Assembly: GCF_035917675.1 (NCBI RefSeq)
Contig: NZ_CP109104.1
Span: 2,418,001 to 2,482,000, forward strand
Direction of reading: 5' to 3'
Length of the DNA: 64,000 nt
Source of the DNA: Streptomyces sp. NBC_01775
GTDB lineage: Bacteria; Actinomycetota; Actinomycetes; Streptomycetales; Streptomycetaceae
A model generated the notes under the pieces. That model was given only the letters and a program-made list of their open reading frames with translations. It was not told where the DNA came from and searched no databases. The translations under genes and the position numbers were made by a program. How positions within the stretch are numbered: position 1 is the stretch's first letter; the number at the start of each line of letters is the position of its first letter. Positions 1 to 64,000 of this stretch are shown piece after piece.

Positions 1-3000
1 TCACGTACCGGACGGCAGCCCCCGCCATGCCCGTGCCAGCCGCTCGGCCATCGCGTGCTGGTCCCACAGCTGTGCTGGATGGTCGGGCATGGCCGCGTCG
101 TAGAGCTCCAGGCGGGCGGCGGTGGGCAGACGCCACCACCGATGACGGGCGGCGTCCGCCTCGGTCACCTTCAGGCCCAGGGTCGCGCGAGTCCGGGGCG
201 ACAGGAGCATGCCGGTGATGAGGCCGCTGTCGTCGACTCCGGGCAGACCGGTCAGCAACAGGACCGCCGCGGCGTGGTCGAGATCCGCCGCTTCCGCGAG
301 CCGGCCGGCGGCCCCAGGATCGAACGGCACCGGTTCACGTCGCTCCAGCTCGTCCGCCAGCAGGCGCAGCCGCTCGGCTGTGGCCCAGCCCCGGGCCACC
401 GGCCGGCTGTCGACGAAACCGTCCGGCCGCGGCACGGCGCCACGCTGTAGGAACGCCTTGGTGGTGTAGTTGCGGTCGTTGTGCGACCGGGCCCAGTCGC
501 CGAAGTGCATCGCGATGTCCAGCGGCAGCAGTTGGCCCTCCTCGGTGGACAGCGCGTCCGGGGACTCGTGGTCCAACAGGCCGCGCCGCAGCGCCGGGTC
601 GGCCAGCGGTGAGGAGGCCCAGTACCTCAGCAGTGCGGTCAGTGCCGCGCGGTGCCTGGCGGGGGTCACGGCGCTGACCGCGCGGATGGCGAGGCCACCG
701 ATACGGCCGGCCAGTTCGGTCCAGTCGTACTGGCTCCGGTGGATTCCCCAGTGCGCCATCGCCGTCTCGCCATCGATCGAGCCGGCGAAGAACGCCGCGG
801 CCAGCTCGATCTGCCGCACCATGCCCCCGTGGCCTTCGGCGTATTGGCTGACCAGCCCGTTCAGTGCCCCGTCCAGATCGGCTTCCGACACCTTCAGCGG
901 TCGGGGTGTCGGTTGTTCGAGCACTCTCAGGAGCTTGTTCCGGTCCGGGATCCGGCCGGCGGCATCCTGGACGCACCCCACGATTCCGTCCAGGAGCAGC
1001 GGGTGGCTGACCTCGGGCAGCAAGGCCCCGAGGGCTTCCCGCAGCGCCGACTCGGAGGTGGCCGCCGCTGCCAGCAGCCCCCGCACGGTGTCCTCGGAGA
1101 TCTCCCGCAGCGCGCGCGAGCCGGAAAGGTCACGGGGTGTCAGGAAGTGCCAGAACGCTTTCGGCGGCATGCGCCGCGTGCCCGCTGACATCGGATCGGG
1201 ATCATCCATGGCGACCCGGCCCGGGTCCGTCATCCAGACCCGCCAGTGCGCCTCGCCGGTCCGGGGATCGCGGGCGGTGACGCTGTAGACGTGGTAGTGG
1301 TAGCCGCTCTCCAGCAGCAGCCGCCCTTCCGAGCCCGGAACGTCGAGCAGCCCCCAGGGGACCACGCCTCGGTACGCGGGCGGGACGGTGCCGTGCACGC
1401 CGTCGATCCGGTGGTAGTGGACCTCTCCCGTCCTGCGGTCGCGGGCGACCCTGAAGCCGAGATGGGTGCCGTCGGTACCCAGGGGCGAGGTGGCGGTGCC
1501 GCCGGCGACGGGGGCCAGCGACGAGTGCTCGACCAGCCAGTCCTCGTCCTCTCCCAGCAGGGACGGGTCCAGGAACGCCGGCAGGCCCGGCTCGCCGAGC
1601 TCCTCGGTGACCACGTCGATGGGGCGCACCTGGGATTCCGCCGCGACTCCCGTGTACCACCAGAAGGTCCGGCCGTCGTGGAACATATGGCCGTCGGGGG
1701 CCAGCCGCCGATCGCCCACCGCCAGGAGCCGGTGGCCCATGAAACGCCGGGCGCGGGGTCCCATGAAGGTGTAGCCGGATCGCGTCCGTTCGCCGTAGCG
1801 CCACCTCCAGGAGAGGTCGCGCTCCGAGAGGATGTCGTGGGGCGCGCCGGACCAGTACTGGGTCCGCGTGCCGTTGACGTCGTGGAACACCAGGAACTCT
1901 CCCTCGGAGAAGAACACCCTGACGTCGTAGTTGAACTGGCCGGCGCCCTTGGGCACCGTCAGCCGGTGTTCCGTGATCCGTCCGCCGGGCCCGACCGCGA
2001 CGGCCTTGTGGCGGTCGTGCACGGTCAGGATGGGCCAGCTCGCCCGGCACCAGATGTCCCTCCCCAGCTCGCCGGCGGCCTCGTCCAGGGCGTCCCAGCC
2101 CAGTTCGTCGAGGATGCCCGCGCGGAGCGTCCTGGTCAGCGGGACCACCAGGTCGATGCCGGCGAGCCGGGCGAGCAGGTCCGGCACCTCCGCTACGGCC
2201 TGCCGGGTCAGCGTGCGATAGAGCCAGTCGAAGGCATCCAGTGCGCTTTGCAGGCCGCCGGAGGCGGCCCGGCGCATCCGGCTGTCGATGATCCCGCGCA
2301 GGAAGGGCCGAAGTGGCGCGATCGTCCACTCCGACCTCCACCGGTCGTCATGGCCCTTGTCCACGAGGATGGATCTGATCAGGGGATCGGCGAACCGGTC
2401 GTCGGCGGTCAGCGCCTCCAGATCGACGCGGTCGTCTTCCGACCAGTGCGCCAGCAGCAGGTTCGGATCGGGGTCCGCCACCGGGAGGCCCGCGGCCAGG
2501 CAGCCGCCGATGACCGCCGCGTCGACGCGGTACTCGTCGGCGGTCCCGCTGCCGGGACACAGCGGCTCCCCTCCCGGGCCTGTCCGCTCGGCCAGGCGCG
2601 GCAGCAGGTTCAGCAGCTCCCGAGGGGCCTTGGGGGCGCGCCTCCCGGGCCCGCGGTACCGGCGGAGCATCGCGGCAAGCCACTCGCCGGTCTCCTCGCC
2701 GAGCTCGTCGAAGGCGGCCACCTCGTCGAGGAGGGCGACCCACCAGGCGTCCATGTCCGAGTAGGGAAGTTCGGCCAGTTGCCACACCAGACGTCTTCTC
2801 AGCGTGGCCGATCCGGCGACGGCGGCGAGCCATGCCTTGCGCTGCGAGGTCCAGAAACCGTCCGACGCCCGCCACAGCGCCGGCGCGTCCACCAGGGCTT
2901 CCAGGACCTGCCCGTGTTCGTTCGCCACGTCGAGACCGGCGGCCTTGGCCAGTTTGGCGAGCTGCTTGAGCATGTCGGGCCAGGGCGGCAGACCGCCGAG

Positions 3001-3657
3001 GGTGCGGCGCACGGCCAGCTCACGCAGCTCCTGGTAGGCCCCGGCGGGGTCCCCGCCCTGGCTCATCAGGTCGGCGACGTAGTTCTTGATGTCCTTGACC
3101 GACAGGGCTCCGGCAAGAGCGAACTCCAGGAACACCGCGCGGCGCCGTGCGGGATCGACGACCGCGGCCTGACGCTCGGCCGCGCGGGCCCTGCCGAACA
3201 TCAGCGCACCTTGTCGGTGGCGGCCGGCGGCGATGAACGCCCGGCCGACCTGTTCCCAGAAGGCGGGGAGGTGGTCGCCCGGAAGGGTGGGGGAGATCCC
3301 CTGGTAGATGTCGAGCGCGGGGCCGGGCTTGGGTTTGGCCAGCCGCTCGGCACGCTCCATCTCGGGGGCCGCGGCCAGCGCGACACCGGCGTTGGCGGGG
3401 TCGTTGACCACAGCCCACGCCGGGTAGCCCAGCTCTTTTCGGTGCCCCGCCGATACCGGTGCGCCGATATCGGGGACGGAGAACCCGGCGGCGGCCAGCA
3501 CCCGGTCCTCGCCCGGCGCGACGGCGTCCCCGCTCAGCCGGACCATGGACCGGCCGCCGAGCATCGGGTGGTGGTAGCGGCGGGCGGTGACCGGCTCGCC
3601 GCCCGGGGTGCCGACGGGCGCCAGGCCCGCGTCCAGCGCGATCACGTCACTGCTCAT
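1..3657 (-). CDS. Large protein of unknown function, partner of DUF4132 gene
   Basis: I do not recognise the function. The 1,218-residue protein appears complete: its TGA stop is the first three bases of the window, and anything downstream is out of view. The first half and the last third are Leu/Ala-rich and look like helical repeats. A middle stretch, roughly residues 540-800, is beta-rich and aromatic (TVHDRHKA, FNYDVRVFF, RTFWWYTG). There is no signal peptide or membrane segment, so it should be cytoplasmic. Its ATG lies 11 bases inside the end of the upstream DUF4132 gene, which implies coupled translation. From memory, similar long proteins accompany DUF4132 genes in other streptomycetes, sometimes near MoxR-type ATPases; that context cannot be checked here. 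Confidence 0.75.
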   Translation of the reverse strand: MSSDVIALDAGLAPVGTPGGEPVTARRYHHPMLGGRSMVRLSGDAVAPGEDRVLAAAGFSVPDIGAPVSAGHRKELGYPAWAVVNDPANAGVALAAAPEMERAERLAKPKPGPALDIYQGISPTLPGDHLPAFWEQVGRAFIAAGRHRQGALMFGRARAAERQAAVVDPARRRAVFLEFALAGALSVKDIKNYVADLMSQGGDPAGAYQELRELAVRRTLGGLPPWPDMLKQLAKLAKAAGLDVANEHGQVLEALVDAPALWRASDGFWTSQRKAWLAAVAGSATLRRRLVWQLAELPYSDMDAWWVALLDEVAAFDELGEETGEWLAAMLRRYRGPGRRAPKAPRELLNLLPRLAERTGPGGEPLCPGSGTADEYRVDAAVIGGCLAAGLPVADPDPNLLLAHWSEDDRVDLEALTADDRFADPLIRSILVDKGHDDRWRSEWTIAPLRPFLRGIIDSRMRRAASGGLQSALDAFDWLYRTLTRQAVAEVPDLLARLAGIDLVVPLTRTLRAGILDELGWDALDEAAGELGRDIWCRASWPILTVHDRHKAVAVGPGGRITEHRLTVPKGAGQFNYDVRVFFSEGEFLVFHDVNGTRTQYWSGAPHDILSERDLSWRWRYGERTRSGYTFMGPRARRFMGHRLLAVGDRRLAPDGHMFHDGRTFWWYTGVAAESQVRPIDVVTEELGEPGLPAFLDPSLLGEDEDWLVEHSSLAPVAGGTATSPLGTDGTHLGFRVARDRRTGEVHYHRIDGVHGTVPPAYRGVVPWGLLDVPGSEGRLLLESGYHYHVYSVTARDPRTGEAHWRVWMTDPGRVAMDDPDPMSAGTRRMPPKAFWHFLTPRDLSGSRALREISEDTVRGLLAAAATSESALREALGALLPEVSHPLLLDGIVGCVQDAAGRIPDRNKLLRVLEQPTPRPLKVSEADLDGALNGLVSQYAEGHGGMVRQIELAAAFFAGSIDGETAMAHWGIHRSQYDWTELAGRIGGLAIRAVSAVTPARHRAALTALLRYWASSPLADPALRRGLLDHESPDALSTEEGQLLPLDIAMHFGDWARSHNDRNYTTKAFLQRGAVPRPDGFVDSRPVARGWATAERLRLLADELERREPVPFDPGAAGRLAEAADLDHAAAVLLLTGLPGVDDSGLITGMLLSPRTRATLGLKVTEADAARHRWWRLPTAARLELYDAAMPDHPAQLWDQHAMAERLARAWRGLPSGT

Positions 3658-4498
3658 CGATGTGCCTTCCCGCGTGGATCAGTTCGGCCATACGGACGCC
3701 TTCGGACCAGGCCACCGGGCCGACCTCGCCGAGCGGGAGGGGGCGCTCGGCCGCGTCGACCCACAACAGCCGCCCGGTCGTGGCGGGCAGGCCGGGATCG
3801 TCGGCGCCCAGCCAGTAACGGGCCTGAACACCGACGCCGTCGTCGACGATCCGCAACGCCGCGGAACCGCCGCGCATGACGAAACCGTTCTGAGCGGCGC
3901 GCGCCGTGGCGTGGCGCAGTTCCTCGAAGTAGCCGTCCGCGTAGTCGTCGATACTGGTGGCCTCGGGAGAGATATCGGTCGGCCGGTGGTGGATCTGACG
4001 GGCCAACTGCGGGACGCACTGCGCGGCGTCGCGGCTGTCCAGCACCTTCCGCCACTGGTCGATGTCGGACAGCAGGACCGGGTGCGGCAGTGCCACCGGG
4101 CTCACGGGCGGAGCGTGTGTGGCGCCGTCCAGGCCCGTCAGCCCGGTGCGCCCCTCCTCAGTGACCTCGGTCAGCAGACCCGTGTGCCCGTCGACGGTCA
4201 CCACCAGATGCTCCAGGCTGGAGCGCCAGCCCGGGTCGGACCACACGCGGGCGAGCAGGGCGGCGGGGACCGGCACACCGGCGAGCAGCCAGGACTCCAC
4301 GGTGGACCGGCACTCCGCCTCGTGTCGCAACAGCCGCTCGCGCAACTCGGACAGCTTCTCGCCCACCGGGCTGTCGCGCACGGCTCTGGGTACCGATCGC
4401 AGGATCTGGCCGTTGTTCTTACGACATCTGAGGGTGGTTCCGTCCAGAGCCAGTTCATGGCTGGGAGTGGCGGAAGTCCACAGGAGTGGAGTTGACAT
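3647..4498 (-). CDS. DUF4132 domain protein
   Basis: This 283-residue protein looks like the C-terminal module of the DUF4132 family. It has a Leu-Pro-His-Pro core (VALPHPVLLSDIDQW), a following Gln/Arg segment (PQLARQI), and the later region with WSEGVRMAELI. The biochemical role of DUF4132 is unknown; larger members include MolR-like proteins. The start at 4498 is preferred because an AGGA sits about 8 bases upstream; the frame is open 22 codons further, but without a ribosome site. The gene overlaps the 1,218-residue protein by 11 bases, so the two are probably one translational unit. An intergenic space of about 270 bases to the divergent GNAT gene should hold both promoters. Confidence 0.7.
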   Translation of the reverse strand: MSTPLLWTSATPSHELALDGTTLRCRKNNGQILRSVPRAVRDSPVGEKLSELRERLLRHEAECRSTVESWLLAGVPVPAALLARVWSDPGWRSSLEHLVVTVDGHTGLLTEVTEEGRTGLTGLDGATHAPPVSPVALPHPVLLSDIDQWRKVLDSRDAAQCVPQLARQIHHRPTDISPEATSIDDYADGYFEELRHATARAAQNGFVMRGGSAALRIVDDGVGVQARYWLGADDPGLPATTGRLLWVDAAERPLPLGEVGPVAWSEGVRMAELIHAGRHIDEQ

Positions 4499-4764
4499 GC
4501 CGTGATCCTGACAGGGTCCTGTGACAATCAGCCCGGGAGACAACGGCCCCTCGCAGTCCACCACTTGGCCGGCGTCACCCCCTTGACCAGTGATGCGAAC
4601 GGAGTCCTTCCCGGGCGGACGTCGTAGACGGTCACGGCATTCCTACGGCCGTGCTGTGCGGAGACGAGGTCCGCCCGCGAGTCAGCGAGACGGCCGGCCG
4701 AGCCGCTTGCCACGGCCTCGATATCGCGGTGCGGTCCGGCGCGGGCCGGGGTACGTTCGCGCGC

Positions 4765-5652
4765 ATGTGTGACCAAGGTCTGGATCCGCCAACTCCCCTT
4801 TCCCTGCTGCTCGTCGAGATGGAGGTGCTCTGGGACCTCGACGCGCGCGGGCGGCTCACCGGTGAGGCGCCGCCGCTCGCGGTCGCGGAGAGCAGCGAGG
4901 GGTGCGCGGCGCTCGTCGGCGCGGAGGTGCCTGACGACCTCGCGGAGGAGTTGGGGCGGCTCGCCGCGCTGCCGTCCGCGCCTGGGCAGCCGCCCGTGGC
5001 GATCAGCCGGGGCGAGGCGCTGCTCGCCGGGGTGTGCGGGCCCACCGTGGCGTCGGCGGCGCCGAGTTATCTGGTCGAGCCGGGCACCGCGTACGCGAGC
5101 AGCGCCCGGATCGTCACCCACGCCGACCACGCGAGCGCCGGCGACAGCGGCGGGCTCCTGCGGGACGGCAATCCCGGCGACTGGCCCGAGTCCGAGTGGC
5201 GCGACCTTTTGGAGGGGCGGCTCGGGCCCTGGGCGATGGCGTACGAGGAGGGGCAGGTCGTGGCGGTCTGCCATACCCCGGTGGCCTCCGGACGCGGGGC
5301 CGAGGCGGGGGTGTGGACCCGGCCGGGCTTCCGGGGGCGGGGGCACGCCGCCGCGGTGACCGCGCACTGGGCGCGGTCCTTCCCGCCGGGGCGCCACCTC
5401 TTCTACAGCACCACCTCGGACAACCGCTCCTCGCAGCGGGTCGCCTCCCGGCTGGGTCTGCGCCCGCTGGGTCGGGTGTGGCGCCTCTCGCGGCCGGGAG
5501 AAGAGGGGGCACACGCCGAACGCCCCTGGCCGTACGGCCCACCGCCGCACCCGGACGGCCCACCGTCGGACGACCCGCCCGCGGACGACCCGCCCGCACC
5601 CGCTCCTGACGGGCCCGCCCCTGACGAGCAGGGCCCGAACGCACGCCGGTGA
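4765..5652 (+). CDS. GNAT-family N-acetyltransferase with proline-rich tail
   Basis: Predicted acetyl-CoA-dependent N-acyltransferase of 295 residues; the substrate is unknown. The GNAT fold lies in the second half: the acetyl-CoA pyrophosphate loop is RGRGHA at residues 190-195, preceded by the usual beta strand (GVWTRPGF) and followed by the helix and a YSTTSDN segment. The N-terminal 150 residues are a less conserved lead-in domain. The last 45 residues are an unusual Pro/Asp-rich tail (repeats of DDPPA and PAPDG), probably disordered. The frame is open 38 codons further upstream, but ATG 4765 fits the start of the conserved sequence. A perfect 16-bp hairpin follows at 5716-5751. Confidence 0.75.
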   Translation: MCDQGLDPPTPLSLLLVEMEVLWDLDARGRLTGEAPPLAVAESSEGCAALVGAEVPDDLAEELGRLAALPSAPGQPPVAISRGEALLAGVCGPTVASAAPSYLVEPGTAYASSARIVTHADHASAGDSGGLLRDGNPGDWPESEWRDLLEGRLGPWAMAYEEGQVVAVCHTPVASGRGAEAGVWTRPGFRGRGHAAAVTAHWARSFPPGRHLFYSTTSDNRSSQRVASRLGLRPLGRVWRLSRPGEEGAHAERPWPYGPPPHPDGPPSDDPPADDPPAPAPDGPAPDEQGPNARR

Positions 5653-5715
5653 TCCCCGCCGGCCCGGCCGCCTTCGCGGCCCGCAACGTGCTGTACCACT
5701 ACGGCCAGGAGACTC

Positions 5716-5751
5716 CGGTCGCCGCGTCGCGCTCCCGCGACGCGGCGACCG
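5716..5751. terminator. Perfect 16-bp stem-loop terminator
   Basis: Arms 5716-5731 (CGGTCGCCGCGTCGCG) and 5736-5751 are exact reverse complements around a 4-base loop (CTCC). It lies 64 bases after the GNAT stop and just before the end of an opposing gene remnant, so it probably acts as a bidirectional terminator. There is no U tract, as is usual in streptomycetes. Confidence 0.75.
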
Positions 5752-5772
5752 AAGGCCGCGGATCGGCTGCGG

Positions 5773-5960
5773 TCAGCGCAGTTGCCGGAACGTCCCGGCT
5801 GCGGTGAACGCGTCGTTGATCGGTGTGATGAGCGAGGCGAGGCGACGGGCGCCCGCGTCGCCGATCGGCGCCCACAGCGCGGCGCAGTGCTCGTCGGTCT
5901 CGACCTCGATCTGCTCGCGCGCCGCGGTACCGGCATCGGTCACGGTGCCGTCGGCGTTGA
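5773..5960 (-). pseudogene. 3' remnant of an SCO6745-family gene
   Basis: On the minus strand a short frame ends with TGA at 5773-5775. It encodes the typical C-terminus of the SCO6745 protein family: GWLNADGTVTDAG, then REQIEVETDEHCA, LWAPIGDAGARRLASL and ITPINDAF. Only about 60 residues survive of a family usually around 250-280 residues. No start codon or N-terminal domain is visible upstream, so the 5' part has been deleted. The exact upstream edge near 5960 is an estimate. The remnant faces the GNAT gene across the 16-bp hairpin. Confidence 0.55.
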
Positions 5961-6070
5961 GCCAGCCCGCCCTCGGGCAGGCTTGTCCGAAACATTGCCA
6001 ACGCGCGCGGTGTGAGGCCCGGTACGGCTGGTGGATAGTGAGGGCGGGTGCCCGCGCTGACGGTTCACCT

Positions 6071-6116
6071 GTGACCTGGGGCGCAACCCGAGGCTCCCCC
6101 CTCGCCCCCAGGTCAC
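6071..6116. repeat. 11-bp inverted repeat, long loop
   Basis: GTGACCTGGGG at 6071-6081 is exactly complementary to CCCCAGGTCAC at 6106-6116 across a 24-base spacer. It lies between the SCO6745 remnant and the DUF4291 stop. It could be a terminator for the DUF4291 transcript or a leftover of a deleted gene's control region. The remainder of the gap between 5960 and 6170 shows nothing else I can name. Confidence 0.5.
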
Positions 6117-6169
6117 TCTTGTCACGCCCGGAGGACTGTCTCCGCCCCGCCGGCGGGGGCGCGACGGGC

Positions 6170-6913
6170 TCAGCGCGTCAGACGGGAGAGCAGCGCCGGG
6201 TCGGCCGGATAGGGCCGCTCCTCGGGCAGCAGGCCGTGCGCCGTGGCCAGGTCGTCCTCGCGCACCGCCGCGTGTACCCGGCGGGCCAGCGGGGTCACAT
6301 CAGTGATCGAGACGACCCACTCGTCGGCGTAACGGTGTGCGGCCTCGCCCGCGAGGCCGAGCTGGAGCGAGCGGTGGGGCAGCGCCTGGAGGCGGACGTC
6401 GCGCTCGGGGTCCCACTGCACGCGCGCGGGCGAGGTCCGCAACTGCCGCTTCCACTCGGCCTGGTCGGCGTGCAGCTCGGGCACGTAGTGGGACAGACAG
6501 GCGTGCCGAAGCGCCCACTCGAAGCCCTCGCGGGTGATCTCGACCGCGAGGACCGTCTCCTGGCCCTCCTTGGTGCCCCAGCCACAGCGGTACATCATCC
6601 AGAGGAAGGACGGCTTGATCCACGTCATCCGGTCCCGCTTCCAGGCGGCGGGGAACCGCCCGTCGCGGGCGGCGGGCAGCCCGATGGCGGGCGGATAGGC
6701 CTGGTAGACGGTGACCGTGGCCGCGGAGTGGACGGCACGGATCCGGTGCCGGGGCTCGGGCCCCGGCACCGCCCCGGCCTCGTGCTCGGGCCCGTGCTCG
6801 GGCCCGAGCACGGGCAAGGGCACGGAGGCGGATCCAGGTACCGGTCCAGGTACGGGTTCGGTTTCCGGTACGGGTTCAATGGTGTTCACGGCGACCAGCG
6901 TGGCGTCAGGCAC
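6170..6913 (-). CDS. DUF4291 domain protein
   Basis: Clear DUF4291 member of unknown function, found in bacteria and fungi. Family blocks seen include VTVYQAYPP, the near-invariant MTWIKPSFLWMMYR, ITREGFEWAL, VQWDPERDVRL, RSLQLGLAGEA and a final ITDVTPLARR. The frame gives 247 residues, but the first 55 are a low-complexity Glu/Pro/Val/Gly run absent from family members I know. They overlie a 26-bp perfect DNA palindrome (6790-6815). A GTG at 6769 just before PGPEPRHRI gives a family-length protein and is a reasonable alternative start. It is a single gene with no evident operon partner; the Ppx/GppA gene on the same strand is about 85 bases upstream. Confidence 0.85.
   Translation of the reverse strand: MPDATLVAVNTIEPVPETEPVPGPVPGSASVPLPVLGPEHGPEHEAGAVPGPEPRHRIRAVHSAATVTVYQAYPPAIGLPAARDGRFPAAWKRDRMTWIKPSFLWMMYRCGWGTKEGQETVLAVEITREGFEWALRHACLSHYVPELHADQAEWKRQLRTSPARVQWDPERDVRLQALPHRSLQLGLAGEAAHRYADEWVVSITDVTPLARRVHAAVREDDLATAHGLLPEERPYPADPALLSRLTR
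6790..6815. repeat. 26-bp perfect palindrome
   Basis: GCCCGTGCTCGGG at 6790-6802 is followed directly by its exact reverse complement at 6803-6815. It lies inside the doubtful N-terminal extension of the DUF4291 frame, which suggests that this stretch may be untranslated control or terminator DNA. Confidence 0.7.
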
Positions 6914-6998
6914 CCCGCCGTGCCATCGAATTACCGCTCGCCCACCCCTCCCACGCGCCGCTCACGCGCCTCTCGCACGACGCTCCTCCGCACCCCAC

Positions 6999-7949
6999 TC
7001 ACAGCGATATCCACCCGCTGCTCTCGCCGCTCTCCAACCGGTGCAGCAGCAGCCCCTCGCGCAGGGCCCAGGGGCAGATCGTCACCGCCTTCAGGTCCAG
7101 CAGGTCCATGGCCGTGTGGGCGACGACCGCCCCCGCGAGGGACTGGGCGGCGCGGGGCGCGGAGATGCCCGGCAGCTTCGCGCGCTGTGCCGCCGTCCTC
7201 CTCGACAGCCGCTTCACCGCCGCGTCCAGGTCCTCGCGGGAGAGCACCCGCTGCACGAAGGGCCCCTTGCGGCCGGGCGCGGCACCGCACAGTCGCGCCA
7301 GCTGCTGGAAGGTGCGGGAGGTGGCGGCGGTGGTGACCGGCGACTCCCAGCGGATCCGCGCGCCCACGTCCCGCAACTGGTGCCGGGTCTCGCGCCGCAC
7401 GCTCTTGAGCGCGTGCGCGGGTGGCGGGTCCTGGCCGCCGAAGTGGTCCCGGGTCATCCGGGCGGCGCCCAGCGGCGCCGAGGTGGCGAAGTCCGGGATG
7501 CCGGTGCGGCCGAACGCCACCTCCAGGGAGCCGCCTCCGATGTCGAGCATCGCCAGCGGCCCCGCTCGCCACCCCATCCAGCGCCGCGCCGCCAGGAACG
7601 TCAGCTCGGCCTCACGCCTCCCGTCCAGCACGCACAGCGGCACCCCGGACCTGGCACGCACGGTCTCCAGGATCTGCTCCCGGTTGGGCGCGTGCCGTAC
7701 GACGGCGGTCGCCACCGCGTACAGCTCGGTCGCGCCCTGGCGCCGTGCCTCGGCCTGCGCCTCCGTCACCGCGTCGGCGAGCATGTCCACCGCTTCGCGC
7801 GGCAGCGTGCCCTCCTTGTCCACCCAGTGCGCCAGCCGCAGCCGCCACTTGGCGGTGTGCACCGGCAGCGGGGCCGCGCCGTCGCCGTCGGCCACCTCTA
7901 AGCGCACCGAATGCGAACCGACGTCGACCACGGCCCAGCGCGTCCCCAT
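6999..7949 (-). CDS. Ppx/GppA-family phosphatase
   Basis: Predicted exopolyphosphatase or pppGpp phosphohydrolase of 316 residues, with the ASKHA (actin-like) fold. The first phosphate-binding loop is VDVGSHSVRL (residues 8-17), the middle motif is VATAVVRHAPN (residues 79-89), and the second glycine loop is LDIGGGSLEVAFG (residues 135-147). Length matches the short actinobacterial Ppx form, which lacks the C-terminal HD domain of the E. coli enzyme. The first loop has Ser-His-Ser where many members have Thr-Asn-Ser. The DUF5133 gene lies 18 bases upstream on the same strand, so they are probably co-transcribed. Polyphosphate versus pppGpp preference cannot be decided from sequence. Confidence 0.85.
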   Translation of the reverse strand: MGTRWAVVDVGSHSVRLEVADGDGAAPLPVHTAKWRLRLAHWVDKEGTLPREAVDMLADAVTEAQAEARRQGATELYAVATAVVRHAPNREQILETVRARSGVPLCVLDGRREAELTFLAARRWMGWRAGPLAMLDIGGGSLEVAFGRTGIPDFATSAPLGAARMTRDHFGGQDPPPAHALKSVRRETRHQLRDVGARIRWESPVTTAATSRTFQQLARLCGAAPGRKGPFVQRVLSREDLDAAVKRLSRRTAAQRAKLPGISAPRAAQSLAGAVVAHTAMDLLDLKAVTICPWALREGLLLHRLESGESSGWISL

Positions 7950-7967
7950 CCCGGCTCCCCCCGCCGC

Positions 7968-8195
7968 TCAGCGGGCCACGACGGAGTCGTCCTTGGCGCG
8001 GGCGCCCGGGAGCCGGTGGCGGGCTGCGACGAGCGCGGCGTCGATGTCGCGGGTTCCGGTGGAGACGCACAGCGTGTAGGCGATGTCGTCCAGCCGCTGG
8101 CGCGCCTCCGGCGAACCGTCCTCGGCGTGCAGTGCGTCGAGTGTCTCGTACTCGGCGACGAGGTCCAGCAGGACCGCGGGATGGGCCATGAGCAT
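7968..8195 (-). CDS. DUF5133 small protein
   Basis: A 75-residue protein matching the streptomycete DUF5133 family. It has MLMAHPAVLL at the start, then EYETLDALHAEDGSPEAR, and the family core AYTLCVSTGTRDIDAALVAAR. Function is unknown; members are small, soluble and often near stress or sigma-factor genes, as here. The longer open frame upstream is not used: the ATG at 8195 has a strong AGGAGG ribosome site about 8 bases before it. The Ppx/GppA gene starts 18 bases after the stop, implying a two-gene transcript. Confidence 0.85.
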   Translation of the reverse strand: MLMAHPAVLLDLVAEYETLDALHAEDGSPEARQRLDDIAYTLCVSTGTRDIDAALVAARHRLPGARAKDDSVVAR

Positions 8196-8248
8196 GGGGT
8201 GCTCCTCCTGATGTTTCGCGGTGCGCGGGTGCGCACTGTTTATGGGGG

Positions 8249-8310
8249 GGGCGAAGCTGTTCACGGGTGGGCGCTGGTCGACGGATGGGCGCTGTTCGAC
8301 GGGTGGGCGG
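8249..8310 (+). repeat. Imperfect 18-bp tandem repeats
   Basis: Two close copies (GGGCGCTGGTCGACGGAT at 8269 and GGGCGCTGTTCGACGGGT at 8287) are flanked by a more diverged copy at 8249 and a partial one at 8305. They lie in the 320-base gap between the sigma-factor gene and DUF5133, just upstream of the DUF5133 start. Purpose unknown. Confidence 0.6.
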
Positions 8311-8355
8311 ACTTCCGACCACACGGTGTCCCGGGCGCACCCCGTGACGGCGGTC

Positions 8356-8386
8356 CCGCGCGTTCGCGGTGTCCACGAACGCGCGG
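8356..8386 (-). terminator. Stem-loop downstream of sigma-factor gene
   Basis: CCGCGCGTTCG (8356-8366) pairs exactly with CGAACGCGCGG (8376-8386) across a 9-base loop. It lies 130 bases past the sigma-factor stop in the direction of transcription and is the best terminator candidate there. Apart from this and the tandem repeats, the gap 8196-8515 holds nothing I can name. Confidence 0.6.
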
Positions 8387-8515
8387 AGCCGCGGCGTCAC
8401 GGGGGCGCGCGGAACCGCAGTGTCACGGTGTCGCGGAGTGCCGAGGAGCTCAGGTGTGCGGAGGTCCCTGGGCTGCTGTGTCCGAGGCGAGGGCCAGGTC
8501 TCCCGCCGGGCCCGC

Positions 8516-9442
8516 TCAGGCCGTGGCCGAAGCCGACGCGGGAGCGGTGGCAGTAGCTGTGGCTGTGGCCGATGACGCGGCCGTGACCCGGCGGCGGCCG
8601 GGCCGGATGCCCGCGTGCTGGCCGCGCGAGGGGTGCCTGCGGCCGTGGTCGTGCTCGACCTTCTGGCGCACCTCCTGGCAGCTGCGGGAGATCAGCCGGG
8701 AGACGTGCATCTGGGAGACGCCGAGTTCCTCACCGATCTTCGACTGGGTCATTCCGCAGAAGAACCGCAGGTACAGCACGCGGCGCTGCCGCTCGGGCAG
8801 CTCTTGCAGACAGGGCTTGACCGCCTCGCGGGCGACCACCGCGTCGTAGCGCGGCTCGCTGTGGCCGAGGACGTCGGCGAGAGCCATGCCGTCCTCGCTG
8901 CCGCCGAGGGCCGCGTCCAGGGACAGGGAGCTGAAGCTCTCCAGCGCCTCCAGGCCCGTCTTGACGTCCTCCTCGGACAGCCCGCTGTGCTCCGCTATCC
9001 GCTCCACGCTCGGAGAACGGCCGTCGATGCCGGTGTTCAGCTCCTTGACGGAGGCGCGGACCTTGTTGCGCAACTCCTGGATACGGCGCGGGACGTGGAC
9101 GTCCCAGGTGTGGTCGCGGAAGTGACGCCGGATCTCCCCCACGATGGTCGGGACGGCGAACGGCACGAACGGCGTGCCGTGCGCGGGGTCGTAGCGGTCG
9201 ACGGCCTTGACCAGACCCAGCGCCGCGACCTGCTCCAGATCCTCCAGCGTCTCACCACGGCTGCGGTACTTCGCCGCCAGCCGGTGTGCCATAGGCAGCC
9301 ATGCCTCTACCAGGCGCTCACTCAGGGCCTGCCGCTCGGGGCCCTCGGGCAATGCGGCCAGCTTCTTGAAGTCGTCAACCGTGTCCGGGGCGTCTTCGTG
9401 GCTGTGGCGCGCCCGTTCGGCGCGGTATCGCACGGTGCTCAT
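8516..9442 (-). CDS. SigB/SigF-family RNA polymerase sigma factor
   Basis: Sigma-70-type factor of the stress/sporulation SigB-SigF-SigG group, 308 residues. Region 2 is clear (TLEDLEQVAALGLVKAVDRYDP, then the PFAVPTIVGEIRRHFRD block that contacts the -10 element). Region 3 follows (GRSPSVERIAEHSGLSEE), and region 4 has a helix-turn-helix (MTQSKIGEELGVSQMHVSRL). The C-terminal 45 residues are an Ala/Thr/Arg tail outside the family. The start at 9442 is chosen over the long upstream frame because GGGAGG sits about 11 bases before it. No anti-sigma or anti-anti-sigma gene is adjacent. An RsbP-like phosphatase at 24250 could be a remote regulator, but that is inference. Confidence 0.9.
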   Translation of the reverse strand: MSTVRYRAERARHSHEDAPDTVDDFKKLAALPEGPERQALSERLVEAWLPMAHRLAAKYRSRGETLEDLEQVAALGLVKAVDRYDPAHGTPFVPFAVPTIVGEIRRHFRDHTWDVHVPRRIQELRNKVRASVKELNTGIDGRSPSVERIAEHSGLSEEDVKTGLEALESFSSLSLDAALGGSEDGMALADVLGHSEPRYDAVVAREAVKPCLQELPERQRRVLYLRFFCGMTQSKIGEELGVSQMHVSRLISRSCQEVRQKVEHDHGRRHPSRGQHAGIRPGRRRVTAASSATATATATAPASASATA

Positions 9443-9905
9443 TCGGATCTCGCTCCTCCCGTTTCGCTGCTGCCTTAACAGTTCGCGGGAGAGGTGGCAC
9501 GGAGCACACCCGGGGCGACCCATGCGGCCCACTCCCGCGGATGTGCCTGCACCTCCCAAGCACTTGGCGTCTCTTCTTCTCCGACACCGGAGGAAGCAAA
9601 CCCCCGCACGGAAAATTCTTCGCGGGGAGGCCCTGCCGGAGCCCTGCGCGGAAGCCCTGCCCGGTAGCCCCCCGGTAGTCCCGCCCGGGGTGCTCCGGCC
9701 CCGCGGCCCGCGCCACACCCCACCCGTCGCCACATCCCGAACACACATTTCTCACATACCGAGAGCACGCCCCGTGCGAGCGCTGACGGCAAAGAGATCA
9801 CCGGCCGGGCAGGGAAGTTGCTGGACCTGGTCGGCACGGCCGACGCCGGGCGGCGAGCCGACGGCGTACAGCGGGGCGTGAGGCAGTGACCTGGCCGGCG
9901 GACTC
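9443..9905. other. Gene-free stretch upstream of sigma factor
   Basis: About 460 bases between the sigma-factor start and the MarR stop. The frames open here are low-complexity Pro/Arg shadows. I looked for a SigB-type promoter (GTTT then GGGTA) in the sigma-factor direction and found only a GTTT without a matching -10. No hairpin, repeat or gene is convincing. It presumably holds the sigma-factor promoter. Confidence 0.4.
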
Positions 9906-10439
9906 TCAGCTGTCGTGCGGGGGTTCGATCTTGCCGAGCCAGGTGGTCAGCAGCGTCTCCAGCGCCACTGCCTCCTCGGGGCTCAGCGAGTCCAGCAGCT
10001 TGCGCTCGTTGCGCATGTGCGCGGTGAAGGCCTGGTCGATCACGGTGCGGCCCGCTTCGGTCAGCGCGGTCACCCTGGCCCTGCCGTCCCCTGTGGCGCG
10101 GCGGCGGGTGACCAGACCCGCGCCCTCCAGCCGGTCGAGCCGCTTGGTCATGGCGCCGGTGGTGACCATGGTGTGCGCCGCCAGCTCGCCGGGGGCCCGC
10201 TCGTACGGGTCACCGGCGCGGCGTAGTGCCGCCAGCACGTCGAACTCGCCCTCGCTGAGGCCGTACCGGCCGTAGACCAGGCGGAGTTGCTCGGTGAGCA
10301 GTGCGCCCAGCCGGTGGAGGCGCCCGATCACTCCCTGCGGGGTGACATCGACATCCGGCCGCTCGCGGTGCCATTCGGCCTGGATGCGCGCCACTCGGTC
10401 GGGGAGTTGGCGTGAAGTCCGGTGTGGAAGCTGCTGCAC
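9906..10439 (-). CDS. MarR-family transcriptional regulator
   Basis: Winged-helix MarR regulator of about 177 residues. The DNA-binding part is visible: YGLSEGEFDVLAALRRAG, then PGELAAHTMVTTGAMTKRLDRLEGAGLV (recognition helix region), then RRATGDGRARVTALTEAG (wing). The C-terminal helix for dimerisation follows. The frame runs far upstream, but only the part from about 10439 is sensible. GTG 10439 is listed; GTG 10394 (before ARIQAEW) is an alternative that better fits relatives, and neither has a good ribosome site. It is divergent from the EamA transporter, with two palindromes between them, and so probably represses that transporter and itself. Confidence 0.85.
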   Translation of the reverse strand: MQQLPHRTSRQLPDRVARIQAEWHRERPDVDVTPQGVIGRLHRLGALLTEQLRLVYGRYGLSEGEFDVLAALRRAGDPYERAPGELAAHTMVTTGAMTKRLDRLEGAGLVTRRRATGDGRARVTALTEAGRTVIDQAFTAHMRNERKLLDSLSPEEAVALETLLTTWLGKIEPPHDS

Positions 10440-10449
10440 CCTTCCATCA

Positions 10450-10488
10450 TAGCTTCCGTGGAAGACATAATAGCTTCCATGGAAGCTA
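10450..10488. promoter_or_regulatory. Two-site MarR operator over EamA start
   Basis: TAGCTTCCATGGAAGCTA at 10471-10488 is a perfect 18-bp palindrome. TAGCTTCCGTGGAAGACA at 10450-10467 matches it at 15 of 18 positions. The sites start 21 bases apart, two helical turns, as expected for two dimers on one DNA face. The EamA start codon ATG (10479-10481) lies at the centre of the perfect palindrome, so binding would block the start region directly. The arrangement points to the adjacent MarR protein as ligand. Confidence 0.75.
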
Positions 10489-11402
10489 CCTTCCGCTGGA
10501 CGCTGGTCACGGCGATCGCCCCCGTGGCCTGGGGTACGAACTACTACGTCACCCGGGAATTCCTGCCCGCCCATCACCCGCTCTACGGTGCCGCGTTCAG
10601 GGCACTGCCCGCCGGGCTGGTCCTGCTCGCCCTGTGCCGGACGCTGCCGCGCGGCTCGTGGTGGTGGAAGGCGCTGGTGCTGGGCGTCCTCAACATGGGC
10701 GGCTTCTTCGCGCTGGTGTACGTCGCGGCCCAGCTCCTGCCCACCAGTCTGGCCTCGACGGTGATGGCGACCTCGCCGCTGGCCATGATGCTGATCGCCT
10801 GGCCGCTGCTGTCCGAACGGCCGCGTCCCACGCATCTGCTGGGGGCTGTGGCCGGGCTCGGCGGGGTCTGTCTGATGCTGCTCTCCGGCACGGCGCGGGT
10901 CGCCCCCGGCGGGGTGCTGGCCTCGGCCGCCGCCATGGCGATGTCCTCGCTCGGCTACGTCCTCGCCAAACGGTGGCGCTGCGAGGCGGGCGTGCTCGCC
11001 TCGACGTCCTGGCAACTGGTCGCCGGCGGGCTGTTGTTGCTGCCCCTGGCCGCCGTGGTGGAGGGGACGCCGCCCGCGCTGGACGCCCCGGCCGCGCTCG
11101 GCTTCGGCTACGTCACCGTGGTGGCGACGGCGCTGGCGTTCGCCGCCTGGTTCGCCGGGCTGCGGCACCTGCCCGCCTCGACGGTAGGTCTCGTCGGGCT
11201 GCTCAACCCCGTGACCGGGGTACTGCTGGGCACCGCGCTCGCCGGGGAGGCGCTCACTCTCCGCCAGTGCTGCGGCCTCGTTCTCACCCTTGCCGGCATC
11301 CTGCTGAGCAGACCCACTGCGCGGAAACCGCCGCCCGGGGTGCCGGGGGTATCCGCGGGCGCGTCACCGGCCAAGCCGGTGACGCGGCGAAGTACCCCGT
11401 AA
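10479..11402 (+). CDS. EamA/DMT-superfamily transporter
   Basis: Predicted inner-membrane drug/metabolite exporter of 307 residues with about ten transmembrane helices arranged as two EamA repeats. The first repeat opens with WTLVTAIAPVAWGTNYYVTREF; the second opens near ASAAAMAMSSLGYVLAKRW and ends with VGLVGLLNPVTGVLLGTAL, typical of RhaT/YdcZ-like EamA proteins. The substrate is unknown. The ATG at 10479 is chosen because it begins MEATFRW, directly before the first helix; the frame extends 19 codons further through the operator. No ribosome site precedes it, suggesting a leaderless or very short 5' end. Control by the divergent MarR regulator is likely, so the substrate may be a small toxic compound sensed by it. 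Confidence 0.85.
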   Translation: MEATFRWTLVTAIAPVAWGTNYYVTREFLPAHHPLYGAAFRALPAGLVLLALCRTLPRGSWWWKALVLGVLNMGGFFALVYVAAQLLPTSLASTVMATSPLAMMLIAWPLLSERPRPTHLLGAVAGLGGVCLMLLSGTARVAPGGVLASAAAMAMSSLGYVLAKRWRCEAGVLASTSWQLVAGGLLLLPLAAVVEGTPPALDAPAALGFGYVTVVATALAFAAWFAGLRHLPASTVGLVGLLNPVTGVLLGTALAGEALTLRQCCGLVLTLAGILLSRPTARKPPPGVPGVSAGASPAKPVTRRSTP

Positions 11403-11475
11403 CGGCACACCCCTGTCAGCCCGCATACCTGTCAGCCCGCATACCGTCAGCCCGTAACAACGGCACGCCCCGCCG

Positions 11476-12180
11476 TCAGCCCGCCGCCTCCACGAGACCG
11501 GCGAAGCGGTGGGCCACCTCGCGCCAGACCGGGGTGGCCGCCGGGGCGTCGCGCTCCGCCTGGGCGTGCAGTTCGGCGGCGTCGAGGCCCTGCTCGGCCA
11601 GCCGGTACTGGTTCCAGGTGCGCAGCCGGGCGGGAGCCGTCTCCGGGTGGAACTGCACGCCCCAGGCCCGCTCCCCCACCCGGAACGCCTGGTAGGGGCA
11701 GCGCTCGCTCTCGGCCAGCCAGACCGCGTCCGGCGGCAGCTCGGTGACGGCGTCCACATGGCGCTCGATCGCCGTCACCCGGCGCGGCAGCCCCCGGAAG
11801 AGCGGGTCGGATTCGGCCTCCGGGCGCAGGGTCAACGGCGTGCTGCCGATCTCCGGGCTGCCGTGCCGGGCGGCGACCTTGCCACCGGCGACCTGCGCCA
11901 GGAGCTGTCCGCCCAGACAGATGCCGAACACCGGAGCGCCCTCGCGCAGTGCCTCGGCGACGAGGGCGCGGGTGGGGGCGAGCCACGGGGCCCGCGCGTC
12001 GTCGTCGGGCAGGTAGCCGCCGCCCAGCACCACGACGGCCTGGTGTTCCAGCCGCTCGGGCAGCTCGCCTCCGTCGAACGCGGGGACGACGTCGACGGTC
12101 AGCCCGCCCGCCGCGAGCCACCCGCCGAACCGCCCCGGCCCTCCACCGGCCGCGTTCTGCACCACCAGCACTCCCGACAC
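11476..12180 (-). CDS. Class I glutamine amidotransferase-like protein
   Basis: A 234-residue stand-alone GATase1-domain protein. The catalytic triad is in place: Cys88 in FGICLGGQLLA, His178 and Glu180 in GVQFHPE. It resembles GMP-synthase-like amidotransferases and gamma-glutamyl hydrolases of actinomycetes (GxGYLPDDDARAPWL before the nucleophile loop) and lacks a synthetase domain. It probably hydrolyses glutamine or a gamma-glutamyl bond; the partner or substrate cannot be named. Start is GTG at 12180 with AGGGTGG about 6 bases upstream. It is divergent from the GntR gene. The intervening 259 bases contain ACGGCAGT twice and GGCAGT/ACTGCC arms near 12255-12280, which may be promoter or operator elements. 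Confidence 0.85.
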   Translation of the reverse strand: MSGVLVVQNAAGGGPGRFGGWLAAGGLTVDVVPAFDGGELPERLEHQAVVVLGGGYLPDDDARAPWLAPTRALVAEALREGAPVFGICLGGQLLAQVAGGKVAARHGSPEIGSTPLTLRPEAESDPLFRGLPRRVTAIERHVDAVTELPPDAVWLAESERCPYQAFRVGERAWGVQFHPETAPARLRTWNQYRLAEQGLDAAELHAQAERDAPAATPVWREVAHRFAGLVEAAG

Positions 12181-12404
12181 CGGGCACCACCCTCTTCCGT
12201 CCTCTTCCGTTCCCGCTCCGCGCCCCCGCAGCGCGTCAACACGGCAGTAAAAATACGGCAGTTGACCGGCGTTGACTGCCCACGAGGCACACCCGAGGGC
12301 ACCCGCGAGCGCCCGAGAAGCCGGGCGCCGGGTTGCCGTCCGAAGGCTTCAACGGGGCTCCGTGGGGATTCCGGGGCTTCTGATGCGGGTGTGACCCACG
12401 GAAC

Positions 12405-12428
12405 AGACAGGTTCAGACAGGTTCGTCT
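12405..12428 (+). promoter_or_regulatory. Tandem AGACAGGTTC repeat before GntR gene
   Basis: AGACAGGTTC occurs twice head to tail (12405-12414 and 12415-12424). The second copy continues to GTCT, giving an AGAC-N6-GTCT dyad. It ends 11 bases before the GntR start codon. GntR/HutC proteins often bind sites with GTCT/AGAC half-sites, so this is a plausible autoregulatory operator. Confidence 0.45.
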
Positions 12429-12439
12429 ACGGTGCGGAC

Positions 12440-13159
12440 ATGTCCGAACAGGCGCGTAAGCATCAGCGGGTGGCCCGGATCCTGGGCCGCGAGATCAGGG
12501 GCGGAGCGCTGCGCGCCGGAAGCCGGCTGCCGGGAGAGCACGCCCTGACCGAGCGGTTCTCGGTCAGCCGGTCCACGGTGCGGGAGGCACTGCGCACCCT
12601 CGCCGACGAGGGCCTCGTCCGCACCCACCCCGGCATCGGCTCCTTCGTCAGCTTCGACGGCGCCCCGCTGGACAACCGGCACGGCTGGAAGCAGGCCCTC
12701 ACCGAACACGGGGTGGCGCCCGAGACGACGGTGCTGCGCCTGGAGACCGTGCGGGACGCCGCACTGGCGGCCGAACTCGGCACGGAAAGCGACGGGTTCC
12801 TCGCCGTCGACCGGATGCGCGCGCTCCCCGGCGGGGTGCGGCTCTCCCTGGAGCGCAGCCGGGTGCCCCTGCATCCGGGGCTGGCGGAGGTCCCCGGTAC
12901 CGGCCTGGTCGACGGCTCGCTGACCGCGACCCTCGCCGCCGCCGGTCTCGTGGTGGCCTCCGGTCAGCAGCGCGCCACCGCCGTGCCCCTGAACGAGGCC
13001 GACGCCGAACGGCTGGGGCGCCCGGCCGGTACGTCGTTCCTCCAGGTGACCCGCGTGGGCCGCTCGCCCGTGGGCGCGGTCATCGAGCACGTGGTGAGCC
13101 TGCTGGATCCCGAACGGTTCGAACTGCGCGTCAGCTTCGGCGAATCCGGCCCGGACTGA
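12440..13159 (+). CDS. GntR/HutC-family transcriptional regulator
   Basis: A 239-residue regulator. The N-terminal winged helix (residues about 6-72) is textbook GntR: AGSRLPGEHALTERFSVSRSTVREALRTLADEGLV and a wing ending GIGSFV. The rest is a UTRA ligand-binding domain of the HutC subfamily (FLAVDRMRALPGG, LERSRVP, TSFLQVTRVGRSP, IEHVVSLLDPERFEL). Such proteins are usually released from DNA by a substrate of the pathway they control. It is the first gene of a run of four on this strand (ADP-ribosylglycohydrolase, NCS1 permease, PfkB kinase), so the likely effector is the imported base, nucleoside or a phosphorylated sugar from it. Confidence 0.9.
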   Translation: MSEQARKHQRVARILGREIRGGALRAGSRLPGEHALTERFSVSRSTVREALRTLADEGLVRTHPGIGSFVSFDGAPLDNRHGWKQALTEHGVAPETTVLRLETVRDAALAAELGTESDGFLAVDRMRALPGGVRLSLERSRVPLHPGLAEVPGTGLVDGSLTATLAAAGLVVASGQQRATAVPLNEADAERLGRPAGTSFLQVTRVGRSPVGAVIEHVVSLLDPERFELRVSFGESGPD

Positions 13160-13173
13160 CGGCCCCGCTCCCG

Positions 13174-13260
13174 GCGCCCCCGTACAAGGGCAGCGCCTCC
13201 GCATAAGACGCGCCTCCGTACAAGAGAGCGCCTCCGTAGACGGCCTCCCGTACAAGACAC
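13174..13260 (+). repeat. Five degenerate GCGCCTCCGTACAAGA repeats
   Basis: Between the GntR stop and the next start lie about five head-to-tail units of 14-19 bases, beginning near 13174, 13193, 13210, 13228 and 13242. Three carry GTACAAG and one has GCATAAG; the consensus is GCGCCTCCGTACAAGA. They fill nearly all of the intergenic leader. Role unknown; an mRNA leader, a binding-site array or slippage debris are all possible. Confidence 0.6.
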
Positions 13261-13282
13261 GGCAGAACTTGGAACACAGCAC

Positions 13283-14287
13283 ATGAGCGATCCCCGCACC
13301 GACCGCGCCCTGGGCGCCCTCTACGGCCTGGCACTGGGCGACGCGCTCGGCATGCCGACCCAGATCATGTCGCGCGCCGCCATCACGGCACGGTTCGGGC
13401 AGGTCACCGGCTTCGAGACCGGCCCGCCCGACAACCCCGTGGCCGCCGGACTGCCCGCCGGCAGCGTCACCGACGACACCGACCAGGCCCTCATCGTCGG
13501 ACAGCTCCTGACCGAGTCCGGCGGCCGGATCGACCCCGAGCGGTTCGCGAAGGCCCTGCTGGAGTGGGAGGCGGGAATGAAGGCCAAGGGCTCCCTCGAC
13601 CTGCTCGGCCCCTCCACCAAGGCAGCCCTGGACGCGGTCACGCGCGGCGTGCCCGTCACCGAGACCGGCCGCACGGGGACGACCAACGGAGCGGCCATGC
13701 GCGTCGCGCCGGTCGGAGTGGCCTTCTCCGTACGCCCGTTGGACGCCTTCTTGGACCGGGTCGTCGAATCCTGCCAGGTCACCCACGACACCACGATCGG
13801 CATCGCGGGTGCCGCCGCCGTCGCAGCCGCGGTCAGCACCGCCGTCGACGGGGCCGGGCTCGACGCGGCCATGGACGCGGCCGAGACGGCGGCCCTGGCG
13901 GGCGCCGGGCGCGGCCACTGGGCGGCGGGCGCCGACATCGCGACCCGTATCCGCTGGGCCCGGGGCGCTGTCCTGGGGCTGGCCCAGGATGAGGCCGCGA
14001 ACCTCATCAGCGACCTGATCGGCACCAGCGTCGCCAGCCAGGAGTCGGTGCCCGCGGCCTTCGCGGTGCTCGCGCTGGCCGGGGACGACCCGTGGCGGGC
14101 CTGCCTGCTCGCGGCCAACCTCGGCGGCGACTGCGACACGATCGGCGCCATCGCCGGCGCCGTCGCCGGAGCGGTCCACGGAGTGAGCGGCCTGCCCGCC
14201 GACGCCGTGAGCACGCTCCGCGAAGTCAACGACCTCGACGTGGAGCCCCTGGCCGAGCGTCTCCTCACCCTGCGACAGGCCGGCTGA
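13283..14287 (+). CDS. ADP-ribosylglycohydrolase-family protein
   Basis: A 334-residue member of the DraG/ARH superfamily, whose characterised enzymes cleave N- or O-glycosidic bonds to ribose using two metal ions. Metal ligands are present at both ends: TDDTDQ at residues 63-68 and GGDCDTIGAIAG near residue 285. The entry motif LGDALGMPTQ is at residues 18-27. There is no ADP-ribosyltransferase or macrodomain next to it. Instead it sits between a GntR regulator and an NCS1 base/nucleoside permease plus a PfkB sugar kinase. I infer that it hydrolyses a ribosylated small molecule rather than modified protein. The gene is complete and in the usual length range. Confidence 0.85.
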   Translation: MSDPRTDRALGALYGLALGDALGMPTQIMSRAAITARFGQVTGFETGPPDNPVAAGLPAGSVTDDTDQALIVGQLLTESGGRIDPERFAKALLEWEAGMKAKGSLDLLGPSTKAALDAVTRGVPVTETGRTGTTNGAAMRVAPVGVAFSVRPLDAFLDRVVESCQVTHDTTIGIAGAAAVAAAVSTAVDGAGLDAAMDAAETAALAGAGRGHWAAGADIATRIRWARGAVLGLAQDEAANLISDLIGTSVASQESVPAAFAVLALAGDDPWRACLLAANLGGDCDTIGAIAGAVAGAVHGVSGLPADAVSTLREVNDLDVEPLAERLLTLRQAG

Positions 14288-14367
14288 GCCGGTCGCGGGA
14301 ACCGCACCCCCGGCGGGGAGTCGGCAGAGTCCACTCCCCGTCCTTCGCCTCGTAAGGAGGTTTGGCC

Positions 14368-15882
14368 ATGGCTGACTCGAAGAGGAGTGAGCTGGTCGGA
14401 GCCGTGGAGACCCGCGGCATCGAGCCCGTGCCCGACACGGAGCGGCACGGGCACGCCGGCCAGATGTTCTGGACGTGGTTCGCCGCCAACATCTCGCTGC
14501 TGGGCCTGCCGCTCGGCGCGACGCTGGTGGCCTTCCGCGGGCTGAACATCTGGCAGGCACTGCTGGTCGCGGTCATCGGCTCCTTCGGGTCCTTCGCGCT
14601 GGTGGGGGCGCTGAGCATCGCGGGCAAGCGGGGCGGGGCCCCGGCCCTGACCCTCTCGCGCGCGGTCTTCGGACGGCGCGGCAACACCGGGCCCACGCTG
14701 GTGACCTGGATCAGCCGGGTCGGGTGGGAGACGGTCAACACCACGACGGCCGCCTACGCGCTGCTCTCGCTGCTGGCCATCGTCTTCGGAACCCGCCAGA
14801 ACACAGTGCTCACCCTGGTGTGCCTGCTGGTGTTCATCGTCTGCACCCTGCTCATCAGCGGGCTGGGCCACGCCACCATCATGTGGATCAACAAGTGGGC
14901 CACCTACGTCTTCGGCCTGCTGAACCTGCTGGTCATGGCGTTCCTCGTGGCCACTGTCGACTGGACCAAGGTGATGCACGCCCCGGCGGCGCCGCTGAGC
15001 GCGGTCATCGCGGGCGTCGGTGTGATCGCCGCGGGCACCGGCATCGGCTGGGCCAACGCCGGTGCGGACTACGCCCGATACCTGCCGCGCGACATACCCG
15101 GCGGCCGACTCGTGCTGGCCTCGGCGTGGGGCGCGGGCATCCCGCTGGTCCTGCTGATCTCGCTCGGCTCGCTGCTGTCGGCCGGCGACGCCTCGCTCGC
15201 GCAGGCCTCCGACCCGGTCGCGGCCATCGACGCGATGCTCCCGTCGTGGATGTCCATCCCGTACCTCATCGCCGCCTTCGGCGGGCTGCTGCTCTCCAAC
15301 CACCTGTCGGTGTACTCGGCGGGCCTCACCCTGGTGACCCTCGGCGTGCGGACCAAGCGCACGGTCGCCGTCGCCATCGACATCGTGATCACCTTCGCGG
15401 GCGGCATCTACTTCATGCTGATCGCCAAGGACTTCTACGGCCCGTTCATGACCTTCCTCACCATCTTGGCGGTGCCCATCACCGCGTGGGTCGGGGTCTT
15501 CGCCATCGACATGACGCGCCGCCGCTTCTACGACCCCGGGGCGCTGATGGACCCCCGCCGCTCGGGCCGCTACTGGTACAACGGCGGCTTCGCGTGGTCG
15601 GCCTGCGTCTCCTGGTTCGCGGCGATCGTGGTGGGGCTGCTGCTCACCGAGGCGAAGACCAGCGACACGGACGTGTGGTTCTCGGGACCGTTCTCGCACA
15701 GCTGGCTCGGCGCCAACGGGCTGGGCTGGGCGGTGACCTTCGTGGTGGCCGCCGGCGCGTACCGGCTCCTGCTTCCGCTGGACCGCGCGGTCCGAGCGGA
15801 GGCCGGCGCCCCCGCGGACGACACCCCGCCCGCCGACCCGGCCGGGCCCGGCGACCCGGCCGAGGAGACGATGCCCGCATGA
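14368..15882 (+). CDS. NCS1-family cytosine/purine/nucleoside permease
   Basis: Membrane transporter of 504 residues with about twelve helices, of the nucleobase:cation symporter-1 family (CodB/Fcy/Mhp1 type). The early block FWTWFAANISLLGLPLGA, the long loop GKRGGAPALTLSRAVFG, then WISRVGWETVNTT and GIGWANAGADYARYLPRD are all family hallmarks. It should bring a nucleobase, nucleoside or hydantoin-like compound into the cell with a cation. A TTG six bases upstream is open, but ATG 14368 is preferred: AAGGAGG lies exactly 7 bases before it. The stop overlaps the ATG of the kinase gene by four bases (ATGA), so the two proteins are made from one transcript. Confidence 0.9.
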   Translation: MADSKRSELVGAVETRGIEPVPDTERHGHAGQMFWTWFAANISLLGLPLGATLVAFRGLNIWQALLVAVIGSFGSFALVGALSIAGKRGGAPALTLSRAVFGRRGNTGPTLVTWISRVGWETVNTTTAAYALLSLLAIVFGTRQNTVLTLVCLLVFIVCTLLISGLGHATIMWINKWATYVFGLLNLLVMAFLVATVDWTKVMHAPAAPLSAVIAGVGVIAAGTGIGWANAGADYARYLPRDIPGGRLVLASAWGAGIPLVLLISLGSLLSAGDASLAQASDPVAAIDAMLPSWMSIPYLIAAFGGLLLSNHLSVYSAGLTLVTLGVRTKRTVAVAIDIVITFAGGIYFMLIAKDFYGPFMTFLTILAVPITAWVGVFAIDMTRRRFYDPGALMDPRRSGRYWYNGGFAWSACVSWFAAIVVGLLLTEAKTSDTDVWFSGPFSHSWLGANGLGWAVTFVVAAGAYRLLLPLDRAVRAEAGAPADDTPPADPAGPGDPAEETMPA

Positions 15883-16868
15883 GCGCGAGACTGGTCCTGG
15901 CCGGCAGCGTCATCGTCGACATCGTGCTGCGCGTGCCCCACCTTCCCGAGCGCGGCGGCGACGTGCTCGCCTCGGCGGCCGGACAGACGGCGGGCGGCGG
16001 CTTCAACGTCCTGGCCGCGGCGCGCCGCCTGGGCCTGCCCGCCGTGTACGCGGGCGGCCACGGCACAGGGCCGTTCGGCGACCTCGTCCGTACGGCGCTG
16101 GCGGGCGAGGGCATCACCCCGCTGCTGCACGCGCGCACCGACCGGGACACCGGATACTGCGTCGCGCTGGTCGACGCCGACGGGGAGCGCACCTTTGTGA
16201 CGGCCTCGGGCGCCGAGGGCGCGCTGATCGCGGAGGACGCCGGGGAGACGGCACGGCAGCTGCGCCCCGGAGACCTGGTCCAGCTGTCGGGGTACGGGCT
16301 GGCCTACCCCGAATCGGCGGACCGGCTCACCGACTTCGCGGCGAGCCTGCCGGAGGGCATCGTGCTCTGTCTGGACCCGGGCCCGCTCGTCGCCGACATC
16401 GCCCCGGACCGGCTGGAGCGGGTCCTGGCCCGGGTGAACTGGCTCAGCTGCAACCGGCGCGAGGCGCACCTGCTGGCCGGCGTGGCCGACGGCGCGGCGG
16501 CGGCCGAGGCCCTGGCCTCGCGGCTGCGGCCCGGGGCGGGCGCCGGGGCGGGCACCGGCGGCGTCGTGGTGCGCGGCGACGCGGACGGCTGCTGGGTGGC
16601 GGACGGCCGGGGCGCTGCCGTCGCCGTACCGGGGCGGCCCGTGGAGCTGGTGGACAGCAACGGCGCGGGCGACGCCCACGTCGGCGCGTTCCTCGCGCTC
16701 CTGGGCCACGGCGCGGAACCGCTGGAGGCCGCGCGGGGCGCCAACGTGGCGGCGTCCGTGGCGGTGACCCGCCACGGCCCCGCGACCGGCCCCACCCTGG
16801 CCGAACTGACCGCCGTCCTGGGCCCGTCCGACCCACTGTCGGCACTGCTGGCCGAGGCCGGGCCCTGA
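15879..16868 (+). CDS. PfkB-family sugar/nucleoside kinase
   Basis: Ribokinase-like ATP-dependent kinase of 329 residues. It has the N-terminal glycine motif AGGGFNVLAAARRLG (residues about 38-52). The C-terminal catalytic motif is DSNGAGDAHVGAFLA, whose GAGD aspartate is the catalytic base. PfkB members act on ribose, adenosine, pseudouridine and other ribosyl compounds; ribose or a ribosyl base would fit its place after a glycohydrolase and an NCS1 permease. It overlaps the permease stop by 4 bases. A Gly/Ala run (PGAGAGAGTGG) before the ATP site looks like a surface loop expansion. A repeated hairpin element follows the gene at 16917. Confidence 0.9.
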   Translation: MSARLVLAGSVIVDIVLRVPHLPERGGDVLASAAGQTAGGGFNVLAAARRLGLPAVYAGGHGTGPFGDLVRTALAGEGITPLLHARTDRDTGYCVALVDADGERTFVTASGAEGALIAEDAGETARQLRPGDLVQLSGYGLAYPESADRLTDFAASLPEGIVLCLDPGPLVADIAPDRLERVLARVNWLSCNRREAHLLAGVADGAAAAEALASRLRPGAGAGAGTGGVVVRGDADGCWVADGRGAAVAVPGRPVELVDSNGAGDAHVGAFLALLGHGAEPLEAARGANVAASVAVTRHGPATGPTLAELTAVLGPSDPLSALLAEAGP

Positions 16869-16916
16869 CATGGCGCGGGCTGTTTCACATGCGGCTCCGC
16901 CGCGTGGGCGCGCCCA

Positions 16917-16960
16917 GCCTGGGGGCACCTCCCTGCTCGAAGAGCTAGGGGGAGCACCCG
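16917..16960. repeat. GGGGGCACCTCCC hairpin element, copy 1
   Basis: The sequence reads GGGGGCACCTCCCTGCTC, GAA, GAGCTAGGGGGAG: a stem-loop with a GAA loop and a conserved GGGGGCACCTCCC left side. A second copy with different stem bases and the same GAA loop is at 56789-56820. I recognise it as a common intergenic element of streptomycete genomes. Here it ends the PfkB operon and may work as a terminator. Confidence 0.6.
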
Positions 16961-17026
16961 CACCCTGCAAAGCACGGGCAGGGGCAGTCCCTGCTCAGCA
17001 CAGGAAAGAGGGCAACGGAAAGACGG

Positions 17027-17236
17027 CTATCCGGAACGTGGGCCAGGCTCCAGGATCTCGTCCAGCACCTCCGCGACCACGGCGAACGCCGCCGCCTGGA
17101 CCGCGTCACCCCCGCGGCCGGAGGCTCGTTCCTCTTTCCCCCGGCCGCCGTGGCCCAGGCGCTCGGACTCGGACAGGGCCCAGTCGCGGGCCCTGCGCAT
17201 GCGTTCCACAAGCTCGTCAGCGTCGATTCCCGTCAT
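17027..17236 (-). CDS. Small hypothetical protein
   Basis: A 69-residue acidic/basic helical protein starting MTGIDADELVERMRRARDWALSE and ending AEVLDEILEPG. The flanks look protein-like and helical, while the middle is a Gly/Arg/Glu linker. I do not recognise a function. It has no signal peptide and no partner; the lipoprotein gene on the same strand starts more than 1.2 kb away, since it ends at 17318. No good ribosome site precedes the ATG. The coding assignment rests on codon-position GC bias and plausible amino-acid content, so it is moderate. Confidence 0.5.
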   Translation of the reverse strand: MTGIDADELVERMRRARDWALSESERLGHGGRGKEERASGRGGDAVQAAAFAVVAEVLDEILEPGPRSG

Positions 17237-17317
17237 TCATGGACCGTAGCGCTCCGCATCCCCCTTTCGGGAGTACGCGGGCGCGGACGGGCGTGCGTCC
17301 GGCGGAGGGCCGCGAGC

Positions 17318-18523
17318 TCAGTCCGTGCCGCTGTCGCCGGGGAAGCGGGACCAGGTGCGGCCTCCGTCGCGGGAGGTCCACAGGCCCTCGCCCTTCACCC
17401 TTCCGTAGGAGGGCGTGGCGGAGTCGGCGATCCCGTAGAGCGTGCGGGCCCGCGCGGTCAGCGAGGTGAAGGCGACGGGCCCGTCGACCTCGTGGAAGGA
17501 GCGGTTCCGGCCCTCGTCCGCCAGCCAGTAGGGCCCGCCGTCCTGACCGGCCAGCACTCTCCCGTCGGCCAGGACACCCAGGGACGCCATCGCCGGGTCC
17601 TTCTTCAGCCGGTCCAGGGGAAGGTCACGTGAACTGCCCAGCGTGCGCCAGCTCTTGCCGTCGTCCCCGCTGATCAGCAGCCCGTCGACGCGGCCCGCCT
17701 CACCGGCGCCACGGCCGTGGCGGGCCAGCGCGAAGACCGCGGTGCCCCCGTCGGCGGCGACCACCGGGACCGACGTACGCTCCGGCAGCGTGTGGCGCCG
17801 CGTGTGTCCGTCGCGCACGCTGACGACGCTGTCCCTGGACGCGGTCAGCCGCTGCTCCGCCGCCCATACGACACCCCGGCTGTCGACCGCCAACTCCAGT
17901 GCTTCGTCCGACAGTCCGGCGACGGGCGCGAGGGTCCGCGAGGAGGGCCGGTAGACGAGCGTGGGCTCCAGGGCGGAGACGAGCACGTCCCCGCGCCGGG
18001 CCCCCAGCGGCTTGTCGCCGGTGCGCACAGAATGCCGCGTGCCGCGCGCGTCGAGGAAGTAAGCGCCCTCGGCGCTCTCGCCCCGGGGCGCCGCGACGAA
18101 GCCGTCCGCCGTCCCGACGAAGCGCCGCGTCGCGGCGTCGGCCCGCGTGTGCTCGGCGCGCTCGGCGACCTTCTTCCCGTCCGGCGAGAACAGCCGCCAG
18201 GCGAACGCGGCGGGCCCCTCGTCGTCCTCCACGTTCTGCGCGGCGTAGGTCAGCAGCACGGACCCGTCCCCGGCGCGCGCGACCGCCGCCGGGGCCCCGG
18301 CGGCGCGGACGACGTCCCGCGCGCGGGGTGAGGGGTCCTCGATCACCTTCCGGTACTTCTCGGCGCGCCCCACGTTCCCGTCTCCGCCCCCGCATCCGGC
18401 TCCGAGGAGGGCGACGAGCGCGATCGGGACGGCGAGGGCAGGGCGGACACGGCAGGTCGCGGTACGGCGGCCCTGGTGCCCGGGGCCCTGGTGCCCGGGG
18501 CCCTGGTGTCGGGGTGCCATCAC
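17318..18523 (-). CDS. Lipoprotein with BNR/sialidase-like repeats
   Basis: Predicted membrane-anchored extracellular lipoprotein, about 401 residues. After a basic start, the hydrophobic run LAVPIALVALLGAGC ends in a lipobox whose Cys would be lipidated. The exported part is beta-rich and contains Asp-box (BNR) motifs, SGDDGKSWRTL and SRDGGRTWSRF, typical of beta-propeller proteins such as sialidases. No sialidase active-site Arg triad is obvious, so enzymatic activity is not implied. The extreme N-terminus repeats HQGPG, from three 15-bp DNA repeats at 18469-18513. A GTG at 18523 with GGAGG 6 bases upstream, or ATG 18520, is the start. Confidence 0.8.
   Translation of the reverse strand: MMAPRHQGPGHQGPGHQGRRTATCRVRPALAVPIALVALLGAGCGGGDGNVGRAEKYRKVIEDPSPRARDVVRAAGAPAAVARAGDGSVLLTYAAQNVEDDEGPAAFAWRLFSPDGKKVAERAEHTRADAATRRFVGTADGFVAAPRGESAEGAYFLDARGTRHSVRTGDKPLGARRGDVLVSALEPTLVYRPSSRTLAPVAGLSDEALELAVDSRGVVWAAEQRLTASRDSVVSVRDGHTRRHTLPERTSVPVVAADGGTAVFALARHGRGAGEAGRVDGLLISGDDGKSWRTLGSSRDLPLDRLKKDPAMASLGVLADGRVLAGQDGGPYWLADEGRNRSFHEVDGPVAFTSLTARARTLYGIADSATPSYGRVKGEGLWTSRDGGRTWSRFPGDSGTD
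18469..18513 (-). repeat. Three 15-bp tandem repeats in lipoprotein 5' end
   Basis: GGCCCTGGTGCCCGG is repeated at 18469, 18484 and 18499, the last copy with two changes. The period is a multiple of three, so the repeats add five-residue units (HQGPG) to the signal-peptide N-region without breaking the frame. Confidence 0.85.
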
Positions 18524-18646
18524 CTGTCGCCTCCTCGGCTAGATCTCCGGGCCACCGTATGCGGCGCGGGGTTCGCGGCGCACATGACCGGTGACGCTGT
18601 CGGCGGAGGCCCCGCACTCGGCCGCGACAGCGGGCGAAGGACCGGC

Positions 18647-19231
18647 CTACCGCGCCGTCTTCGCCGACACGGCCAGCGAGCCGACGTACGTCGCGAGCGT
18701 GCGGCCGGCGGCGAGGAAGGGTTCGGTGGAGCGCAGCCCCCGGGCCAGCAGGAACGCCCCTTCGAGCGCGGTCAGGAGCGCGTACACCACGCTGCGCGCG
18801 TCCGCTTCGGACAGCCCGCGCCCGGCGAGGTAGCAGAAGCCCTCCTCGACCCAGGACTCCATCACCTCCGCCGCCGCCTCCCGGAGTTCGGGTTCGGTGT
18901 CGGCGATCTCGGCCGCGACGGTGCCCACGGGGCACATGTTGGCCCAGCCCGTGGTCCGCATGTCCTCACCCGCCGCGACGAAGGCCGCCTCGATTCCGGC
19001 GGCGAGATCGTCGTGGCCGTCGAGCAGCATCGGCAGCAGCTGGATGTAGGCGGCTCCGGCCTGCCGCAGAGCAGCCGCCGCGATCTCGCGCTTGCCGCCC
19101 CTGAAGTGGTGATAGAGGGAGCCCGTGGGCGCCCCGGCCGCGCGCGCGACCTGATTGATGCCGGTGGCGGCGTACCCCTGCGTCCGCAGCAGCTCCGCCA
19201 TCGCCAGCGCGATCCGCTCCCCGGTTTCCAT
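18647..19231 (-). CDS. TetR-family transcriptional regulator
   Basis: A 194-residue TetR repressor. The N-terminal helix-turn-helix is clear (YAATGINQVARAAGAPTGSLYHHFRGGK, residues about 20-47). The C-terminal part resembles the TetR_C subgroup of YxaF/LmrA-like repressors (NMCPVGTVAAEIADTEPELR), which usually control export or detoxification genes and respond to small hydrophobic molecules. ATG 19231 begins METGERIALAM; the frame is open upstream but crosses the operator. It is divergent from an alpha/beta hydrolase, with one strong 30-bp palindrome between the genes, so it probably represses both. Confidence 0.9.
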   Translation of the reverse strand: METGERIALAMAELLRTQGYAATGINQVARAAGAPTGSLYHHFRGGKREIAAAALRQAGAAYIQLLPMLLDGHDDLAAGIEAAFVAAGEDMRTTGWANMCPVGTVAAEIADTEPELREAAAEVMESWVEEGFCYLAGRGLSEADARSVVYALLTALEGAFLLARGLRSTEPFLAAGRTLATYVGSLAVSAKTAR

Positions 19232-19241
19232 GCGGCCATGG

Positions 19242-19271
19242 TAGAACAATCTCTCTAGAGAGCTCGTTCTA
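19242..19271. promoter_or_regulatory. TetR operator, 30-bp palindrome
   Basis: The element is TAGAAC, then CTCTCTAGAGAG in the centre (19251-19262, perfect 12-bp palindrome), then GTTCTA. Only four of the thirty positions break symmetry. It sits 10 bases before the TetR start and 13 before the hydrolase start. TetR-type operators are commonly 15-30 bp palindromes placed this way. Confidence 0.75.
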
Positions 19272-19284
19272 GCGGGAGGCCGCC

Positions 19285-20127
19285 ATGAGGACCGCCGAAC
19301 TGCCGGCCGGTGTCGTCGAGTACGAGGAGAGCGGGTCGGGCCCACCCGTGGTCCTGCTGCACGGGCTGCTGATGAACCACACGGTGTGGGACCGCGTACT
19401 GCCGCTCCTCCCCGAGGGGTTCACCTATGTGCGCCCCGTCCTGCCACTGGGAGCGCATCGCCGCCCGATGAAGCCGGATGCCGACCTGACGCTGCGCGGG
19501 CAGGTCCGGGTGGTCGCCGACTTCCTCGACGCGCTCGGCCTGGAGGACGTCACCATGGTGCACAGCGACTGGGGCGGCGGGCTGTTCCTCACCGCGTACG
19601 GGCACGACAGGCGCGTCGCCCGCCAAGTGGTGCTCCCCTGCGAGGCGTTCGACAACTTCCCGCCCGGCCTGCCGGGCAAGATGGTGGGAATCGCCGCCCG
19701 GATGCCCGGTGGCCTCCAGTTCGCCTGCCGCCAGTTGCGCGTCGGGTGGCTGCGCCGGCTGCCCCCGCTGTTCGGGCAGCTGGCCCGGCATCCGATCCCC
19801 GACGACCTCGTCCGCGCGTGGACCGAACCGCTCCTGCGCGACCCCGGCATCCGGCGCGACCTGCGCGCCTACTGCCTCAGTACGTTCGACAAACCCGAGC
19901 TCATCCGCGCCACCGAGGCGTTGCGCGGGTTCAAGGGCGACACGCTGGTGCTGTGGTCGCCCGACAACCGGATGATGCCGCCCCAGCACGGCCCCCGGCT
20001 GGCCGAACTGCTGCCCGCCGGGCGCTACGCGGAGGTGCCCGGCGCGTACGTGCTCTCGATGCTGGACGCCCCGGAGACCGTCGCCCACGAGATCGGCCGC
20101 TTCCTCACCGGTCCCTCCGCCGAGTAG
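19285..20127 (+). CDS. Alpha/beta hydrolase, atypical active site
   Basis: A 280-residue alpha/beta-hydrolase-fold protein. The oxyanion strand VVLLHGLLMNHTVW is normal. The nucleophile elbow reads HSDWGGG, placing Asp95 where haloalkane dehalogenases and epoxide hydrolases have their nucleophilic Asp. A catalytic-acid candidate lies in WSPDNRMMP. Where a His should precede the last helix, the sequence is PGAYVLSMLDAPE, with no His. From memory, related streptomycete proteins also lack it, so this may be a subfamily with altered or lost hydrolysis. GGGAGG lies 8 bases before the ATG. Control by the divergent TetR repressor through the shared operator is likely. Confidence 0.85.
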   Translation: MRTAELPAGVVEYEESGSGPPVVLLHGLLMNHTVWDRVLPLLPEGFTYVRPVLPLGAHRRPMKPDADLTLRGQVRVVADFLDALGLEDVTMVHSDWGGGLFLTAYGHDRRVARQVVLPCEAFDNFPPGLPGKMVGIAARMPGGLQFACRQLRVGWLRRLPPLFGQLARHPIPDDLVRAWTEPLLRDPGIRRDLRAYCLSTFDKPELIRATEALRGFKGDTLVLWSPDNRMMPPQHGPRLAELLPAGRYAEVPGAYVLSMLDAPETVAHEIGRFLTGPSAE

Positions 20128-20234
20128 CCGCGCGCGGAGACGCGGTCACACGGGCACACAGCCACGCGCACACAGCCTCGCGCGCGAGACCGCGCGGACA
20201 GCCGCACGCGAAGGCAGCGGCCCGCTGTGCTCCG

Positions 20235-20894
20235 TTACGCCCGGAACTCCGAGGGCCGCTCGGAGGGGGCCGCGGCGAGCGCCGCCGTGACCTCGGTGAC
20301 ATCCCCGCGCAGCCCGTAGACGGGCGTGCCGGGCTGCTGGCGCCAGGAGTCGTCGATGCCGCCCGCGTCCACCGAGTCGAAGCCCAGCTCCCCGATCAGG
20401 TCGCGCACGGCCGTCTTCGCGCCCTCGTCGTCCCCGGCCACCGGGAGCGCCAGCCGCCCGGGGTCACCCTCCGGACGCGGCTTGTCGAGGAGGTCCTGGG
20501 CGTAGGTGCCGTTGAACGCCTTGACGACGGGATGGCCGAGGTACCGCTCGACCCAGCGGCTCTCCGGCAGCCCCTCCTCGATGGGGGCGATCCTCCCGTC
20601 GCGCTGCCGCGGGTAGTAGTTGTTGGTGTCGATCAGGGCGAAGCCCTCCGCGGCCTCGTCGAGCAGGCCCGAGGGCAGGTCCGGGACGCTCTTGAGCGGC
20701 ACGGTCACCACGACGGCCTCCGCGCCGCGCGCCGCCTCCGACGCGAGGACGGCGGTGGCCCCCGTCTCCTCGGCGAGCGCCGCCAGGGTGTGCGGGTCGC
20801 GCGAGTTGGCCACGGACACCTCGTGCCCGAGCGCGGCGAGCCGCCGCGTGAGATTGCCGCCGATGTTCCCCGCGCCGACGATGCCGATCTTCAT
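20235..20894 (-). CDS. NAD(P)/F420-dependent reductase-like protein
   Basis: A 219-residue Rossmann protein of the NADPH-dependent F420 reductase/NAD-binding domain 2 family. It begins MKIGIVGAGNIGGNLTRRLA with the GxGxxG dinucleotide loop, followed by VSVANSRDPHTL, where Ser/Arg suit NADP. Later motifs are VVVTVPLKSVPDLP, ALIDTNNYYPRQRDG and VKAFNGTY. It may reduce F420 or another small carbonyl substrate; the real electron acceptor is uncertain. GGAGGAG is 5 bases before ATG 20894, which fixes the start. It stands alone and is convergent with the alpha/beta hydrolase gene. The 148-base gap to the next upstream gene shows nothing notable. Confidence 0.85.
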   Translation of the reverse strand: MKIGIVGAGNIGGNLTRRLAALGHEVSVANSRDPHTLAALAEETGATAVLASEAARGAEAVVVTVPLKSVPDLPSGLLDEAAEGFALIDTNNYYPRQRDGRIAPIEEGLPESRWVERYLGHPVVKAFNGTYAQDLLDKPRPEGDPGRLALPVAGDDEGAKTAVRDLIGELGFDSVDAGGIDDSWRQQPGTPVYGLRGDVTEVTAALAAAPSERPSEFRA

Positions 20895-21042
20895 GAGTCT
20901 CCTCCCTTGCCGCGACCACCTGTCGCAGACCACCTGTCGCGCATACGCCAACCCCACCATCGAGCGCGCTATTTCCTCCCGGGTGAGGTGCTTCCGGGCA
21001 TTCGGGGCTGGGCTCCCCCTCCCCGCGACCGAGGCTTCTGCC

Positions 21043-22275
21043 TCATCGTGACTGGAAAGCGACCTCGGGGTTGCGGGCGGAGGGCCCGTCGAGCAGGGGC
21101 TGGTGGACGCCGCGGAGCTTCTGGTCGAAGAACGCGCCCACGTACGCCGTGGTGATCTCTCCGCAGCGTTCGCCGGACAGGGGCGCCGACGGGTCGGTCT
21201 CACCCAGCTGCCCGCCCAGGACGGGCAGGTCGATGAAGGAGAAGTGTCCGGCACCCTCGACAGTGAGCCAGCGCTTCCAGCCGGTGAGGCGCCGCCAGTC
21301 ACGTGGCCATGTCCTGTCGGCGCTGTCGGGCATGTGGCCGGACTTGGTGCCCAGCAGGAGGAAGGGGCGTCCCAGACCCGAACGCGGCAGCGGCGCGAAG
21401 AAGGAGCCGTCGAGATTCACACCGGCACGGATGCGCTGGTCGCGGCCCATCGCGTAGCCGGCGGCGTTGCCGCCGAGCGAGTGTCCGGCCGCGCCGACAC
21501 GGCGGGCGTCGATCATCTCCGAGTGCTTCCAGAAGGGCGCGGACCCATGGCCGCGGGGCCCGGTCAGCTTGTCGAGGAGGAAGGAGATGTCGCCCGCCCG
21601 GCCCACGGCGGCCTTGGCGAGCAGCTTCTTCTCTTCCTCGTCCGACGGCGCCTCTTCGACCTTCTCGCACGCGGTGCAGGTGAGGACGCGGCCCTTGGGG
21701 AAGGTCGCGCCGAAAGCCTCGTGGGCGTGGTCCAGGAGGGCGACGACGTAGCCGCGCGAGGCCAGGTCCTCGGACAGGAGGGTGAGGGTGGTCCGGGGGA
21801 GGGTGAAGCCGGGCGAGAGCACCACCAGCGGATGCTTGCCCCCGACGGGAGCGGCTCCCGGACGGGCGTGGGTGCGCGTGGCGGCGACTTGGCGGGCGCT
21901 GAAAGAGCCGCTCAGCTTCAGGCCCTTGAGGAGCAGCCCGGCCTCCACCCGGGACATGTAAGGAGCGGGGTCTTCATGGCTGCCGGCCTTGGCCGGGTAG
22001 TACATCGACACCATGGACTGCCGGGCGGCTCCGGGCTCCCACAGGTCGCGGCGCTCTCGGTCGACGAGATGACGGGTGTCGCGGCCGACGGCGTAGGGGC
22101 CGCCGAGTTTCGGGATCTTGAGGCGGACGGAGGAGGAAGAAGCCGAGGCGACGGAGTCGGACGAAGCCGACGGATCCGATGGAGCCGATGGAGCCGATGC
22201 GCAGGCCACGGTGGTCAGCAGGGAGCACAGAACGCCAAGAACAGCGGCGGCGGGACGACGAGGGCGCGGGGTCAT
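21043..22275 (-). CDS. Secreted lipoprotein, PAF-acetylhydrolase-like esterase
   Basis: Predicted extracellular serine hydrolase of 410 residues, anchored as a lipoprotein: the signal AVLGVLCSLLTTVACAS ends with a lipobox-like Cys, followed by a Ser-rich spacer. The catalytic set of platelet-activating-factor acetylhydrolase-like alpha/beta hydrolases is present: AAGHSLGGNAAGYA (Ser nucleophile), VNLDGSFFAPL (acid) and GAGHFSFIDLP (His). A CTACEK segment suggests a disulphide in the exported domain. The substrate is probably a short acyl or phospholipid ester. An upstream in-frame ATG (22332) is possible, but 22275 directly precedes the signal peptide. It lies next to a phospholipase A2 gene, a thematic match. 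Confidence 0.85.
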   Translation of the reverse strand: MTPRPRRPAAAVLGVLCSLLTTVACASAPSAPSDPSASSDSVASASSSSVRLKIPKLGGPYAVGRDTRHLVDRERRDLWEPGAARQSMVSMYYPAKAGSHEDPAPYMSRVEAGLLLKGLKLSGSFSARQVAATRTHARPGAAPVGGKHPLVVLSPGFTLPRTTLTLLSEDLASRGYVVALLDHAHEAFGATFPKGRVLTCTACEKVEEAPSDEEEKKLLAKAAVGRAGDISFLLDKLTGPRGHGSAPFWKHSEMIDARRVGAAGHSLGGNAAGYAMGRDQRIRAGVNLDGSFFAPLPRSGLGRPFLLLGTKSGHMPDSADRTWPRDWRRLTGWKRWLTVEGAGHFSFIDLPVLGGQLGETDPSAPLSGERCGEITTAYVGAFFDQKLRGVHQPLLDGPSARNPEVAFQSR

Positions 22276-22761
22276 GACGCGGAGCGTAGGAGGCGCCCCA
22301 CGGCGTGCCCCACTGACGAAAGTAACCGTCATCGGTGCCCAAAGTCCCTGACGGGACGCGGTATCGCGAGGGGGCCTGGGATAACACGGTGTTCGCTGCG
22401 TTCGAAGACGTAACGCGCGGAGCGCCGGCACCGTCCGCAGCTCCGCCCCCGGTCATGAACCCCAGCACCGAGGACACCCGCGCCCGCAGCCTCATCGCCG
22501 CGCTGTACGAGTCCCTCGCCGCGCAGCAGGCCGCCCGGGACCGTCCGGTCCGTCGACCACGAGGACCCCGAGGGCCCCGGGGCGAAGGAGAGCCGCATCC
22601 GCAAGGCCCGCCTGCTGAACAGCCGGCTGCCGGGCGTGCAGCACGCCCGGCACCCACGCGACGGGACCGCCACCGGAGACAGCCACACGTCAGGCGGCCT
22701 CGGTAAGGCACCCTCCATCAGACGGGGTCTCCATCAGACGGTCTCCATCAGACGGCTCCTG
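22276..22761. other. Gap with a possible frameshifted small gene
   Basis: About 490 bases between the esterase and the phospholipase. On the plus strand, MNPSTEDTRARSLIAALYES (from about 22455) reads well until about 22545. A neighbouring frame then continues with protein-like KESRIRKARLLNSRLPGVQ and HARHPRDG. This suggests a small gene broken by one frameshift, or chance; I do not recognise the product. The right end contains three CTCCATCAGACGG repeats. Confidence 0.3.
22713..22755. repeat. Three copies of CTCCATCAGACGG
   Basis: Exact 13-base copies start at 22713, 22729 and 22743 (spacing 16 and 14), ending 7 bases before the phospholipase A2 stop codon. With only three short units and no spacers it is not a CRISPR. 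It may affect the 3' end of the phospholipase mRNA. Confidence 0.8.
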
Positions 22762-23238
22762 TCAGGCAGCCTCGTCCGCTCCCTTGAGGCCGAAGATGTC
22801 GACCGCGTGGTAGTACGTCCACGCGGTCGAATTGCAGGCGGTCTTGGTGGCCCCGGAGTAGTTGTTGCAGACGCGCTTGAGGTCCTCGTAGAAGGCGGAG
22901 TCGATGCGGGCCTTGTTCGCCGGGAAGGCGCCGGCCGCCTTGTAGTTGCGATAGCCGAAGTCATGGCGGGCGCAAGCGGTCTGGAAGGGGAAGCCGAAGG
23001 GGTTGTCGGGCGAGGAACTGCAGTAGTCCGTCGACCAGTCGAAGCCGTAGGCCGCCCACTGCCCCTGGTTTTGCCGGGCGTTGTTCCAGGCGTTGTAGCT
23101 CGTGGCGCTGGTCTGCGTCCAGGAGCTGAGGACCTGCGGTTTGTCGGCGGGGGCCGCCGAGGCCGAACTGGCGGGAACGAGCGCCGCGGGCAGCGCCAGA
23201 GCGGCGGCGGCGAGGGGAACGGCGAAGCGACGGCGCAT
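22762..23238 (-). CDS. Secreted phospholipase A2
   Basis: Prokaryotic secreted phospholipase A2, which cleaves the sn-2 acyl chain of phospholipids with calcium. The 158-residue precursor has a signal peptide (MRRRFAVPLAAAALALPAAL, then ending ASSASA before about residue 29). The mature enzyme carries the active-site signature CARHDFGYRNYK with His92-Asp93, four cysteines able to form the two family disulphides, and the WxxYGFDWSTDYCS block that leads to the calcium loop. Length matches the well-studied Streptomyces violaceoruber enzyme. GGAGG is about 6 bases before ATG 23238. It is divergent from the rsbQ-like gene with a 150-base shared promoter region. Confidence 0.95.
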   Translation of the reverse strand: MRRRFAVPLAAAALALPAALVPASSASAAPADKPQVLSSWTQTSATSYNAWNNARQNQGQWAAYGFDWSTDYCSSSPDNPFGFPFQTACARHDFGYRNYKAAGAFPANKARIDSAFYEDLKRVCNNYSGATKTACNSTAWTYYHAVDIFGLKGADEAA

Positions 23239-23389
23239 GGAGACCTCCGGTATGAGGTGGCCGGGACACCCCGCGGGGGTTTGCGAGGCGGTCCCAGCTT
23301 GGCGGCTCCGCATCGTTCTGAATAGGTCATGTCAATTCACATTTGAGTGACCTTCAGGTGTCGACGATGATCGCTGAGTAGGGTGCAAA

Positions 23390-24250
23390 ATGAGCAATGT
23401 GGATATTCAAGACAGGCGAGACCGGAATCATGTGACGGTGACCGGGCGTGCCGACGGTCCGGTGGTGATGCTGTCGCACGGCTTCGGGTGCGACCAGAAC
23501 ATGTGGCGTCTGGTGGTACCGACGCTGGAGCCGGATTTCCGCGTGGTGCTCTTCGACCACGTGGGGGCCGGGCGGTCGGACCTGTCGGCCTGGAGCGAGG
23601 AGCGCTACAGCACCCTGGAGGGCTACACCGAGGACGTACTGGAGCTGTGCCACGAGCTGGACATGGGGCCTGTGGTGTTCGTCGGCCACTCGGTGAGCGC
23701 GATGATGGGCGTGCTGGCAGCCGCGCGGGAGCCGGAGTGCTTCGCCGGGCTGGTCCTGCTCACCCCGTCACCGTGCTACATCGACGACCCCGCCACCGGC
23801 TACCGGGGCGGGTTCAGCGCGCCGGACATCGACGAGTTGCTGGAGTCGCTGGAGTCCAACTACCTGGGCTGGTCGAAGACGATGGCGCCGGTCATCATGG
23901 GCAACCCGGACCGCCCCGAACTGGGAGAAGAGCTGACCAACAGCTTCTGCCGCACCGACCCGGACATCGCCCGCGTCTTCGCCCGCGTCACCTTCTTGTC
24001 CGACAACCGGGCCGACCTCGAAGGCGTCCGGGTCCCGGCCCTCGTAGCGCAGAGCGCCCAGGACGCGATCGCCCCCCGCGAGGTGGGGGACTTCGTGCAC
24101 TCGCGGATCCAGGGCAGCACGCTGGTCACTCTGCCTGCCACCGGGCACTGCCCCCAGCTCAGCGCCCCCGAGGCCACCGCGGCGGCGATCGCGGAGTTCG
24201 CCGCCGAAGTGGCCGGGTCCGGAGCGGCCGGGTCCGGAGCGGCCGGGTGA
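23390..24250 (+). CDS. rsbQ: RsbQ-like alpha/beta hydrolase
   Basis: A 286-residue alpha/beta hydrolase closely resembling Bacillus subtilis RsbQ, the energy-stress activator of the phosphatase RsbP. Shared blocks include RNHVTVTGR, SHGFGCDQNMW, VLFDHVGAGRSDL, LTPSPCYIDDP and the FCRTDPDIARVFA segment. The triad is Ser101 (VGHSVSAMMG), Asp225 (SAQDAIAP) and His253 (ATGHCPQLS), close to the known RsbQ residues 96, 219 and 247. In Bacillus the pair responds to lack of energy and releases sigma-B. The end of the protein carries a short repeated GSGAA tail from a 15-bp DNA repeat. Its TGA overlaps the ATG of the phosphatase gene by one base. Confidence 0.9.
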   Translation: MSNVDIQDRRDRNHVTVTGRADGPVVMLSHGFGCDQNMWRLVVPTLEPDFRVVLFDHVGAGRSDLSAWSEERYSTLEGYTEDVLELCHELDMGPVVFVGHSVSAMMGVLAAAREPECFAGLVLLTPSPCYIDDPATGYRGGFSAPDIDELLESLESNYLGWSKTMAPVIMGNPDRPELGEELTNSFCRTDPDIARVFARVTFLSDNRADLEGVRVPALVAQSAQDAIAPREVGDFVHSRIQGSTLVTLPATGHCPQLSAPEATAAAIAEFAAEVAGSGAAGSGAAG

Positions 24251-25557
24251 TGTGTGGGGCCGGCGACGGCCGGGATCGCGAGCCCGGCACGGAAAGCGGG
24301 GCGGCGGAAAGCGGGGCGGACAACGAGCGTGCACGCTTCTCCTCGCTGCTGGAGGAGAGCGCCGAGGACCTGTACGAGAACGCACCCTGCGGCTATCTCT
24401 CCACCCTGCTGGACGGACGGATCGCGAAGGTCAACCACACCCTGCTGAGCTGGCTCGGCTACCGCCGCGAGGATCTGCTCGGCCGCAGACGCTTCGCCGA
24501 CCTGCTCACCGTCGGCGGCAAGCTCTACCACGAGACCCACTTCGCCCCGTTGCTGCGGATGCAGGGAGAAATCAGCAGTATCGCGCTGGAGCTGGAGGCC
24601 GCGGACGGCAGCCGGCTGCCGGTTCTGGTGACCGCCACTCTCCAGAAGAGCGACGAGGGGGAGCCGCTGCTGATCCGCACCACCGTCCTCGACGCACGTG
24701 ACCGGCGCGCCTACGAGACCGAGCTGCTGCGCGCCCGGCAAGAAGCCGACCGGGAACGCGAACGCCTCCAGCGCCTGGCCACCACGCTCCAGAAGACGCT
24801 CATGCCGCCCGTGCTGGAAAATGTGCCCGGCCTGGACGTCTCCGCGTACTACCACGTCGCCTCCGTCGACGAGGTCGGCGGAGACTTCTACGACCTGTTC
24901 CCGCTGGCCGCCGGAACCTGGGGGCTGTTCCTCGGCGACGTACGGGGCAAGGGCGCGGGCGCAGCCGCCATCACCTCCCTGGTCCGCTACACCCTGCGCG
25001 CGACCGCCGTCTACGAACCCGACCCGGCCGCCGTGCTCGGCCACCTCAACACCGTGCTGAACCGCGAGGCCGACAGCGTCGACCCGCACAGCGCCGACCC
25101 GGACGGTGCCGACCCGCGGTTTTGCACCGTCCTCTTCGGCCGGCTCACCCCCGACGACCGGGGCGGCTTCCGCGTCGCGCTGGCCAGCGGCGGACACCCG
25201 CCGGCGGTCCTCATGCGCGCGGACGGCAGCGCCGATTTCCTGCCCACCCCGGGCGGACAGATGGTCGGCGCCCTGCCGGCCGCCGACATCGCCACCACCA
25301 CCGTGCAACTGGCCCCCGGCGACACCCTGCTGCTGTACACCGACGGCCTCACCGAGGCCCGCACCGCCCTGGAAGGCGAACGCTACGGCGACGAGGCCCT
25401 GCTGGAGCTGTCCCACTCCCTCTCCCCCACCACCGCCCGCTCCTTGGTGACCACCCTGAAAAACCTGCTGGAATCCCTCGGCGCGGGCGTGGAGGACGAC
25501 ACCGCCCTCCTGGCCATCACGGTGCCCCAGCCGGACGGGGGAGGACAGCACCCGTGA
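24250..25557 (+). CDS. rsbP: RsbP-like PAS-PP2C phosphatase
   Basis: A 435-residue signalling phosphatase. A PAS domain (about residues 40-150: APCGYLSTLLDGRIAKVNHTLLSWLGYR) is followed by a short coiled coil (ELLRARQEADRERERLQRLA). A SpoIIE/PP2C domain comes last, with metal-binding aspartates in VGGDFYDLF, GDVRGKGAGAA and LYTDGLTEA, and EDDTALLAI at the end. The order is the same as in B. subtilis RsbP, which dephosphorylates an anti-anti-sigma factor. The RsbQ-like gene immediately upstream overlaps it (TGATG), so they are translated together. The target anti-anti-sigma protein is not in the window. The frame is open far upstream, but only ATG 24250 makes sense. Confidence 0.9.
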   Translation: MCGAGDGRDREPGTESGAAESGADNERARFSSLLEESAEDLYENAPCGYLSTLLDGRIAKVNHTLLSWLGYRREDLLGRRRFADLLTVGGKLYHETHFAPLLRMQGEISSIALELEAADGSRLPVLVTATLQKSDEGEPLLIRTTVLDARDRRAYETELLRARQEADRERERLQRLATTLQKTLMPPVLENVPGLDVSAYYHVASVDEVGGDFYDLFPLAAGTWGLFLGDVRGKGAGAAAITSLVRYTLRATAVYEPDPAAVLGHLNTVLNREADSVDPHSADPDGADPRFCTVLFGRLTPDDRGGFRVALASGGHPPAVLMRADGSADFLPTPGGQMVGALPAADIATTTVQLAPGDTLLLYTDGLTEARTALEGERYGDEALLELSHSLSPTTARSLVTTLKNLLESLGAGVEDDTALLAITVPQPDGGGQHP

Positions 25558-25785
25558 GCGAAGGTCTTGAAGCTCCAGAAGCCCGTGGCCGGTTCCCTCA
25601 ACGACCTCGCCCGGACTGTGGCCGGTCGTGCCGTGCGTCAGCACTGTGGCAAAGGCCCGGTGTACGTCCCGGTCTTCTCGGTTGAGCCGGAGGCAGGGTT
25701 CCGCCTGGCCGCTCCCCCATCCGGCAGAGCTACGTCTCCTCCCCAGGTCGTGTCGTACGCGCATCGCCGCCCTGACAATTGACCG

Positions 25786-27585
25786 ATGGCAACCACCTCC
25801 GGCTCTCCCGCCTCCGCCGCCCCCCGAAGCCCTTTTGCGGCCCCTGGTGCACAGGGCCGGGGGCTGTGGCGCGCGTTCGCGGAAGTGACCGCCGCCGGGT
25901 TGGTGGTGGCCCTCTCCCACCTGGGCCTCCAGGAACTGGGCGACGCGTATCCCGGCTGGCTGCTGTTCCTTCTCGGTGCCGCCGTCCTCGCCCTGCTCGC
26001 CGTCCGCCGTCGCCACCCCGTCACGAGCCTGCTGGGCGTGTCGGCGCTCCTGGGTGTGCTTCCCGCCGCCGGGCTGCCGGCCGCCGTGATCGCGCACACC
26101 TCGGCCAGACAGCTGGCGGCCCCCCGGCGGCGTAACACCGCGTTGCTCGCCTCGGCCGTCCTGACCGTGCTGGCCTGCGCCGTCTTCGCCCCCGTCACCG
26201 GGTTCGGCGGCCATGCCTTCGGGCTGACGCTCGGGGCCGTGCTCGCTGCCACCACGCTGGTCGTGCCGGGGCTCGTCGGCACCTCCGGCGGACAGCAGGA
26301 CCGGCTGCTGCGTGCCCTCCAGGAACGGGCCGCCGCAGCGGAGACGGCCCGCCGGCTCGCTGACAGCGAGTCCCGGATCCATGAGCGGTCCCGTATCGCC
26401 GCCGAGATGCACGATCTGGTCGGCCACCGGCTCAGTCTGATCTCGCTGCATACGGGCGGCCTGGAGATGGCGCTGCAAAAGGAGTCGCCCGAGCTGCGCG
26501 ACGAGGCGGCCCTGGTCCGCCGTGCCACCGGGGACGCGATGCGGGAGCTGCGCGAAGTGCTCGGCGTCCTGGGCCCGTTGGGGCAGGACACCGGCACGGG
26601 AGCCCTGACCGGCACCACGGGCACCCGGTCCGATGTCGAGGCGCTGGCCGAGGAGTCGCGCAGGGTTGGCATACCGGTCGACCTCACCTGGAACGGGCCC
26701 GACCTGGGCGACCGCCCGGCCCAGGTGCGACGCGCGGTGCACCGCGTGGTGCGCGAGTCCCTGACCAACGTGCACCGGTACGCCGCCGGGGCGCACGTCG
26801 GCGTGGTGGTCACGCACACCGACGACCGGGTGGACGTGCTCGTACGCAACGGGCGTCCGTCCGTGGCCCCGGAGGCGGCGACGGGGCTCGGCTCCGGGCG
26901 CGGCCTCGTCGGGCTGCGGGAGCGGGTGACGCTGCTCGGCGGCACCCTGGAGGCGGAGCCGACTCCGGCCGGAGGCTTCGCCGTGACGGCGCGCATCCCG
27001 GCGCAGCCGGATCCGGGAGCGATCCTCGCGAGTACGGAGGCCCCGGCGCCCGACTCGCCCACCGGGCCGGACCCGGCCTCGGGACGGGGCTCCAGCCGCC
27101 GGTTCGGCGGTGTCGGGCGCCGGTTCGTGAGCGCTGTCACCGGGCTCCTCGGGCTGGCGGGCGTGGGCGTGATGATGACGCTCGGCCTCCTCCTCGTCAC
27201 CGAGGCCGCGCCGCAGTCCGAACCGCCCGAGGCCCCGGAACCCCGGGTCGGGATGACCCGCGACCAGGTGGAGGAAGCCGGGGAGTGGGAAGACGCCACG
27301 GCACGCGCGGCGGCGACCGGCCACGAGCCGTCCCGCCCGAAGTCCGTGACGAGCTGCATGTATCCGACGGTGTCGTCCGAGGACTTCGTACCGCTGACCG
27401 AGGGCGAGGGCAAGCGGCCCACCGGGTCGCCCGAGCCGCGACGCGAGGACGCCGACCCGTACGCCGAGGACGGCCCCGGCAAGCTCTTGATCACCCGGTA
27501 CTGTTTCCGGGCCGACAAGCTGACCGCGATCGATCGTTTCACCGTGCCGGTGGTGTCGCAGACGCCACCGTGGGAGTCCCCTTGA
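25786..27585 (+). CDS. NarL-type sensor histidine kinase with extra C-terminal membrane domain
   Basis: A 599-residue sensor kinase. Residues about 30-165 hold four or more membrane helices. The phospho-acceptor His209 is in RIAAEMHDLVGHRLS (HisKA_3), followed by a HATPase domain (RRAVHRVVRESLTNVHRYA and GLGSGRGLVGLRERV). Unusually the kinase does not end there. After a Pro-rich linker comes another transmembrane helix (about residues 447-472) and a ~125-residue exported domain beginning near EPRVGMTRDQVEEAGEW and containing two Cys. The signal may therefore be sensed after the catalytic core. The stop overlaps the response-regulator start, and an ABC exporter follows, typical of a cell-envelope or antibiotic-stress system. 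Confidence 0.9.
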   Translation: MATTSGSPASAAPRSPFAAPGAQGRGLWRAFAEVTAAGLVVALSHLGLQELGDAYPGWLLFLLGAAVLALLAVRRRHPVTSLLGVSALLGVLPAAGLPAAVIAHTSARQLAAPRRRNTALLASAVLTVLACAVFAPVTGFGGHAFGLTLGAVLAATTLVVPGLVGTSGGQQDRLLRALQERAAAAETARRLADSESRIHERSRIAAEMHDLVGHRLSLISLHTGGLEMALQKESPELRDEAALVRRATGDAMRELREVLGVLGPLGQDTGTGALTGTTGTRSDVEALAEESRRVGIPVDLTWNGPDLGDRPAQVRRAVHRVVRESLTNVHRYAAGAHVGVVVTHTDDRVDVLVRNGRPSVAPEAATGLGSGRGLVGLRERVTLLGGTLEAEPTPAGGFAVTARIPAQPDPGAILASTEAPAPDSPTGPDPASGRGSSRRFGGVGRRFVSAVTGLLGLAGVGVMMTLGLLLVTEAAPQSEPPEAPEPRVGMTRDQVEEAGEWEDATARAAATGHEPSRPKSVTSCMYPTVSSEDFVPLTEGEGKRPTGSPEPRREDADPYAEDGPGKLLITRYCFRADKLTAIDRFTVPVVSQTPPWESP

Positions 27586-28322
27586 CTGAGCTGCCCGCTT
27601 CTTCCGACGACCGCCCGGTCCGGGTCCTCCTCGCCGACGACGAGGAGATGATCCGCACCGGCGTCCGGCTGATCCTCCGCCACGCGGAGGGCATCGAGGT
27701 CGTCGGGGAGGCGGCGAACGGCGAGGAGGCGGTACGCGTCGCCACCGAGACCCGTCCCGACGTGGCACTGATCGACGTCCGCATGCCCGTGCTCGACGGG
27801 CTCGCCGCGATCGAACGGCTCCTCGCGCTCCGGCCCCCGCCGCAGGTCGTCATGCTCACCACGTTCGGCGACGAGGAGAACGTGACGCACGCCCTGCGGT
27901 CCGGCGCCACCGGCTTTCTCCTCAAGGACGAGGGCCCGCAGGAGCTGATCAGCGCAGTGCGGGCCGCCGCGACGGGCGACGCGGTCCTCTCCCCCGGCGT
28001 CACCGGCACGGTCATCGCGCGCATGCTGGGCGGCGGCGCGGGCGGCAGTGCCGCTACCGGTTCCGGTACGGCGGAGGCCGAGAAGGCGGGCGGCCCGGCG
28101 CCGGACTCCGGCCCGGGACAGCAACTGGCGGCGCTCACCGGCCGGGAGCGCGACGTCCTCGTACTGCTGGGCCGGGGCCTGGCCAACGTCGACATCGGCC
28201 GTCAACTGGGCATCGGCATCGGCACGGTGAAGACCCACGTCAGCGCCATCCTGGAGAAGACGGGCACGGACAGCCGGGTCCAGGCGGCGGTGCTGGCACA
28301 CCGGGCGGGACTGCTGACCTGA
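27582..28322 (+). CDS. NarL/LuxR-type response regulator
   Basis: A 246-residue two-component response regulator. The receiver domain has LLADDEEM (acidic pair), phospho-acceptor Asp65 in VALIDVRMP, Thr in LTTFGDEE and Lys in FLLKDEGP. A Gly/Ala linker leads to a LuxR-type helix-turn-helix (ALTGRERDVLVLLGRGLANVDIGRQLGIGIGTVKTHV). TTG 27582 is preferred: GGGAG lies 5 bases before it and it overlaps the kinase stop by 4 bases. GTG 27570 is an alternative. Kinase and regulator are surely a pair; the target is probably the ABC genes that follow, through a dyad near 28441-28490. A small hairpin (28330-28347) after the stop may dampen read-through. Confidence 0.9.
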   Translation: MTELPASSDDRPVRVLLADDEEMIRTGVRLILRHAEGIEVVGEAANGEEAVRVATETRPDVALIDVRMPVLDGLAAIERLLALRPPPQVVMLTTFGDEENVTHALRSGATGFLLKDEGPQELISAVRAAATGDAVLSPGVTGTVIARMLGGGAGGSAATGSGTAEAEKAGGPAPDSGPGQQLAALTGRERDVLVLLGRGLANVDIGRQLGIGIGTVKTHVSAILEKTGTDSRVQAAVLAHRAGLLT

Positions 28323-28440
28323 GCCCGCACTCTGCCGTTCGGCAGAGACGGGGCGTCCGCCCGGAGGATTACACACGCGCCGTCGACCGACCTTCGACAG
28401 GTGCCGGATCCACCTCCCGAGGCCGAGGATCCGGGAGTAC

Positions 28441-28490
28441 GGGGCGACAAGGATGAGAGGCAGTCGCACGTTCTCATCCCCCTCGTCCCC
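28441..28490 (+). promoter_or_regulatory. Dyad upstream of ABC exporter genes
   Basis: GGATGAGA (28451-28458) and TCTCATCC (28472-28479) are exact inverted repeats 13 bases apart. Looser symmetry extends outward (GGGGCGAC on the left against CGTCCCC on the right). It lies directly before the ABC ATPase gene and after the response-regulator gene, the expected place for the regulator's binding site. Confidence 0.5.
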
Positions 28491-28507
28491 GTATCTCTGG
28501 AGCAGCC

Positions 28508-29293
28508 ATGTCGATGCAGGCAGCCGCCCCCGCGCCCGCCCACTCCCCCGCGGGTTCCGCCGCCGCCCGCGCCACCGGGCTGAGCAAGGTCTACGGCGAG
28601 AGCGAGACCCGGGTCATCGCCCTGGACTCGGTCTCGGTGGAGTTCGCACGCGGCCGGTTCACCGCGATCATGGGCCCGTCCGGTTCGGGCAAGTCGACGC
28701 TGATGCACTGCATGGCGGGCCTCGACTCGGTCTCCGCGGGCTCCGCGCGCATCGGGGACACCGAGCTGACAGGGCTGAAGGACCGGCAGCTCACCCGGCT
28801 GCGCCGGGACAGCGTCGGCTTCGTCTTCCAGGCGTTCAACCTGCTGCCCACGCTGACGGCGCTGGAGAACATCACGCTGCCGATGGCCATCGCGGGCCGT
28901 AAACCGGACCAGCGGTGGCTGGACACGATCGTGGCGATCGTCGGCCTCTCCGGACGGCTGAACCACCGTCCGTCGCAGCTCTCCGGCGGCCAGCAGCAGC
29001 GCGTCGCCGTGGCCCGCGCCCTCGCGTCCCGGCCGGAGATCGTCTTCGCCGACGAGCCGACCGGCAACCTGGACTCGCGCTCCGGCGCCGAGATCCTGAG
29101 CTTCCTGCGGGACTCCGTACGGGAGTTGGGCCAGACCGTCGTGATGGTCACCCACGACCCGGTGGCCGCCGCCTACGCCGACCGCGTGGTCTTCCTGGCC
29201 GACGGCCGGCTCATCGACGAGCTGCTCTCACCGACCCCCGAGGGCGTACTGGACCGGATGAGGCGCTTCGAGGCGCAGAGCCGTACGAGCTGA
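28508..29293 (+). CDS. ABC transporter ATP-binding protein (MacB/LolD type)
   Basis: A 261-residue ATPase subunit. It shows Walker A GPSGSGKST, Q-loop VFQAFNLLPTLT, signature LSGGQQQRVAVARALA, Walker B IVFADEPTGNLDS and the switch His in MVTHDP. The sequence type is that of MacB/LolD/BceA ATPases, which power type VII mechanotransmission permeases rather than classical import. The start MSMQAA at 28508 is preceded by a GGAGC at good spacing. The partner permease starts 58 bases after the stop. Together they should act on lipoproteins, peptides or antibiotics at the membrane. Confidence 0.95.
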   Translation: MSMQAAAPAPAHSPAGSAAARATGLSKVYGESETRVIALDSVSVEFARGRFTAIMGPSGSGKSTLMHCMAGLDSVSAGSARIGDTELTGLKDRQLTRLRRDSVGFVFQAFNLLPTLTALENITLPMAIAGRKPDQRWLDTIVAIVGLSGRLNHRPSQLSGGQQQRVAVARALASRPEIVFADEPTGNLDSRSGAEILSFLRDSVRELGQTVVMVTHDPVAAAYADRVVFLADGRLIDELLSPTPEGVLDRMRRFEAQSRTS

Positions 29294-29351
29294 CAGGCCG
29301 CCACTCTCCACCCGCACGACATCCATCACGCATCCCTGGAGTGGGACCCCC

Positions 29352-31934
29352 ATGCTGCGTACAGCCCTGCGCAACGTCTTCGCGCACAAAGCCCGGTTGA
29401 TCATGACGGCCCTCGCGGTCATGCTCGGCGTCGCCTTCGTCTCCGGCACGCTCGTCTTCGGCGACAGCGTCGCCTCGGCCCTTCGCGGAGCCTCGGCCAA
29501 GAACCTGAAGGACGTGGCCGTATCCGTACAGGCCGAGTCGGAGGAGTCCGAGGGCCCCGCCGGCGCGGACGACGGCGGCCGGTCCACAACGCTCACCGGT
29601 GACCTGGCCGACAAGGTCCGTACGCTGCCCGGCGTCACGTCCGTACGCGCCACCGTCAACGGCACCGCCACCCTGGCCGCCAAGGACGGCAAGCCGCTGA
29701 ACGCCGACAACAGTTGGCAGAACCTGGCACTCAACTACGCACCGGACAAGCAGCGGGGCGGAGGGGACAGCCAGTTCCCGCTGGCTTCGGGACGCGGCCC
29801 CGCCACCGGCGGCGAGATCGCCCTGGACCGCCGTACAGCCGAGAAGGCCGGCTACGCCATCGGCGACACCGTCCGCTTCGCCACCGACGGCCCGGCCCTC
29901 ACCAAGAAGCTGGTGGGCACCGTCGACACCGATGACCCGCGCGTCACCGCGGGCGGCAGCCTCGCGCTCCTCGACACCGGGACCGCACAGCGGCTCTTCC
30001 TACAGCCGGGCCAGTTCGACGAGCTGACCGTCGACTCGAAGCCCGGCACCGACAACGAGAAGCTCACCCGCGAGATCCGCGAGCTGCTGCCCACCGAGGG
30101 CATGACGGTGACCAGCGGCGCCAAGCTCGCGGACGAGCAGGCGAAGCAGATCGCCGACAGCACCAAGGGCCTCACCCGGATTCTCCTGGCCTTCGCCGCG
30201 ATCGCGCTGTTCGTCGGCGTCTTCATCATCGCCAACACCTTCACCATGCTGATCGCCCAGCGCAGCCGGGAGACAGCGCTGCTGCGCGCCGTGGGGGCCT
30301 CGCGCCGCCAGGTCGTCCGCGCGGTCCTCATCGAGGCGGGGCTCCTCGGACTCGGCGCCTCGACGGCCGGTTTCGCGCTGGGGCTGGGCATCGCGACCGC
30401 CCTGCGACCGCTGCTGAACGCGAGCGGCGCGGGCCTGCCGGGCGGCCCCCTGGTGATCTCCACGAGCGCACTCGTCTGGTCCGTCGTGGTGGGCGTCGGC
30501 GTGACCGTGTTCGCCGCGTGGCTGCCGTCCCGTAAGGCGGCGAAAATCGCCCCGGTCGAGGCGCTGAGCAGCGTCGACCAGGCACCGCCGAAGCGCGGCA
30601 TGGTGCTCCGCAACAGCATCGGCGGCGTCCTCGCGGGCCCGGGCATCCTGATCATGTTGTACATCTCCACGCAGAAGGACGGCGCCGAGAAAAACATCAT
30701 GATCGCCATGCTGGGCGCCGTGCTCACGCTCACCGGCATGATCGTGCTGGCACCGCTCCTGTCCCGTCCGCTGGTCTCCTTGGCGGGCGTACTCACCACC
30801 CGGCTCTTCGGCGTCAGCGGCAAGCTCGCCAAGGAGAACGCGCTGCGCAACCCGCGCCGCACCGCCGCCACCGCCTCGGCCCTGATGATCGGGCTCACCC
30901 TGATCACGGGCATGACCGTGGCCGGCAACTCCACGGAGGCCGCCCTCAAGCAGGAGGCGGTACGCGGCCTGACCGCGGACTACAAGGTGTCCAACGCCGG
31001 TTACGGCGGCATCGACCCCGCACTGGGCGCAAAGGTCGCCAAGGTCCCGGACGTGGCGAACTCGGCACCCGTCGCCTCCTCGGGGCTGACGGCACGAGGT
31101 GAGTTCGCCCTGCTCACCGGAGCGGACCCGCGACAGCTCGGCAAGGTCTCCGACCTGGACTTCAGCAGCGGCTCGCTCGACGCCATCGGCCCCGGAAAGA
31201 TCGCGCTCTCCGACGAACTGGCCAAGACGACCGGCCTGTCGACGGGCGACACCTTCCGGGCAACGCTGGGCCTCGACGACGACGCCAAGAAGAAGCTGAC
31301 CGTCGTCGGCGTCTACGACCGCACCCGCGCCGTCGAGGACGCCATCGGCACCATGCCCGACGTCCTGCCGTACGCCGAGGCCAAGAAGCTCGACAACATC
31401 CTGGTCAAGGCCGCACCCGACGCGAATCCGGGCGTCGTCGACCAGGGCATCCGCAAGGCCCTCGGCAACAGCCCGCTCCTCCAGGTACGGAACCAGGAGC
31501 AGCTCACCAAGGCAGAGTCCGGCGAGATCGGCATGATGCTCAACATGATGTACGGGCTGCTCGGCATGGCCGTCGTCATCGCGGTCCTCGGCGTCATCAA
31601 CACCCTGGCCATGTCGGTCTTCGAGCGCACCCGCGAGATCGGCCTGCTGCGCGCGATCGGCCTCGACGACAGGGGCGTCAAGAAGATGGTGCGCCTGGAG
31701 TCCGTGGTGATCTCCCTGTTCGGCGCGGTCCTGGGCGTCGCCACCGGCATCTTCCTGGCCTGGTCCTGCGGCAGCCTCACCGGCTCCTCCCTGGCCACGT
31801 ACGAAACGGTCCTGCCCTGGGCCCGCCTGGGCCTGTTCCTCCTGCTGGGCCTGGTGATCGGAGTCCTGGCAGCGGTATGGCCGGCCCGCCGAGCGGCCCG
31901 CCTGAACGTGCTGAACTCGATCGGCGCGCAGTAG
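29352..31934 (+). CDS. FtsX-like ABC transporter permease
   Basis: Membrane subunit of 860 residues with two FtsX domains. One helix near the N-terminus (ARLIMTALAVMLGVAFVSGTL) is followed by a ~230-residue extracellular MacB-like periplasmic domain. Then come three helices (LAFAAIALFVGVFIIANTF; ETALLRAVGASRRQVVRAV loop), a second anchor, a second extracellular domain and a final three-helix block with FERTREIGLLRAIGLDDRG. The two loops with Leu-Leu-Arg-Ala-x-Gly are the ATPase-coupling signatures. It belongs to the exporter with the preceding ATPase and is probably controlled by the kinase/regulator pair. A strong bidirectional terminator follows. Confidence 0.95.
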   Translation: MLRTALRNVFAHKARLIMTALAVMLGVAFVSGTLVFGDSVASALRGASAKNLKDVAVSVQAESEESEGPAGADDGGRSTTLTGDLADKVRTLPGVTSVRATVNGTATLAAKDGKPLNADNSWQNLALNYAPDKQRGGGDSQFPLASGRGPATGGEIALDRRTAEKAGYAIGDTVRFATDGPALTKKLVGTVDTDDPRVTAGGSLALLDTGTAQRLFLQPGQFDELTVDSKPGTDNEKLTREIRELLPTEGMTVTSGAKLADEQAKQIADSTKGLTRILLAFAAIALFVGVFIIANTFTMLIAQRSRETALLRAVGASRRQVVRAVLIEAGLLGLGASTAGFALGLGIATALRPLLNASGAGLPGGPLVISTSALVWSVVVGVGVTVFAAWLPSRKAAKIAPVEALSSVDQAPPKRGMVLRNSIGGVLAGPGILIMLYISTQKDGAEKNIMIAMLGAVLTLTGMIVLAPLLSRPLVSLAGVLTTRLFGVSGKLAKENALRNPRRTAATASALMIGLTLITGMTVAGNSTEAALKQEAVRGLTADYKVSNAGYGGIDPALGAKVAKVPDVANSAPVASSGLTARGEFALLTGADPRQLGKVSDLDFSSGSLDAIGPGKIALSDELAKTTGLSTGDTFRATLGLDDDAKKKLTVVGVYDRTRAVEDAIGTMPDVLPYAEAKKLDNILVKAAPDANPGVVDQGIRKALGNSPLLQVRNQEQLTKAESGEIGMMLNMMYGLLGMAVVIAVLGVINTLAMSVFERTREIGLLRAIGLDDRGVKKMVRLESVVISLFGAVLGVATGIFLAWSCGSLTGSSLATYETVLPWARLGLFLLLGLVIGVLAAVWPARRAARLNVLNSIGAQ

Positions 31935-31960
31935 CGGGCGTCCGCCCGCCACACGGACGA

Positions 31961-31996
31961 CGGCCTCGCGAGCGGTGTACTCCGCTCGCGAGGCCG
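31961..31996. terminator. Perfect 15-bp bidirectional terminator
   Basis: CGGCCTCGCGAGCGG (31961-31975) and its exact complement (31982-31996) flank a 6-base loop. It lies between the permease gene on the plus strand and the DUF397 gene on the minus strand, ending both transcripts. Confidence 0.85.
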
Positions 31997-32013
31997 CGAC
32001 GTTCCACTGAGGT

Positions 32014-32223
32014 TCAGGCGCTCAACTGTCCGTCCCGCACGGCCGTGACGAAGGCCGACCAGCCGTCGGCCGGGAACACCAGCATGGGGCCGTGCGTCGC
32101 CTTGCTGTCCCTTACCGGGACGACGGTGGCGAAACCGTCAGCCACCTCGACACACGCACCACCGTCCTGATTGCTGTGAGAGCTTTTGCGCCATGTGACA
32201 GCGCTCAGGTCGATGGATCGCAT
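32014..32223 (-). CDS. DUF397 domain protein
   Basis: A 69-residue DUF397 protein of the kind abundant in Streptomyces. It has the family features LSAVTWRKSSHSNQDGGACVEVADG, VVPVRDSKATHGPMLVFPADGW and FVTAVRDG. DUF397 genes nearly always follow an XRE regulator with a DUF5753 domain. The pairs act in developmental and antibiotic control and may resemble antagonist/regulator modules. Here the start codon lies 19 bases inside the end of the upstream XRE/DUF5753 gene, which is broken. The small partner is intact but orphaned, so it may be unregulated or poorly expressed. Confidence 0.9.
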   Translation of the reverse strand: MRSIDLSAVTWRKSSHSNQDGGACVEVADGFATVVPVRDSKATHGPMLVFPADGWSAFVTAVRDGQLSA

Positions 32224-33040
32224 GTCGCTTCCTCCAACATCCGCAAGATGAGTTCGCGCGACTCCGTCCGGGGGAGCGCGAGGTCGCGCACCGCAGAGTA
32301 CGCCTTCTGGAAACGCACAACCGGGCCGGAATCCTCGATGAGTTCGCCCCGGTACCCGTTCTCGATATACGCGACGGTTCTGCCCTCGGGAAGGAGCAAG
32401 TACCACGTGTCGGTGCTCATCAGACCGTGCATCCCCGCGGTTTGCGGAAGCACGTGCACCGCCACGTTGGCCCGCTCCGTAGCATCCAACAGGTGTTGCA
32501 GCTGTTCGCTCCACTCCTTCTTGTCCCGCAACGGTGTCCTCACACCGCCTCGGAGAGGATCGTCCGGAACGGAGGCGCGTCGTCCCCGTCCAACAACTCC
32601 CGCCGTCCCATCCGAGCTTCGCCCTGCTGGTCCAGTTCCTTCCCCCGGAGGCCGCCCGCAGCGAGCACCTCCCGCGCGTAGGCGGGGGTCTGCAACAACC
32701 CCGGCAGCACACTCACGGCGAAGTGCCACAGGCTCACCGCTTCCGACTCCAGCGCCATGTAACGCCGGTACCGCTCGCGGAACTGGGTGTGGTCCCCGGC
32801 GGCGATCTCCCACAGGACGAGCAGCAGGCCCGGTGTCCTGTAGTACGTGTCGAGGGCCTGGACGACCTCGGGGCTGCCGAGCGTCTTCCCCTTCTCCATC
32901 TAGCCGAACAGGGAGTAGTCCCAGCCCAGTCGCTCGCCGAGCTGCCGCAGGCTCGCCCCGTCCCGAGAAGGACGGGGCCAGGCCTCCGGCCGCGCCCGCC
33001 CAGTCCACAAGAATTCCCGTACGACAACCAGCGCGTACGA
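32205..33040 (-). pseudogene. Broken XRE/DUF5753 regulator
   Basis: Three pieces of one helix-turn-helix regulator survive on the minus strand. The HTH end (SLRQLGERLGWDYSLFG) stops at a TAG (32900-32902) where relatives have a Lys or Arg codon; the frame then continues MEKGKTLGSPEVVQALDTYY. The middle part runs to FRTILSEAV and stops. The C-terminal DUF5753 part (RTPLRDKKEWSEQLQHLL to LRMLEEATCD) is in another frame. The break is explained by a 2-base TG duplication in the CACAC tract at 32541-32545. The N-terminal region before the HTH also looks disturbed. The gene overlaps DUF397 as is normal for the pair. Its upstream limit is approximate. Confidence 0.8.
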
Positions 33041-33327
33041 CAGCCAAGGAGTCCCATGTCCAAGCCGCCCCTGCCCCCGAGGCATTCCTCGGCCATCTCC
33101 ACAGTCGCGGCGTCCTCCTGACCGACCGAACGCAAGCCCGCTGCGATCGATGGGTCACCCGACACCGCCACTACCAAGCAGAAGACTCCGACACTTCCTG
33201 ATCTGGTCGGCTGACGCCCGCCTGGCCCCACCACGCATCGCCATCGCTGCAGCCCAGATGGCAATGTCTGATACTGGCTCTGCCTGGAGTTGCATGACCA
33301 TGGATGGTTATTCAAAAGCCCTCAAGG
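33041..33327. other. Junction between broken regulator and oxygenase genes
   Basis: Nearly 290 bases with no intact gene. On the plus strand a frame ending with TGA at about 33201 reads EAFLGHLHSRGVLLTDRTQ then ARCDRWVTRHRHYQAEDSD, which looks like the end of a lost protein; I do not recognise it. Composition becomes less GC-rich from about 33200 onward, marking the edge of the next segment. Confidence 0.35.
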
Positions 33328-34098
33328 TCAGCCGGGCGGCATCAGATCGCTCTCGCTGATGGTGTACGTCAGCAGGGGGTAAATGAAGTCCGTTTCATTG
33401 TTCTCACGGCGCCGTAGTCGGTAAAACTCGCGCCTCTGCTCCTCATCGGCCGACATGAGGCGCGTACCCTGCGGGAGGTATACACGTCCTTCGCGAAACC
33501 GAACGAAGGTCTTTGACGTTCGAAAGGTTACACCCAACCATTGGTTGTCCGCCGCTTGGACCGGCGCGTCCAGTACGATCCTGTGCCTGAGTCGCCGATT
33601 CGAGTCGACAGAAAACGCGACGATACTGTTGTGGGCGAGGGGGATCTCGAACTTCTCGCCACCTGACTCCTTTGATTCGAAGATCAGCTTCCTGGGCGGG
33701 CTCGCTTCGGGGTGTTGGTAGCAGGAGAAGACGGCAATAAACGATTCGTTGGCCAGATCGAGGGCTTGGTCCGAATGGCTGCCCATGGTTGTGTAAGCGT
33801 TCGTGTAGCTCTCGATGAGAGCGTTGTTGAAGCCGACCGAAAGCGCCGCACGTTCTTGAATCTGTTGCGCCAGCCGTTCGTGCACCGCCCGGAAACGCTG
33901 CGTCGGGCTGCTGTATCGAGTGGTAGTACGTACGAGAGGCACACCACCCGCCTCGTCGATCTTGGTAAGCGCGGCGCCTCGCCGGCCTTTTCCTACGTCT
34001 TCCAGACGAGCCGACGCGGACAGCTCCGCAAAGAGATTCTTCTCAGTTGGCAAAGCGCACGAGAGGATCTCATCCGAGATCCTAGACTCGGGGGTCAA
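33328..34098 (-). CDS. AlkB-like 2-oxoglutarate/Fe(II) oxygenase, short member
   Basis: A 256-residue protein with a complete double-stranded beta-helix oxygenase motif set. Iron ligands would be His108 and Asp110 (MGSHSDQALDL) and His172 (RRLRHRIVLD). The 2-oxoglutarate-binding Arg193 is in LGVTFRTSK, like the AlkB motif NLTFR. The preceding NALIESYTNAYTTMG matches the AlkB region before HxD. AlkB-type enzymes oxidise nucleic-acid bases, but other substrates exist. It starts with TTG 34098, with GGGAG six bases upstream, 17 bases inside the end of the longer oxygenase gene; the two appear to be paralogues. Two 60-base lines in the gene (33661, 33721) count 57% and 55% GC, low for this genome, suggesting transfer. 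Confidence 0.7.
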   Translation of the reverse strand: MTPESRISDEILSCALPTEKNLFAELSASARLEDVGKGRRGAALTKIDEAGGVPLVRTTTRYSSPTQRFRAVHERLAQQIQERAALSVGFNNALIESYTNAYTTMGSHSDQALDLANESFIAVFSCYQHPEASPPRKLIFESKESGGEKFEIPLAHNSIVAFSVDSNRRLRHRIVLDAPVQAADNQWLGVTFRTSKTFVRFREGRVYLPQGTRLMSADEEQRREFYRLRRRENNETDFIYPLLTYTISESDLMPPG

Positions 34099-35380
34099 CG
34101 TAATCTCCCGTGTTCATACTGAAGAGAAATTCGTCGCCGTAATCGATGAAGGACGAGGTCCTGTTCTCCTCGGCGTACAGCCTGCGCAGCTCATTCATGC
34201 CGGCCGGTGTGGGTGGCCCCAGCTTCACCAAATCTCCGGCCACTTTGAGGAACGTGTGGCCGTTCTTGTGAAGGGCTTCGGCGCTCGAACAGCGCACCAC
34301 GTATCCCAGGCGGGTCGGGAGCAACTCGGCGTCCAACGTTGAGGGCCGGATTTCGTGCGTATACAGGCGGTTGGTGGACAGCGGCATGAAGAACACGGAG
34401 CCGGGATAGAGAGTCACCGTGAACTGCGGGGGGAGCGCGACCCCGTCGCGTTCCTCGGCCGGCCCCTTGAGGCGAAAGTGGAGTTTGGTCAGCCCGCTGG
34501 CACCCTTCACACCGTAGTCGAAGACGTCTTCGGCCAGGGGCTGCAGCTTGTCGAGCCGGTCATAGAAGGTGCAGAAGGCCATGATGCCATTGACGGGCAT
34601 GTCCTTGGTCTTGTCGGCATGGGCCGAGATCTTGGCCTTGGACTGCTTGCGCTCGGCCGTGGCAAAGGTGTTGTGGTAGATCTGAGCGAGGACGTGATTT
34701 AGTGGTGCCTGGTTCCGGAAGACAGCGGCGGCCTCGCGGTTCAGAGCCTCGACGATGCGCGTGTCGGTCGGGCGAAAGTTCTCGGTCGGCCCCGAGAGAT
34801 TTGTGGAGCACCGGAGCAAGCGGAAATGTAGTTCGTCACCGTTTCGCGTGACGGGCGTCAGGTAGATTCCGCTGCGATGAGCTGTTCCCGGCTTGGTGGA
34901 CTCAGTCAGGGACTGGAACGCGTGCTCCGCACTGATCCGTCCGAAATGATCGGCGCCGAGTCCGAAAAAGCGGCGATAGTACACGCCGACGCCATGTACG
35001 CGGACGGGAACTCGGCCGAGGCCGACGAGAGTCCGAGGTTTGTCGACGCCCTCGTGGTAACCGTGTGATAGCTCCCGGATAACAAATACCCGGGCAGCCG
35101 CATGCAGTTGGCGGTCGCTGATCCCGGATATATCGCCACACAGGTAGACGGTCTTCTGCGCAAGGTTGGGCGAACCAGAAGCAAGGTCCTCTGGCGTGAT
35201 TGTGGACCCGAAGAAGTCCCCGATCAAGTCATTATCTTGCAACATCGAAGGCGCAACCAAGATGTTGCTCGCATCCTCGATGCAGGCTTCTGTTAGCCCT
35301 GTTGTGCACATCAAACGGTACCTGTCATTTGCAGATCTTGGTGGACTGCTCAAAACCGTGGACATGGCGATGGCCCGCAC
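34082..35380 (-). CDS. AlkB-like 2-oxoglutarate/Fe(II) oxygenase, long member
   Basis: A 432-residue protein whose C-terminal half is a second 2-oxoglutarate oxygenase domain. It has His254-x-Asp256 in ISAHADKTKDMP, His342 in RLYTHEIRPS, and an Arg357-x5-Arg363 pair (TRLGYVVR) as in AlkB. NHVLAQIYHNTF before HxD and PLSTNRLYTHE before the distal His align with the shorter downstream protein (NNALIESYTNAY, VDSNRRLRHR). The first ~215 residues are an added domain I do not recognise (starting near YRLMCTTGLTEAC and including RVPVRVHGVGVYYRRFFGLG). GTG 35380 or ATG 35365 may be the start; neither has a clear ribosome site. AT-rich DNA upstream (TTTGC...GCAAA at 35388-35408) may hold the promoter. 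Confidence 0.65.
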   Translation of the reverse strand: MRAIAMSTVLSSPPRSANDRYRLMCTTGLTEACIEDASNILVAPSMLQDNDLIGDFFGSTITPEDLASGSPNLAQKTVYLCGDISGISDRQLHAAARVFVIRELSHGYHEGVDKPRTLVGLGRVPVRVHGVGVYYRRFFGLGADHFGRISAEHAFQSLTESTKPGTAHRSGIYLTPVTRNGDELHFRLLRCSTNLSGPTENFRPTDTRIVEALNREAAAVFRNQAPLNHVLAQIYHNTFATAERKQSKAKISAHADKTKDMPVNGIMAFCTFYDRLDKLQPLAEDVFDYGVKGASGLTKLHFRLKGPAEERDGVALPPQFTVTLYPGSVFFMPLSTNRLYTHEIRPSTLDAELLPTRLGYVVRCSSAEALHKNGHTFLKVAGDLVKLGPPTPAGMNELRRLYAEENRTSSFIDYGDEFLFSMNTGDYVDPRV

Positions 35381-36073
35381 TCCCTAATTTGCATTGCGAA
35401 TACGCAAACGAAAGGCGACGGACCGTTGAATCTTGATGCTCTCACGGGGCTCGACAGCGGGCAACGGGTTCTGCCGGTAGCGCGCTCTCCTGGGCCGCGC
35501 CCGAGGCCAGGGGCCCTATCCGTGAGCGGCCCTGCGCCGAACCCGCCGCGCATGCGGCCGACCCTGAACCCCCAACGGCAGAGCCCGGCATGCCTGAGCG
35601 TCCACGTAGCAACAGGCCGACCGGCCGGGCCCGACTTCAGCCCGGTCTCAGGACGGGCCGGGAAATGCCTCTGGATCGGGCTCCGGGCAGTGCGTTCGAC
35701 CACCGGGTGGCTGCGAGGCTGTCGGCGAGACGGAGGAGGTCCGCGCTCAGCGGGAAGTCCGCGTTTCACGCGGCTTCGAAGGAACTCTGTACCTCGCGCC
35801 CTTCGTCCGCGAGCAGCCGGTGGCACGTCGGGCGAGGCGAGCTTGGAGCGCGGGCCCATCGCCGAGCCGAGGCGCAACTTCGGCCACTTCTCCAGGACTT
35901 GATACCGGCGTGGCGTCTTCGGGGGCCTGGGGAGGGTTAGGGGGCTCCGGGGTCCGCCGGGGGCCCGATATAACCAGAAGCTATATGCGCCCCGTACGCG
36001 GATGCTGCCTGGCGTCCGCCAAGGCGTGCATCGAAAGTAGATCTTGGTCGGGCTATGATCTTGGTTCCTGGCA
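35381..36073. other. Gene-free stretch between oxygenases and IS remnant
   Basis: About 690 bases. The first 35 bases are AT-rich and contain TTTGC/GCAAA arms, a likely control region for the oxygenase pair. The rest returns to high GC, and its long open frames on both strands are low-complexity Arg/Pro/Gly shadows. One minus-strand frame (about 35690-35850) reads LLADEGREVQSSFEAA, a stop, then NADFPLSADLLRLADSLAA, which may be debris of a lost gene. ATATA/TATAT arms occur near 35970-35990. Confidence 0.35.
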
Positions 36074-36942
36074 CGTGGAGATCTGACGGACGAGCAATGG
36101 GCGGTGCTGGAACCGTTGTTGCCGAAGGGCAAGAAGCCCGGCCGCCCGCTGACGTGGGCCCGGCGACAGCTGATCGACGGCCTACGGTTCCGGGACCGCA
36201 CCGGTGTTCCGTGGCGGGACATGCCCGCCGAGTACGGACCCTGGGGTCGGGTGCAGGACCTGTTCCGCCGATGGCAGCGGGACGGCATCTGGCATCGGAT
36301 CTTCACCGCGGTGCAGGCCTTGGCGGATGCCAAGGAGCTGATCACCTGGGACCTCAACGTAGACTCCATGGTCGTGCGCGCCCACCAGCACGCCGCCGGT
36401 GCGCGTAAAAAGGGGAGTTCCAACAGAAACCGCCTGGCGGTGTCGCCTGCGAGCCAGACGACCACGGGCTAGGACGCTTCCGCGACGGTCTTACCACCAA
36501 GCTGCACCTGGCCTTCGAACAGAGGCAGAATCCCATGTCCAACGTGATCACGGCCGGGCAGCGCGGGGATTCTCCGCAGTTCGAGGTCGTGCTGGGCCGC
36601 ATCCGGGTGCCCCGACTGGGGTGCGGCAGGCCCCGCGTGCGCCCGCGACGGGTGCGGGCGGACAAGGCGTACGCGTCCCGCAAGAACCGCGCCTACCTGC
36701 GGCGGCGCGGTATCCGCTGCACCATTCCGGACAAGGCCGACCAGGCCTGGAACCGCGAGAAGCGCGGGTTCAGCGGGGGTCGGCCACCGAAGTTCGACCC
36801 AGAACCACAAGGCCCGGCACGCGGTCGAGTACGGCAGCAGTCGCCTCAAGAGACATCGAAGCGTGGGACCACCAGGTACGACAAACTCGCGGTCCGCTAC
36901 GAGGCTGCCGTCCTCGTTGCCGCCATCAACGAGTGGTTGTGA
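36074..36942 (+). pseudogene. IS5-family transposase remnant (two-frame type)
   Basis: DDE transposase of the IS5 family. The first frame reads DLTDEQWAVLEPLLPKGKK to WDLNVDSMVVRAHQHAAGA (first Asp). At AAAAAG (36407-36412) a minus-one shift leads to the second frame (QQKPPGGVACEP, then VRADKAYASRK with the second Asp, then YDKLAVRYEAAVLVAAINEWL and stop). Such shifts are programmed in related elements. Between about 36800 and 36868, however, the catalytic Glu block RHAVEYGSSRLK lies in the other frame because of two compensating indels, so the protein lacks its third catalytic residue. No start codon precedes the first frame, and I could not find matching terminal inverted repeats. The element is dead. 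Confidence 0.8.
36407..36412 (+). other. Probable minus-one frameshift site AAA AAG
   Basis: Codons AAA AAG at the join of the two transposase frames allow slippage one base back, after which the second frame continues without a stop. Its position matches the overlap of orfA and orfB in two-frame IS5 relatives. Confidence 0.55.
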
Positions 36943-37468
36943 CGTACTGGTCCGACGACAACTCGAACACCCGTACTCGCCGACCGCCGGTGGGATTGAC
37001 GGTCTCACGGACCGGATGCATCCCCAGTTTGGTCATGATCCGTTCGGAGGCGTCGTTGCCCACTTGAGTGATGCTGACGATCCGCTCCAGCCCTCGCTCT
37101 TCGAACCCGAACCGTACAGCGGCCGTAGCGGCCTCGGTGGCCAAGCCCTGCCCCCAGTGGGAACGTCCCAGCCGCCAGCCGACCTCAACCGCCGGCAGTA
37201 CCTCCGGCAAGAAGTCGGGCACCGAAAGGCCGGTGAAACCGGCCAGTTCGCCAGTGGACCGGATCTCCACGGCGAACAGGCCGAAGCCCTGTCCCTCCCA
37301 CTCGCTCTCCCATGCCTGGACCCCGCCGCGAGTCTGCTGTTCGTCACGGACGCTGCCGTCACGGATCCACCGCATGACCTCGGGGTCTGCATTGACGGCA
37401 GCCATGGGCGCAATGTCTTCCTCGCGCCAGCGACGCAGGATCAAACGGGGAGTCTCAAGCGTGACCAT
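36926..37468 (-). CDS. GNAT-family acetyltransferase (RimJ/RimL type)
   Basis: A 180-residue N-acetyltransferase of the RimJ/RimL/Acetyltransf_3 type. It opens with TLETPRLILRRWREED, has the central strand VEVGWRLGRSHWGQGLATEA (acetyl-CoA loop RSHWGQGLA) and ends ERIMTKLGMHPVRE. These enzymes acetylate ribosomal proteins, antibiotics or small amines; the substrate here is unknown. ATG 37468 begins the conserved sequence, although the frame is open 44 codons further. Its last five or six codons run into the transposase remnant (overlap 36926-36942), so insertion or deletion of the IS edge may have replaced the original C-terminus. Confidence 0.8.
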   Translation of the reverse strand: MVTLETPRLILRRWREEDIAPMAAVNADPEVMRWIRDGSVRDEQQTRGGVQAWESEWEGQGFGLFAVEIRSTGELAGFTGLSVPDFLPEVLPAVEVGWRLGRSHWGQGLATEAATAAVRFGFEERGLERIVSITQVGNDASERIMTKLGMHPVRETVNPTGGRRVRVFELSSDQYVTTTR

Positions 37469-37740
37469 CCGATCATTCTGGATCACAAATGGCTCTCCGC
37501 CATCCTCACCAGGCACTTTCGAGACACGCCCCTGACGGAACAAGCAACCCTCCCCGTGACCATTCATTAGCGCGCAATCCGGCAGAGTTCCCGGCGGCAC
37601 CCGGTTCCTGCTCCACCATCGACCAGATCCCCACCCCGTAACGGCCCCGGCTGGGCCCTGGCCCCGCCCCCCGCCCAGTCACCTCATCGCGCCGCCCGCG
37701 CCCGCCATGGCTGGATCTTGGTGATTATTAAAATGCGGCC

Positions 37741-38721
37741 ATGACGAAGACGCATGTGGTGGCTGTACTGGCCTTCGACGGAATGGCACCCTTCGAGCTG
37801 GGCGTGGTGGCGGAGGTCTTCGGCCTGTCCCGGCCTGAGCTGGGAGACCTGCCCTGGTACGAGCTGCGGGTATGCGCCGAGGAACCCGGCCGGGATCTGC
37901 GGGCGGTCGGCGGGTTCACGCTGCGCGCCGAGCACGGGCTCGATGCGCTGGCCGCGGCGGACACGCTGATCGTGCCGGGGGTGGCCAAAGCCGGGGCGGA
38001 GGTCTCGCCCGCCCTGGTGGAGGCGCTGCTGCGGGCCCATGCGCGGGGGGCGCGCCTGGTCTCGATCTGCTCGGGGGCGTTCGTGCTGGCCGCGACCGGC
38101 CTGCTGGAGGGCCGGCGCGCCACCACCCACTGGCGCTATGCCCGCGCGCTTGCCGAACGGCATCCCGGGATCGAGGTCGACCCCGACGTGCTGTACGTCG
38201 ACAACGGCGATGTCTTCACCAGCGCGGGCAGCGCGGCCGGTATCGACCTGTGCCTCTACCTGGTCCGGGCTGATCACGGTGCGGCCGTCGCCAACGCGGT
38301 GGCGCGCCGCTTCGTCGTTCCGCCGCACCGCGAGGGCGGGCAGGCCCAGTTCATCGAGGCGGCGGTGGGAGAGATCGGCCCCGAGGACGACGGCGTCACG
38401 CAGAGCATGAACTGGGCGCTGCGTCATCTGCACACACCTCTGTCCGTGCCCGCCCTGGCCCGGGCTGCGTGCATGTCGGAACGCTCGTACTTGAGGCACT
38501 TCACCCGCCGCAACGGCGTGAGCCCCATGCGCTGGGTCATCACTCAGCGGGTGGCTGTCAGCCTGCCGCTGCTCGAGTCCGGCGAGGGCACCGTGGACGA
38601 GGTCGCCGCCGCGGTCGGCTTCGACAGCACCGCGACGTACCGGCACCACTTCACCCGCCAGATGCGTACGACGCCGACGGCCTACCGCAAGACGTTCACC
38701 CGCGTCCCCGCGCACCCGTAA
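37741..38721 (+). CDS. GlxA/FtrA-like AraC transcriptional regulator
   Basis: A 326-residue regulator. Residues 1-190 form a DJ-1/PfpI-like domain (VVAVLAFDGMAPFELGVVAEVFG; nucleophile-elbow Cys in LVSICSGAFVLAATG; THWRYA; GSAAGIDLCLYLV). The C-terminal part has two AraC helix-turn-helix motifs (VPALARAACMSERSYLRHFTRRNGVSP and VDEVAAAVGFDSTATYRHHFTRQM). Proteins of this layout respond to small metabolites. The rhodanese gene 160 bases downstream on the same strand is the natural target; I recall the same pairing in other bacteria as FtrA plus rhodanese. The upstream GGTGATTATTAAAATG is unusually AT-rich for the genome and may be the promoter. Confidence 0.9.
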   Translation: MTKTHVVAVLAFDGMAPFELGVVAEVFGLSRPELGDLPWYELRVCAEEPGRDLRAVGGFTLRAEHGLDALAAADTLIVPGVAKAGAEVSPALVEALLRAHARGARLVSICSGAFVLAATGLLEGRRATTHWRYARALAERHPGIEVDPDVLYVDNGDVFTSAGSAAGIDLCLYLVRADHGAAVANAVARRFVVPPHREGGQAQFIEAAVGEIGPEDDGVTQSMNWALRHLHTPLSVPALARAACMSERSYLRHFTRRNGVSPMRWVITQRVAVSLPLLESGEGTVDEVAAAVGFDSTATYRHHFTRQMRTTPTAYRKTFTRVPAHP

Positions 38722-38881
38722 GGGTCACTCCGTACGACTGGCGGAATCTTGGCGACTTCAGGCATTTACGCCACTCGTGGGGCGGGCCCAGGGATCAAAG
38801 GATGGAGACGTCGTCGGCCGGGGATACCCGGCACGGCCCACCGGACCCCGTCCCGACCAGCAGGAACAAGAGGTACTCCCC

Positions 38882-39367
38882 ATGCCTGCCACCGCTTCCG
38901 CCGCGATCACCAGTGCCGTCCTGAGCGTGCCCGCCGCCGCCCCGGCCGAGGCCGCCGCCCACTACGCCGCCCGTCTCGCCTTCGAGGCGGATGTCTCCGA
39001 CGTCCACGCCGATCTGGCATCCGGCTCACCCGGCGTCGTGGTGGTCGACACCCGCAGCAATGCCGCCTGGGACCAGGGTCACATCCCCGGCGCCCTCCAC
39101 ATCCCCACCGCACAGATTGCCGACCTGGCACCGCAGCTGATCGACCCGGCCCAGACCGTGGTCACCTACTGCTGGGGCCCCGGCTGCAACGGCGCGACCC
39201 GCGCGGCGCTGGCCTTCGCCCGCCTCGGCTACCAGGTCAAGGAAATGCTCGGCGGCTTCGAGTACTGGGCACGCGAGGGCTTCGCCTACGACTCCGCCAC
39301 CGGTGCCGAGCAGCGTCCTGTCGACGACCTGGCCGCCCCGCGCTCGGGCATCTCCTGCGCATGCTGA
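38882..39367 (+). CDS. Rhodanese-domain protein
   Basis: A 161-residue single-domain rhodanese (sulfurtransferase), probably moving sulfane sulfur between small thiols. The family strands VVVVDTRSNAAWDQGHIPGALHIP are followed by the active-site loop TYCWGPGCNGATRAA, whose first Cys would carry the persulfide; then LGYQVKEMLGGFEYW. Upstream about 40 residues are Ala-rich without a clear export signal. ATG 38882 has an AGAGG about 9 bases before it and replaces an earlier in-frame start. Two extra Cys close the protein (SCAC). Its stop overlaps the start of a truncated GNAT frame. Regulation by the preceding AraC protein is likely. Confidence 0.9.
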   Translation: MPATASAAITSAVLSVPAAAPAEAAAHYAARLAFEADVSDVHADLASGSPGVVVVDTRSNAAWDQGHIPGALHIPTAQIADLAPQLIDPAQTVVTYCWGPGCNGATRAALAFARLGYQVKEMLGGFEYWAREGFAYDSATGAEQRPVDDLAAPRSGISCAC

Positions 39368-39492
39368 AGGACACCGCACGGCCGGGCGGCGTGATCCGTC
39401 CGGCCACCGCGGCCGACCTGCCGGCGACAGCCCACCTGTGCGCCGCCCACGCTGCCTTCGAGCCAGACCTCAAGCCCTGTCTCGGCAACTAA
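39361..39492 (+). pseudogene. Truncated GNAT gene, 5' fragment
   Basis: A 43-codon frame overlaps the rhodanese stop (ATGCTGA). It begins MLKDTARPGGVIRPATAADLP and continues ATAHLCAAHAAFE, the typical first strand and helix of a GNAT enzyme. It then breaks off at KPCLGN and stop, well short of the acetyl-CoA loop. The following 249 bases (to 39741) have no gene I can name; they show lower GC and a short plus-strand frame (LLLRLVAANDPG) possibly from a lost mobile element. Confidence 0.6.
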
Positions 39493-39741
39493 AGCCCGTA
39501 CGCACCCCGCTCCTACTGCGCCTGGTCGCCGCCAACGACCCAGGAATTCACGCCAAGAGACGGTGAAGTCCGACGGCCAGCAAGTGGCATCCGACCCAAC
39601 GTTACTCACACGAGAGGCTGCCTGACACCCCATCAGGACGAGCGTCAAGACAGCTACGAAAGCGTCATTTCAGCGCCAAGACATCGCCCGTAACGCCCAC
39701 ACCGCAACACCACACACAATGCCTACGAGAAAAAACGCAGC

Positions 39742-41085
39742 TCAGGCGCCTTCCTTCACCGGCTCCAGAATCGCCACACACTCCATGTGGTGCGTCATCG
39801 GGAAGAGGTCGAAGGCGCGGAGGAAGCGGGGCTTGTAGCCCTGGGCCGCGAAGTAGGTGAGATCGCGGGCCAGGGCCGCGGGGTCGCAGGCCACGTAGGC
39901 GATGCGGCGGGGGCCCAGTGCCGCGATGGACTCCACGATGCGCTTGCCCGCGCCGGTCCTGGGCGGGTCGAGGACGACGAGGTCGGCCTCGGTGATGCCG
40001 GTGCGGGGCAGGACCTGCTCGACCTTGCCGTGCTCGATCCGTACGCGCGGGAAGTCCTCAAGGTTCTTGCGGGCGTCCGCCGCCGCGCGCTTGCCGGACT
40101 CGATGCCCAGCACCGCGCCCTTCTCCCCGATCCGGTCCGCCAGCGCGCCCGCGAACAGGCCCACGCCGCAGTACAGGTCGAGGGCCATCTCGCCCTTGCG
40201 CGGGGTGAGTCCGCGCATGACGGCGTCCACCAGGACCTCCGCGGCGCGGGGGTGGACCTGCCAGAAGCCGCCCTCGCCGACGCGCCAGGTGCGGTCGTCG
40301 GCCCGCTCGCGGACGAAGTCGCGACCGTGCACGCGGTGCACGGCCCCGTCCTTCTCCCCGACGCGCAGGACGGACACCTCGCGGTCCAGCTCCACGATGG
40401 GCAGCCGGCCGCCGGGGCGGGGGGTGAGGATGACCTGGCGGTCGGTGGAGCCGGTGGCGGCGATCGCGTCCACGGACGCGATCTGCGGCCACTCCCGGCT
40501 CTCGATGCCCAGTTCCTCGACGCCCGGCGCGGCGATCAGGCAGCGGTCGACGGGCTCCACCTCGTGGGAGCGGTGCCGTCGCAGTCCCGCGCGGCCCTCG
40601 GTGTCGACGGCGTACCCCACCCGGGTGCGCCAGGCGGGCACCTCGCCGGGGGCGACCTTGTCGCCGGGGGCGGGCTCGACGGTGCCGTCCCAGGCGACGT
40701 CCTCGGGGGTGAGCCCGGCCAGCCGGCTGAGCTGCTCGGTGAGCACGTCGCCCTTGAGCCTGCGCTGCGCTCCCGGCTTGACGTGCTGCCAGTCGCAGCC
40801 GCCGCAGCGCCCGGGGCCCGAGAAGGGGCAGGGTGCCTCGATGCGGTCCTTCGCGGGGTCCAGCACCTGTACGGCGTCGGCCCGCAGGAAGCGGGAGTCG
40901 GCGCGGCCCTCGGTCACACGGGCCACCACCCGCTCGCCGGGCAGCGTGTGCCGGACGAAGAGGACCTGGCCCTCCTCCGTACGCGCGACACAGTGGCCGC
41001 CGTGCGCGACGGGGCCGATCTCGACCTCGTACTCCTCCCCCACCAGGGAGGGGGCGAGCTGTCCTGACGCGCTGGCTTCGGGCAT
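39742..41085 (-). CDS. TrmA/RlmD-family RNA 5-methyluridine methyltransferase
   Basis: A 447-residue SAM-dependent enzyme that methylates a uridine in rRNA or tRNA. A TRAM domain comes first (YEVEIGPVAHGGHCVARTEEGQVLFVRHTLPGE). Cysteines in CPFSGPGRCGGCDWQH suggest the iron-sulfur cluster of the RlmD branch. The SAM site is LDLYCGVGLFAGAL. The catalytic Cys lies in YVACDPAALARDL after LDPPRTGAGK, and PMTHHMECVAIL closes the domain. It corresponds to Rv2689c in the conserved actinobacterial block. ATG 41085 begins MPEASASG; the frame is open upstream, but without support. It is on the same strand as the KimA-like gene, 226 bases downstream of it. Confidence 0.9.
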   Translation of the reverse strand: MPEASASGQLAPSLVGEEYEVEIGPVAHGGHCVARTEEGQVLFVRHTLPGERVVARVTEGRADSRFLRADAVQVLDPAKDRIEAPCPFSGPGRCGGCDWQHVKPGAQRRLKGDVLTEQLSRLAGLTPEDVAWDGTVEPAPGDKVAPGEVPAWRTRVGYAVDTEGRAGLRRHRSHEVEPVDRCLIAAPGVEELGIESREWPQIASVDAIAATGSTDRQVILTPRPGGRLPIVELDREVSVLRVGEKDGAVHRVHGRDFVRERADDRTWRVGEGGFWQVHPRAAEVLVDAVMRGLTPRKGEMALDLYCGVGLFAGALADRIGEKGAVLGIESGKRAAADARKNLEDFPRVRIEHGKVEQVLPRTGITEADLVVLDPPRTGAGKRIVESIAALGPRRIAYVACDPAALARDLTYFAAQGYKPRFLRAFDLFPMTHHMECVAILEPVKEGA

Positions 41086-41234
41086 GGCGGAGTGACTCCA
41101 GGAACGGGGGCGGCGCGGGCCCGTGCCGGGCCCGGAGAGCGGCGTGGGCCGCGGCGGCGGGAGCCGCTGCGAGCCGCAACCGCCGAGTCTACTTCCCGCG
41201 CCGGTCGTCCCCACCCCGCGCCGGTTGTCCCCGT

Positions 41235-41287
41235 CCGAAGCCCGTACCCGACGCCCTCGCCGACGGCCGAAGCCCGTACCCGACGCC
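41235..41287. repeat. 21-bp direct repeat, 32-bp period
   Basis: CCGAAGCCCGTACCCGACGCC occurs at 41235-41255 and exactly again at 41267-41287, between the methyltransferase and KimA-like genes. A weaker pair (CGCGCCGGTCGTCCCC and CGCGCCGGTTGTCCCC) lies just before. It looks like local tandem duplication; a regulatory use is unproven. Confidence 0.75.
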
Positions 41288-41311
41288 CCGCCGCCGAAGG
41301 CAAGGCCCGTG

Positions 41312-43459
41312 CTACTTCTTCCGCTGCCGCGTCAGACCCGTCGAGCCGTCCGCGCCAGGAGAGCCGTCCGCCCCCGGGGAGCTGCCGGGTGCTCCGGACC
41401 CCGGCCCGGACCCCGCCTTGGCGTTCTTCCCGTCCTTGCGGGGCGAGAGCACCGGACCCCGGCGCACCGAGCCCGGCGCGTTCCACTGCTCGCGACGCCT
41501 GGCCCGCTTCCTGGCCAGCTCCGAGGACTCCAGCTGATAGGGCACGGAGGTCACCATGACGCCGGGGGTGTAGAGCAGGCGGCCCTTGAGCCGCAGTGCG
41601 CTCTGGTTGTGCAGCAGGTGCTCGTACCAGCGGCCGACCACGTATTCGGGGATGAAGACGCTGACCAGGTCGCGCGGCTGTTCCTTGCGCAGCCGCTTGA
41701 CGTAGTCGATGACGGGCCGGGAGATCTCGCGGTAGGGCGAGTCGAGGATGGTGAGCGGGATGTCGATGCCGCTCTCCTCCCACTCCCTGCGCAGCTGGTC
41801 GGTCTCGGCCTGGTCGACGTTGACGGTGACGGCCTCCAGGGTGTCCGAGCGCATCAGTCGGGCGTAGCGCAGGGCCCGCAGCGTCGGCTTGTGCATCTTG
41901 GAGACGAGGACGAAGGAATGCACCCGCGAGGGACGCACCTTGGTCCCGCCCGGGTCGTCGGACGCCAGTTCCTCGGAGACCCCGTCGTAGTGCCTGCGGA
42001 TCGCGGTCATCACGGCGTAGAACAGGCCCATGCCCACCAGGGAGACCCAGGCACCGTGGGTGAACTTCGTCACCAGCACCACCACGAGCACCAGCCCGGT
42101 GAAGAAGGCCCCGAAGGTGTTGATGGCCCGGGAACGGATCATGTGGCGGCGGCGTGCCACGTCGGTCTCGTCGGCCAGCAGCCGGTTCCAGTGCCGGACC
42201 ATGCCGGTCTGGCTGAGCGTGAAGGACACGAAGACGCCCACGATGTACAGCTGGATCAGCCGTGTGGAGTCGGCCCCGTAGACCACCACGAGTATCGCGG
42301 CGGCGCCGGCCAGCAGCACGATGCCGTTGGAGAAGGCCAGCCGGTCGCCGCGGGTGTGCAGCTGGCGGGGCAGATAGCGGTCCTGGGCCAGGATCGAGCC
42401 GAGGAGCGGGAAGCCGTTGTAGGCGGTGTTGGCCGCCAGGAACAGCACCAGCGCCGTCGCCGCGGAGAGGAAGATGAACGGGAACGTGCCGTCGCCGAAC
42501 ACCGCTGCCGCCACCTGGGAGATGACCGGGTTCTGGGTGTAGCCGGAGCCCACCGGCTTGCCGTCGATCAGCAGGTCCTTGGCCGGGTTCTCGGCCATCT
42601 TCACGTCGGTGACGAGCGCGAGCGCGATGATGCCGCAGAACATGGTGACCGCGAGCACGCCCATCATCGCCAAGGTGGTCGCCGCGTTGCGCGACTTGGG
42701 CTTGCGGAAGGCGGGCACCCCGTTGCTGATCGCCTCGACGCCGGTGAGCGCCGCGCAGCCCGAGGAGAATGCCCGCAGCAGCAGGAAGGACAGCGCGAAG
42801 CCGGTCAGCCCCGACTGCTCGGAGTGGATGTGGTAATCGGCGGTGGGCGCGCGCATCTCGTCACCCAGGAGGACCCCGCGCACCACCCCCCACACCAGCA
42901 GCGCGAAGACCCCCACGACGAAGCAGTAGGTGGGAATCGCGAAGAGCTTGCCCGACTCGCGGACCCCGCGCAGGTTCATCAGCGTCAACAGCACGATGAC
43001 GGCGACGGCGCACAGCGTCTTGTGCTCGACGACGAACGGAATGGCCGACCCGAGGTTCTCCACCCCCGAGGAGATGGAGACGGCGACGGTCAGCACGTAG
43101 TCGACGAGCAGCGCGCTGGCGACCGTGAGGCCCGCCCTGCGGCCGAGGTTGGTGGTGGCGACCTCGTAGTCGCCGCCGCCGCTGGGGTAGGCGCGGACGT
43201 TCTGCCGGTAGGAGGCGACCACCGTGAACATCAGCACCACCACGGCGACCGCGATCCACGGGCTGAAGTGGTAGGCGGAGACTCCCGCGATCGAGAGGAC
43301 CAGCAGTACCTCGCCCGGCGCGTACGCCACGGAGGAGAGCGGGTCCGAGGCGAAGACAGGCAGCGCGACACGCTTGGGGAGAAGGGTCTCCCCGAGCTTG
43401 TCGCTCCGCAGCGCCCTCCCGAGGAGGAGTCGTTTCGGTACGTCGGTCATCCTGGACAC
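41312..43459 (-). CDS. kimA: KimA-like APC-family potassium transporter
   Basis: A 715-residue transporter with about twelve membrane helices of the amino acid-polyamine-organocation superfamily. It opens LLPKRVALPVFASDPLSSVAYAPGE and has SYRQNVRAYPSGGGDYEVA, the same blocks as the B. subtilis K+ importer KimA. The cytosolic C-terminal half (RVHSFVLVSKMHKPTLRALRYA to DLVSVFIPEYVVGRWYEHLLHNQ) resembles a universal-stress-protein-like domain, and a Gly/Pro/Ser tail ends it. In Bacillus and Listeria this type is shut off by c-di-AMP. It corresponds to Rv2690c. It is divergent, by only 70 bases, from two TrkA/Ceo genes that bind nucleotides in K+ uptake, supporting potassium as substrate. Confidence 0.85.
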   Translation of the reverse strand: MSRMTDVPKRLLLGRALRSDKLGETLLPKRVALPVFASDPLSSVAYAPGEVLLVLSIAGVSAYHFSPWIAVAVVVLMFTVVASYRQNVRAYPSGGGDYEVATTNLGRRAGLTVASALLVDYVLTVAVSISSGVENLGSAIPFVVEHKTLCAVAVIVLLTLMNLRGVRESGKLFAIPTYCFVVGVFALLVWGVVRGVLLGDEMRAPTADYHIHSEQSGLTGFALSFLLLRAFSSGCAALTGVEAISNGVPAFRKPKSRNAATTLAMMGVLAVTMFCGIIALALVTDVKMAENPAKDLLIDGKPVGSGYTQNPVISQVAAAVFGDGTFPFIFLSAATALVLFLAANTAYNGFPLLGSILAQDRYLPRQLHTRGDRLAFSNGIVLLAGAAAILVVVYGADSTRLIQLYIVGVFVSFTLSQTGMVRHWNRLLADETDVARRRHMIRSRAINTFGAFFTGLVLVVVLVTKFTHGAWVSLVGMGLFYAVMTAIRRHYDGVSEELASDDPGGTKVRPSRVHSFVLVSKMHKPTLRALRYARLMRSDTLEAVTVNVDQAETDQLRREWEESGIDIPLTILDSPYREISRPVIDYVKRLRKEQPRDLVSVFIPEYVVGRWYEHLLHNQSALRLKGRLLYTPGVMVTSVPYQLESSELARKRARRREQWNAPGSVRRGPVLSPRKDGKNAKAGSGPGSGAPGSSPGADGSPGADGSTGLTRQRKK

Positions 43460-43529
43460 GCAGAGGATCGTATGCGGTCAGTCATGCGATGCTGAGACGG
43501 CCCGCTTGTACGGGACGAAGGGACGGGCG

Positions 43530-44198
43530 TTGCACATTGTGATCATGGGCTGCGGGCGAGTGGGAGCAGAGCTCGCGCAGACCTTGGAGCGACAAGGCCA
43601 TACGGTGGCGGTCATCGATCAGGACCCCACCGCCTTCCGGCGTCTCGGCTCCGGCTTCGGCGGGCGCCGTGTCACGGGCGTCGGCTTCGACCAGGACACC
43701 CTGCGCGAGGCCGGGATAGAGGAGGCGGGAGCCTTCGCCGCGGTCAGCAGTGGCGACAACTCCAACATCATCGCTGCCCGGGTGGCGCGCGAAATGTTCG
43801 ACACGGCACACGTGGCGGCCCGCATCTACGACCCCAAACGGGCCGAGGTCTACCAGCGGCTCGGCATCCCCACCGTGGCGACCGTGCGCTGGACGGCCGA
43901 CCAGATGCTGCGCAGGCTGCTGCCCTCCGGCTCCGAGCCGCTGTGGCGGGACCCGAGCGGCTCGGTGCAGCTTGCCGAGGTGCACATCTCCTCCTCGTGG
44001 GTCGGCGAGCGCGTCAGCCGTCTCCAGGAGGAGGCGGACGTGCGCATCGCCTACCTCACCCGGCTGGGCGAGGCGGTATTGCCCACGTCGCGGACAGTCC
44101 TGCAAGAAGGCGACCTGGTGCATGTGATGATGCGCTGCGACGAGGTCGCGCGCGTGGAGGAAGTGTTCGCGGTGGGGCCTGAGGAGGCACGCTCGTGA
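43530..44198 (+). CDS. ceoB: TrkA/CeoB-type K+ uptake regulatory subunit
   Basis: A 222-residue cytosolic regulator of potassium transport. The RCK N domain binds NAD(H) or ATP (IVIMGCGRVGAELAQTLERQGHTVAVIDQD, GxGxxG loop). The RCK C part comes after about residue 140 (VQLAEVHISSSWVGERVSRLQ to LQEGDLVHVMMR). The start TTG 43530 is chosen because AAGGGA lies 6 bases before it and the Rossmann strand begins at the second codon; the frame is open 52 codons further without support. The stop overlaps the next TrkA gene (GTGA). It corresponds to Rv2691 in the M. tuberculosis block. It probably works with the divergent KimA-like protein or a Trk channel elsewhere. Confidence 0.9.
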   Translation: MHIVIMGCGRVGAELAQTLERQGHTVAVIDQDPTAFRRLGSGFGGRRVTGVGFDQDTLREAGIEEAGAFAAVSSGDNSNIIAARVAREMFDTAHVAARIYDPKRAEVYQRLGIPTVATVRWTADQMLRRLLPSGSEPLWRDPSGSVQLAEVHISSSWVGERVSRLQEEADVRIAYLTRLGEAVLPTSRTVLQEGDLVHVMMRCDEVARVEEVFAVGPEEARS

Positions 44199-44857
44199 GG
44201 GTTGCTATCGCCGGTGCGGGCGCCGTGGGCCGCTCCATCGCGGGCGAGCTGCTGGAGAACGGGCACGAGGTGCTGCTCATCGACAAGGCGCCGACGGCCA
44301 TTTCGGTCGAGCGGGTGCCGCAGGCGGAGTGGCTGCTGGCCGACGCCTGCGAGATCACCTCGCTCGACGAGGCGGCGCTGGAGCGCTGCAACGTGGTGAT
44401 CGCGGCCACCGGGGACGACAAGGTGAATCTCGTCGTCTCGCTGCTCGGCAAGACCGAGTACGGCGTGCCGCGCGTGGTGGCGCGGGTCAACAACCCCAAG
44501 AACGAATGGCTGTTCAACGAGTCCTGGGGCGTCGATGTGGCCGTCTCGACCCCGCGCCTGATGTCGGCGCTGGTCGAGGAGGCGGTCAGCGTGGGCGATC
44601 TGGTGCGGCTGATGCGGTTCTCGCAGGGTGACGCGAACCTCGTCGAGCTGACGCTGCCTCCGGAGTCGACGCTGGCGGGCACCCGCGTGGGCGATGTGAG
44701 CTGGCCGGAGGACACGTCGCTGGTCACCATCATCCGGGGCAACCGCGTGCTGACGCCGGACCCGGACGACGTACTGGAGGCCGGTGACGAACTGCTGTTC
44801 GTGGCGGCCCCGGCGCGCGAGGAACAGCTGGAGGAGCTGCTCTCGGCGAGGGGGTGA
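44195..44857 (+). CDS. ceoC: TrkA/CeoC-type K+ uptake regulatory subunit
   Basis: A 220-residue second RCK protein. The nucleotide loop is VAIAGAGAVGRSIAGELLENGHEVLLID. The acidic end of the binding strand and CNVVIAATGDDKVNLVVSLLGKTEYGVPRVVARVNNPKNEW are classic TrkA; the C-terminal RCK_C part begins near GDANLVELTLPPEST. GTG 44195 overlaps the upstream stop by four bases, so the two subunits are made together and may form a hetero-oligomer. It corresponds to Rv2692. The only gene downstream on this strand is none; a convergent DUF3048 lipoprotein follows after 32 bases. Confidence 0.9.
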   Translation: MRVAIAGAGAVGRSIAGELLENGHEVLLIDKAPTAISVERVPQAEWLLADACEITSLDEAALERCNVVIAATGDDKVNLVVSLLGKTEYGVPRVVARVNNPKNEWLFNESWGVDVAVSTPRLMSALVEEAVSVGDLVRLMRFSQGDANLVELTLPPESTLAGTRVGDVSWPEDTSLVTIIRGNRVLTPDPDDVLEAGDELLFVAAPAREEQLEELLSARG

Positions 44858-44889
44858 CGGGGCGGAGGCGACGGGGCGGGGCGGCGCCC

Positions 44890-45942
44890 TCAGTCCTTCG
44901 GTACCAGCGCGGTCCACACCTGGCCGCGCGCGAAGGGCAGCCGGTGTCCCTCGCTGTCGGTGAAGGTGGTGCCCCGGTCCGCCGAGGGGCGTGACCAGCG
45001 CGCCCGGTACTCCTTGCCGTCCCGCAGCACCAGTGCCCTCCCCTGGCCGACGGTCTCGGTGTACGGCGTGACGCTGCCCGAGCTGTCCCGGAAGCGGGAC
45101 GCGCGGGCCGTCACGTACTGGACCACGACCGTGGCCGGGGCGAGCCGCCCGTCGCCGCGTGCGTGCGCGGGGGCTCCGTCCATCGAGACCAGCCAGCGGC
45201 GCCGGTCCGCCGACCAGTTGAACGAGAAGCGGGCCGCCGGATAGCGGACACTGTGCTCGCCGACGCGGCGTCCGCCGTCGGGCGCGGGGCCGAAGCGGAA
45301 CCCGATGTCGCGCGGTGCGGAGGCGTCCTTCGCCGCGTCCACGGCGGTGCGGGCCCGCAGATAGAGGTTGTGCGGGGCCGGGCGGCTCGGGTCCCGCTCA
45401 TAGCCGTCGCCGAGCTTGCCGGGCGGCACCAGCCGCAGCGGAGCGGCCTCCAGCGTGGGCATCAGCTTCGACTGGACGCCGGAAAAGGCCAGCGCGGGCC
45501 TGCCGAACTGCCGCAGCAGCTCCAGGTCGGACTCACGGGCGCTGCGCACCGGGCCGACGCTGGCCGGCACCCGGGAGGCGAAGACGGCCAGGATGCGGCT
45601 GAGGCCCGCCTCGACCTCCTCGGTGTAGACGAGGTCGGCCTGATCGAGACCGGTCTGCGGGCGGGCCGGGTCGACGTTGTCGATCTTCACGGCCAGTACG
45701 TGGTCGCCCTTTTCGCTGCCCCCGGTGAACGGGGAACGGTCCTGGTCTCCCCTGCTCCCGCTCCCACTCCCGCTGCCGGAGGACTCGCATCCGGTGACCG
45801 CGCCCGCCGCGGCGAGGGTCACCGCCGCCAGCGCCGTGCCCAGCACCGCCCTGCGGGAGGCGTACGGCATCGCCGGGCGCCCGCCCGGGCCGTCGGCTTC
45901 GGGCCGTCCGGGCTCCGCCGTCCGTTCCATCTCGCACCCCAT
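44890..45942 (-). CDS. DUF3048 lipoprotein (YerB-like)
   Basis: A 350-residue exported protein. The twin-arginine-like start SRRAVLGTALAAVTLAAAGAVTGC ends in a lipobox Cys, then a Ser/Gly spacer. The mature part has DUF3048 hallmarks: LAVKIDNVDPARPQTGLDQADLVYTEEVEAGLSR, FASRVPASVGPVRSARESDLELL, APHNLYLR and a C-terminal domain with GRALVLRDGKEYRARW. Members include B. subtilis YerB, a surface lipoprotein of unclear role. ATG 45942 has AGGCGAGG upstream; an internal ATG (45930) is possible. In M. tuberculosis nothing like it lies between ceoC and the DUF3159 gene, so it is an addition to the block. Confidence 0.85.
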   Translation of the reverse strand: MGCEMERTAEPGRPEADGPGGRPAMPYASRRAVLGTALAAVTLAAAGAVTGCESSGSGSGSGSRGDQDRSPFTGGSEKGDHVLAVKIDNVDPARPQTGLDQADLVYTEEVEAGLSRILAVFASRVPASVGPVRSARESDLELLRQFGRPALAFSGVQSKLMPTLEAAPLRLVPPGKLGDGYERDPSRPAPHNLYLRARTAVDAAKDASAPRDIGFRFGPAPDGGRRVGEHSVRYPAARFSFNWSADRRRWLVSMDGAPAHARGDGRLAPATVVVQYVTARASRFRDSSGSVTPYTETVGQGRALVLRDGKEYRARWSRPSADRGTTFTDSEGHRLPFARGQVWTALVPKD

Positions 45943-46056
45943 GTCGCCTCGCCTCCGGTCCCCCGTCTCCTCCGTACCCTGCCCGGGAAGCGGGCAGACG
46001 GCGCGCCGTGCGGGGCCGGTCGGTCTAAGACAGGGGGCGGGGGCGGGAGGGGGCTC

Positions 46057-46866
46057 TCAGCGGCGGTGGCGGCCCGCGGCGCCGGCTTCGGCGGTGGCGG
46101 CCTTCGCCGCCTCCTTCTCGGCCTTGGCGGCCTCCGCCTCGGCCTCGATCTCCGCGATGACGTTGATGGGTGCCGGCGCCTTCGCCAGGAAGATCCAGGT
46201 GAGGTAGACCGCGAGCAGGAACGGCGGGATCTTCAGCGCGACCGTCACCCAGCCGAACTGCGCCGTGTTGCCCCAGAAGTAGAGCGGGAAGAGGACGGCG
46301 CACTTGGCCAGCAGGATGAAGCCCCAGGCGTAACTCGCCTTCGTGTACGCCTTCTTGCGCCCCGGGTTCCGCTTGCGCCAGGACAGGTTCTCCTTGAACA
46401 CCGGCCCCAGCACCAGGCCGAGCAGCGGTACGCCCGCCATCGACGTGATGAGGTAGGCCAGCGCCAGGCCCAGTGTGTAGAGCATGCCGGGCAGGTAGAA
46501 GTCCTTCGCGTTGCCCGTCATCATCGCGAAGAGCACGCCGAAGCCGACCCCGAAGATCCCGCTGAAGGCGTGCTTGACGGTGTCCTTGCGCAGCAGCCGG
46601 AAGACGACCATCGCGCCGGAGATCACCAGCGCGGTGATCGCGGCGGTGTGGATGTCCTTGTTCACCGTGTACATCGCGATGAACACCAGGCCGGGCACGG
46701 TCGTCTCGACCAGGCCGCGGACGCCGCCGAAGGCTTCGAACAGCGCGGCTTCGGTGACGGCGCGCGATCCGGCCTCCTCCGGTGTGCCGGCTCCGTCGGC
46801 TCCGTCGGTCTCATGGGCCGAGGACACCGGCTCGTCCGGTTCCGTCCGCTTGTCGGGGAGGGTCAC
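46057..46866 (-). CDS. DUF3159 membrane protein
   Basis: A 269-residue protein with about five or six membrane helices matching DUF3159: ALFEAFGGVRGLVETTVPGLVFIAMYTVNKD, KHAFSGIFGVGFGVLFAMMTGNAKDFYLPGML, and WGFILLAKCAVLFPLYFWGNTAQFGWVTVALKIPPFLLAVYLTW. The C-terminus is a Glu/Ala/Lys-rich helix (AEAEAAKAEKEAAKA) and is probably cytosolic. Function unknown; corresponds to Rv2693c. The OB-fold gene ends three bases upstream, so both are surely co-transcribed, as in other actinobacteria. Confidence 0.9.
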   Translation of the reverse strand: MTLPDKRTEPDEPVSSAHETDGADGAGTPEEAGSRAVTEAALFEAFGGVRGLVETTVPGLVFIAMYTVNKDIHTAAITALVISGAMVVFRLLRKDTVKHAFSGIFGVGFGVLFAMMTGNAKDFYLPGMLYTLGLALAYLITSMAGVPLLGLVLGPVFKENLSWRKRNPGRKKAYTKASYAWGFILLAKCAVLFPLYFWGNTAQFGWVTVALKIPPFLLAVYLTWIFLAKAPAPINVIAEIEAEAEAAKAEKEAAKAATAEAGAAGRHRR

Positions 46867-46869
46867 CCG

Positions 46870-47274
46870 CTACTCCTGTCCGAGGGGTCGCAGCTCGTAT
46901 TTGGGGTTGAACATCACGGGACGGCCGTGGTTGGCGGTGATCCGCCCCCAGACGATCAGCTTGCGGCCCGGCTCGATACCCGCGATGGAGCGGCGGCCCA
47001 GCCAGACGACGTCCAGCGGGGCCGAGCCGTCGAACAGCTCCGCCTCCAGGGTGGGCACTCCGGCGCGTGGCCGCAGCGTCACGGTGCGCAGCGTACCTGT
47101 CACACGCACCATGTCGCGGTCGCTGCACTCGGAGATCCGGGTGCAGCCCGTGCCCTCGGCTTCCTCACGCAGCTCCGCGGAGCGCAGATCCTCCTCGGAG
47201 GAGGACAGCCGTTCCAGGAAACGTCGGAACCGTCCGTTGCCGGGGCCCCGCTGCTCTCGGGTGGCGCCAGTCAT
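46870..47274 (-). CDS. OB-fold nucleic-acid-binding domain protein
   Basis: A 134-residue protein with one OB-fold (MVRVTGTLRTVTLRPRAGVPTLEAELFDGSAPLDVVWLGRRSIAGIEPGRKLIVWGRI), resembling the wedge-like OB domain of RecG and related tRNA/ssDNA binders. The N-terminal 35 residues are a charged helix (RRFLERLSSSEEDLRSAEL). It matches Rv2694c of M. tuberculosis, always next to DUF3159. ATG 47274 begins MTGATREQ; the preceding frame adds 14 poorly coded codons. Upstream of it, where DUF3710 would be expected a gene or two away, the kdp-containing insertion begins. Confidence 0.85.
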   Translation of the reverse strand: MTGATREQRGPGNGRFRRFLERLSSSEEDLRSAELREEAEGTGCTRISECSDRDMVRVTGTLRTVTLRPRAGVPTLEAELFDGSAPLDVVWLGRRSIAGIEPGRKLIVWGRITANHGRPVMFNPKYELRPLGQE

Positions 47275-47352
47275 GGGGCCAGCGTACCGCCGCCACGGCC
47301 CCCGCCCCACTTCCACCGGACTCCGGCTGTTTCTCGCGGCGGCGGCCCATCC

Positions 47353-47395
47353 CCGCTACCTCTCGAACCGGTAGCCCATCCCCGCCTCCGTGACG
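47353..47395 (-). repeat. Duplicate of the kdpE 3' end
   Basis: These 43 bases equal 47439-47481, the last codons of kdpE with its stop, except for one base (G for A in GGTAGCCC). The copy reads TEAGMGYRFER and stop on the minus strand. It lies just downstream of kdpE, 86 bases away in start, and a shorter CCCATCCCCG echo is at 47347. It is a direct duplication of a gene end without the gene. Confidence 0.9.
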
Positions 47396-47441
47396 CTGCA
47401 TCCTCCCGGGGGACAACCCCCGAACCCCCGGCCCGACGCCG

Positions 47442-48128
<687 letters not shown>

Positions 48129-48161
48129 GCTGTCTTCCTCTCGATTCCGTTGTGAACCCGC

Positions 48162-50753
48162 TCAGGCGCCCGTGCGCTGCCGCGCGTGCGGTGCGGGGGG
48201 CTCGGCACGTACGGGTCTGCGCCCGTGGGCCGCGCGCAGGGTGAGGACCATGGTCATGCCGCCGCCGGGGGTGTCCTCGGCCTCCAGGCTCCCGCCCATG
48301 GCCTCGGCGAAGCCGCGGGCGACCGCGAGGCCGAGGCCGACTCCGGCGCCGCCCGGTGCGTCACCGTAGCGCTGGAAGGGCTCGAAGATGCGGCCCTTGT
48401 CGCTGTCGGGCACGCCGGGGCCGCGGTCGATGACCCGCACCTCGACGCGTTCGGCGAGCGCACTGGCTTTGACCAGCACCTTCTTGTCGTCGGGGCTGTA
48501 CTTGACCGCGTTCTCGACGAGGTTGGCGACGGTGCGCTCCAGCAGCCCGGGGTCGACGGCGACCAGCGGCAGCACCTCGGCGACGGCCAGCCGCACGCTG
48601 CCCTCGGGGACGCCGCCGAGGGCCTTGGGGACGACCTCCTCCAGGCTGATGTCGCGGATGAGCGGGGTGACGGTGCCGGTCTGGAGGCGGGACATGTCCA
48701 GCAGGTTGCCGACGAGGTTGTCGAGCTTGTCGGCGCCCTCCTCGATGGCGCCCAGCAGCTCTGCCTCGTCCTCGGGGGACCACTGGACGTCGTCGGAGCG
48801 CAGGGAGGAGACCGAGGCCTTGATGGCGGCCAGCGGGGTGCGCAGGTCGTGCGAGACGGCGGCCAGCAAGGCGGTGCGGATGCGGTTGCCCTCGGCCAGC
48901 TCGCGCGCCTGTTCGGCCTCGCCCAGCAGCCGCTGACGGTCCAGGACGCCGACCGCCTGTGCGGCGAAGGCGGACAGCACCCGGCGGTCCTCGGCGGGCA
49001 GCACCCGGCCGCACAGGACCAGCATCATGTTGTCGCCGATGGGCATGTCCACGTCGCCGTCCTCGGGCGTCAGCGGAAGCCTGCCGCCCTCGGCGGCGCC
49101 GACGCTGCCCGCGCGGGTCCACGGGGCGCGCTCGTCCGCGCGCTCCAGCAGGGCGACGGACTCCATGCCGAAGGTCTCGCGGACCCGGTCCAGCAGCGCG
49201 TCGAGGGTGTCCTCGCCACGCAGCACGCTGCCCGCGAGCATGGACAGGATCTCCGACTCGGCGCGCAGCCTGGCCGCCTGGTGGGTGCGGCGGGCCGCCA
49301 CGTCGACCACGGAGGCGACCGCGACGGCGACGGCGAAGAATACGGCGAGGGAGACGACGTTGCGGAAGTTGTTGATGGTCCAGGTGTGGACGGGCTCGGT
49401 GAAGTAGTAGTTCAGCAGCCCCGAGCCCACGGCGGCGGAGGCCAGCGCGGGCAGCAGCCCGCCCACCAGCCCCGCGGCGACGGTCAGCACCAGGAAGAGC
49501 AGCACGTCGTTGGCGAAGCCGACGTCCGGGTCGAACGTCAGCATCGCGAAGGTGAGCAGCGCCGGGGCGCCGAAGGCGGTGAGCCAGCCGGCGAGGATCC
49601 GGGAGCGGCCCAGCCGCCCGGAGCGGGCGACGGGCAGTCCCCGCCCCTTGGCGACCTCGTCGTGGGTGACGATGTGGACGTCCAGGTCGGGCCCCGAGTC
49701 GCGGGCGACGGTGGTGCCGACGCCGGGCCCGAAGACGTACTGCCAGGTCTTGCGGCGGGAGGAGCCCAGCACTATCTGGGTGGCGTTGACGCCGCGCGCG
49801 AAGTCCAGCAGGGCCTCGGGGATGTCGTCGCCTATGACGTGGTGGTAGGTGCCGCCGAGGTCCTCGACGAGGGTGCGCTGGACGGCCAGCTCCTTGGGCG
49901 AGGCCGAGGTGAGGCCGTCGGCGCGGGCTATGTAGACGGCGAGGATCTCGCTGCCCGAGCCCTTGGCGGCCATGCGGGCCGCGCGGCGGATGAGGGTGCG
50001 CCCCTCGGGACCGCCGGTGAGGCCGACGACGATGCGCTCGCGGGCCTGCCAGGTGGAGCGTATGCGGTGCTCGGAGCGGTATTGCTGGAGGTACTCGTCG
50101 ACCCGGTCGGCGGTCCACAGCAGCGCCAGCTCGCGCAGCGCTGTCAGGTTGCCGGGGCGGAAGTAGTTCGACAGCGCCGCGTCGACCCGGTCGGGCGCGT
50201 AGATGTTGCCGTGCGCCATACGGCGGCGCAGCGCCTGGGGCGACATGTCGACCAGCTCGATCTGGTCGGCCCTGCGCACCACCTCGTCGGGCACGGTCTC
50301 GCGCTGCCGTACACCGGTGATCGACTCGACGACGTCGCCCAGTGACTCCAGGTGCTGGATGTTGACGGTCGACACGACGTCGATACCCGCCTCCAGCAGC
50401 TCCTCGATGTCCTGCCAGCGCTTGGCGTTGCGCGAACCGGGAGCGTTGGTGTGCGCCAGCTCGTCCACGACGGCCACGACGGGGCGGCGCGCGAGCACCG
50501 CGTCGGTGTCCATCTCGGTGAACGTCGCACCCCGGTGGGCCACCTCGCGGCGGGGCAGCTGCTCCAGCCCGTGGAGCATCACCTCCGTGCGAGGCCGGTC
50601 GTGGTGCTCCACGAAGCCGACGACGACATCGGTGCCCCGTTCGATACGGCGGTGCGCCTCGGACAGGACGGCATAGGTCTTGCCGACACCGGGTGCCGCC
50701 CCGAGATAGATGCGCAGCTTTCCGCGCCGCGGCTGCGCTCCTGCTGACGCCAT
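48162..50753 (-). CDS. kdpD: KdpD sensor histidine kinase
   Basis: Full-length 863-residue KdpD. The N-terminal KdpD domain has Walker A GAAPGVGKT and DELAHTNAPGSRNAKRWQDIEELLEAGIDV. A universal-stress-like domain follows (GSSRRKTWQYVFGPGVG), a c-di-AMP-binding site in some relatives. Four short membrane helices lie near residues 395-490, then a GAF-like region, the phospho-acceptor His in VSHDLRTPLAAIKASV and an ATPase domain (NLVENAVKYSP, DRGPGVP, GAGVGLGLAVARGF). It senses K+ and ionic stress and phosphorylates KdpE. Its ATG is 10 bases after the stop of an NACHT gene on the same strand, with no clear ribosome site or promoter in between, suggesting shared transcription. Confidence 0.95.
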   Translation of the reverse strand: MASAGAQPRRGKLRIYLGAAPGVGKTYAVLSEAHRRIERGTDVVVGFVEHHDRPRTEVMLHGLEQLPRREVAHRGATFTEMDTDAVLARRPVVAVVDELAHTNAPGSRNAKRWQDIEELLEAGIDVVSTVNIQHLESLGDVVESITGVRQRETVPDEVVRRADQIELVDMSPQALRRRMAHGNIYAPDRVDAALSNYFRPGNLTALRELALLWTADRVDEYLQQYRSEHRIRSTWQARERIVVGLTGGPEGRTLIRRAARMAAKGSGSEILAVYIARADGLTSASPKELAVQRTLVEDLGGTYHHVIGDDIPEALLDFARGVNATQIVLGSSRRKTWQYVFGPGVGTTVARDSGPDLDVHIVTHDEVAKGRGLPVARSGRLGRSRILAGWLTAFGAPALLTFAMLTFDPDVGFANDVLLFLVLTVAAGLVGGLLPALASAAVGSGLLNYYFTEPVHTWTINNFRNVVSLAVFFAVAVAVASVVDVAARRTHQAARLRAESEILSMLAGSVLRGEDTLDALLDRVRETFGMESVALLERADERAPWTRAGSVGAAEGGRLPLTPEDGDVDMPIGDNMMLVLCGRVLPAEDRRVLSAFAAQAVGVLDRQRLLGEAEQARELAEGNRIRTALLAAVSHDLRTPLAAIKASVSSLRSDDVQWSPEDEAELLGAIEEGADKLDNLVGNLLDMSRLQTGTVTPLIRDISLEEVVPKALGGVPEGSVRLAVAEVLPLVAVDPGLLERTVANLVENAVKYSPDDKKVLVKASALAERVEVRVIDRGPGVPDSDKGRIFEPFQRYGDAPGGAGVGLGLAVARGFAEAMGGSLEAEDTPGGGMTMVLTLRAAHGRRPVRAEPPAPHARQRTGA

Positions 50754-50763
50754 GCGTCCATTG

Positions 50764-53700
50764 TCACCGCTGCGCGCGGAGATCCCCCGCCGGAGCCGGG
50801 GTCAGGACGTCAGGGTTCCGTATGGATGCCCCCGCCGCCACCTCCGGCCCGGCCGCCTCCAGCCAGGCCAGCAGCTGCCTCAGCCGGAGCCTGCGCGGGG
50901 CGTACGTCTCGGGATCCGCGATGAGGTGCCGTATCCAGCCGGCTGCCTCATGGGTGGCCTCGGCGGCCTGGATGTCGATGAGGAGGGACAGCTCCGCCCC
51001 CTGGGGAGGGGACGGGTTTCCGAGAAGGTAGCGCCACAGCTCGTGCGCGTGAGCGGTCTCCCGCATGGCGGCCAGTTCACGGGCGATGTCACAGCCTCGC
51101 GCCCAGAGGAGCCGGCCGGGGGTCCTGGCGACCTCGACCAGGTACGGGGCGGCTTCCCGTCCCTCGACGCGGGTGAGGATCCGCAACGCGTGGGACACGT
51201 CGTCGGCGCTCGCGGAGGAAAGAGCGACCAGCTCACGCGCGAGGTGGCTGATGGTGGCGTCCGTCCTGGTCGCTTCGTGCTGAGGAAGGGCGGAAAGGAC
51301 GCCCCGCAACCAGGCGGAGTCCTGGGCGAGACCGGGAACCTCGCGCCACAGCTCCGTCAGGCGCGGCCCGGCATCCTCGCCTCGTGTCTTCAAGAGCACC
51401 TTGGCCGCCCGGGTGTATCCGAAGGCAATGGCGTTGGGCGTCCTGAGCGCCCCTTCCGCCAGGGCGGACGCTCTGTCGTTGTGTCCCGCTTCGAGCAGCG
51501 CATCCGCGAGGGTGGAGCGATCGTACTGGCACAGCTGCCGCCCCTCACCCGTCGCCTTCATGATCGCTTCCACGGCGGGGGCGCCCGAGGAATTGACCCA
51601 GGCGCGCAGGAGCTCTCCCACCAGGAAGCCTCCCCACGCGTGCTGCGCGAGCGCGCCCCGGGCCAGGTTCGCGATCTCCTCTTCGTGTGCGAACTCCGCG
51701 AGGGGCTGCACCAGCACGCCGGGCACCTGTAGAGAGTGCCCCGCATCCGCACCGCTCGCGCGGACGGCGGCCCATACCTCAGCGGCGCCGTCTCCGCCGC
51801 GCACGGCCATCCAGATCTGCACCGCCTGGGCCAGATCGGCGGCGGACGGTGAGCCCCCGGCCAGCACCTCACCCGCGATCCTGGCCGCGGCCTCGGGCTC
51901 GCCCTCCTTGTCCAGGGCCTCGGCCACAGCGAGACGGGCGCCCTGACCGCCCGCGACCCGCCGCATCCCGAACGCCTCCAGCTCGGCCACGGCGCCGGGA
52001 CCACCGACCGCGAGCCACGCCTCGGCGGCGCGCCTGACGCATCCCGTCCCCGCTGTCGGCACCCCCAGCGCGGCGCGCGCCATGCGGGCCGCCTCATCGG
52101 CCTCGCCCAGGCAGACCAACGTCTCGGCCCCGTACGACAGTTCGTAGTCATCCGTGTCCGGCTCGGTCGCCATGGCCCGGGCCCGGTCGCGCACCGCGTC
52201 GCGCGCGGTGTCGCCGAGCGCGCAGGCGACCCGTGCGGCACGGGGAAGCTCCGAGTAGAGCCCGCCGAGGCACGCGCGCAGCAGCCGCTCGGCGACATGC
52301 GGGTCGCCCGCACGGCTGTACGCGTCCACGGCGTACAGCCGACGCGACACGTAGATGCCCTCGGAACTCGCGATCCGGTCCAGCAGGGCCAGCACCTCGG
52401 GACGCTGTCCGAGCGCCCCCAGCACCTCGAACGCCCGCTTGCTGTCCTCGGCGTCGAGCGCCGAACGCCCGATGGCCTCCAGGTGGTCGAGCACTCGGGT
52501 ACGGTGCAGCTCGCCGAAGGCGACGCCTTCCGCGAGCAGCATGCCCGCCAGCAGGGGCCGCTGGTGACCGCCGGGAGCTCCGTCCAGCAGGCGTTCGGCG
52601 ACCAGGTCGGCGGGGCATTCCACCCGCTGGGCCCACATGCAGAAGACGAAGACCGCGAGGGTGCGGTCGTCGCCGGTGAAGCCCCTGCGGATCCAGTCCT
52701 CCATGTCGGGGAAGTCCGGTGTGATCGACTCGGCGTAGGAGCGGGCGGCGATGAACTCCGCGAAGGAGTGGTGGAGAAAGCGGTAGTCGTCGCCTTCACT
52801 CACCAAGAGCCCGGTGCTCTGAAGGAAGTCGGCCAGATCGGTGTCCCAGCCCTCGTGGGGCGCGCCTTCCCACTGGCGCGCCCACTCGACCGCCGCCTCC
52901 CACAGCGAGCCCTCGCCCTCCAGCCGGCAGCGGCCGAGGACGCCGAGAAGTTCGCGTTTGTGGCGGTCGAGTCGCAGGCGGAAGTCCCGGCGTTCCGGAT
53001 CGTCCTCGAAGTGGCCGCGGACGGTGGCGCGCGCCGCGGGGCGTCCGTGGCCACGGCTCAGCAGATGGTCGCAGAAGTGCTGATAGAGGCTGAGCCGGCT
53101 GGTGGGGAGGGGGCGGGCCGGGGCGACGGTGGCGTTGACGGCGGCGATGGTGGCGAGCAACGGATTGTGGACGAGTTCTTTGATGCGGCTGTCCTCAGCC
53201 TCCTCGAGGAAGCGGTCAGCCGTGGCCCGGGCACGCTCGGCCTCGCCCTCGTACTGCGCGGCGAACCACTTGCCCGCGAAGTCCCGCAGCTCCGTCTCGC
53301 CGAACGGTTCCATGCGGTACGCGCCGACGAGCGGGCCACGCAGCGGGGCGAGTTCGGCCTCCGGCAAAGGACGGCTGGTGACGACGAAGCGGTAGTCGCT
53401 GCCGGCGCGGGCGTGTTGGGCGAGGGTGCGGATGACGCCGACCCGGGCGTCCCGGTCGGCGATCTCGTCGAGGCCGTCGACCATGACGAGCCAGCGCGCG
53501 CCCAGAACGCGCCCGGCGAAGAGCCCCACGTCCGGTTCGGTGACCAGCGCGCTGCCCAGGCTGCGGCAGACGGCCTGGCGCAGGACGGCACTCCAGGAAC
53601 CGCTCCGGCCGACGAGAGCGCGGGCGGCGATACGTACGGGGATGACGGGTTCGGCCAGGGGCGCGTTCTCGCCGCTGTCCTTGCGCAGCCAGATGCGCGA

Positions 53701-54384
53701 CAGGGTCCAGGCGAGGTGGCTGGAGAAGGTGGACTTGCCGGCGCCGGGCTCGCCGGTGATCAGAAGGTGCTCGTGCCGGGCGAGCGCGTCGGGCGCCGGG
53801 AGCACGGAGTCGGCCGACTCCTCATCGCCGTCGCGCCGGGGCCCGTCGGCGCGGCGGACAGGGTCGGCGGCGCCCACGCCGCCGGGGCCCTGCCCGCCGT
53901 CGACCTTCATGACCGAGGTGCGAATGCGCTGGCGTACGTATACCGCGGACAGCGGGGGTTCCTCGACACCGAGCATGTCGTACGGGAGGCGTTCGACGGC
54001 CTTGCTCTGCGCCTCTACGAGGTTGCTGACGGCGAGCGTCGGCTTGGGGAGCTGGGTCCAGGAGGTGAGGCGGGGCGCTTCGGCCGACTGACGTTCCTCC
54101 TCGGCCCGCTCCATGCCCTGTTTGGCGCGCAGCCACAGCGACTCGACCTCGTCCGGGTCGCGTCGCAGGCCGACGGCGATGGCACGGACGATCTGGAGCG
54201 GGAGGAAGCGGGTGGCGTTGTGGAGGTCGTACACCGCGTTCTTGTGGGCGAGTTCGGCCCGGACGACGGCGTGGGGGCTCTCGTACCCGGCGTCGGCCAT
54301 CGCCTGTCGGAACCACGCCGACAGCTCCTCCAGTTCCAGGAAGCGCTGCGCGGCGCCCTCCTTCGGCGGACGCCCACCCGGCAT
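50764..54384 (-). CDS. HTH-NACHT STAND NTPase
   Basis: A 1,206-residue signal-transducing NTPase. Residues about 15-95 look like a helix-turn-helix or XRE-like region (ESPHAVVRAELAHKNAVYDLHNATRFLP). A linker ends VYVRQRI. The NACHT core has Walker A GEPGAGKST (211-219), Walker B WLVMVDGLDEIADRDAR (298-314) and a sensor arginine block RFVVTSRPL; the winged-helix end reads FLHHSFAEFIAARSYAES. The last ~650 residues are helical TPR/HEAT-like repeats for sensing. No separate effector such as a nuclease or TIR is visible. Bacterial NACHT proteins can defend against phages; others regulate development. It ends 10 bases before kdpD, so it may lead the kdpDE transcript. Confidence 0.85.
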   Translation of the reverse strand: MPGGRPPKEGAAQRFLELEELSAWFRQAMADAGYESPHAVVRAELAHKNAVYDLHNATRFLPLQIVRAIAVGLRRDPDEVESLWLRAKQGMERAEEERQSAEAPRLTSWTQLPKPTLAVSNLVEAQSKAVERLPYDMLGVEEPPLSAVYVRQRIRTSVMKVDGGQGPGGVGAADPVRRADGPRRDGDEESADSVLPAPDALARHEHLLITGEPGAGKSTFSSHLAWTLSRIWLRKDSGENAPLAEPVIPVRIAARALVGRSGSWSAVLRQAVCRSLGSALVTEPDVGLFAGRVLGARWLVMVDGLDEIADRDARVGVIRTLAQHARAGSDYRFVVTSRPLPEAELAPLRGPLVGAYRMEPFGETELRDFAGKWFAAQYEGEAERARATADRFLEEAEDSRIKELVHNPLLATIAAVNATVAPARPLPTSRLSLYQHFCDHLLSRGHGRPAARATVRGHFEDDPERRDFRLRLDRHKRELLGVLGRCRLEGEGSLWEAAVEWARQWEGAPHEGWDTDLADFLQSTGLLVSEGDDYRFLHHSFAEFIAARSYAESITPDFPDMEDWIRRGFTGDDRTLAVFVFCMWAQRVECPADLVAERLLDGAPGGHQRPLLAGMLLAEGVAFGELHRTRVLDHLEAIGRSALDAEDSKRAFEVLGALGQRPEVLALLDRIASSEGIYVSRRLYAVDAYSRAGDPHVAERLLRACLGGLYSELPRAARVACALGDTARDAVRDRARAMATEPDTDDYELSYGAETLVCLGEADEAARMARAALGVPTAGTGCVRRAAEAWLAVGGPGAVAELEAFGMRRVAGGQGARLAVAEALDKEGEPEAAARIAGEVLAGGSPSAADLAQAVQIWMAVRGGDGAAEVWAAVRASGADAGHSLQVPGVLVQPLAEFAHEEEIANLARGALAQHAWGGFLVGELLRAWVNSSGAPAVEAIMKATGEGRQLCQYDRSTLADALLEAGHNDRASALAEGALRTPNAIAFGYTRAAKVLLKTRGEDAGPRLTELWREVPGLAQDSAWLRGVLSALPQHEATRTDATISHLARELVALSSASADDVSHALRILTRVEGREAAPYLVEVARTPGRLLWARGCDIARELAAMRETAHAHELWRYLLGNPSPPQGAELSLLIDIQAAEATHEAAGWIRHLIADPETYAPRRLRLRQLLAWLEAAGPEVAAGASIRNPDVLTPAPAGDLRAQR

Positions 54385-54454
54385 GTATCCCCCTCGGTTT
54401 CCGGCTGTTTCTCCAGCCTAGAGGGAAACCCGTGTCCGTCAGCAGAGTTGGGGC

Positions 54455-54769
54455 ATGCCTCTCGACACCGCACACCCGGCCCTCTTCGCGGCGCTCGCCG
54501 CGCTGCCCACCGTCGCGCTGCTCCTGCGCACCTGGATCAGGCACCGTACGGCCGTACGACTGGAGGAGGAGCACACCCGCAGGGTCCGCATGGCGCTGGC
54601 GGACTCGCTGGCCGCGCACCGGGCGGAGATCGTACGGGCGTGTGCCGAGCTGGAGTCGGCCTCGCGCGTCACGGAGCGGGCGCGGGTGCCGGGGTCCGCT
54701 CCTGGAGTACCCCGTCCTCCAACTCGACCACCCGGTCGGCGAGATCCAGCAGGCTCTCGTCGTGTGTAG
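54455..54769 (+). CDS. Small membrane-anchored hypothetical protein
   Basis: A 104-residue frame with a single N-terminal membrane segment (ALFAALAALPTVALLLRTW) and a charged helix (RLEEEHTRRVRMALADSLAAHRAEIVRACAELESA). The last 30 residues are Pro/Arg-rich and overlap the end of the ABC ATPase gene on the other strand by 101 bases, so only the first ~70 residues look truly coding. Not recognised. It is divergent from the NACHT gene by 70 bases, so the two could share a promoter region. Confidence 0.45.
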   Translation: MPLDTAHPALFAALAALPTVALLLRTWIRHRTAVRLEEEHTRRVRMALADSLAAHRAEIVRACAELESASRVTERARVPGSAPGVPRPPTRPPGRRDPAGSRRV

Positions 54770-55379
54770 CGACGAGAGCGGTGACGGCCTCGCCTTCCGC
54801 CGTGGCGTCACCGCGGACCACCGCGCGCAGCAGTTCCATCACCCCGTGCCCCGTCTCCGCGTCGAGCTGGCCGGTGGGCTCGTCGGCCAGGAGGAGGGAG
54901 GGGCGGTTGGCGAGAGCGCGGGCTATGGCGACGCGCTGCTGCTGGCCGCCGGAGAGCTCGCCGGGGCGCTGCTGGGCGTGGTCGGTGAGGCCGACCAGGG
55001 CGAGCAGCAGCGCGACGCGCTCCTCGCGCTCGGCGGCCGGGACCTTGCGCAGCCGCAGCGGGACGCCGACGTTCTCGGCCGCCGTGAGGACGGGCAGCAG
55101 TGCGAAGGACTGGAAGACGAAGCCGATCCGGTCCCTGCGCAGCGCCAGGTTCCCGCTCTCGCCGAGGGTGGCCAGGTCGGTGCCCTCGACGCTGATCCGT
55201 CCCTGGTCGGGGGCGTCGAGGCCGGCGACGAGGTTGAGCAGGGTGGTCTTTCCCGACCCCGACCTGCCGCGTACGGCGACGAGTTCGCCGCGCGGGACGC
55301 TCAGCGAGACGCCGCGCAGCGCGTGCACGGCGGTCGGGCCGCGTCCATAGGTGCGGTGCACATCCTCGACCTCCACCAT
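54669..55379 (-). CDS. ABC transporter ATP-binding protein without permease partner
   Basis: A 236-residue MacB/LolD-type ATPase. It has Walker A GRSGSGKTT, VFQSFALLPVLT, signature LSGGQQQRVAIARALA, Walker B LLLADEPTGQLD and the switch His in ATHDE. It starts MVEVEDVHRTYGRGP at 55379; the frame is open 52 codons further, but with junk sequence. A permease of the FtsX type normally follows, yet downstream lies only a small opposing frame and then the NACHT gene. The protein must use a permease encoded elsewhere, or its partner has been lost. A similar ATPase with permease is at 28508-31934. Confidence 0.9.
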   Translation of the reverse strand: MVEVEDVHRTYGRGPTAVHALRGVSLSVPRGELVAVRGRSGSGKTTLLNLVAGLDAPDQGRISVEGTDLATLGESGNLALRRDRIGFVFQSFALLPVLTAAENVGVPLRLRKVPAAEREERVALLLALVGLTDHAQQRPGELSGGQQQRVAIARALANRPSLLLADEPTGQLDAETGHGVMELLRAVVRGDATAEGEAVTALVATHDESLLDLADRVVELEDGVLQERTPAPAPAP

Positions 55380-55597
55380 GTCCGCCGCCCCGTACCGCTC
55401 CCGCTCCAACTGCCCGCCCCCATCCACACGTTCGACCGGCCCCGGCCGCGCGCCAGTATGCGCGGCCCACGGGGCGCACGGCAACGGGAGGGCTTCCCCG
55501 TACCGGCGTTCCCCTGCATGATGACGACGCGTCACAAGAGAGAACAGCGTTCACCATACGGAACTGCCCGGAACAGCCATCCTCCGGAGGCGCCCCC

Positions 55598-56755
55598 ATG
55601 AACCGACGCCGGCTACTCCTGCGCGCAGCGGCACTGAGCGCCGCCGCCACCCCCTCCCTGCTCCCCCCGCTGCTCCCCTCCGCCCAGGCGGCCCCCGCCC
55701 GCGCATCCCGCGCCAAGGCCGGGCCGCCATCACGCGACGAGGTGACCGAGGCGGTCACCAGAGCCGCCGACCACTGGATATCCGCCCACGCCGACCCCGG
55801 CAACAACCAATGGGCCCGCGCCACCTTCTTCAGCGGCCTGATGGCCCTGCACCGCGTCACCGGCCAGGCCCGCCATCTCGCCTACGCCCGCTCCTGGGCC
55901 GAGAAGCACGACTACGCGCTGCACGACGGCGTCAGCACCCGGCACGCCGACGATCACAACGCGGGACAGGCGTACCTCGACCTGTACGAGGCCGAAGGCT
56001 CCCGCGACGAGGCGAAGATCGCCGCCATCGAAGAATCGCTGCACCGGATGACGTTCACCGACCGTCCCGACAAGAACGACGACTGGTGGTGGGACGACGC
56101 GCTCCATATGGCGATGCCGCCGTTCGCCCGGATCGCCGTGCTGCGGGGCGAGCCCGCCTACGCGGACAAGCTGTACCGGCTCTACACCCACACCAAGAGT
56201 GCCCAGGGCGGCCCGGGCCTGCTCGACCCCGGCACCGGCCTCTGGTACCGCGACGACCGCTTCCTGCCCGGCGGCATCGCCTCGCCCGGCGGCAAACCGG
56301 TGCTGTGGTCACGGGGCAACGGGTGGGTGGCGGGCGGCCACGTCAAAACGCTCAAGGCCCTGGCGGGCGGCGCCGCGCATACGCGGGAGTACCGCACGAC
56401 GCTGGCGCGGCTCCTCGCCGGCGTCCGCGCCGTCCAGCGCGACGACGGCTTCTGGAACGTCAACCTCGCCGATCCCGGGCACCTGCCCGGCCCCGAGACC
56501 AGCGGCACGGCGTTCTTCACGTACGCCACCGCGTACGCGCTGCGCGCGGGGCTGGTACCGCCGCACTACGGCGACGTCGTCGCCCGCGCCTGGCGGGGCC
56601 TGGTGACCACCGCGCTGCATCCGGACGGCTTCCTCGGCTACGTCCAGGGCGTCGGCGACCGCCCCGAGTCCAGCCAGCCGGTCACCTACGAGACGACGTC
56701 CGACTTCGCCGTGGGGGCGTTCCTCCTGGCGGGGGCGGAGCTGCTCACCCGTTGA
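55598..56755 (+). CDS. Exported GH88/GH105 unsaturated glycuronyl hydrolase
   Basis: A 385-residue exported enzyme of the GH88/GH105 type (YteR/YesR-like), which removes the unsaturated uronic acid from oligosaccharides left by polysaccharide lyases. The signal peptide starts NRRRLLLRAAALSAAATPSLLPPLLP with a twin-Arg-like run and ends QAAPA. The alpha/alpha-barrel core has ADHWISAHADPGNNQWARATFFSGL, DDHNAGQAYLDLYE (catalytic Asp area), WWWDDALHMAMPPFARI, WSRGNGWVAGG and ETSGTAFFTYATAYALRAG. No lyase or sugar transporter gene is adjacent. CGGAGG lies upstream of the ATG. A strong terminator (56761-56790) separates it from kdpC. Confidence 0.9.
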   Translation: MNRRRLLLRAAALSAAATPSLLPPLLPSAQAAPARASRAKAGPPSRDEVTEAVTRAADHWISAHADPGNNQWARATFFSGLMALHRVTGQARHLAYARSWAEKHDYALHDGVSTRHADDHNAGQAYLDLYEAEGSRDEAKIAAIEESLHRMTFTDRPDKNDDWWWDDALHMAMPPFARIAVLRGEPAYADKLYRLYTHTKSAQGGPGLLDPGTGLWYRDDRFLPGGIASPGGKPVLWSRGNGWVAGGHVKTLKALAGGAAHTREYRTTLARLLAGVRAVQRDDGFWNVNLADPGHLPGPETSGTAFFTYATAYALRAGLVPPHYGDVVARAWRGLVTTALHPDGFLGYVQGVGDRPESSQPVTYETTSDFAVGAFLLAGAELLTR

Positions 56756-56760
56756 AGTGG

Positions 56761-56790
56761 CCGGACGGGGCTGATTTCAGCCCCGTCCGG
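56761..56790. terminator. Bidirectional terminator between GH105 gene and kdpC
   Basis: CCGGACGGGGCTG (56761-56773) and its exact complement (56778-56790) with a 4-base ATTT loop form a 13-bp stem, 6 bases after the GH105 stop and 46 bases from the kdpC stop. Confidence 0.85.
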
Positions 56791-56820
56791 GGGCACCTCC
56801 CGGCCGAAGGCCGGGGGCGG
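56789..56820. repeat. GGGGGCACCTCCC hairpin element, copy 2
   Basis: The sequence is GGGGGCACCTCCCGGCC, GAA, GGCCGGGGGCGG: the same left side and GAA loop as at 16917-16960, with compensating stem changes. It stands next to a conventional terminator. Confidence 0.6.
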
Positions 56821-56835
56821 GGCAGAGGGGCCGAA

Positions 56836-57482
56836 TCAACGGGAGGCGGCCCGGCGCACGGCCACGTTCAGCTCCAGGACGTTCACGTGGGGCGCCCCCA
56901 GGAACCCCGCGGTGCGCCCATCCGTATGGGCATCCACCAACCCCCGCACGGCGCCCCGCGAAAGCCCGTTCTCCCGCGCGACCCGCGCGGCCTGAAGCCG
57001 CGCGTAGTCGGCCGAAACGTGCGGGTCGATCGCCGAGGAGGACCCGGTCACCGCGTCCTTTGGCACCTCGGACTCGGGCACCCCGTTGAAGCGGGCGACC
57101 TCGTGCCGCGCCTCGCGCACCGCCTTCACCAGCCGGGGGTCGTCGGCGCCGAGCTGGCTGGAGCCGGTGGCCCGGGGGTCGTAGCCGGAGTGGGAGGGGC
57201 GGCCCTGGAAGTACCGGGGGTCGGGCTTGTCCGATCCCGGCCGGTTCCAGCTCTGGCCGATGAGCGAGGAGCCCACCTCCTTGCCGTCGGCCCGCACGGG
57301 CGAGCCGTCGGCCTTGTCGTGGAAGGCGGCCTGTGCGACCCCGGTGACGGCCAGCGGGTAGATCACGCCGCAGACGACGGTGAGGACGAGCAGGGCCCGG
57401 AGCGCGGCCCACACGAGCCGGCCGCCGTTGCGTACAGAGGTGTTGCGGGGGTACGGGGGCCGTCCCCCGGAAGAACGCGGCA

Positions 57483-57483
<1 letters not shown>
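56836..57483 (-). CDS. kdpC: KdpC, potassium-ATPase subunit C
   Basis: A 215-residue single-span subunit that stabilises the KdpFABC complex. The membrane helix LVWAALRALLVLTVVCGVIYPLAVTGVAQAAF is followed by the family motifs GSSLIGQSWNRPG, YFQGRPSHSGYDPRATGSSQLG, VTGSSSAIDPHVSADYARLQAARVARENGL and APHVNVLELNVA. The Arg/Pro/Ser lead of 20 residues is longer than in E. coli. Its ATG overlaps the kdpB stop by one base (TGATG). It is the last gene of the kdp operon and is followed by a bidirectional terminator. Confidence 0.95.
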
Positions 57484-59620
<2,137 letters not shown>

Positions 59621-59621
<1 letters not shown>

Positions 59622-61282
59622 CAGGAGAGTCCCTCCGCGAGCGGCCCCAGAGCCAGGGCCGGGAAGAAGGTGAGACCGGCGATGATCGCGATCGCGCCGG
59701 TCAACACCCCCGTGAACAGGGGCTTGTCGGTGCGCAGCGTCCCCGCCGTGACGGGCACGGGCGCCTGCTTGCCCAACGACCCGGCGAGCGCGAGCACGAA
59801 CACCATGGGCACGAAGCGGCCCAGGAGCATGCACAGCCCGAGGGTGGTGTTGAAGAAGGGCGTATCGGCACCGAATCCGGCGAACGCGCTGCCGTTGTTG
59901 TTGGACGCGGAGGTGTAGGCGTACAGGACCTCGCTGAAGCCGTGGGCCCCGAGGTTGGTCATGGCCGCCTTGCCGTCGGGCAGGGCCATGGCCGTCGCGG
60001 TGCCGCCGAGCACGAGCGCGGGGGTGACGAGGATGGAGGCAGCCGCGAACTTGATCTCGCGGGCGCCGATCTTCTTGCCCAGGTACTCGGGGGTGCGCCC
60101 CACCATGAGCCCGGCGATGAAGACGGCGACGACGGCCATGACGAGCATGCCGTAGAGCCCCGAGCCCACGCCTCCGGGCGTGATCTCGCCGAGCATCATC
60201 CCGAGCAGGGCCGTCCCGCCGCCGAACGCGGTGAAGGAGTCGTGGAAGGAGTTGACCGCGCCGGTGGAGGTCATGGTGGTGGCCGCGGCGAACAGCGAGG
60301 AGCTGCCCTCGCCGAAGCGCTGCTCCTTGCCCTCCATCGCGCCGCCCGCCAGCTGGGCCGCAGCACCGGGGTGGGCGTACTCGGAGGCGGTGATCACGAG
60401 GGTGGCGCCGAGCCAGATGACCCCCATCGCGGCGAGGATCGCGTAACCCTGCCGCACGCTGCCGGCCATCTTGCCGAAGGTGCGGGTCAGTGAGAACGGG
60501 ATGACGAGGATCAAGAAGATCTCCAGCAGGTTGCTGAAGCCGTTGGGATTTTCGAACGGGTGCGCGGAGTTGGCGTTGAAGAAGCCGCCTCCGTTGGTGC
60601 CCAGTTCCTTGATGGCCTCCTGGGAGGCGACGGGCCCGCCGGGAAGGTGCTGGGTGTCGCCGGAGAGGGTGTGGACCTCGTGCATGCCGGCGAAGTTCTG
60701 GACGGCGCCGGTCGCCACCAGCACGATCGCGCTGAGGAAGGCGATCGGCAGCAGGATGCGGACGGTGCCGCGCACCATGTCGGCCCAGAAGTTGCCCAGC
60801 TCGCCGGTGCGCGACCTGGCGAAGCCGCGCACCAGCGCGATGGCGACGGCCATGCCGACGGCGGCCGAGACGAAGTTCTGCACCGCCAGACCGGTCATCT
60901 GCGTGAGGTGACCCATGGCCGATTCACCGGCGTACGACTGCCAGTTGGTGTTGGACACGAACGAGGCCGCGGTGTTGAACGCCTGGTCGGGGTCGATGGC
61001 CTGGAAGCCCAGCGACATCGGCAGCTTGTCCTGGCAGCGCTGCATCGCGTACAGGAACAGCACGCCCATGGCCGAAAAGGCCAGAGCCGCGCGCAGATAG
61101 GCGGGCCAGCGCATCTCGGCGCGGGGGTCGGCGCCGATACAGCGGTATATCAGCCGCTCGACGCGCAGGTGTTTCCCGGAGCTGTAGACGGCGGCCATGT
61201 GGTCGCCGAGGGGGCGGTACACCAGCGCGAGCGCTCCCACGAGCGCGACGAGCTGGAGCACGTCCGCGAGGATCGGGCTCAT
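59621..61282 (-). CDS. kdpA: KdpA, potassium-binding channel subunit
   Basis: A 553-residue channel-like subunit with about ten helices and four pore loops. Selectivity-loop sequences are visible: [46 protein letters not shown] and [15 protein letters not shown], each with the Gly or Asn/Ser pattern of KdpA. It starts [26 protein letters not shown] and ends at 59621, where its TGA shares one base with the kdpB ATG. kdpF ends 8 bases upstream. It binds K+ with micromolar affinity in the known complex. Confidence 0.95.
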
Positions 61283-61290
61283 ACCGGCGC

Positions 61291-61389
61291 TCAGAACCTC
61301 TCCGGGAAGAAGAGGGCGAGGGCCAGGTAGCCCAGCAGGGCGACGGCGATGACGAGGCCGACAGCGTTCTGGGCGGTCTCGGCGCTCAC
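61291..61389 (-). CDS. kdpF: KdpF small subunit
   Basis: A 32-residue single-helix peptide ([24 protein letters not shown]) that stabilises the Kdp complex. The ending [10 protein letters not shown] is the recognised KdpF signature. It starts with GTG 61389, overlapping the stop of a 27-residue membrane peptide by four bases (GTGA), and ends 8 bases before kdpA. It is too short to be found by normal gene callers but is standard in kdp operons. Confidence 0.9.
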
Positions 61390-61469
61390 AGCCTGTCGAC
61401 CCCCTTGGCGATGAGTGCCACCAGCGCGAAGACGGCGAGCGTGGTGACGACGAAGGCCAGATCGGCCAT
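61386..61469 (-). CDS. 27-residue membrane peptide at the head of the kdp operon
   Basis: A short frame encodes [20 protein letters not shown] and then AKGVDRL: one hydrophobic helix with a positive C-terminal end. ATG 61469 has a GGAG 6 bases upstream, and its TGA overlaps the kdpF start by four bases, so translation into kdpF is coupled. The protein is not KdpF itself, which follows. From memory, similar peptides occur before kdpF in other streptomycetes. I infer a second small membrane partner of the Kdp pump or a leader peptide. Confidence 0.75.
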
Positions 61470-61666
61470 CGTGCGCTCCTAGGTGAGGTACGGAGTTTCT
61501 GACGTCTCCAGAAAACCCCTGTTCCCAGCGCACTCAGCTTCCGTTGACGACCCCCATACGCGCCCCCGGGCGCCTTTGACGGGGCTCATACGCCCGTGAC
61601 GCGCTCCATACGCCCCGCCCCACCACACTCCCGGAGCCGCTACGCTCCGTAGCATCCGGCACACGA

Positions 61667-61709
61667 AAGCCGTCGGCCGGACCCCGCCTGGGGATCCGGC
61701 CGACGGCTT
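61667..61709 (-). terminator. 15-bp stem-loop terminator after DUF3710
   Basis: AAGCCGTCGGCCGGA (61667-61681) pairs exactly with its complement (61695-61709) across 13 bases. It lies 24 bases past the DUF3710 stop and ends the thioesterase-dut-DUF3710 transcript before the kdp promoter region (61470-61666), in which I see no clear KdpE box. Confidence 0.8.
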
Positions 61710-61732
61710 GCTGTCCTACGCGCGGGAGACGG

Positions 61733-62524
61733 TCAGCGGACCTCGCTGATCTCCGGACCGCGCTGGAGCTTGTCCAGGCCGCCGGCGAACCGGGAGCCCT
61801 CCTCGACGGTCTCCTGCTGGACACCGTCAGGCACCATCTGCGCGTCCTCGGGAAGCTTGAGGACGATCGGGTCGCGGGGCGCCATCGGCGCGTCACCGCG
61901 CACCACGACCGCGTCCCGGAAGATCTGCTCCAACAGCCCGGCGGCCTCCGGCTGCACCGCGCCCTGGCCGGAGATCACGCCCCGCAGGAACCAGCGCACG
62001 CCATCGACACCGACGAACCGTACGACCTGCACGCCGCCCGTGCCGTCCGGCAGCTGCACCGGCACCTGGGCCCGCAGCTCCCAGCCCAGCGGGCCCTCGA
62101 CCTCGTCGATGACCCCGCCCTGCTGGGTGATGCCGGAGGCGATCTCCTCGCGCACCTCGTCCCAGATGCCCTCGCGCTTGGGCGCGGCGAACGCCTGGAG
62201 CTGGATGGCGCTGTCCTGGAGCACGACGGTGGCCGCGACGATGGCGTCTCCGGCGACCTCGACCCGCAGCTCCATGCCCTCGACACCGGGGACGAAGACG
62301 CCACCCAGGTCGACCCTGCCGGAGCTGGGGTCGCTGACCTCGGAGATGTCCCAGGGGCCGTCGGGACGGGGGGCCGGCGGCAGCTTGACCCGGGCGTCCG
62401 TGCTCTTGGCCGGGCCCGCGGCAGCGTCGTCCTGCGGCTCGTCCTGGCCGTCCTGTTCCGTCTCGAACTCGTCCGAGGCGCCCGTCTCAGGCTTTTCGCT
62501 CTTCTTGCGACGACGTCCGAACAC
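61733..62524 (-). CDS. DUF3710 domain protein
   Basis: A 263-residue soluble protein of unknown role, conserved in actinobacteria beside dut. It starts MFGRRRKKSEK with an acidic, disordered 55-residue region. The DUF3710 core follows: GPWDISEVSDPSSGRVDLGGVFVPGVEGMELRVEV, VVLQDSAIQLQAFAAPKREGIWDEVREEI, GVDGVRWFLRGVISG and VVVRGDAPMAPRDPIVLKLP. It corresponds to Rv2696c. It is one base after the dut stop and therefore in the same transcript. In M. tuberculosis the OB-fold gene lies nearby; here about 14 kb separates them. Confidence 0.9.
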   Translation of the reverse strand: MFGRRRKKSEKPETGASDEFETEQDGQDEPQDDAAAGPAKSTDARVKLPPAPRPDGPWDISEVSDPSSGRVDLGGVFVPGVEGMELRVEVAGDAIVAATVVLQDSAIQLQAFAAPKREGIWDEVREEIASGITQQGGVIDEVEGPLGWELRAQVPVQLPDGTGGVQVVRFVGVDGVRWFLRGVISGQGAVQPEAAGLLEQIFRDAVVVRGDAPMAPRDPIVLKLPEDAQMVPDGVQQETVEEGSRFAGGLDKLQRGPEISEVR

Positions 62525-62525
62525 G

Positions 62526-63110
62526 TCACTGTCCTCTCAGGTCGGAAGCTCGATCGGCACCGACCGCAACGTAATCCTTCTGCTGTGTGGCTGTCTGCTG
62601 GGTGTCCCGTGACCCGGCGTGGCCGCCCGTGGAGCCGAATCCCCCTGTGGCCCGCACCGAGCCGGGCAGCTCGTCCACCTCGCGGAAGCGCACCTTCTCC
62701 ACCTGCTGGACAACGAGTTGGGCGATCCGGTCGAACCGGTCGAACCGCACACTCTCGCGCGGATCCAGATTGGCCACGATCACCTTGATCTCTCCACGGT
62801 ACCCGGCATCCACCGTTCCCGGCGCATTCACCAGACAGACGCCGCAACGCGCTGCGAGGCCCGACCGGGGGTGCACGAAGGCCGCGTAGCCCTCCGGGAG
62901 GGCGAGCGAGACACCGGTCGGAAGGACGGTGCGCTCCCCCGGTGCCAGCACGGCGCTCTCGGTGGTCACCAGATCGCAGCCCGCGTCCCCGGGATGCGCG
63001 TAGGAGGGCACCGGTACCTCGGGGTCGACGCGCCTCAGCAGCACCTCAACGGGCCCGCCTCCGGGGGCTGTCGCCTGCGGCCCGGCGGCCGTACCTGCAT
63101 CATCACTCAC
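62526..63110 (-). CDS. dut: dUTP diphosphatase
   Basis: dUTPase converting dUTP to dUMP, keeping uracil out of DNA and feeding thymidylate synthesis. The five family motifs are in order: PGDAGCDL, HPRSGLAARCG, NAPGTVDAGYRGEIKV, RFDRIAQLVV and RATGGFGSTGG. The 194 residues are longer than usual, with extra residues at both ends: a Gly/Pro/Ala lead of about 20 and, after the fifth motif, a ~32-residue tail (HAGSRDTQQTATQQKDY). It works as a homotrimer in known cases. Its ATG overlaps the thioesterase stop by four bases. It corresponds to Rv2697c. Confidence 0.97.
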   Translation of the reverse strand: MSDDAGTAAGPQATAPGGGPVEVLLRRVDPEVPVPSYAHPGDAGCDLVTTESAVLAPGERTVLPTGVSLALPEGYAAFVHPRSGLAARCGVCLVNAPGTVDAGYRGEIKVIVANLDPRESVRFDRFDRIAQLVVQQVEKVRFREVDELPGSVRATGGFGSTGGHAGSRDTQQTATQQKDYVAVGADRASDLRGQ

Positions 63111-63727
63111 GGGTTCACCTCAACGGCGCGGGTGCGCCTGACCTGGTCGGGGTCGTCCATGGCCGCCCGGATCCCGTCCTGGCGGCCGTTCTCGATGAAG
63201 TGCTCGGCCGTCACCTCTACGAAGACGGCGTCTGCGCGCACGGCTACGGGCCCGTCGGGCCCGCCTATCCGGCCGACGGCCGTGGAGTAGAACTTGCGGT
63301 CGTGCACGGCCGTGGTCCGCGCGTCCAGGTGCAGCACCGTGTCCACGGGCACGGGCCGCAGGAAGTCGGTCTCCAGACGGCCGGTCACGGCGATGACCTG
63401 CATCAGCCAGTTCAAGGAGCCCAGCGTCTCTTCGAGGGCGCTGGTCAGCACCCCGCCGTGGGCGAGCCCCGGTGCTCCCTGGTGGGCGGTCTCGACGGTG
63501 AACTCCGCCGTGATGCTCACGCCTTCCCCGGCACGTGCCTGGAGGTGGAGGCCGTGCGGCTGGCCGTGGCCGCAGCCGAAGCACAGGTCGTAGTGGGCGC
63601 CGAGCAGCTCACCCGGAGCCGGGGCCTGCGGATGCCGCACCGGCGCGACCGCGTCGGCCGGCGGCGTCGTGGGTGTCTTCGGGGGCCCGGGGATCTGGGG
63701 GGAGCCGGGAGAATTGGCAGCGCTCAC
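63107..63727 (-). CDS. PaaI-family thioesterase
   Basis: A 206-residue hotdog-fold thioesterase. After a Pro/Ala-rich lead of about 40 residues the core reads CFGCGHGQPHGLHLQAR, AHQGAPGLAHGGVLTSALEETLG (active-site region with HGG and the acidic residue in EET), RLETDFLRPVPVDT and FVEVTAEHF. These enzymes hydrolyse acyl-CoA thioesters, often aryl or short acyl; the real substrate is not known. It overlaps the dut start by four bases and leads the thioesterase-dut-DUF3710 operon. It is divergent from the DUF3093 gene across 57 bases. Confidence 0.9.
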   Translation of the reverse strand: MSAANSPGSPQIPGPPKTPTTPPADAVAPVRHPQAPAPGELLGAHYDLCFGCGHGQPHGLHLQARAGEGVSITAEFTVETAHQGAPGLAHGGVLTSALEETLGSLNWLMQVIAVTGRLETDFLRPVPVDTVLHLDARTTAVHDRKFYSTAVGRIGGPDGPVAVRADAVFVEVTAEHFIENGRQDGIRAAMDDPDQVRRTRAVEVNP

Positions 63728-63784
63728 GGGTGCAGACCTTACCGCCGTACGGTGCCCCCTGGCGCGCGTGCCAAGCTTGGAGCC

Positions 63785-64000
63785 ATGGTTCCTCCGGCTC
63801 AGTCCTACGACGAACGTCTGACCGCGCCCCGCTCCTGGTGGCTGATCGCCGCCGGTATCGGTGTGGGCTGCGCGCTGATGCTGTTGCCCTTCGGGCTGTT
63901 GCCGATGCTGTGCGCCCTGGTGGCGGGTGCCGCGCTGGCCTGCGTATGCGTCAGCACCTACGGGAGCGTACGGGTCCGGGTCGTGGCGGACTCGCTGGTG
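63785..64000 (+). CDS. DUF3093 membrane protein (partial, runs off the window)
   Basis: The first 72 codons of a DUF3093 gene. It begins SYDERLTAPRSWWLIAAGIGVGCALMLLPFG, with two membrane helices (the second LLPMLCALVAGAALACVCVS), then the start of a beta strand region VRVRVVADSLV. Family members are about 150 residues, of unknown function, always divergent from dut in actinobacteria (Rv2698). It is cut by the window end, so its C-terminus cannot be judged. Confidence 0.9.
   Translation, partial: MVPPAQSYDERLTAPRSWWLIAAGIGVGCALMLLPFGLLPMLCALVAGAALACVCVSTYGSVRVRVVADSLV

Follow-up and report, generated by a model that had tools for sequence, protein, structure and literature searches.

Two overlapping genes of Streptomyces sp. 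NBC_01775, here called A and B, encode paralogous proteins related to AlkB that occur as a constant pair, carry distinct residue patterns at the oxygenase site, are both under selection and have no fixed genomic context. Our leading reading, which we hold tentatively, is that they form a compact two-gene module, spread horizontally in filamentous actinomycetes, which would encode one heteromeric AlkB-type oxygenase with B as the catalytic subunit and A as its partner. The pair lies in a stretch of 64,000 nt (the window), part of a 9.34-Mb genome.

Organization and distribution of the gene pair

Both genes are on the minus strand. Gene A (33328..34098; 256 aa) starts with a TTG preceded by GGGAG, and gene B (34082..35311) encodes 409 aa from the ATG at 35311. 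The end of B and the start of A share 17 nt (34082..34098), so the overlap proposed in the sequence-only reading is real, and the same overlap was found in 63 of the 77 loci where the spacing was measured (the others had spacings of -20 nt [9 loci], -29 nt [4 loci], and +28 nt [1 locus]). We infer that A is translated by coupling to B through this overlap. The start of B had previously been placed at the GTG at 35380 (432 aa), and a further ATG at 35365 would give 427 aa. The ATG at 35311 is the most likely start: 89 of the 120 listed B homologues are 409 aa long, and an ATG stands at this place in 59 of the 81 aligned loci, the window included. The aligned place is not an ATG in the other 22 loci, which implies that some copies of B start elsewhere. 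An N-terminally extended translation of B was ruled out by indels in the leader whose lengths are not divisible by three and by a conserved hairpin that overlaps the extension. The homologues of A are also uniform in length, with 256 aa in 92 of the 120 listed.

The pairing of the two genes was analyzed in 80 loci, the best of the 169 stretches with B relatives that emerged when one genome of each species was scanned. Gene A follows B in all of them, including 3 loci where B was missed by gene calling and recovered by tblastn. Among 197 genomes of the order, B was found in 25 and A in 26, and in all 25 the two genes are adjacent and on one strand. The only A without B in these genomes is a C-terminal remnant of 53 residues (G153:C2:3998053-3998205). 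The idea that the pair travels together, which rare co-occurrence would have weakened, is thus borne out by the neighborhood survey. Across the 80 loci, sequence identity to the window copy correlates between A and B at 0.84. The genus was named for 79 of these: Streptomyces (50), Actinomadura (14), Kitasatospora (5), Streptacidiphilus (3), Catenulispora (3), Embleya (2), Actinocorallia (1), and Dactylosporangium (1). B was present in 3 of 72,556 records of a plasmid collection, and no phage or viral copies were found. No relatives outside the genus were found in 346 genomes of the phylum, searched with a single sequence that matched only the window's genome, or in 345 genomes of the class, searched with a profile that matched the window's genome and three others of the same genus; these samples cover each genus thinly and failed to recover hosts known from the species-level scan.

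The GC content of B (59.8%, in the 427-aa frame) and A (58.6%) is lower than that of the window (71.4%). The low GC reported previously therefore stands in relation to the flanks, while the values of 55 to 57% came from two sampled lines and do not describe whole genes. Across the 80 loci, the GC of the pair averages 64.7% and 64.3%, compared with 71.6% in each flank (77 loci with enough flank). Purifying selection acts on both genes, with dN/dS values between 0.15 and 0.45 for 12 chosen locus pairs per gene. The tree of B requires 17 changes of genus label, when the minimum possible is 7 and the mean of shuffled labels is 27.6 (none of 200 shuffles gave so low a count), and only 9 of its 78 inner branches are well supported. 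Given this clustering of genus labels, there is also much descent within genera. The 600 bp upstream of B have sequence in common in 279 of 3,160 locus pairs, mostly in the last 150 bp, which correspond to the leader, and the 600 bp downstream of A in 25 of 3,240; the longest common stretches of the flanks are between near relatives. Horizontal spread is suggested by four features together: the patchy distribution, the low GC, a context that shifts between loci, and a tree in which genera are partly mixed. A search with the left flank, which belongs to a many-copy family, found no empty site. The broken regulator and dead insertion sequence noted previously at the flanks are confirmed: a DUF5753 regulator gene (32205-33158 and 32540-32899, minus strand) and an IS4/5-type transposase gene with DUF4096 and DDE_Tnp_1 (36104-36942, plus strand; the DDE match is partial) are each split over two frames. 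A DUF397 coding stretch (32014-32712) adjoins the regulator, and DNA resembling the regulator region recurs several times in the genome.

Oxygenase sites of A and B

The two proteins are homologous, as expected if they are duplicated and diverged partners (hhalign probability of 93.5%; E = 2.3e-7; 201 aligned columns with 27% identity), and both have C-terminal parts beyond the motif that can be aligned with each other. The nearest solved folds are human ABH2 and ABH3, FTO, and Escherichia coli AlkB; no TET/JBP family appeared among the Pfam matches of A or B at E values up to 10. A has an AlkB-type fold and scores 31.5 bits against PF13532, barely above the cut-off of 31.2. B scores 20.4 bits, below this cut-off, and PF13532 matches 52 of the 67 members of the B family alignment at E values up to 1. 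Given this score and a poor structure model (pLDDT of 56.5), the fold of B is tentatively assigned, from weak matches and from its homology to A. A sequence search of the PDB with B gave no convincing match. The AlkB-type matches to this poor model mostly begin near residues 117 to 125, which places the length of the unassigned N-terminal part nearer 100 residues than the roughly 215 proposed before.

An early survey (PMC544882) lists as the residues that AlkB homologues conserve throughout an HxD, an H, and an RxxxxxR motif, whose first arginine coordinates 2-oxoglutarate (2OG) and whose last arginine is most likely implicated in AlkB-specific substrate binding. Arg210 is likewise highlighted, in a review (PMC8508711), as the residue of the substrate pocket that is specific to AlkB. 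B carries the complete HxD...H...RxxxxxR motif (H249, D251, H337, R352, and R358 in the 427-aa numbering), with R352-LGYVV-R358 as its last segment. None of these five residues varies, nor do Q228 and Y230, across the 225 aligned rows assembled for each protein from the query, 120 database proteins, and 104 loci, which partly represent the same organisms. The match of the B model to AlkB pairs residue 362 with 214 and so places R352 (codon at 34310..34312, minus strand) on AlkB position 204, the position of the 2OG arginine.

In A, the metal ligands H108, D110, and H172 are invariant in the 225 rows, as are E96, W187, and R193, and the counterpart of RxxxxxR reads W187-LGVTF-R193. W187 (codon at 33538..33540, minus strand) is aligned with R352 of B by hhalign. 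The structural alignments of A end with residue 197 on ABH2 258, AlkB 214, and ABH3 279; if no gap intervenes, W187 falls on ABH2 248, AlkB 204, and ABH3 269, and R193 falls on ABH2 254, AlkB 210, and ABH3 275. We take ABH2 248 and 254, AlkB 204, and ABH3 269 and 275 to be arginines. A second change affects the LINRY segment of ABH2, whose asparagine, which presumably helps to hold 2OG, is aligned with a glutamate in A (E96, in LIESY). The sequence-only reading had given both proteins an HxD...H site with an arginine at the 2OG site. Its metal ligands stand, and its two arginines (R193 in A; R363 in B, numbered in the 432-aa frame, or R358 in the 427-aa frame) are of the AlkB R210 type on the substrate side. 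The 2OG arginine of B is instead R352, and A holds tryptophan at this position in all 225 rows. Hence, by these alignments, A is an AlkB-fold protein that keeps the metal site and has lost the co-substrate arginine, and B is the complete one.

Differences from the AlkB/ALKBH family (PF13532) thus include the tryptophan of A in place of the first arginine and its glutamate in place of the asparagine of ABH2, the C-terminal parts of both proteins, the extra N-terminal part of B, and the arrangement of the genes as an overlapping pair. The same genome encodes a canonical AlkB (G000:C1:1273316-1274110; 133 bits against PF13532), which shares this family with the pair but is a single gene with the full motif (RVNVTVR). 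Matches to this AlkB were found in 177 of the order's 197 genomes, and 20 of the 25 carriers of the pair are among these, suggesting that the pair is mostly an addition to AlkB and not a replacement; the 5 carriers with no such match all belong to one genus. Databases contain 1,635 proteins similar to A and at least 2,530 similar to B, the latter possibly including other families (clusters at 90% identity, E values up to 1e-3).

The conserved leader of B

An alignment of 24 sequences (the window and 23 loci) revealed a conserved leader at 35309..35465 on the minus strand. It consists of a promoter-like or operator-like element, GTTGCCC...GTGAGAGCATC (35435..35465), followed by a hairpin of about 60 nt (35368..35428; supported by the alignment, a covariance model, and folding), an untranslated stretch, and then the ATG. 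With the covariance model, the window and 25 of the 80 loci were found to carry the hairpin, always just upstream of B, although 21 of these 25 were part of the model itself. At E values up to 0.01, the remainder of the 1.65 Mb searched yielded no further copy. In the order, the hairpin was present in 5 of 197 genomes, all of them carriers of the pair and with the hairpin adjoining B; the 172 genomes lacking B had none, under strict filters that may lose weak copies. No Rfam family matched the leader.

Fifteen copies could be aligned over 60 nt with no gaps. Their 26 base pairs are 87.4% paired, and 18 cells are changed on both sides of a pair, compared with 7.4 after shuffling (0 of 500 shuffles); with 14 copies, pairing is 88.2% and the 18 cells compare with 7.8. 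Sliding the partner strand lowers pairing to between 39.5 and 52.2%. The related rows and the choice of ungapped ones tilt these statistics toward the structure, and the shuffles ignore kinship. On two weaker measures, 8 pairs show two-sided changes, compared with 4.8 after shuffling (as high in 10 of 500), and there are 24 further pair types, compared with 22.1 (56 of 500). The stem also has mismatches, two of its positions being unpaired in 11 and 12 of the 15 copies and a third in 7. Some copies form perfect or nearly perfect hairpins (-58.2 kcal/mol; z = -12.0). The hairpin of the window is weaker (-24.8 kcal/mol; z = -3.85), and the entire 124-nt leader of the window prefers a different fold (z = -1.23). 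The frequent U-G pairs would favor a role as RNA over that of a DNA palindrome.

The hairpin was not matched in 55 of the 80 loci, including all 14 from Actinomadura, which marks it as an accessory and dispensable feature. In some loci (e.g., L095, L086, and L088), the leader is reduced to the promoter-like element and the start codon. Six Actinomadura loci (L055, L056, L075, L078, L082, and L100) lack GTTGCCC...GTGAGAGCATC and have in common GATAATCT before B, which is perhaps a different promoter. The 22-bp core of the promoter-like element occurs once in exact form in the genome and once with 3 mismatches, and a regulon under its control is therefore unsupported. No sigma-70-type consensus was found between 33100 and 35600.

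Possible functions of the pair

Under the leading reading, B would be translated first and act as the catalytic subunit, given its full Fe(II)/2-oxoglutarate signature, and A would be its paralogue produced by coupled translation from the overlapping gene. Of the AlkB features, A would have kept the fold, the three metal ligands, and the arginine on the substrate side, and lost the canonical 2OG arginine. Its likeliest role would be that of a partner, by completing or regulating the active site of B or by holding the substrate; use of iron with another co-substrate is less likely. From the constant pairing and by analogy, we infer that A and B form a complex in which B is catalytic. The closest arrangement that we found is the fungal TlxI/TlxJ of talaromyolide biosynthesis, described in PMC12141560 as a heterodimeric non-heme iron oxygenase where TlxI lacks the α-ketoglutarate arginine and TlxJ is catalytic. 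Its heterodimer has a kcat/Km of 1.63 per min per μM, compared with 0.02 for TlxJ alone (PMC12141560). In both cases the partners are related, with one missing the 2OG arginine and the other competent, and this analogy suggests B as the catalytic protein and A as the partner. Unlike A and B, whose heterodimer is putative and which we liken to the fungal pair by description, TlxI/TlxJ is a proven heterodimer embedded in a biosynthetic gene cluster (PMC12141560). The earlier proposal of a two-protein oxidation system, possibly a heterodimer, is partly supported by the constant pairing and the AlkB paralogy, but not in its assumption that both proteins have the 2OG arginine. The substrate is probably a nucleic acid, as the nearest folds are those of ABH2, ABH3, FTO, and AlkB.

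A possible but less probable alternative is that A and B are two independent, fully active oxygenases, working in turn on one substrate or on two related ones. Some other oxygenase subfamilies bind 2-oxoglutarate through another basic residue, and A might be fully active if this contact came from R136 or K143, neither of which varies in any of the 225 rows. The invariance of its metal ligands, which a pure scaffold would not need, is in agreement with such activity. The fixed replacements of arginine by tryptophan and of asparagine by glutamate at positions of the ABH2 2OG pocket argue against it, as does the joint occurrence of the genes.

It is rather unlikely that the pair acts on small molecules, in tailoring or detoxification (e.g., natural-product oxidation or self-resistance). 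The hosts are natural-product producers. TlxI/TlxJ, a described heterodimer of 2OG oxygenases, is itself a tailoring enzyme (PMC12141560). Against this, no biosynthetic family recurs around the pair. In our own clustering, the commonest neighboring family was present in 13 of the 80 loci, some with less than 10 kb of flank, and the recurrent families lie at varied distances. Among the 146 nearest neighbors, compared with 135 distant ones (simple gene calls scanned with PADLOC and Pfam), the commonest Pfam domain was TetR_N (8 proteins), and cytochrome P450 was found in 3.

A role as an anti-phage or genome-defense module, modifying bases or stripping modified ones, has little probability. The patchy occurrence (25 of 197 genomes), the GC below that of the flanks, the stand-alone position, and the fold of a nucleic acid oxygenase would fit such a module. 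Yet PADLOC returned no family for A or B at E values up to 10, and phages and viruses yielded no copy. The near set matched 56 PADLOC families, and of the 25 listed none reached more than 3 of the 146 proteins, 15 of them being PD-T4-6 models with one member each; the far set matched 9, each in at most 1 of 135 proteins. A defense island is thus unsupported. We give similarly little weight to a bolder version of the leading reading, that of a first heteromeric AlkB-type nucleic acid oxygenase, a stand-alone transferable module that would edit a specific modification of host nucleic acid and sense its own activity through the leader hairpin of its mRNA. Finally, decay of A into a functionless duplicate, which its missing canonical AlkB residue might suggest, is very improbable given its dN/dS of 0.20 to 0.45 (12 comparisons), its many residues invariant in 225 of 225 rows, and its presence in 80 of 80 loci.

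We found no description of such a gene pair in the titles and abstract openings of the open-licence papers that our searches returned. New here are the lack of the 2OG arginine in every copy of A examined, the constant pairing, and the leader hairpin. If A is a non-canonical partner, as the leading reading proposes, a large uncharacterized family would have divided an AlkB oxygenase between a complete subunit and another that lacks the co-substrate arginine. Vague annotations (“AlkB,” “hypothetical protein”) would thereby give way to a testable claim on one residue, and A and B would offer a natural pair for asking why oxygenases team with altered partners.
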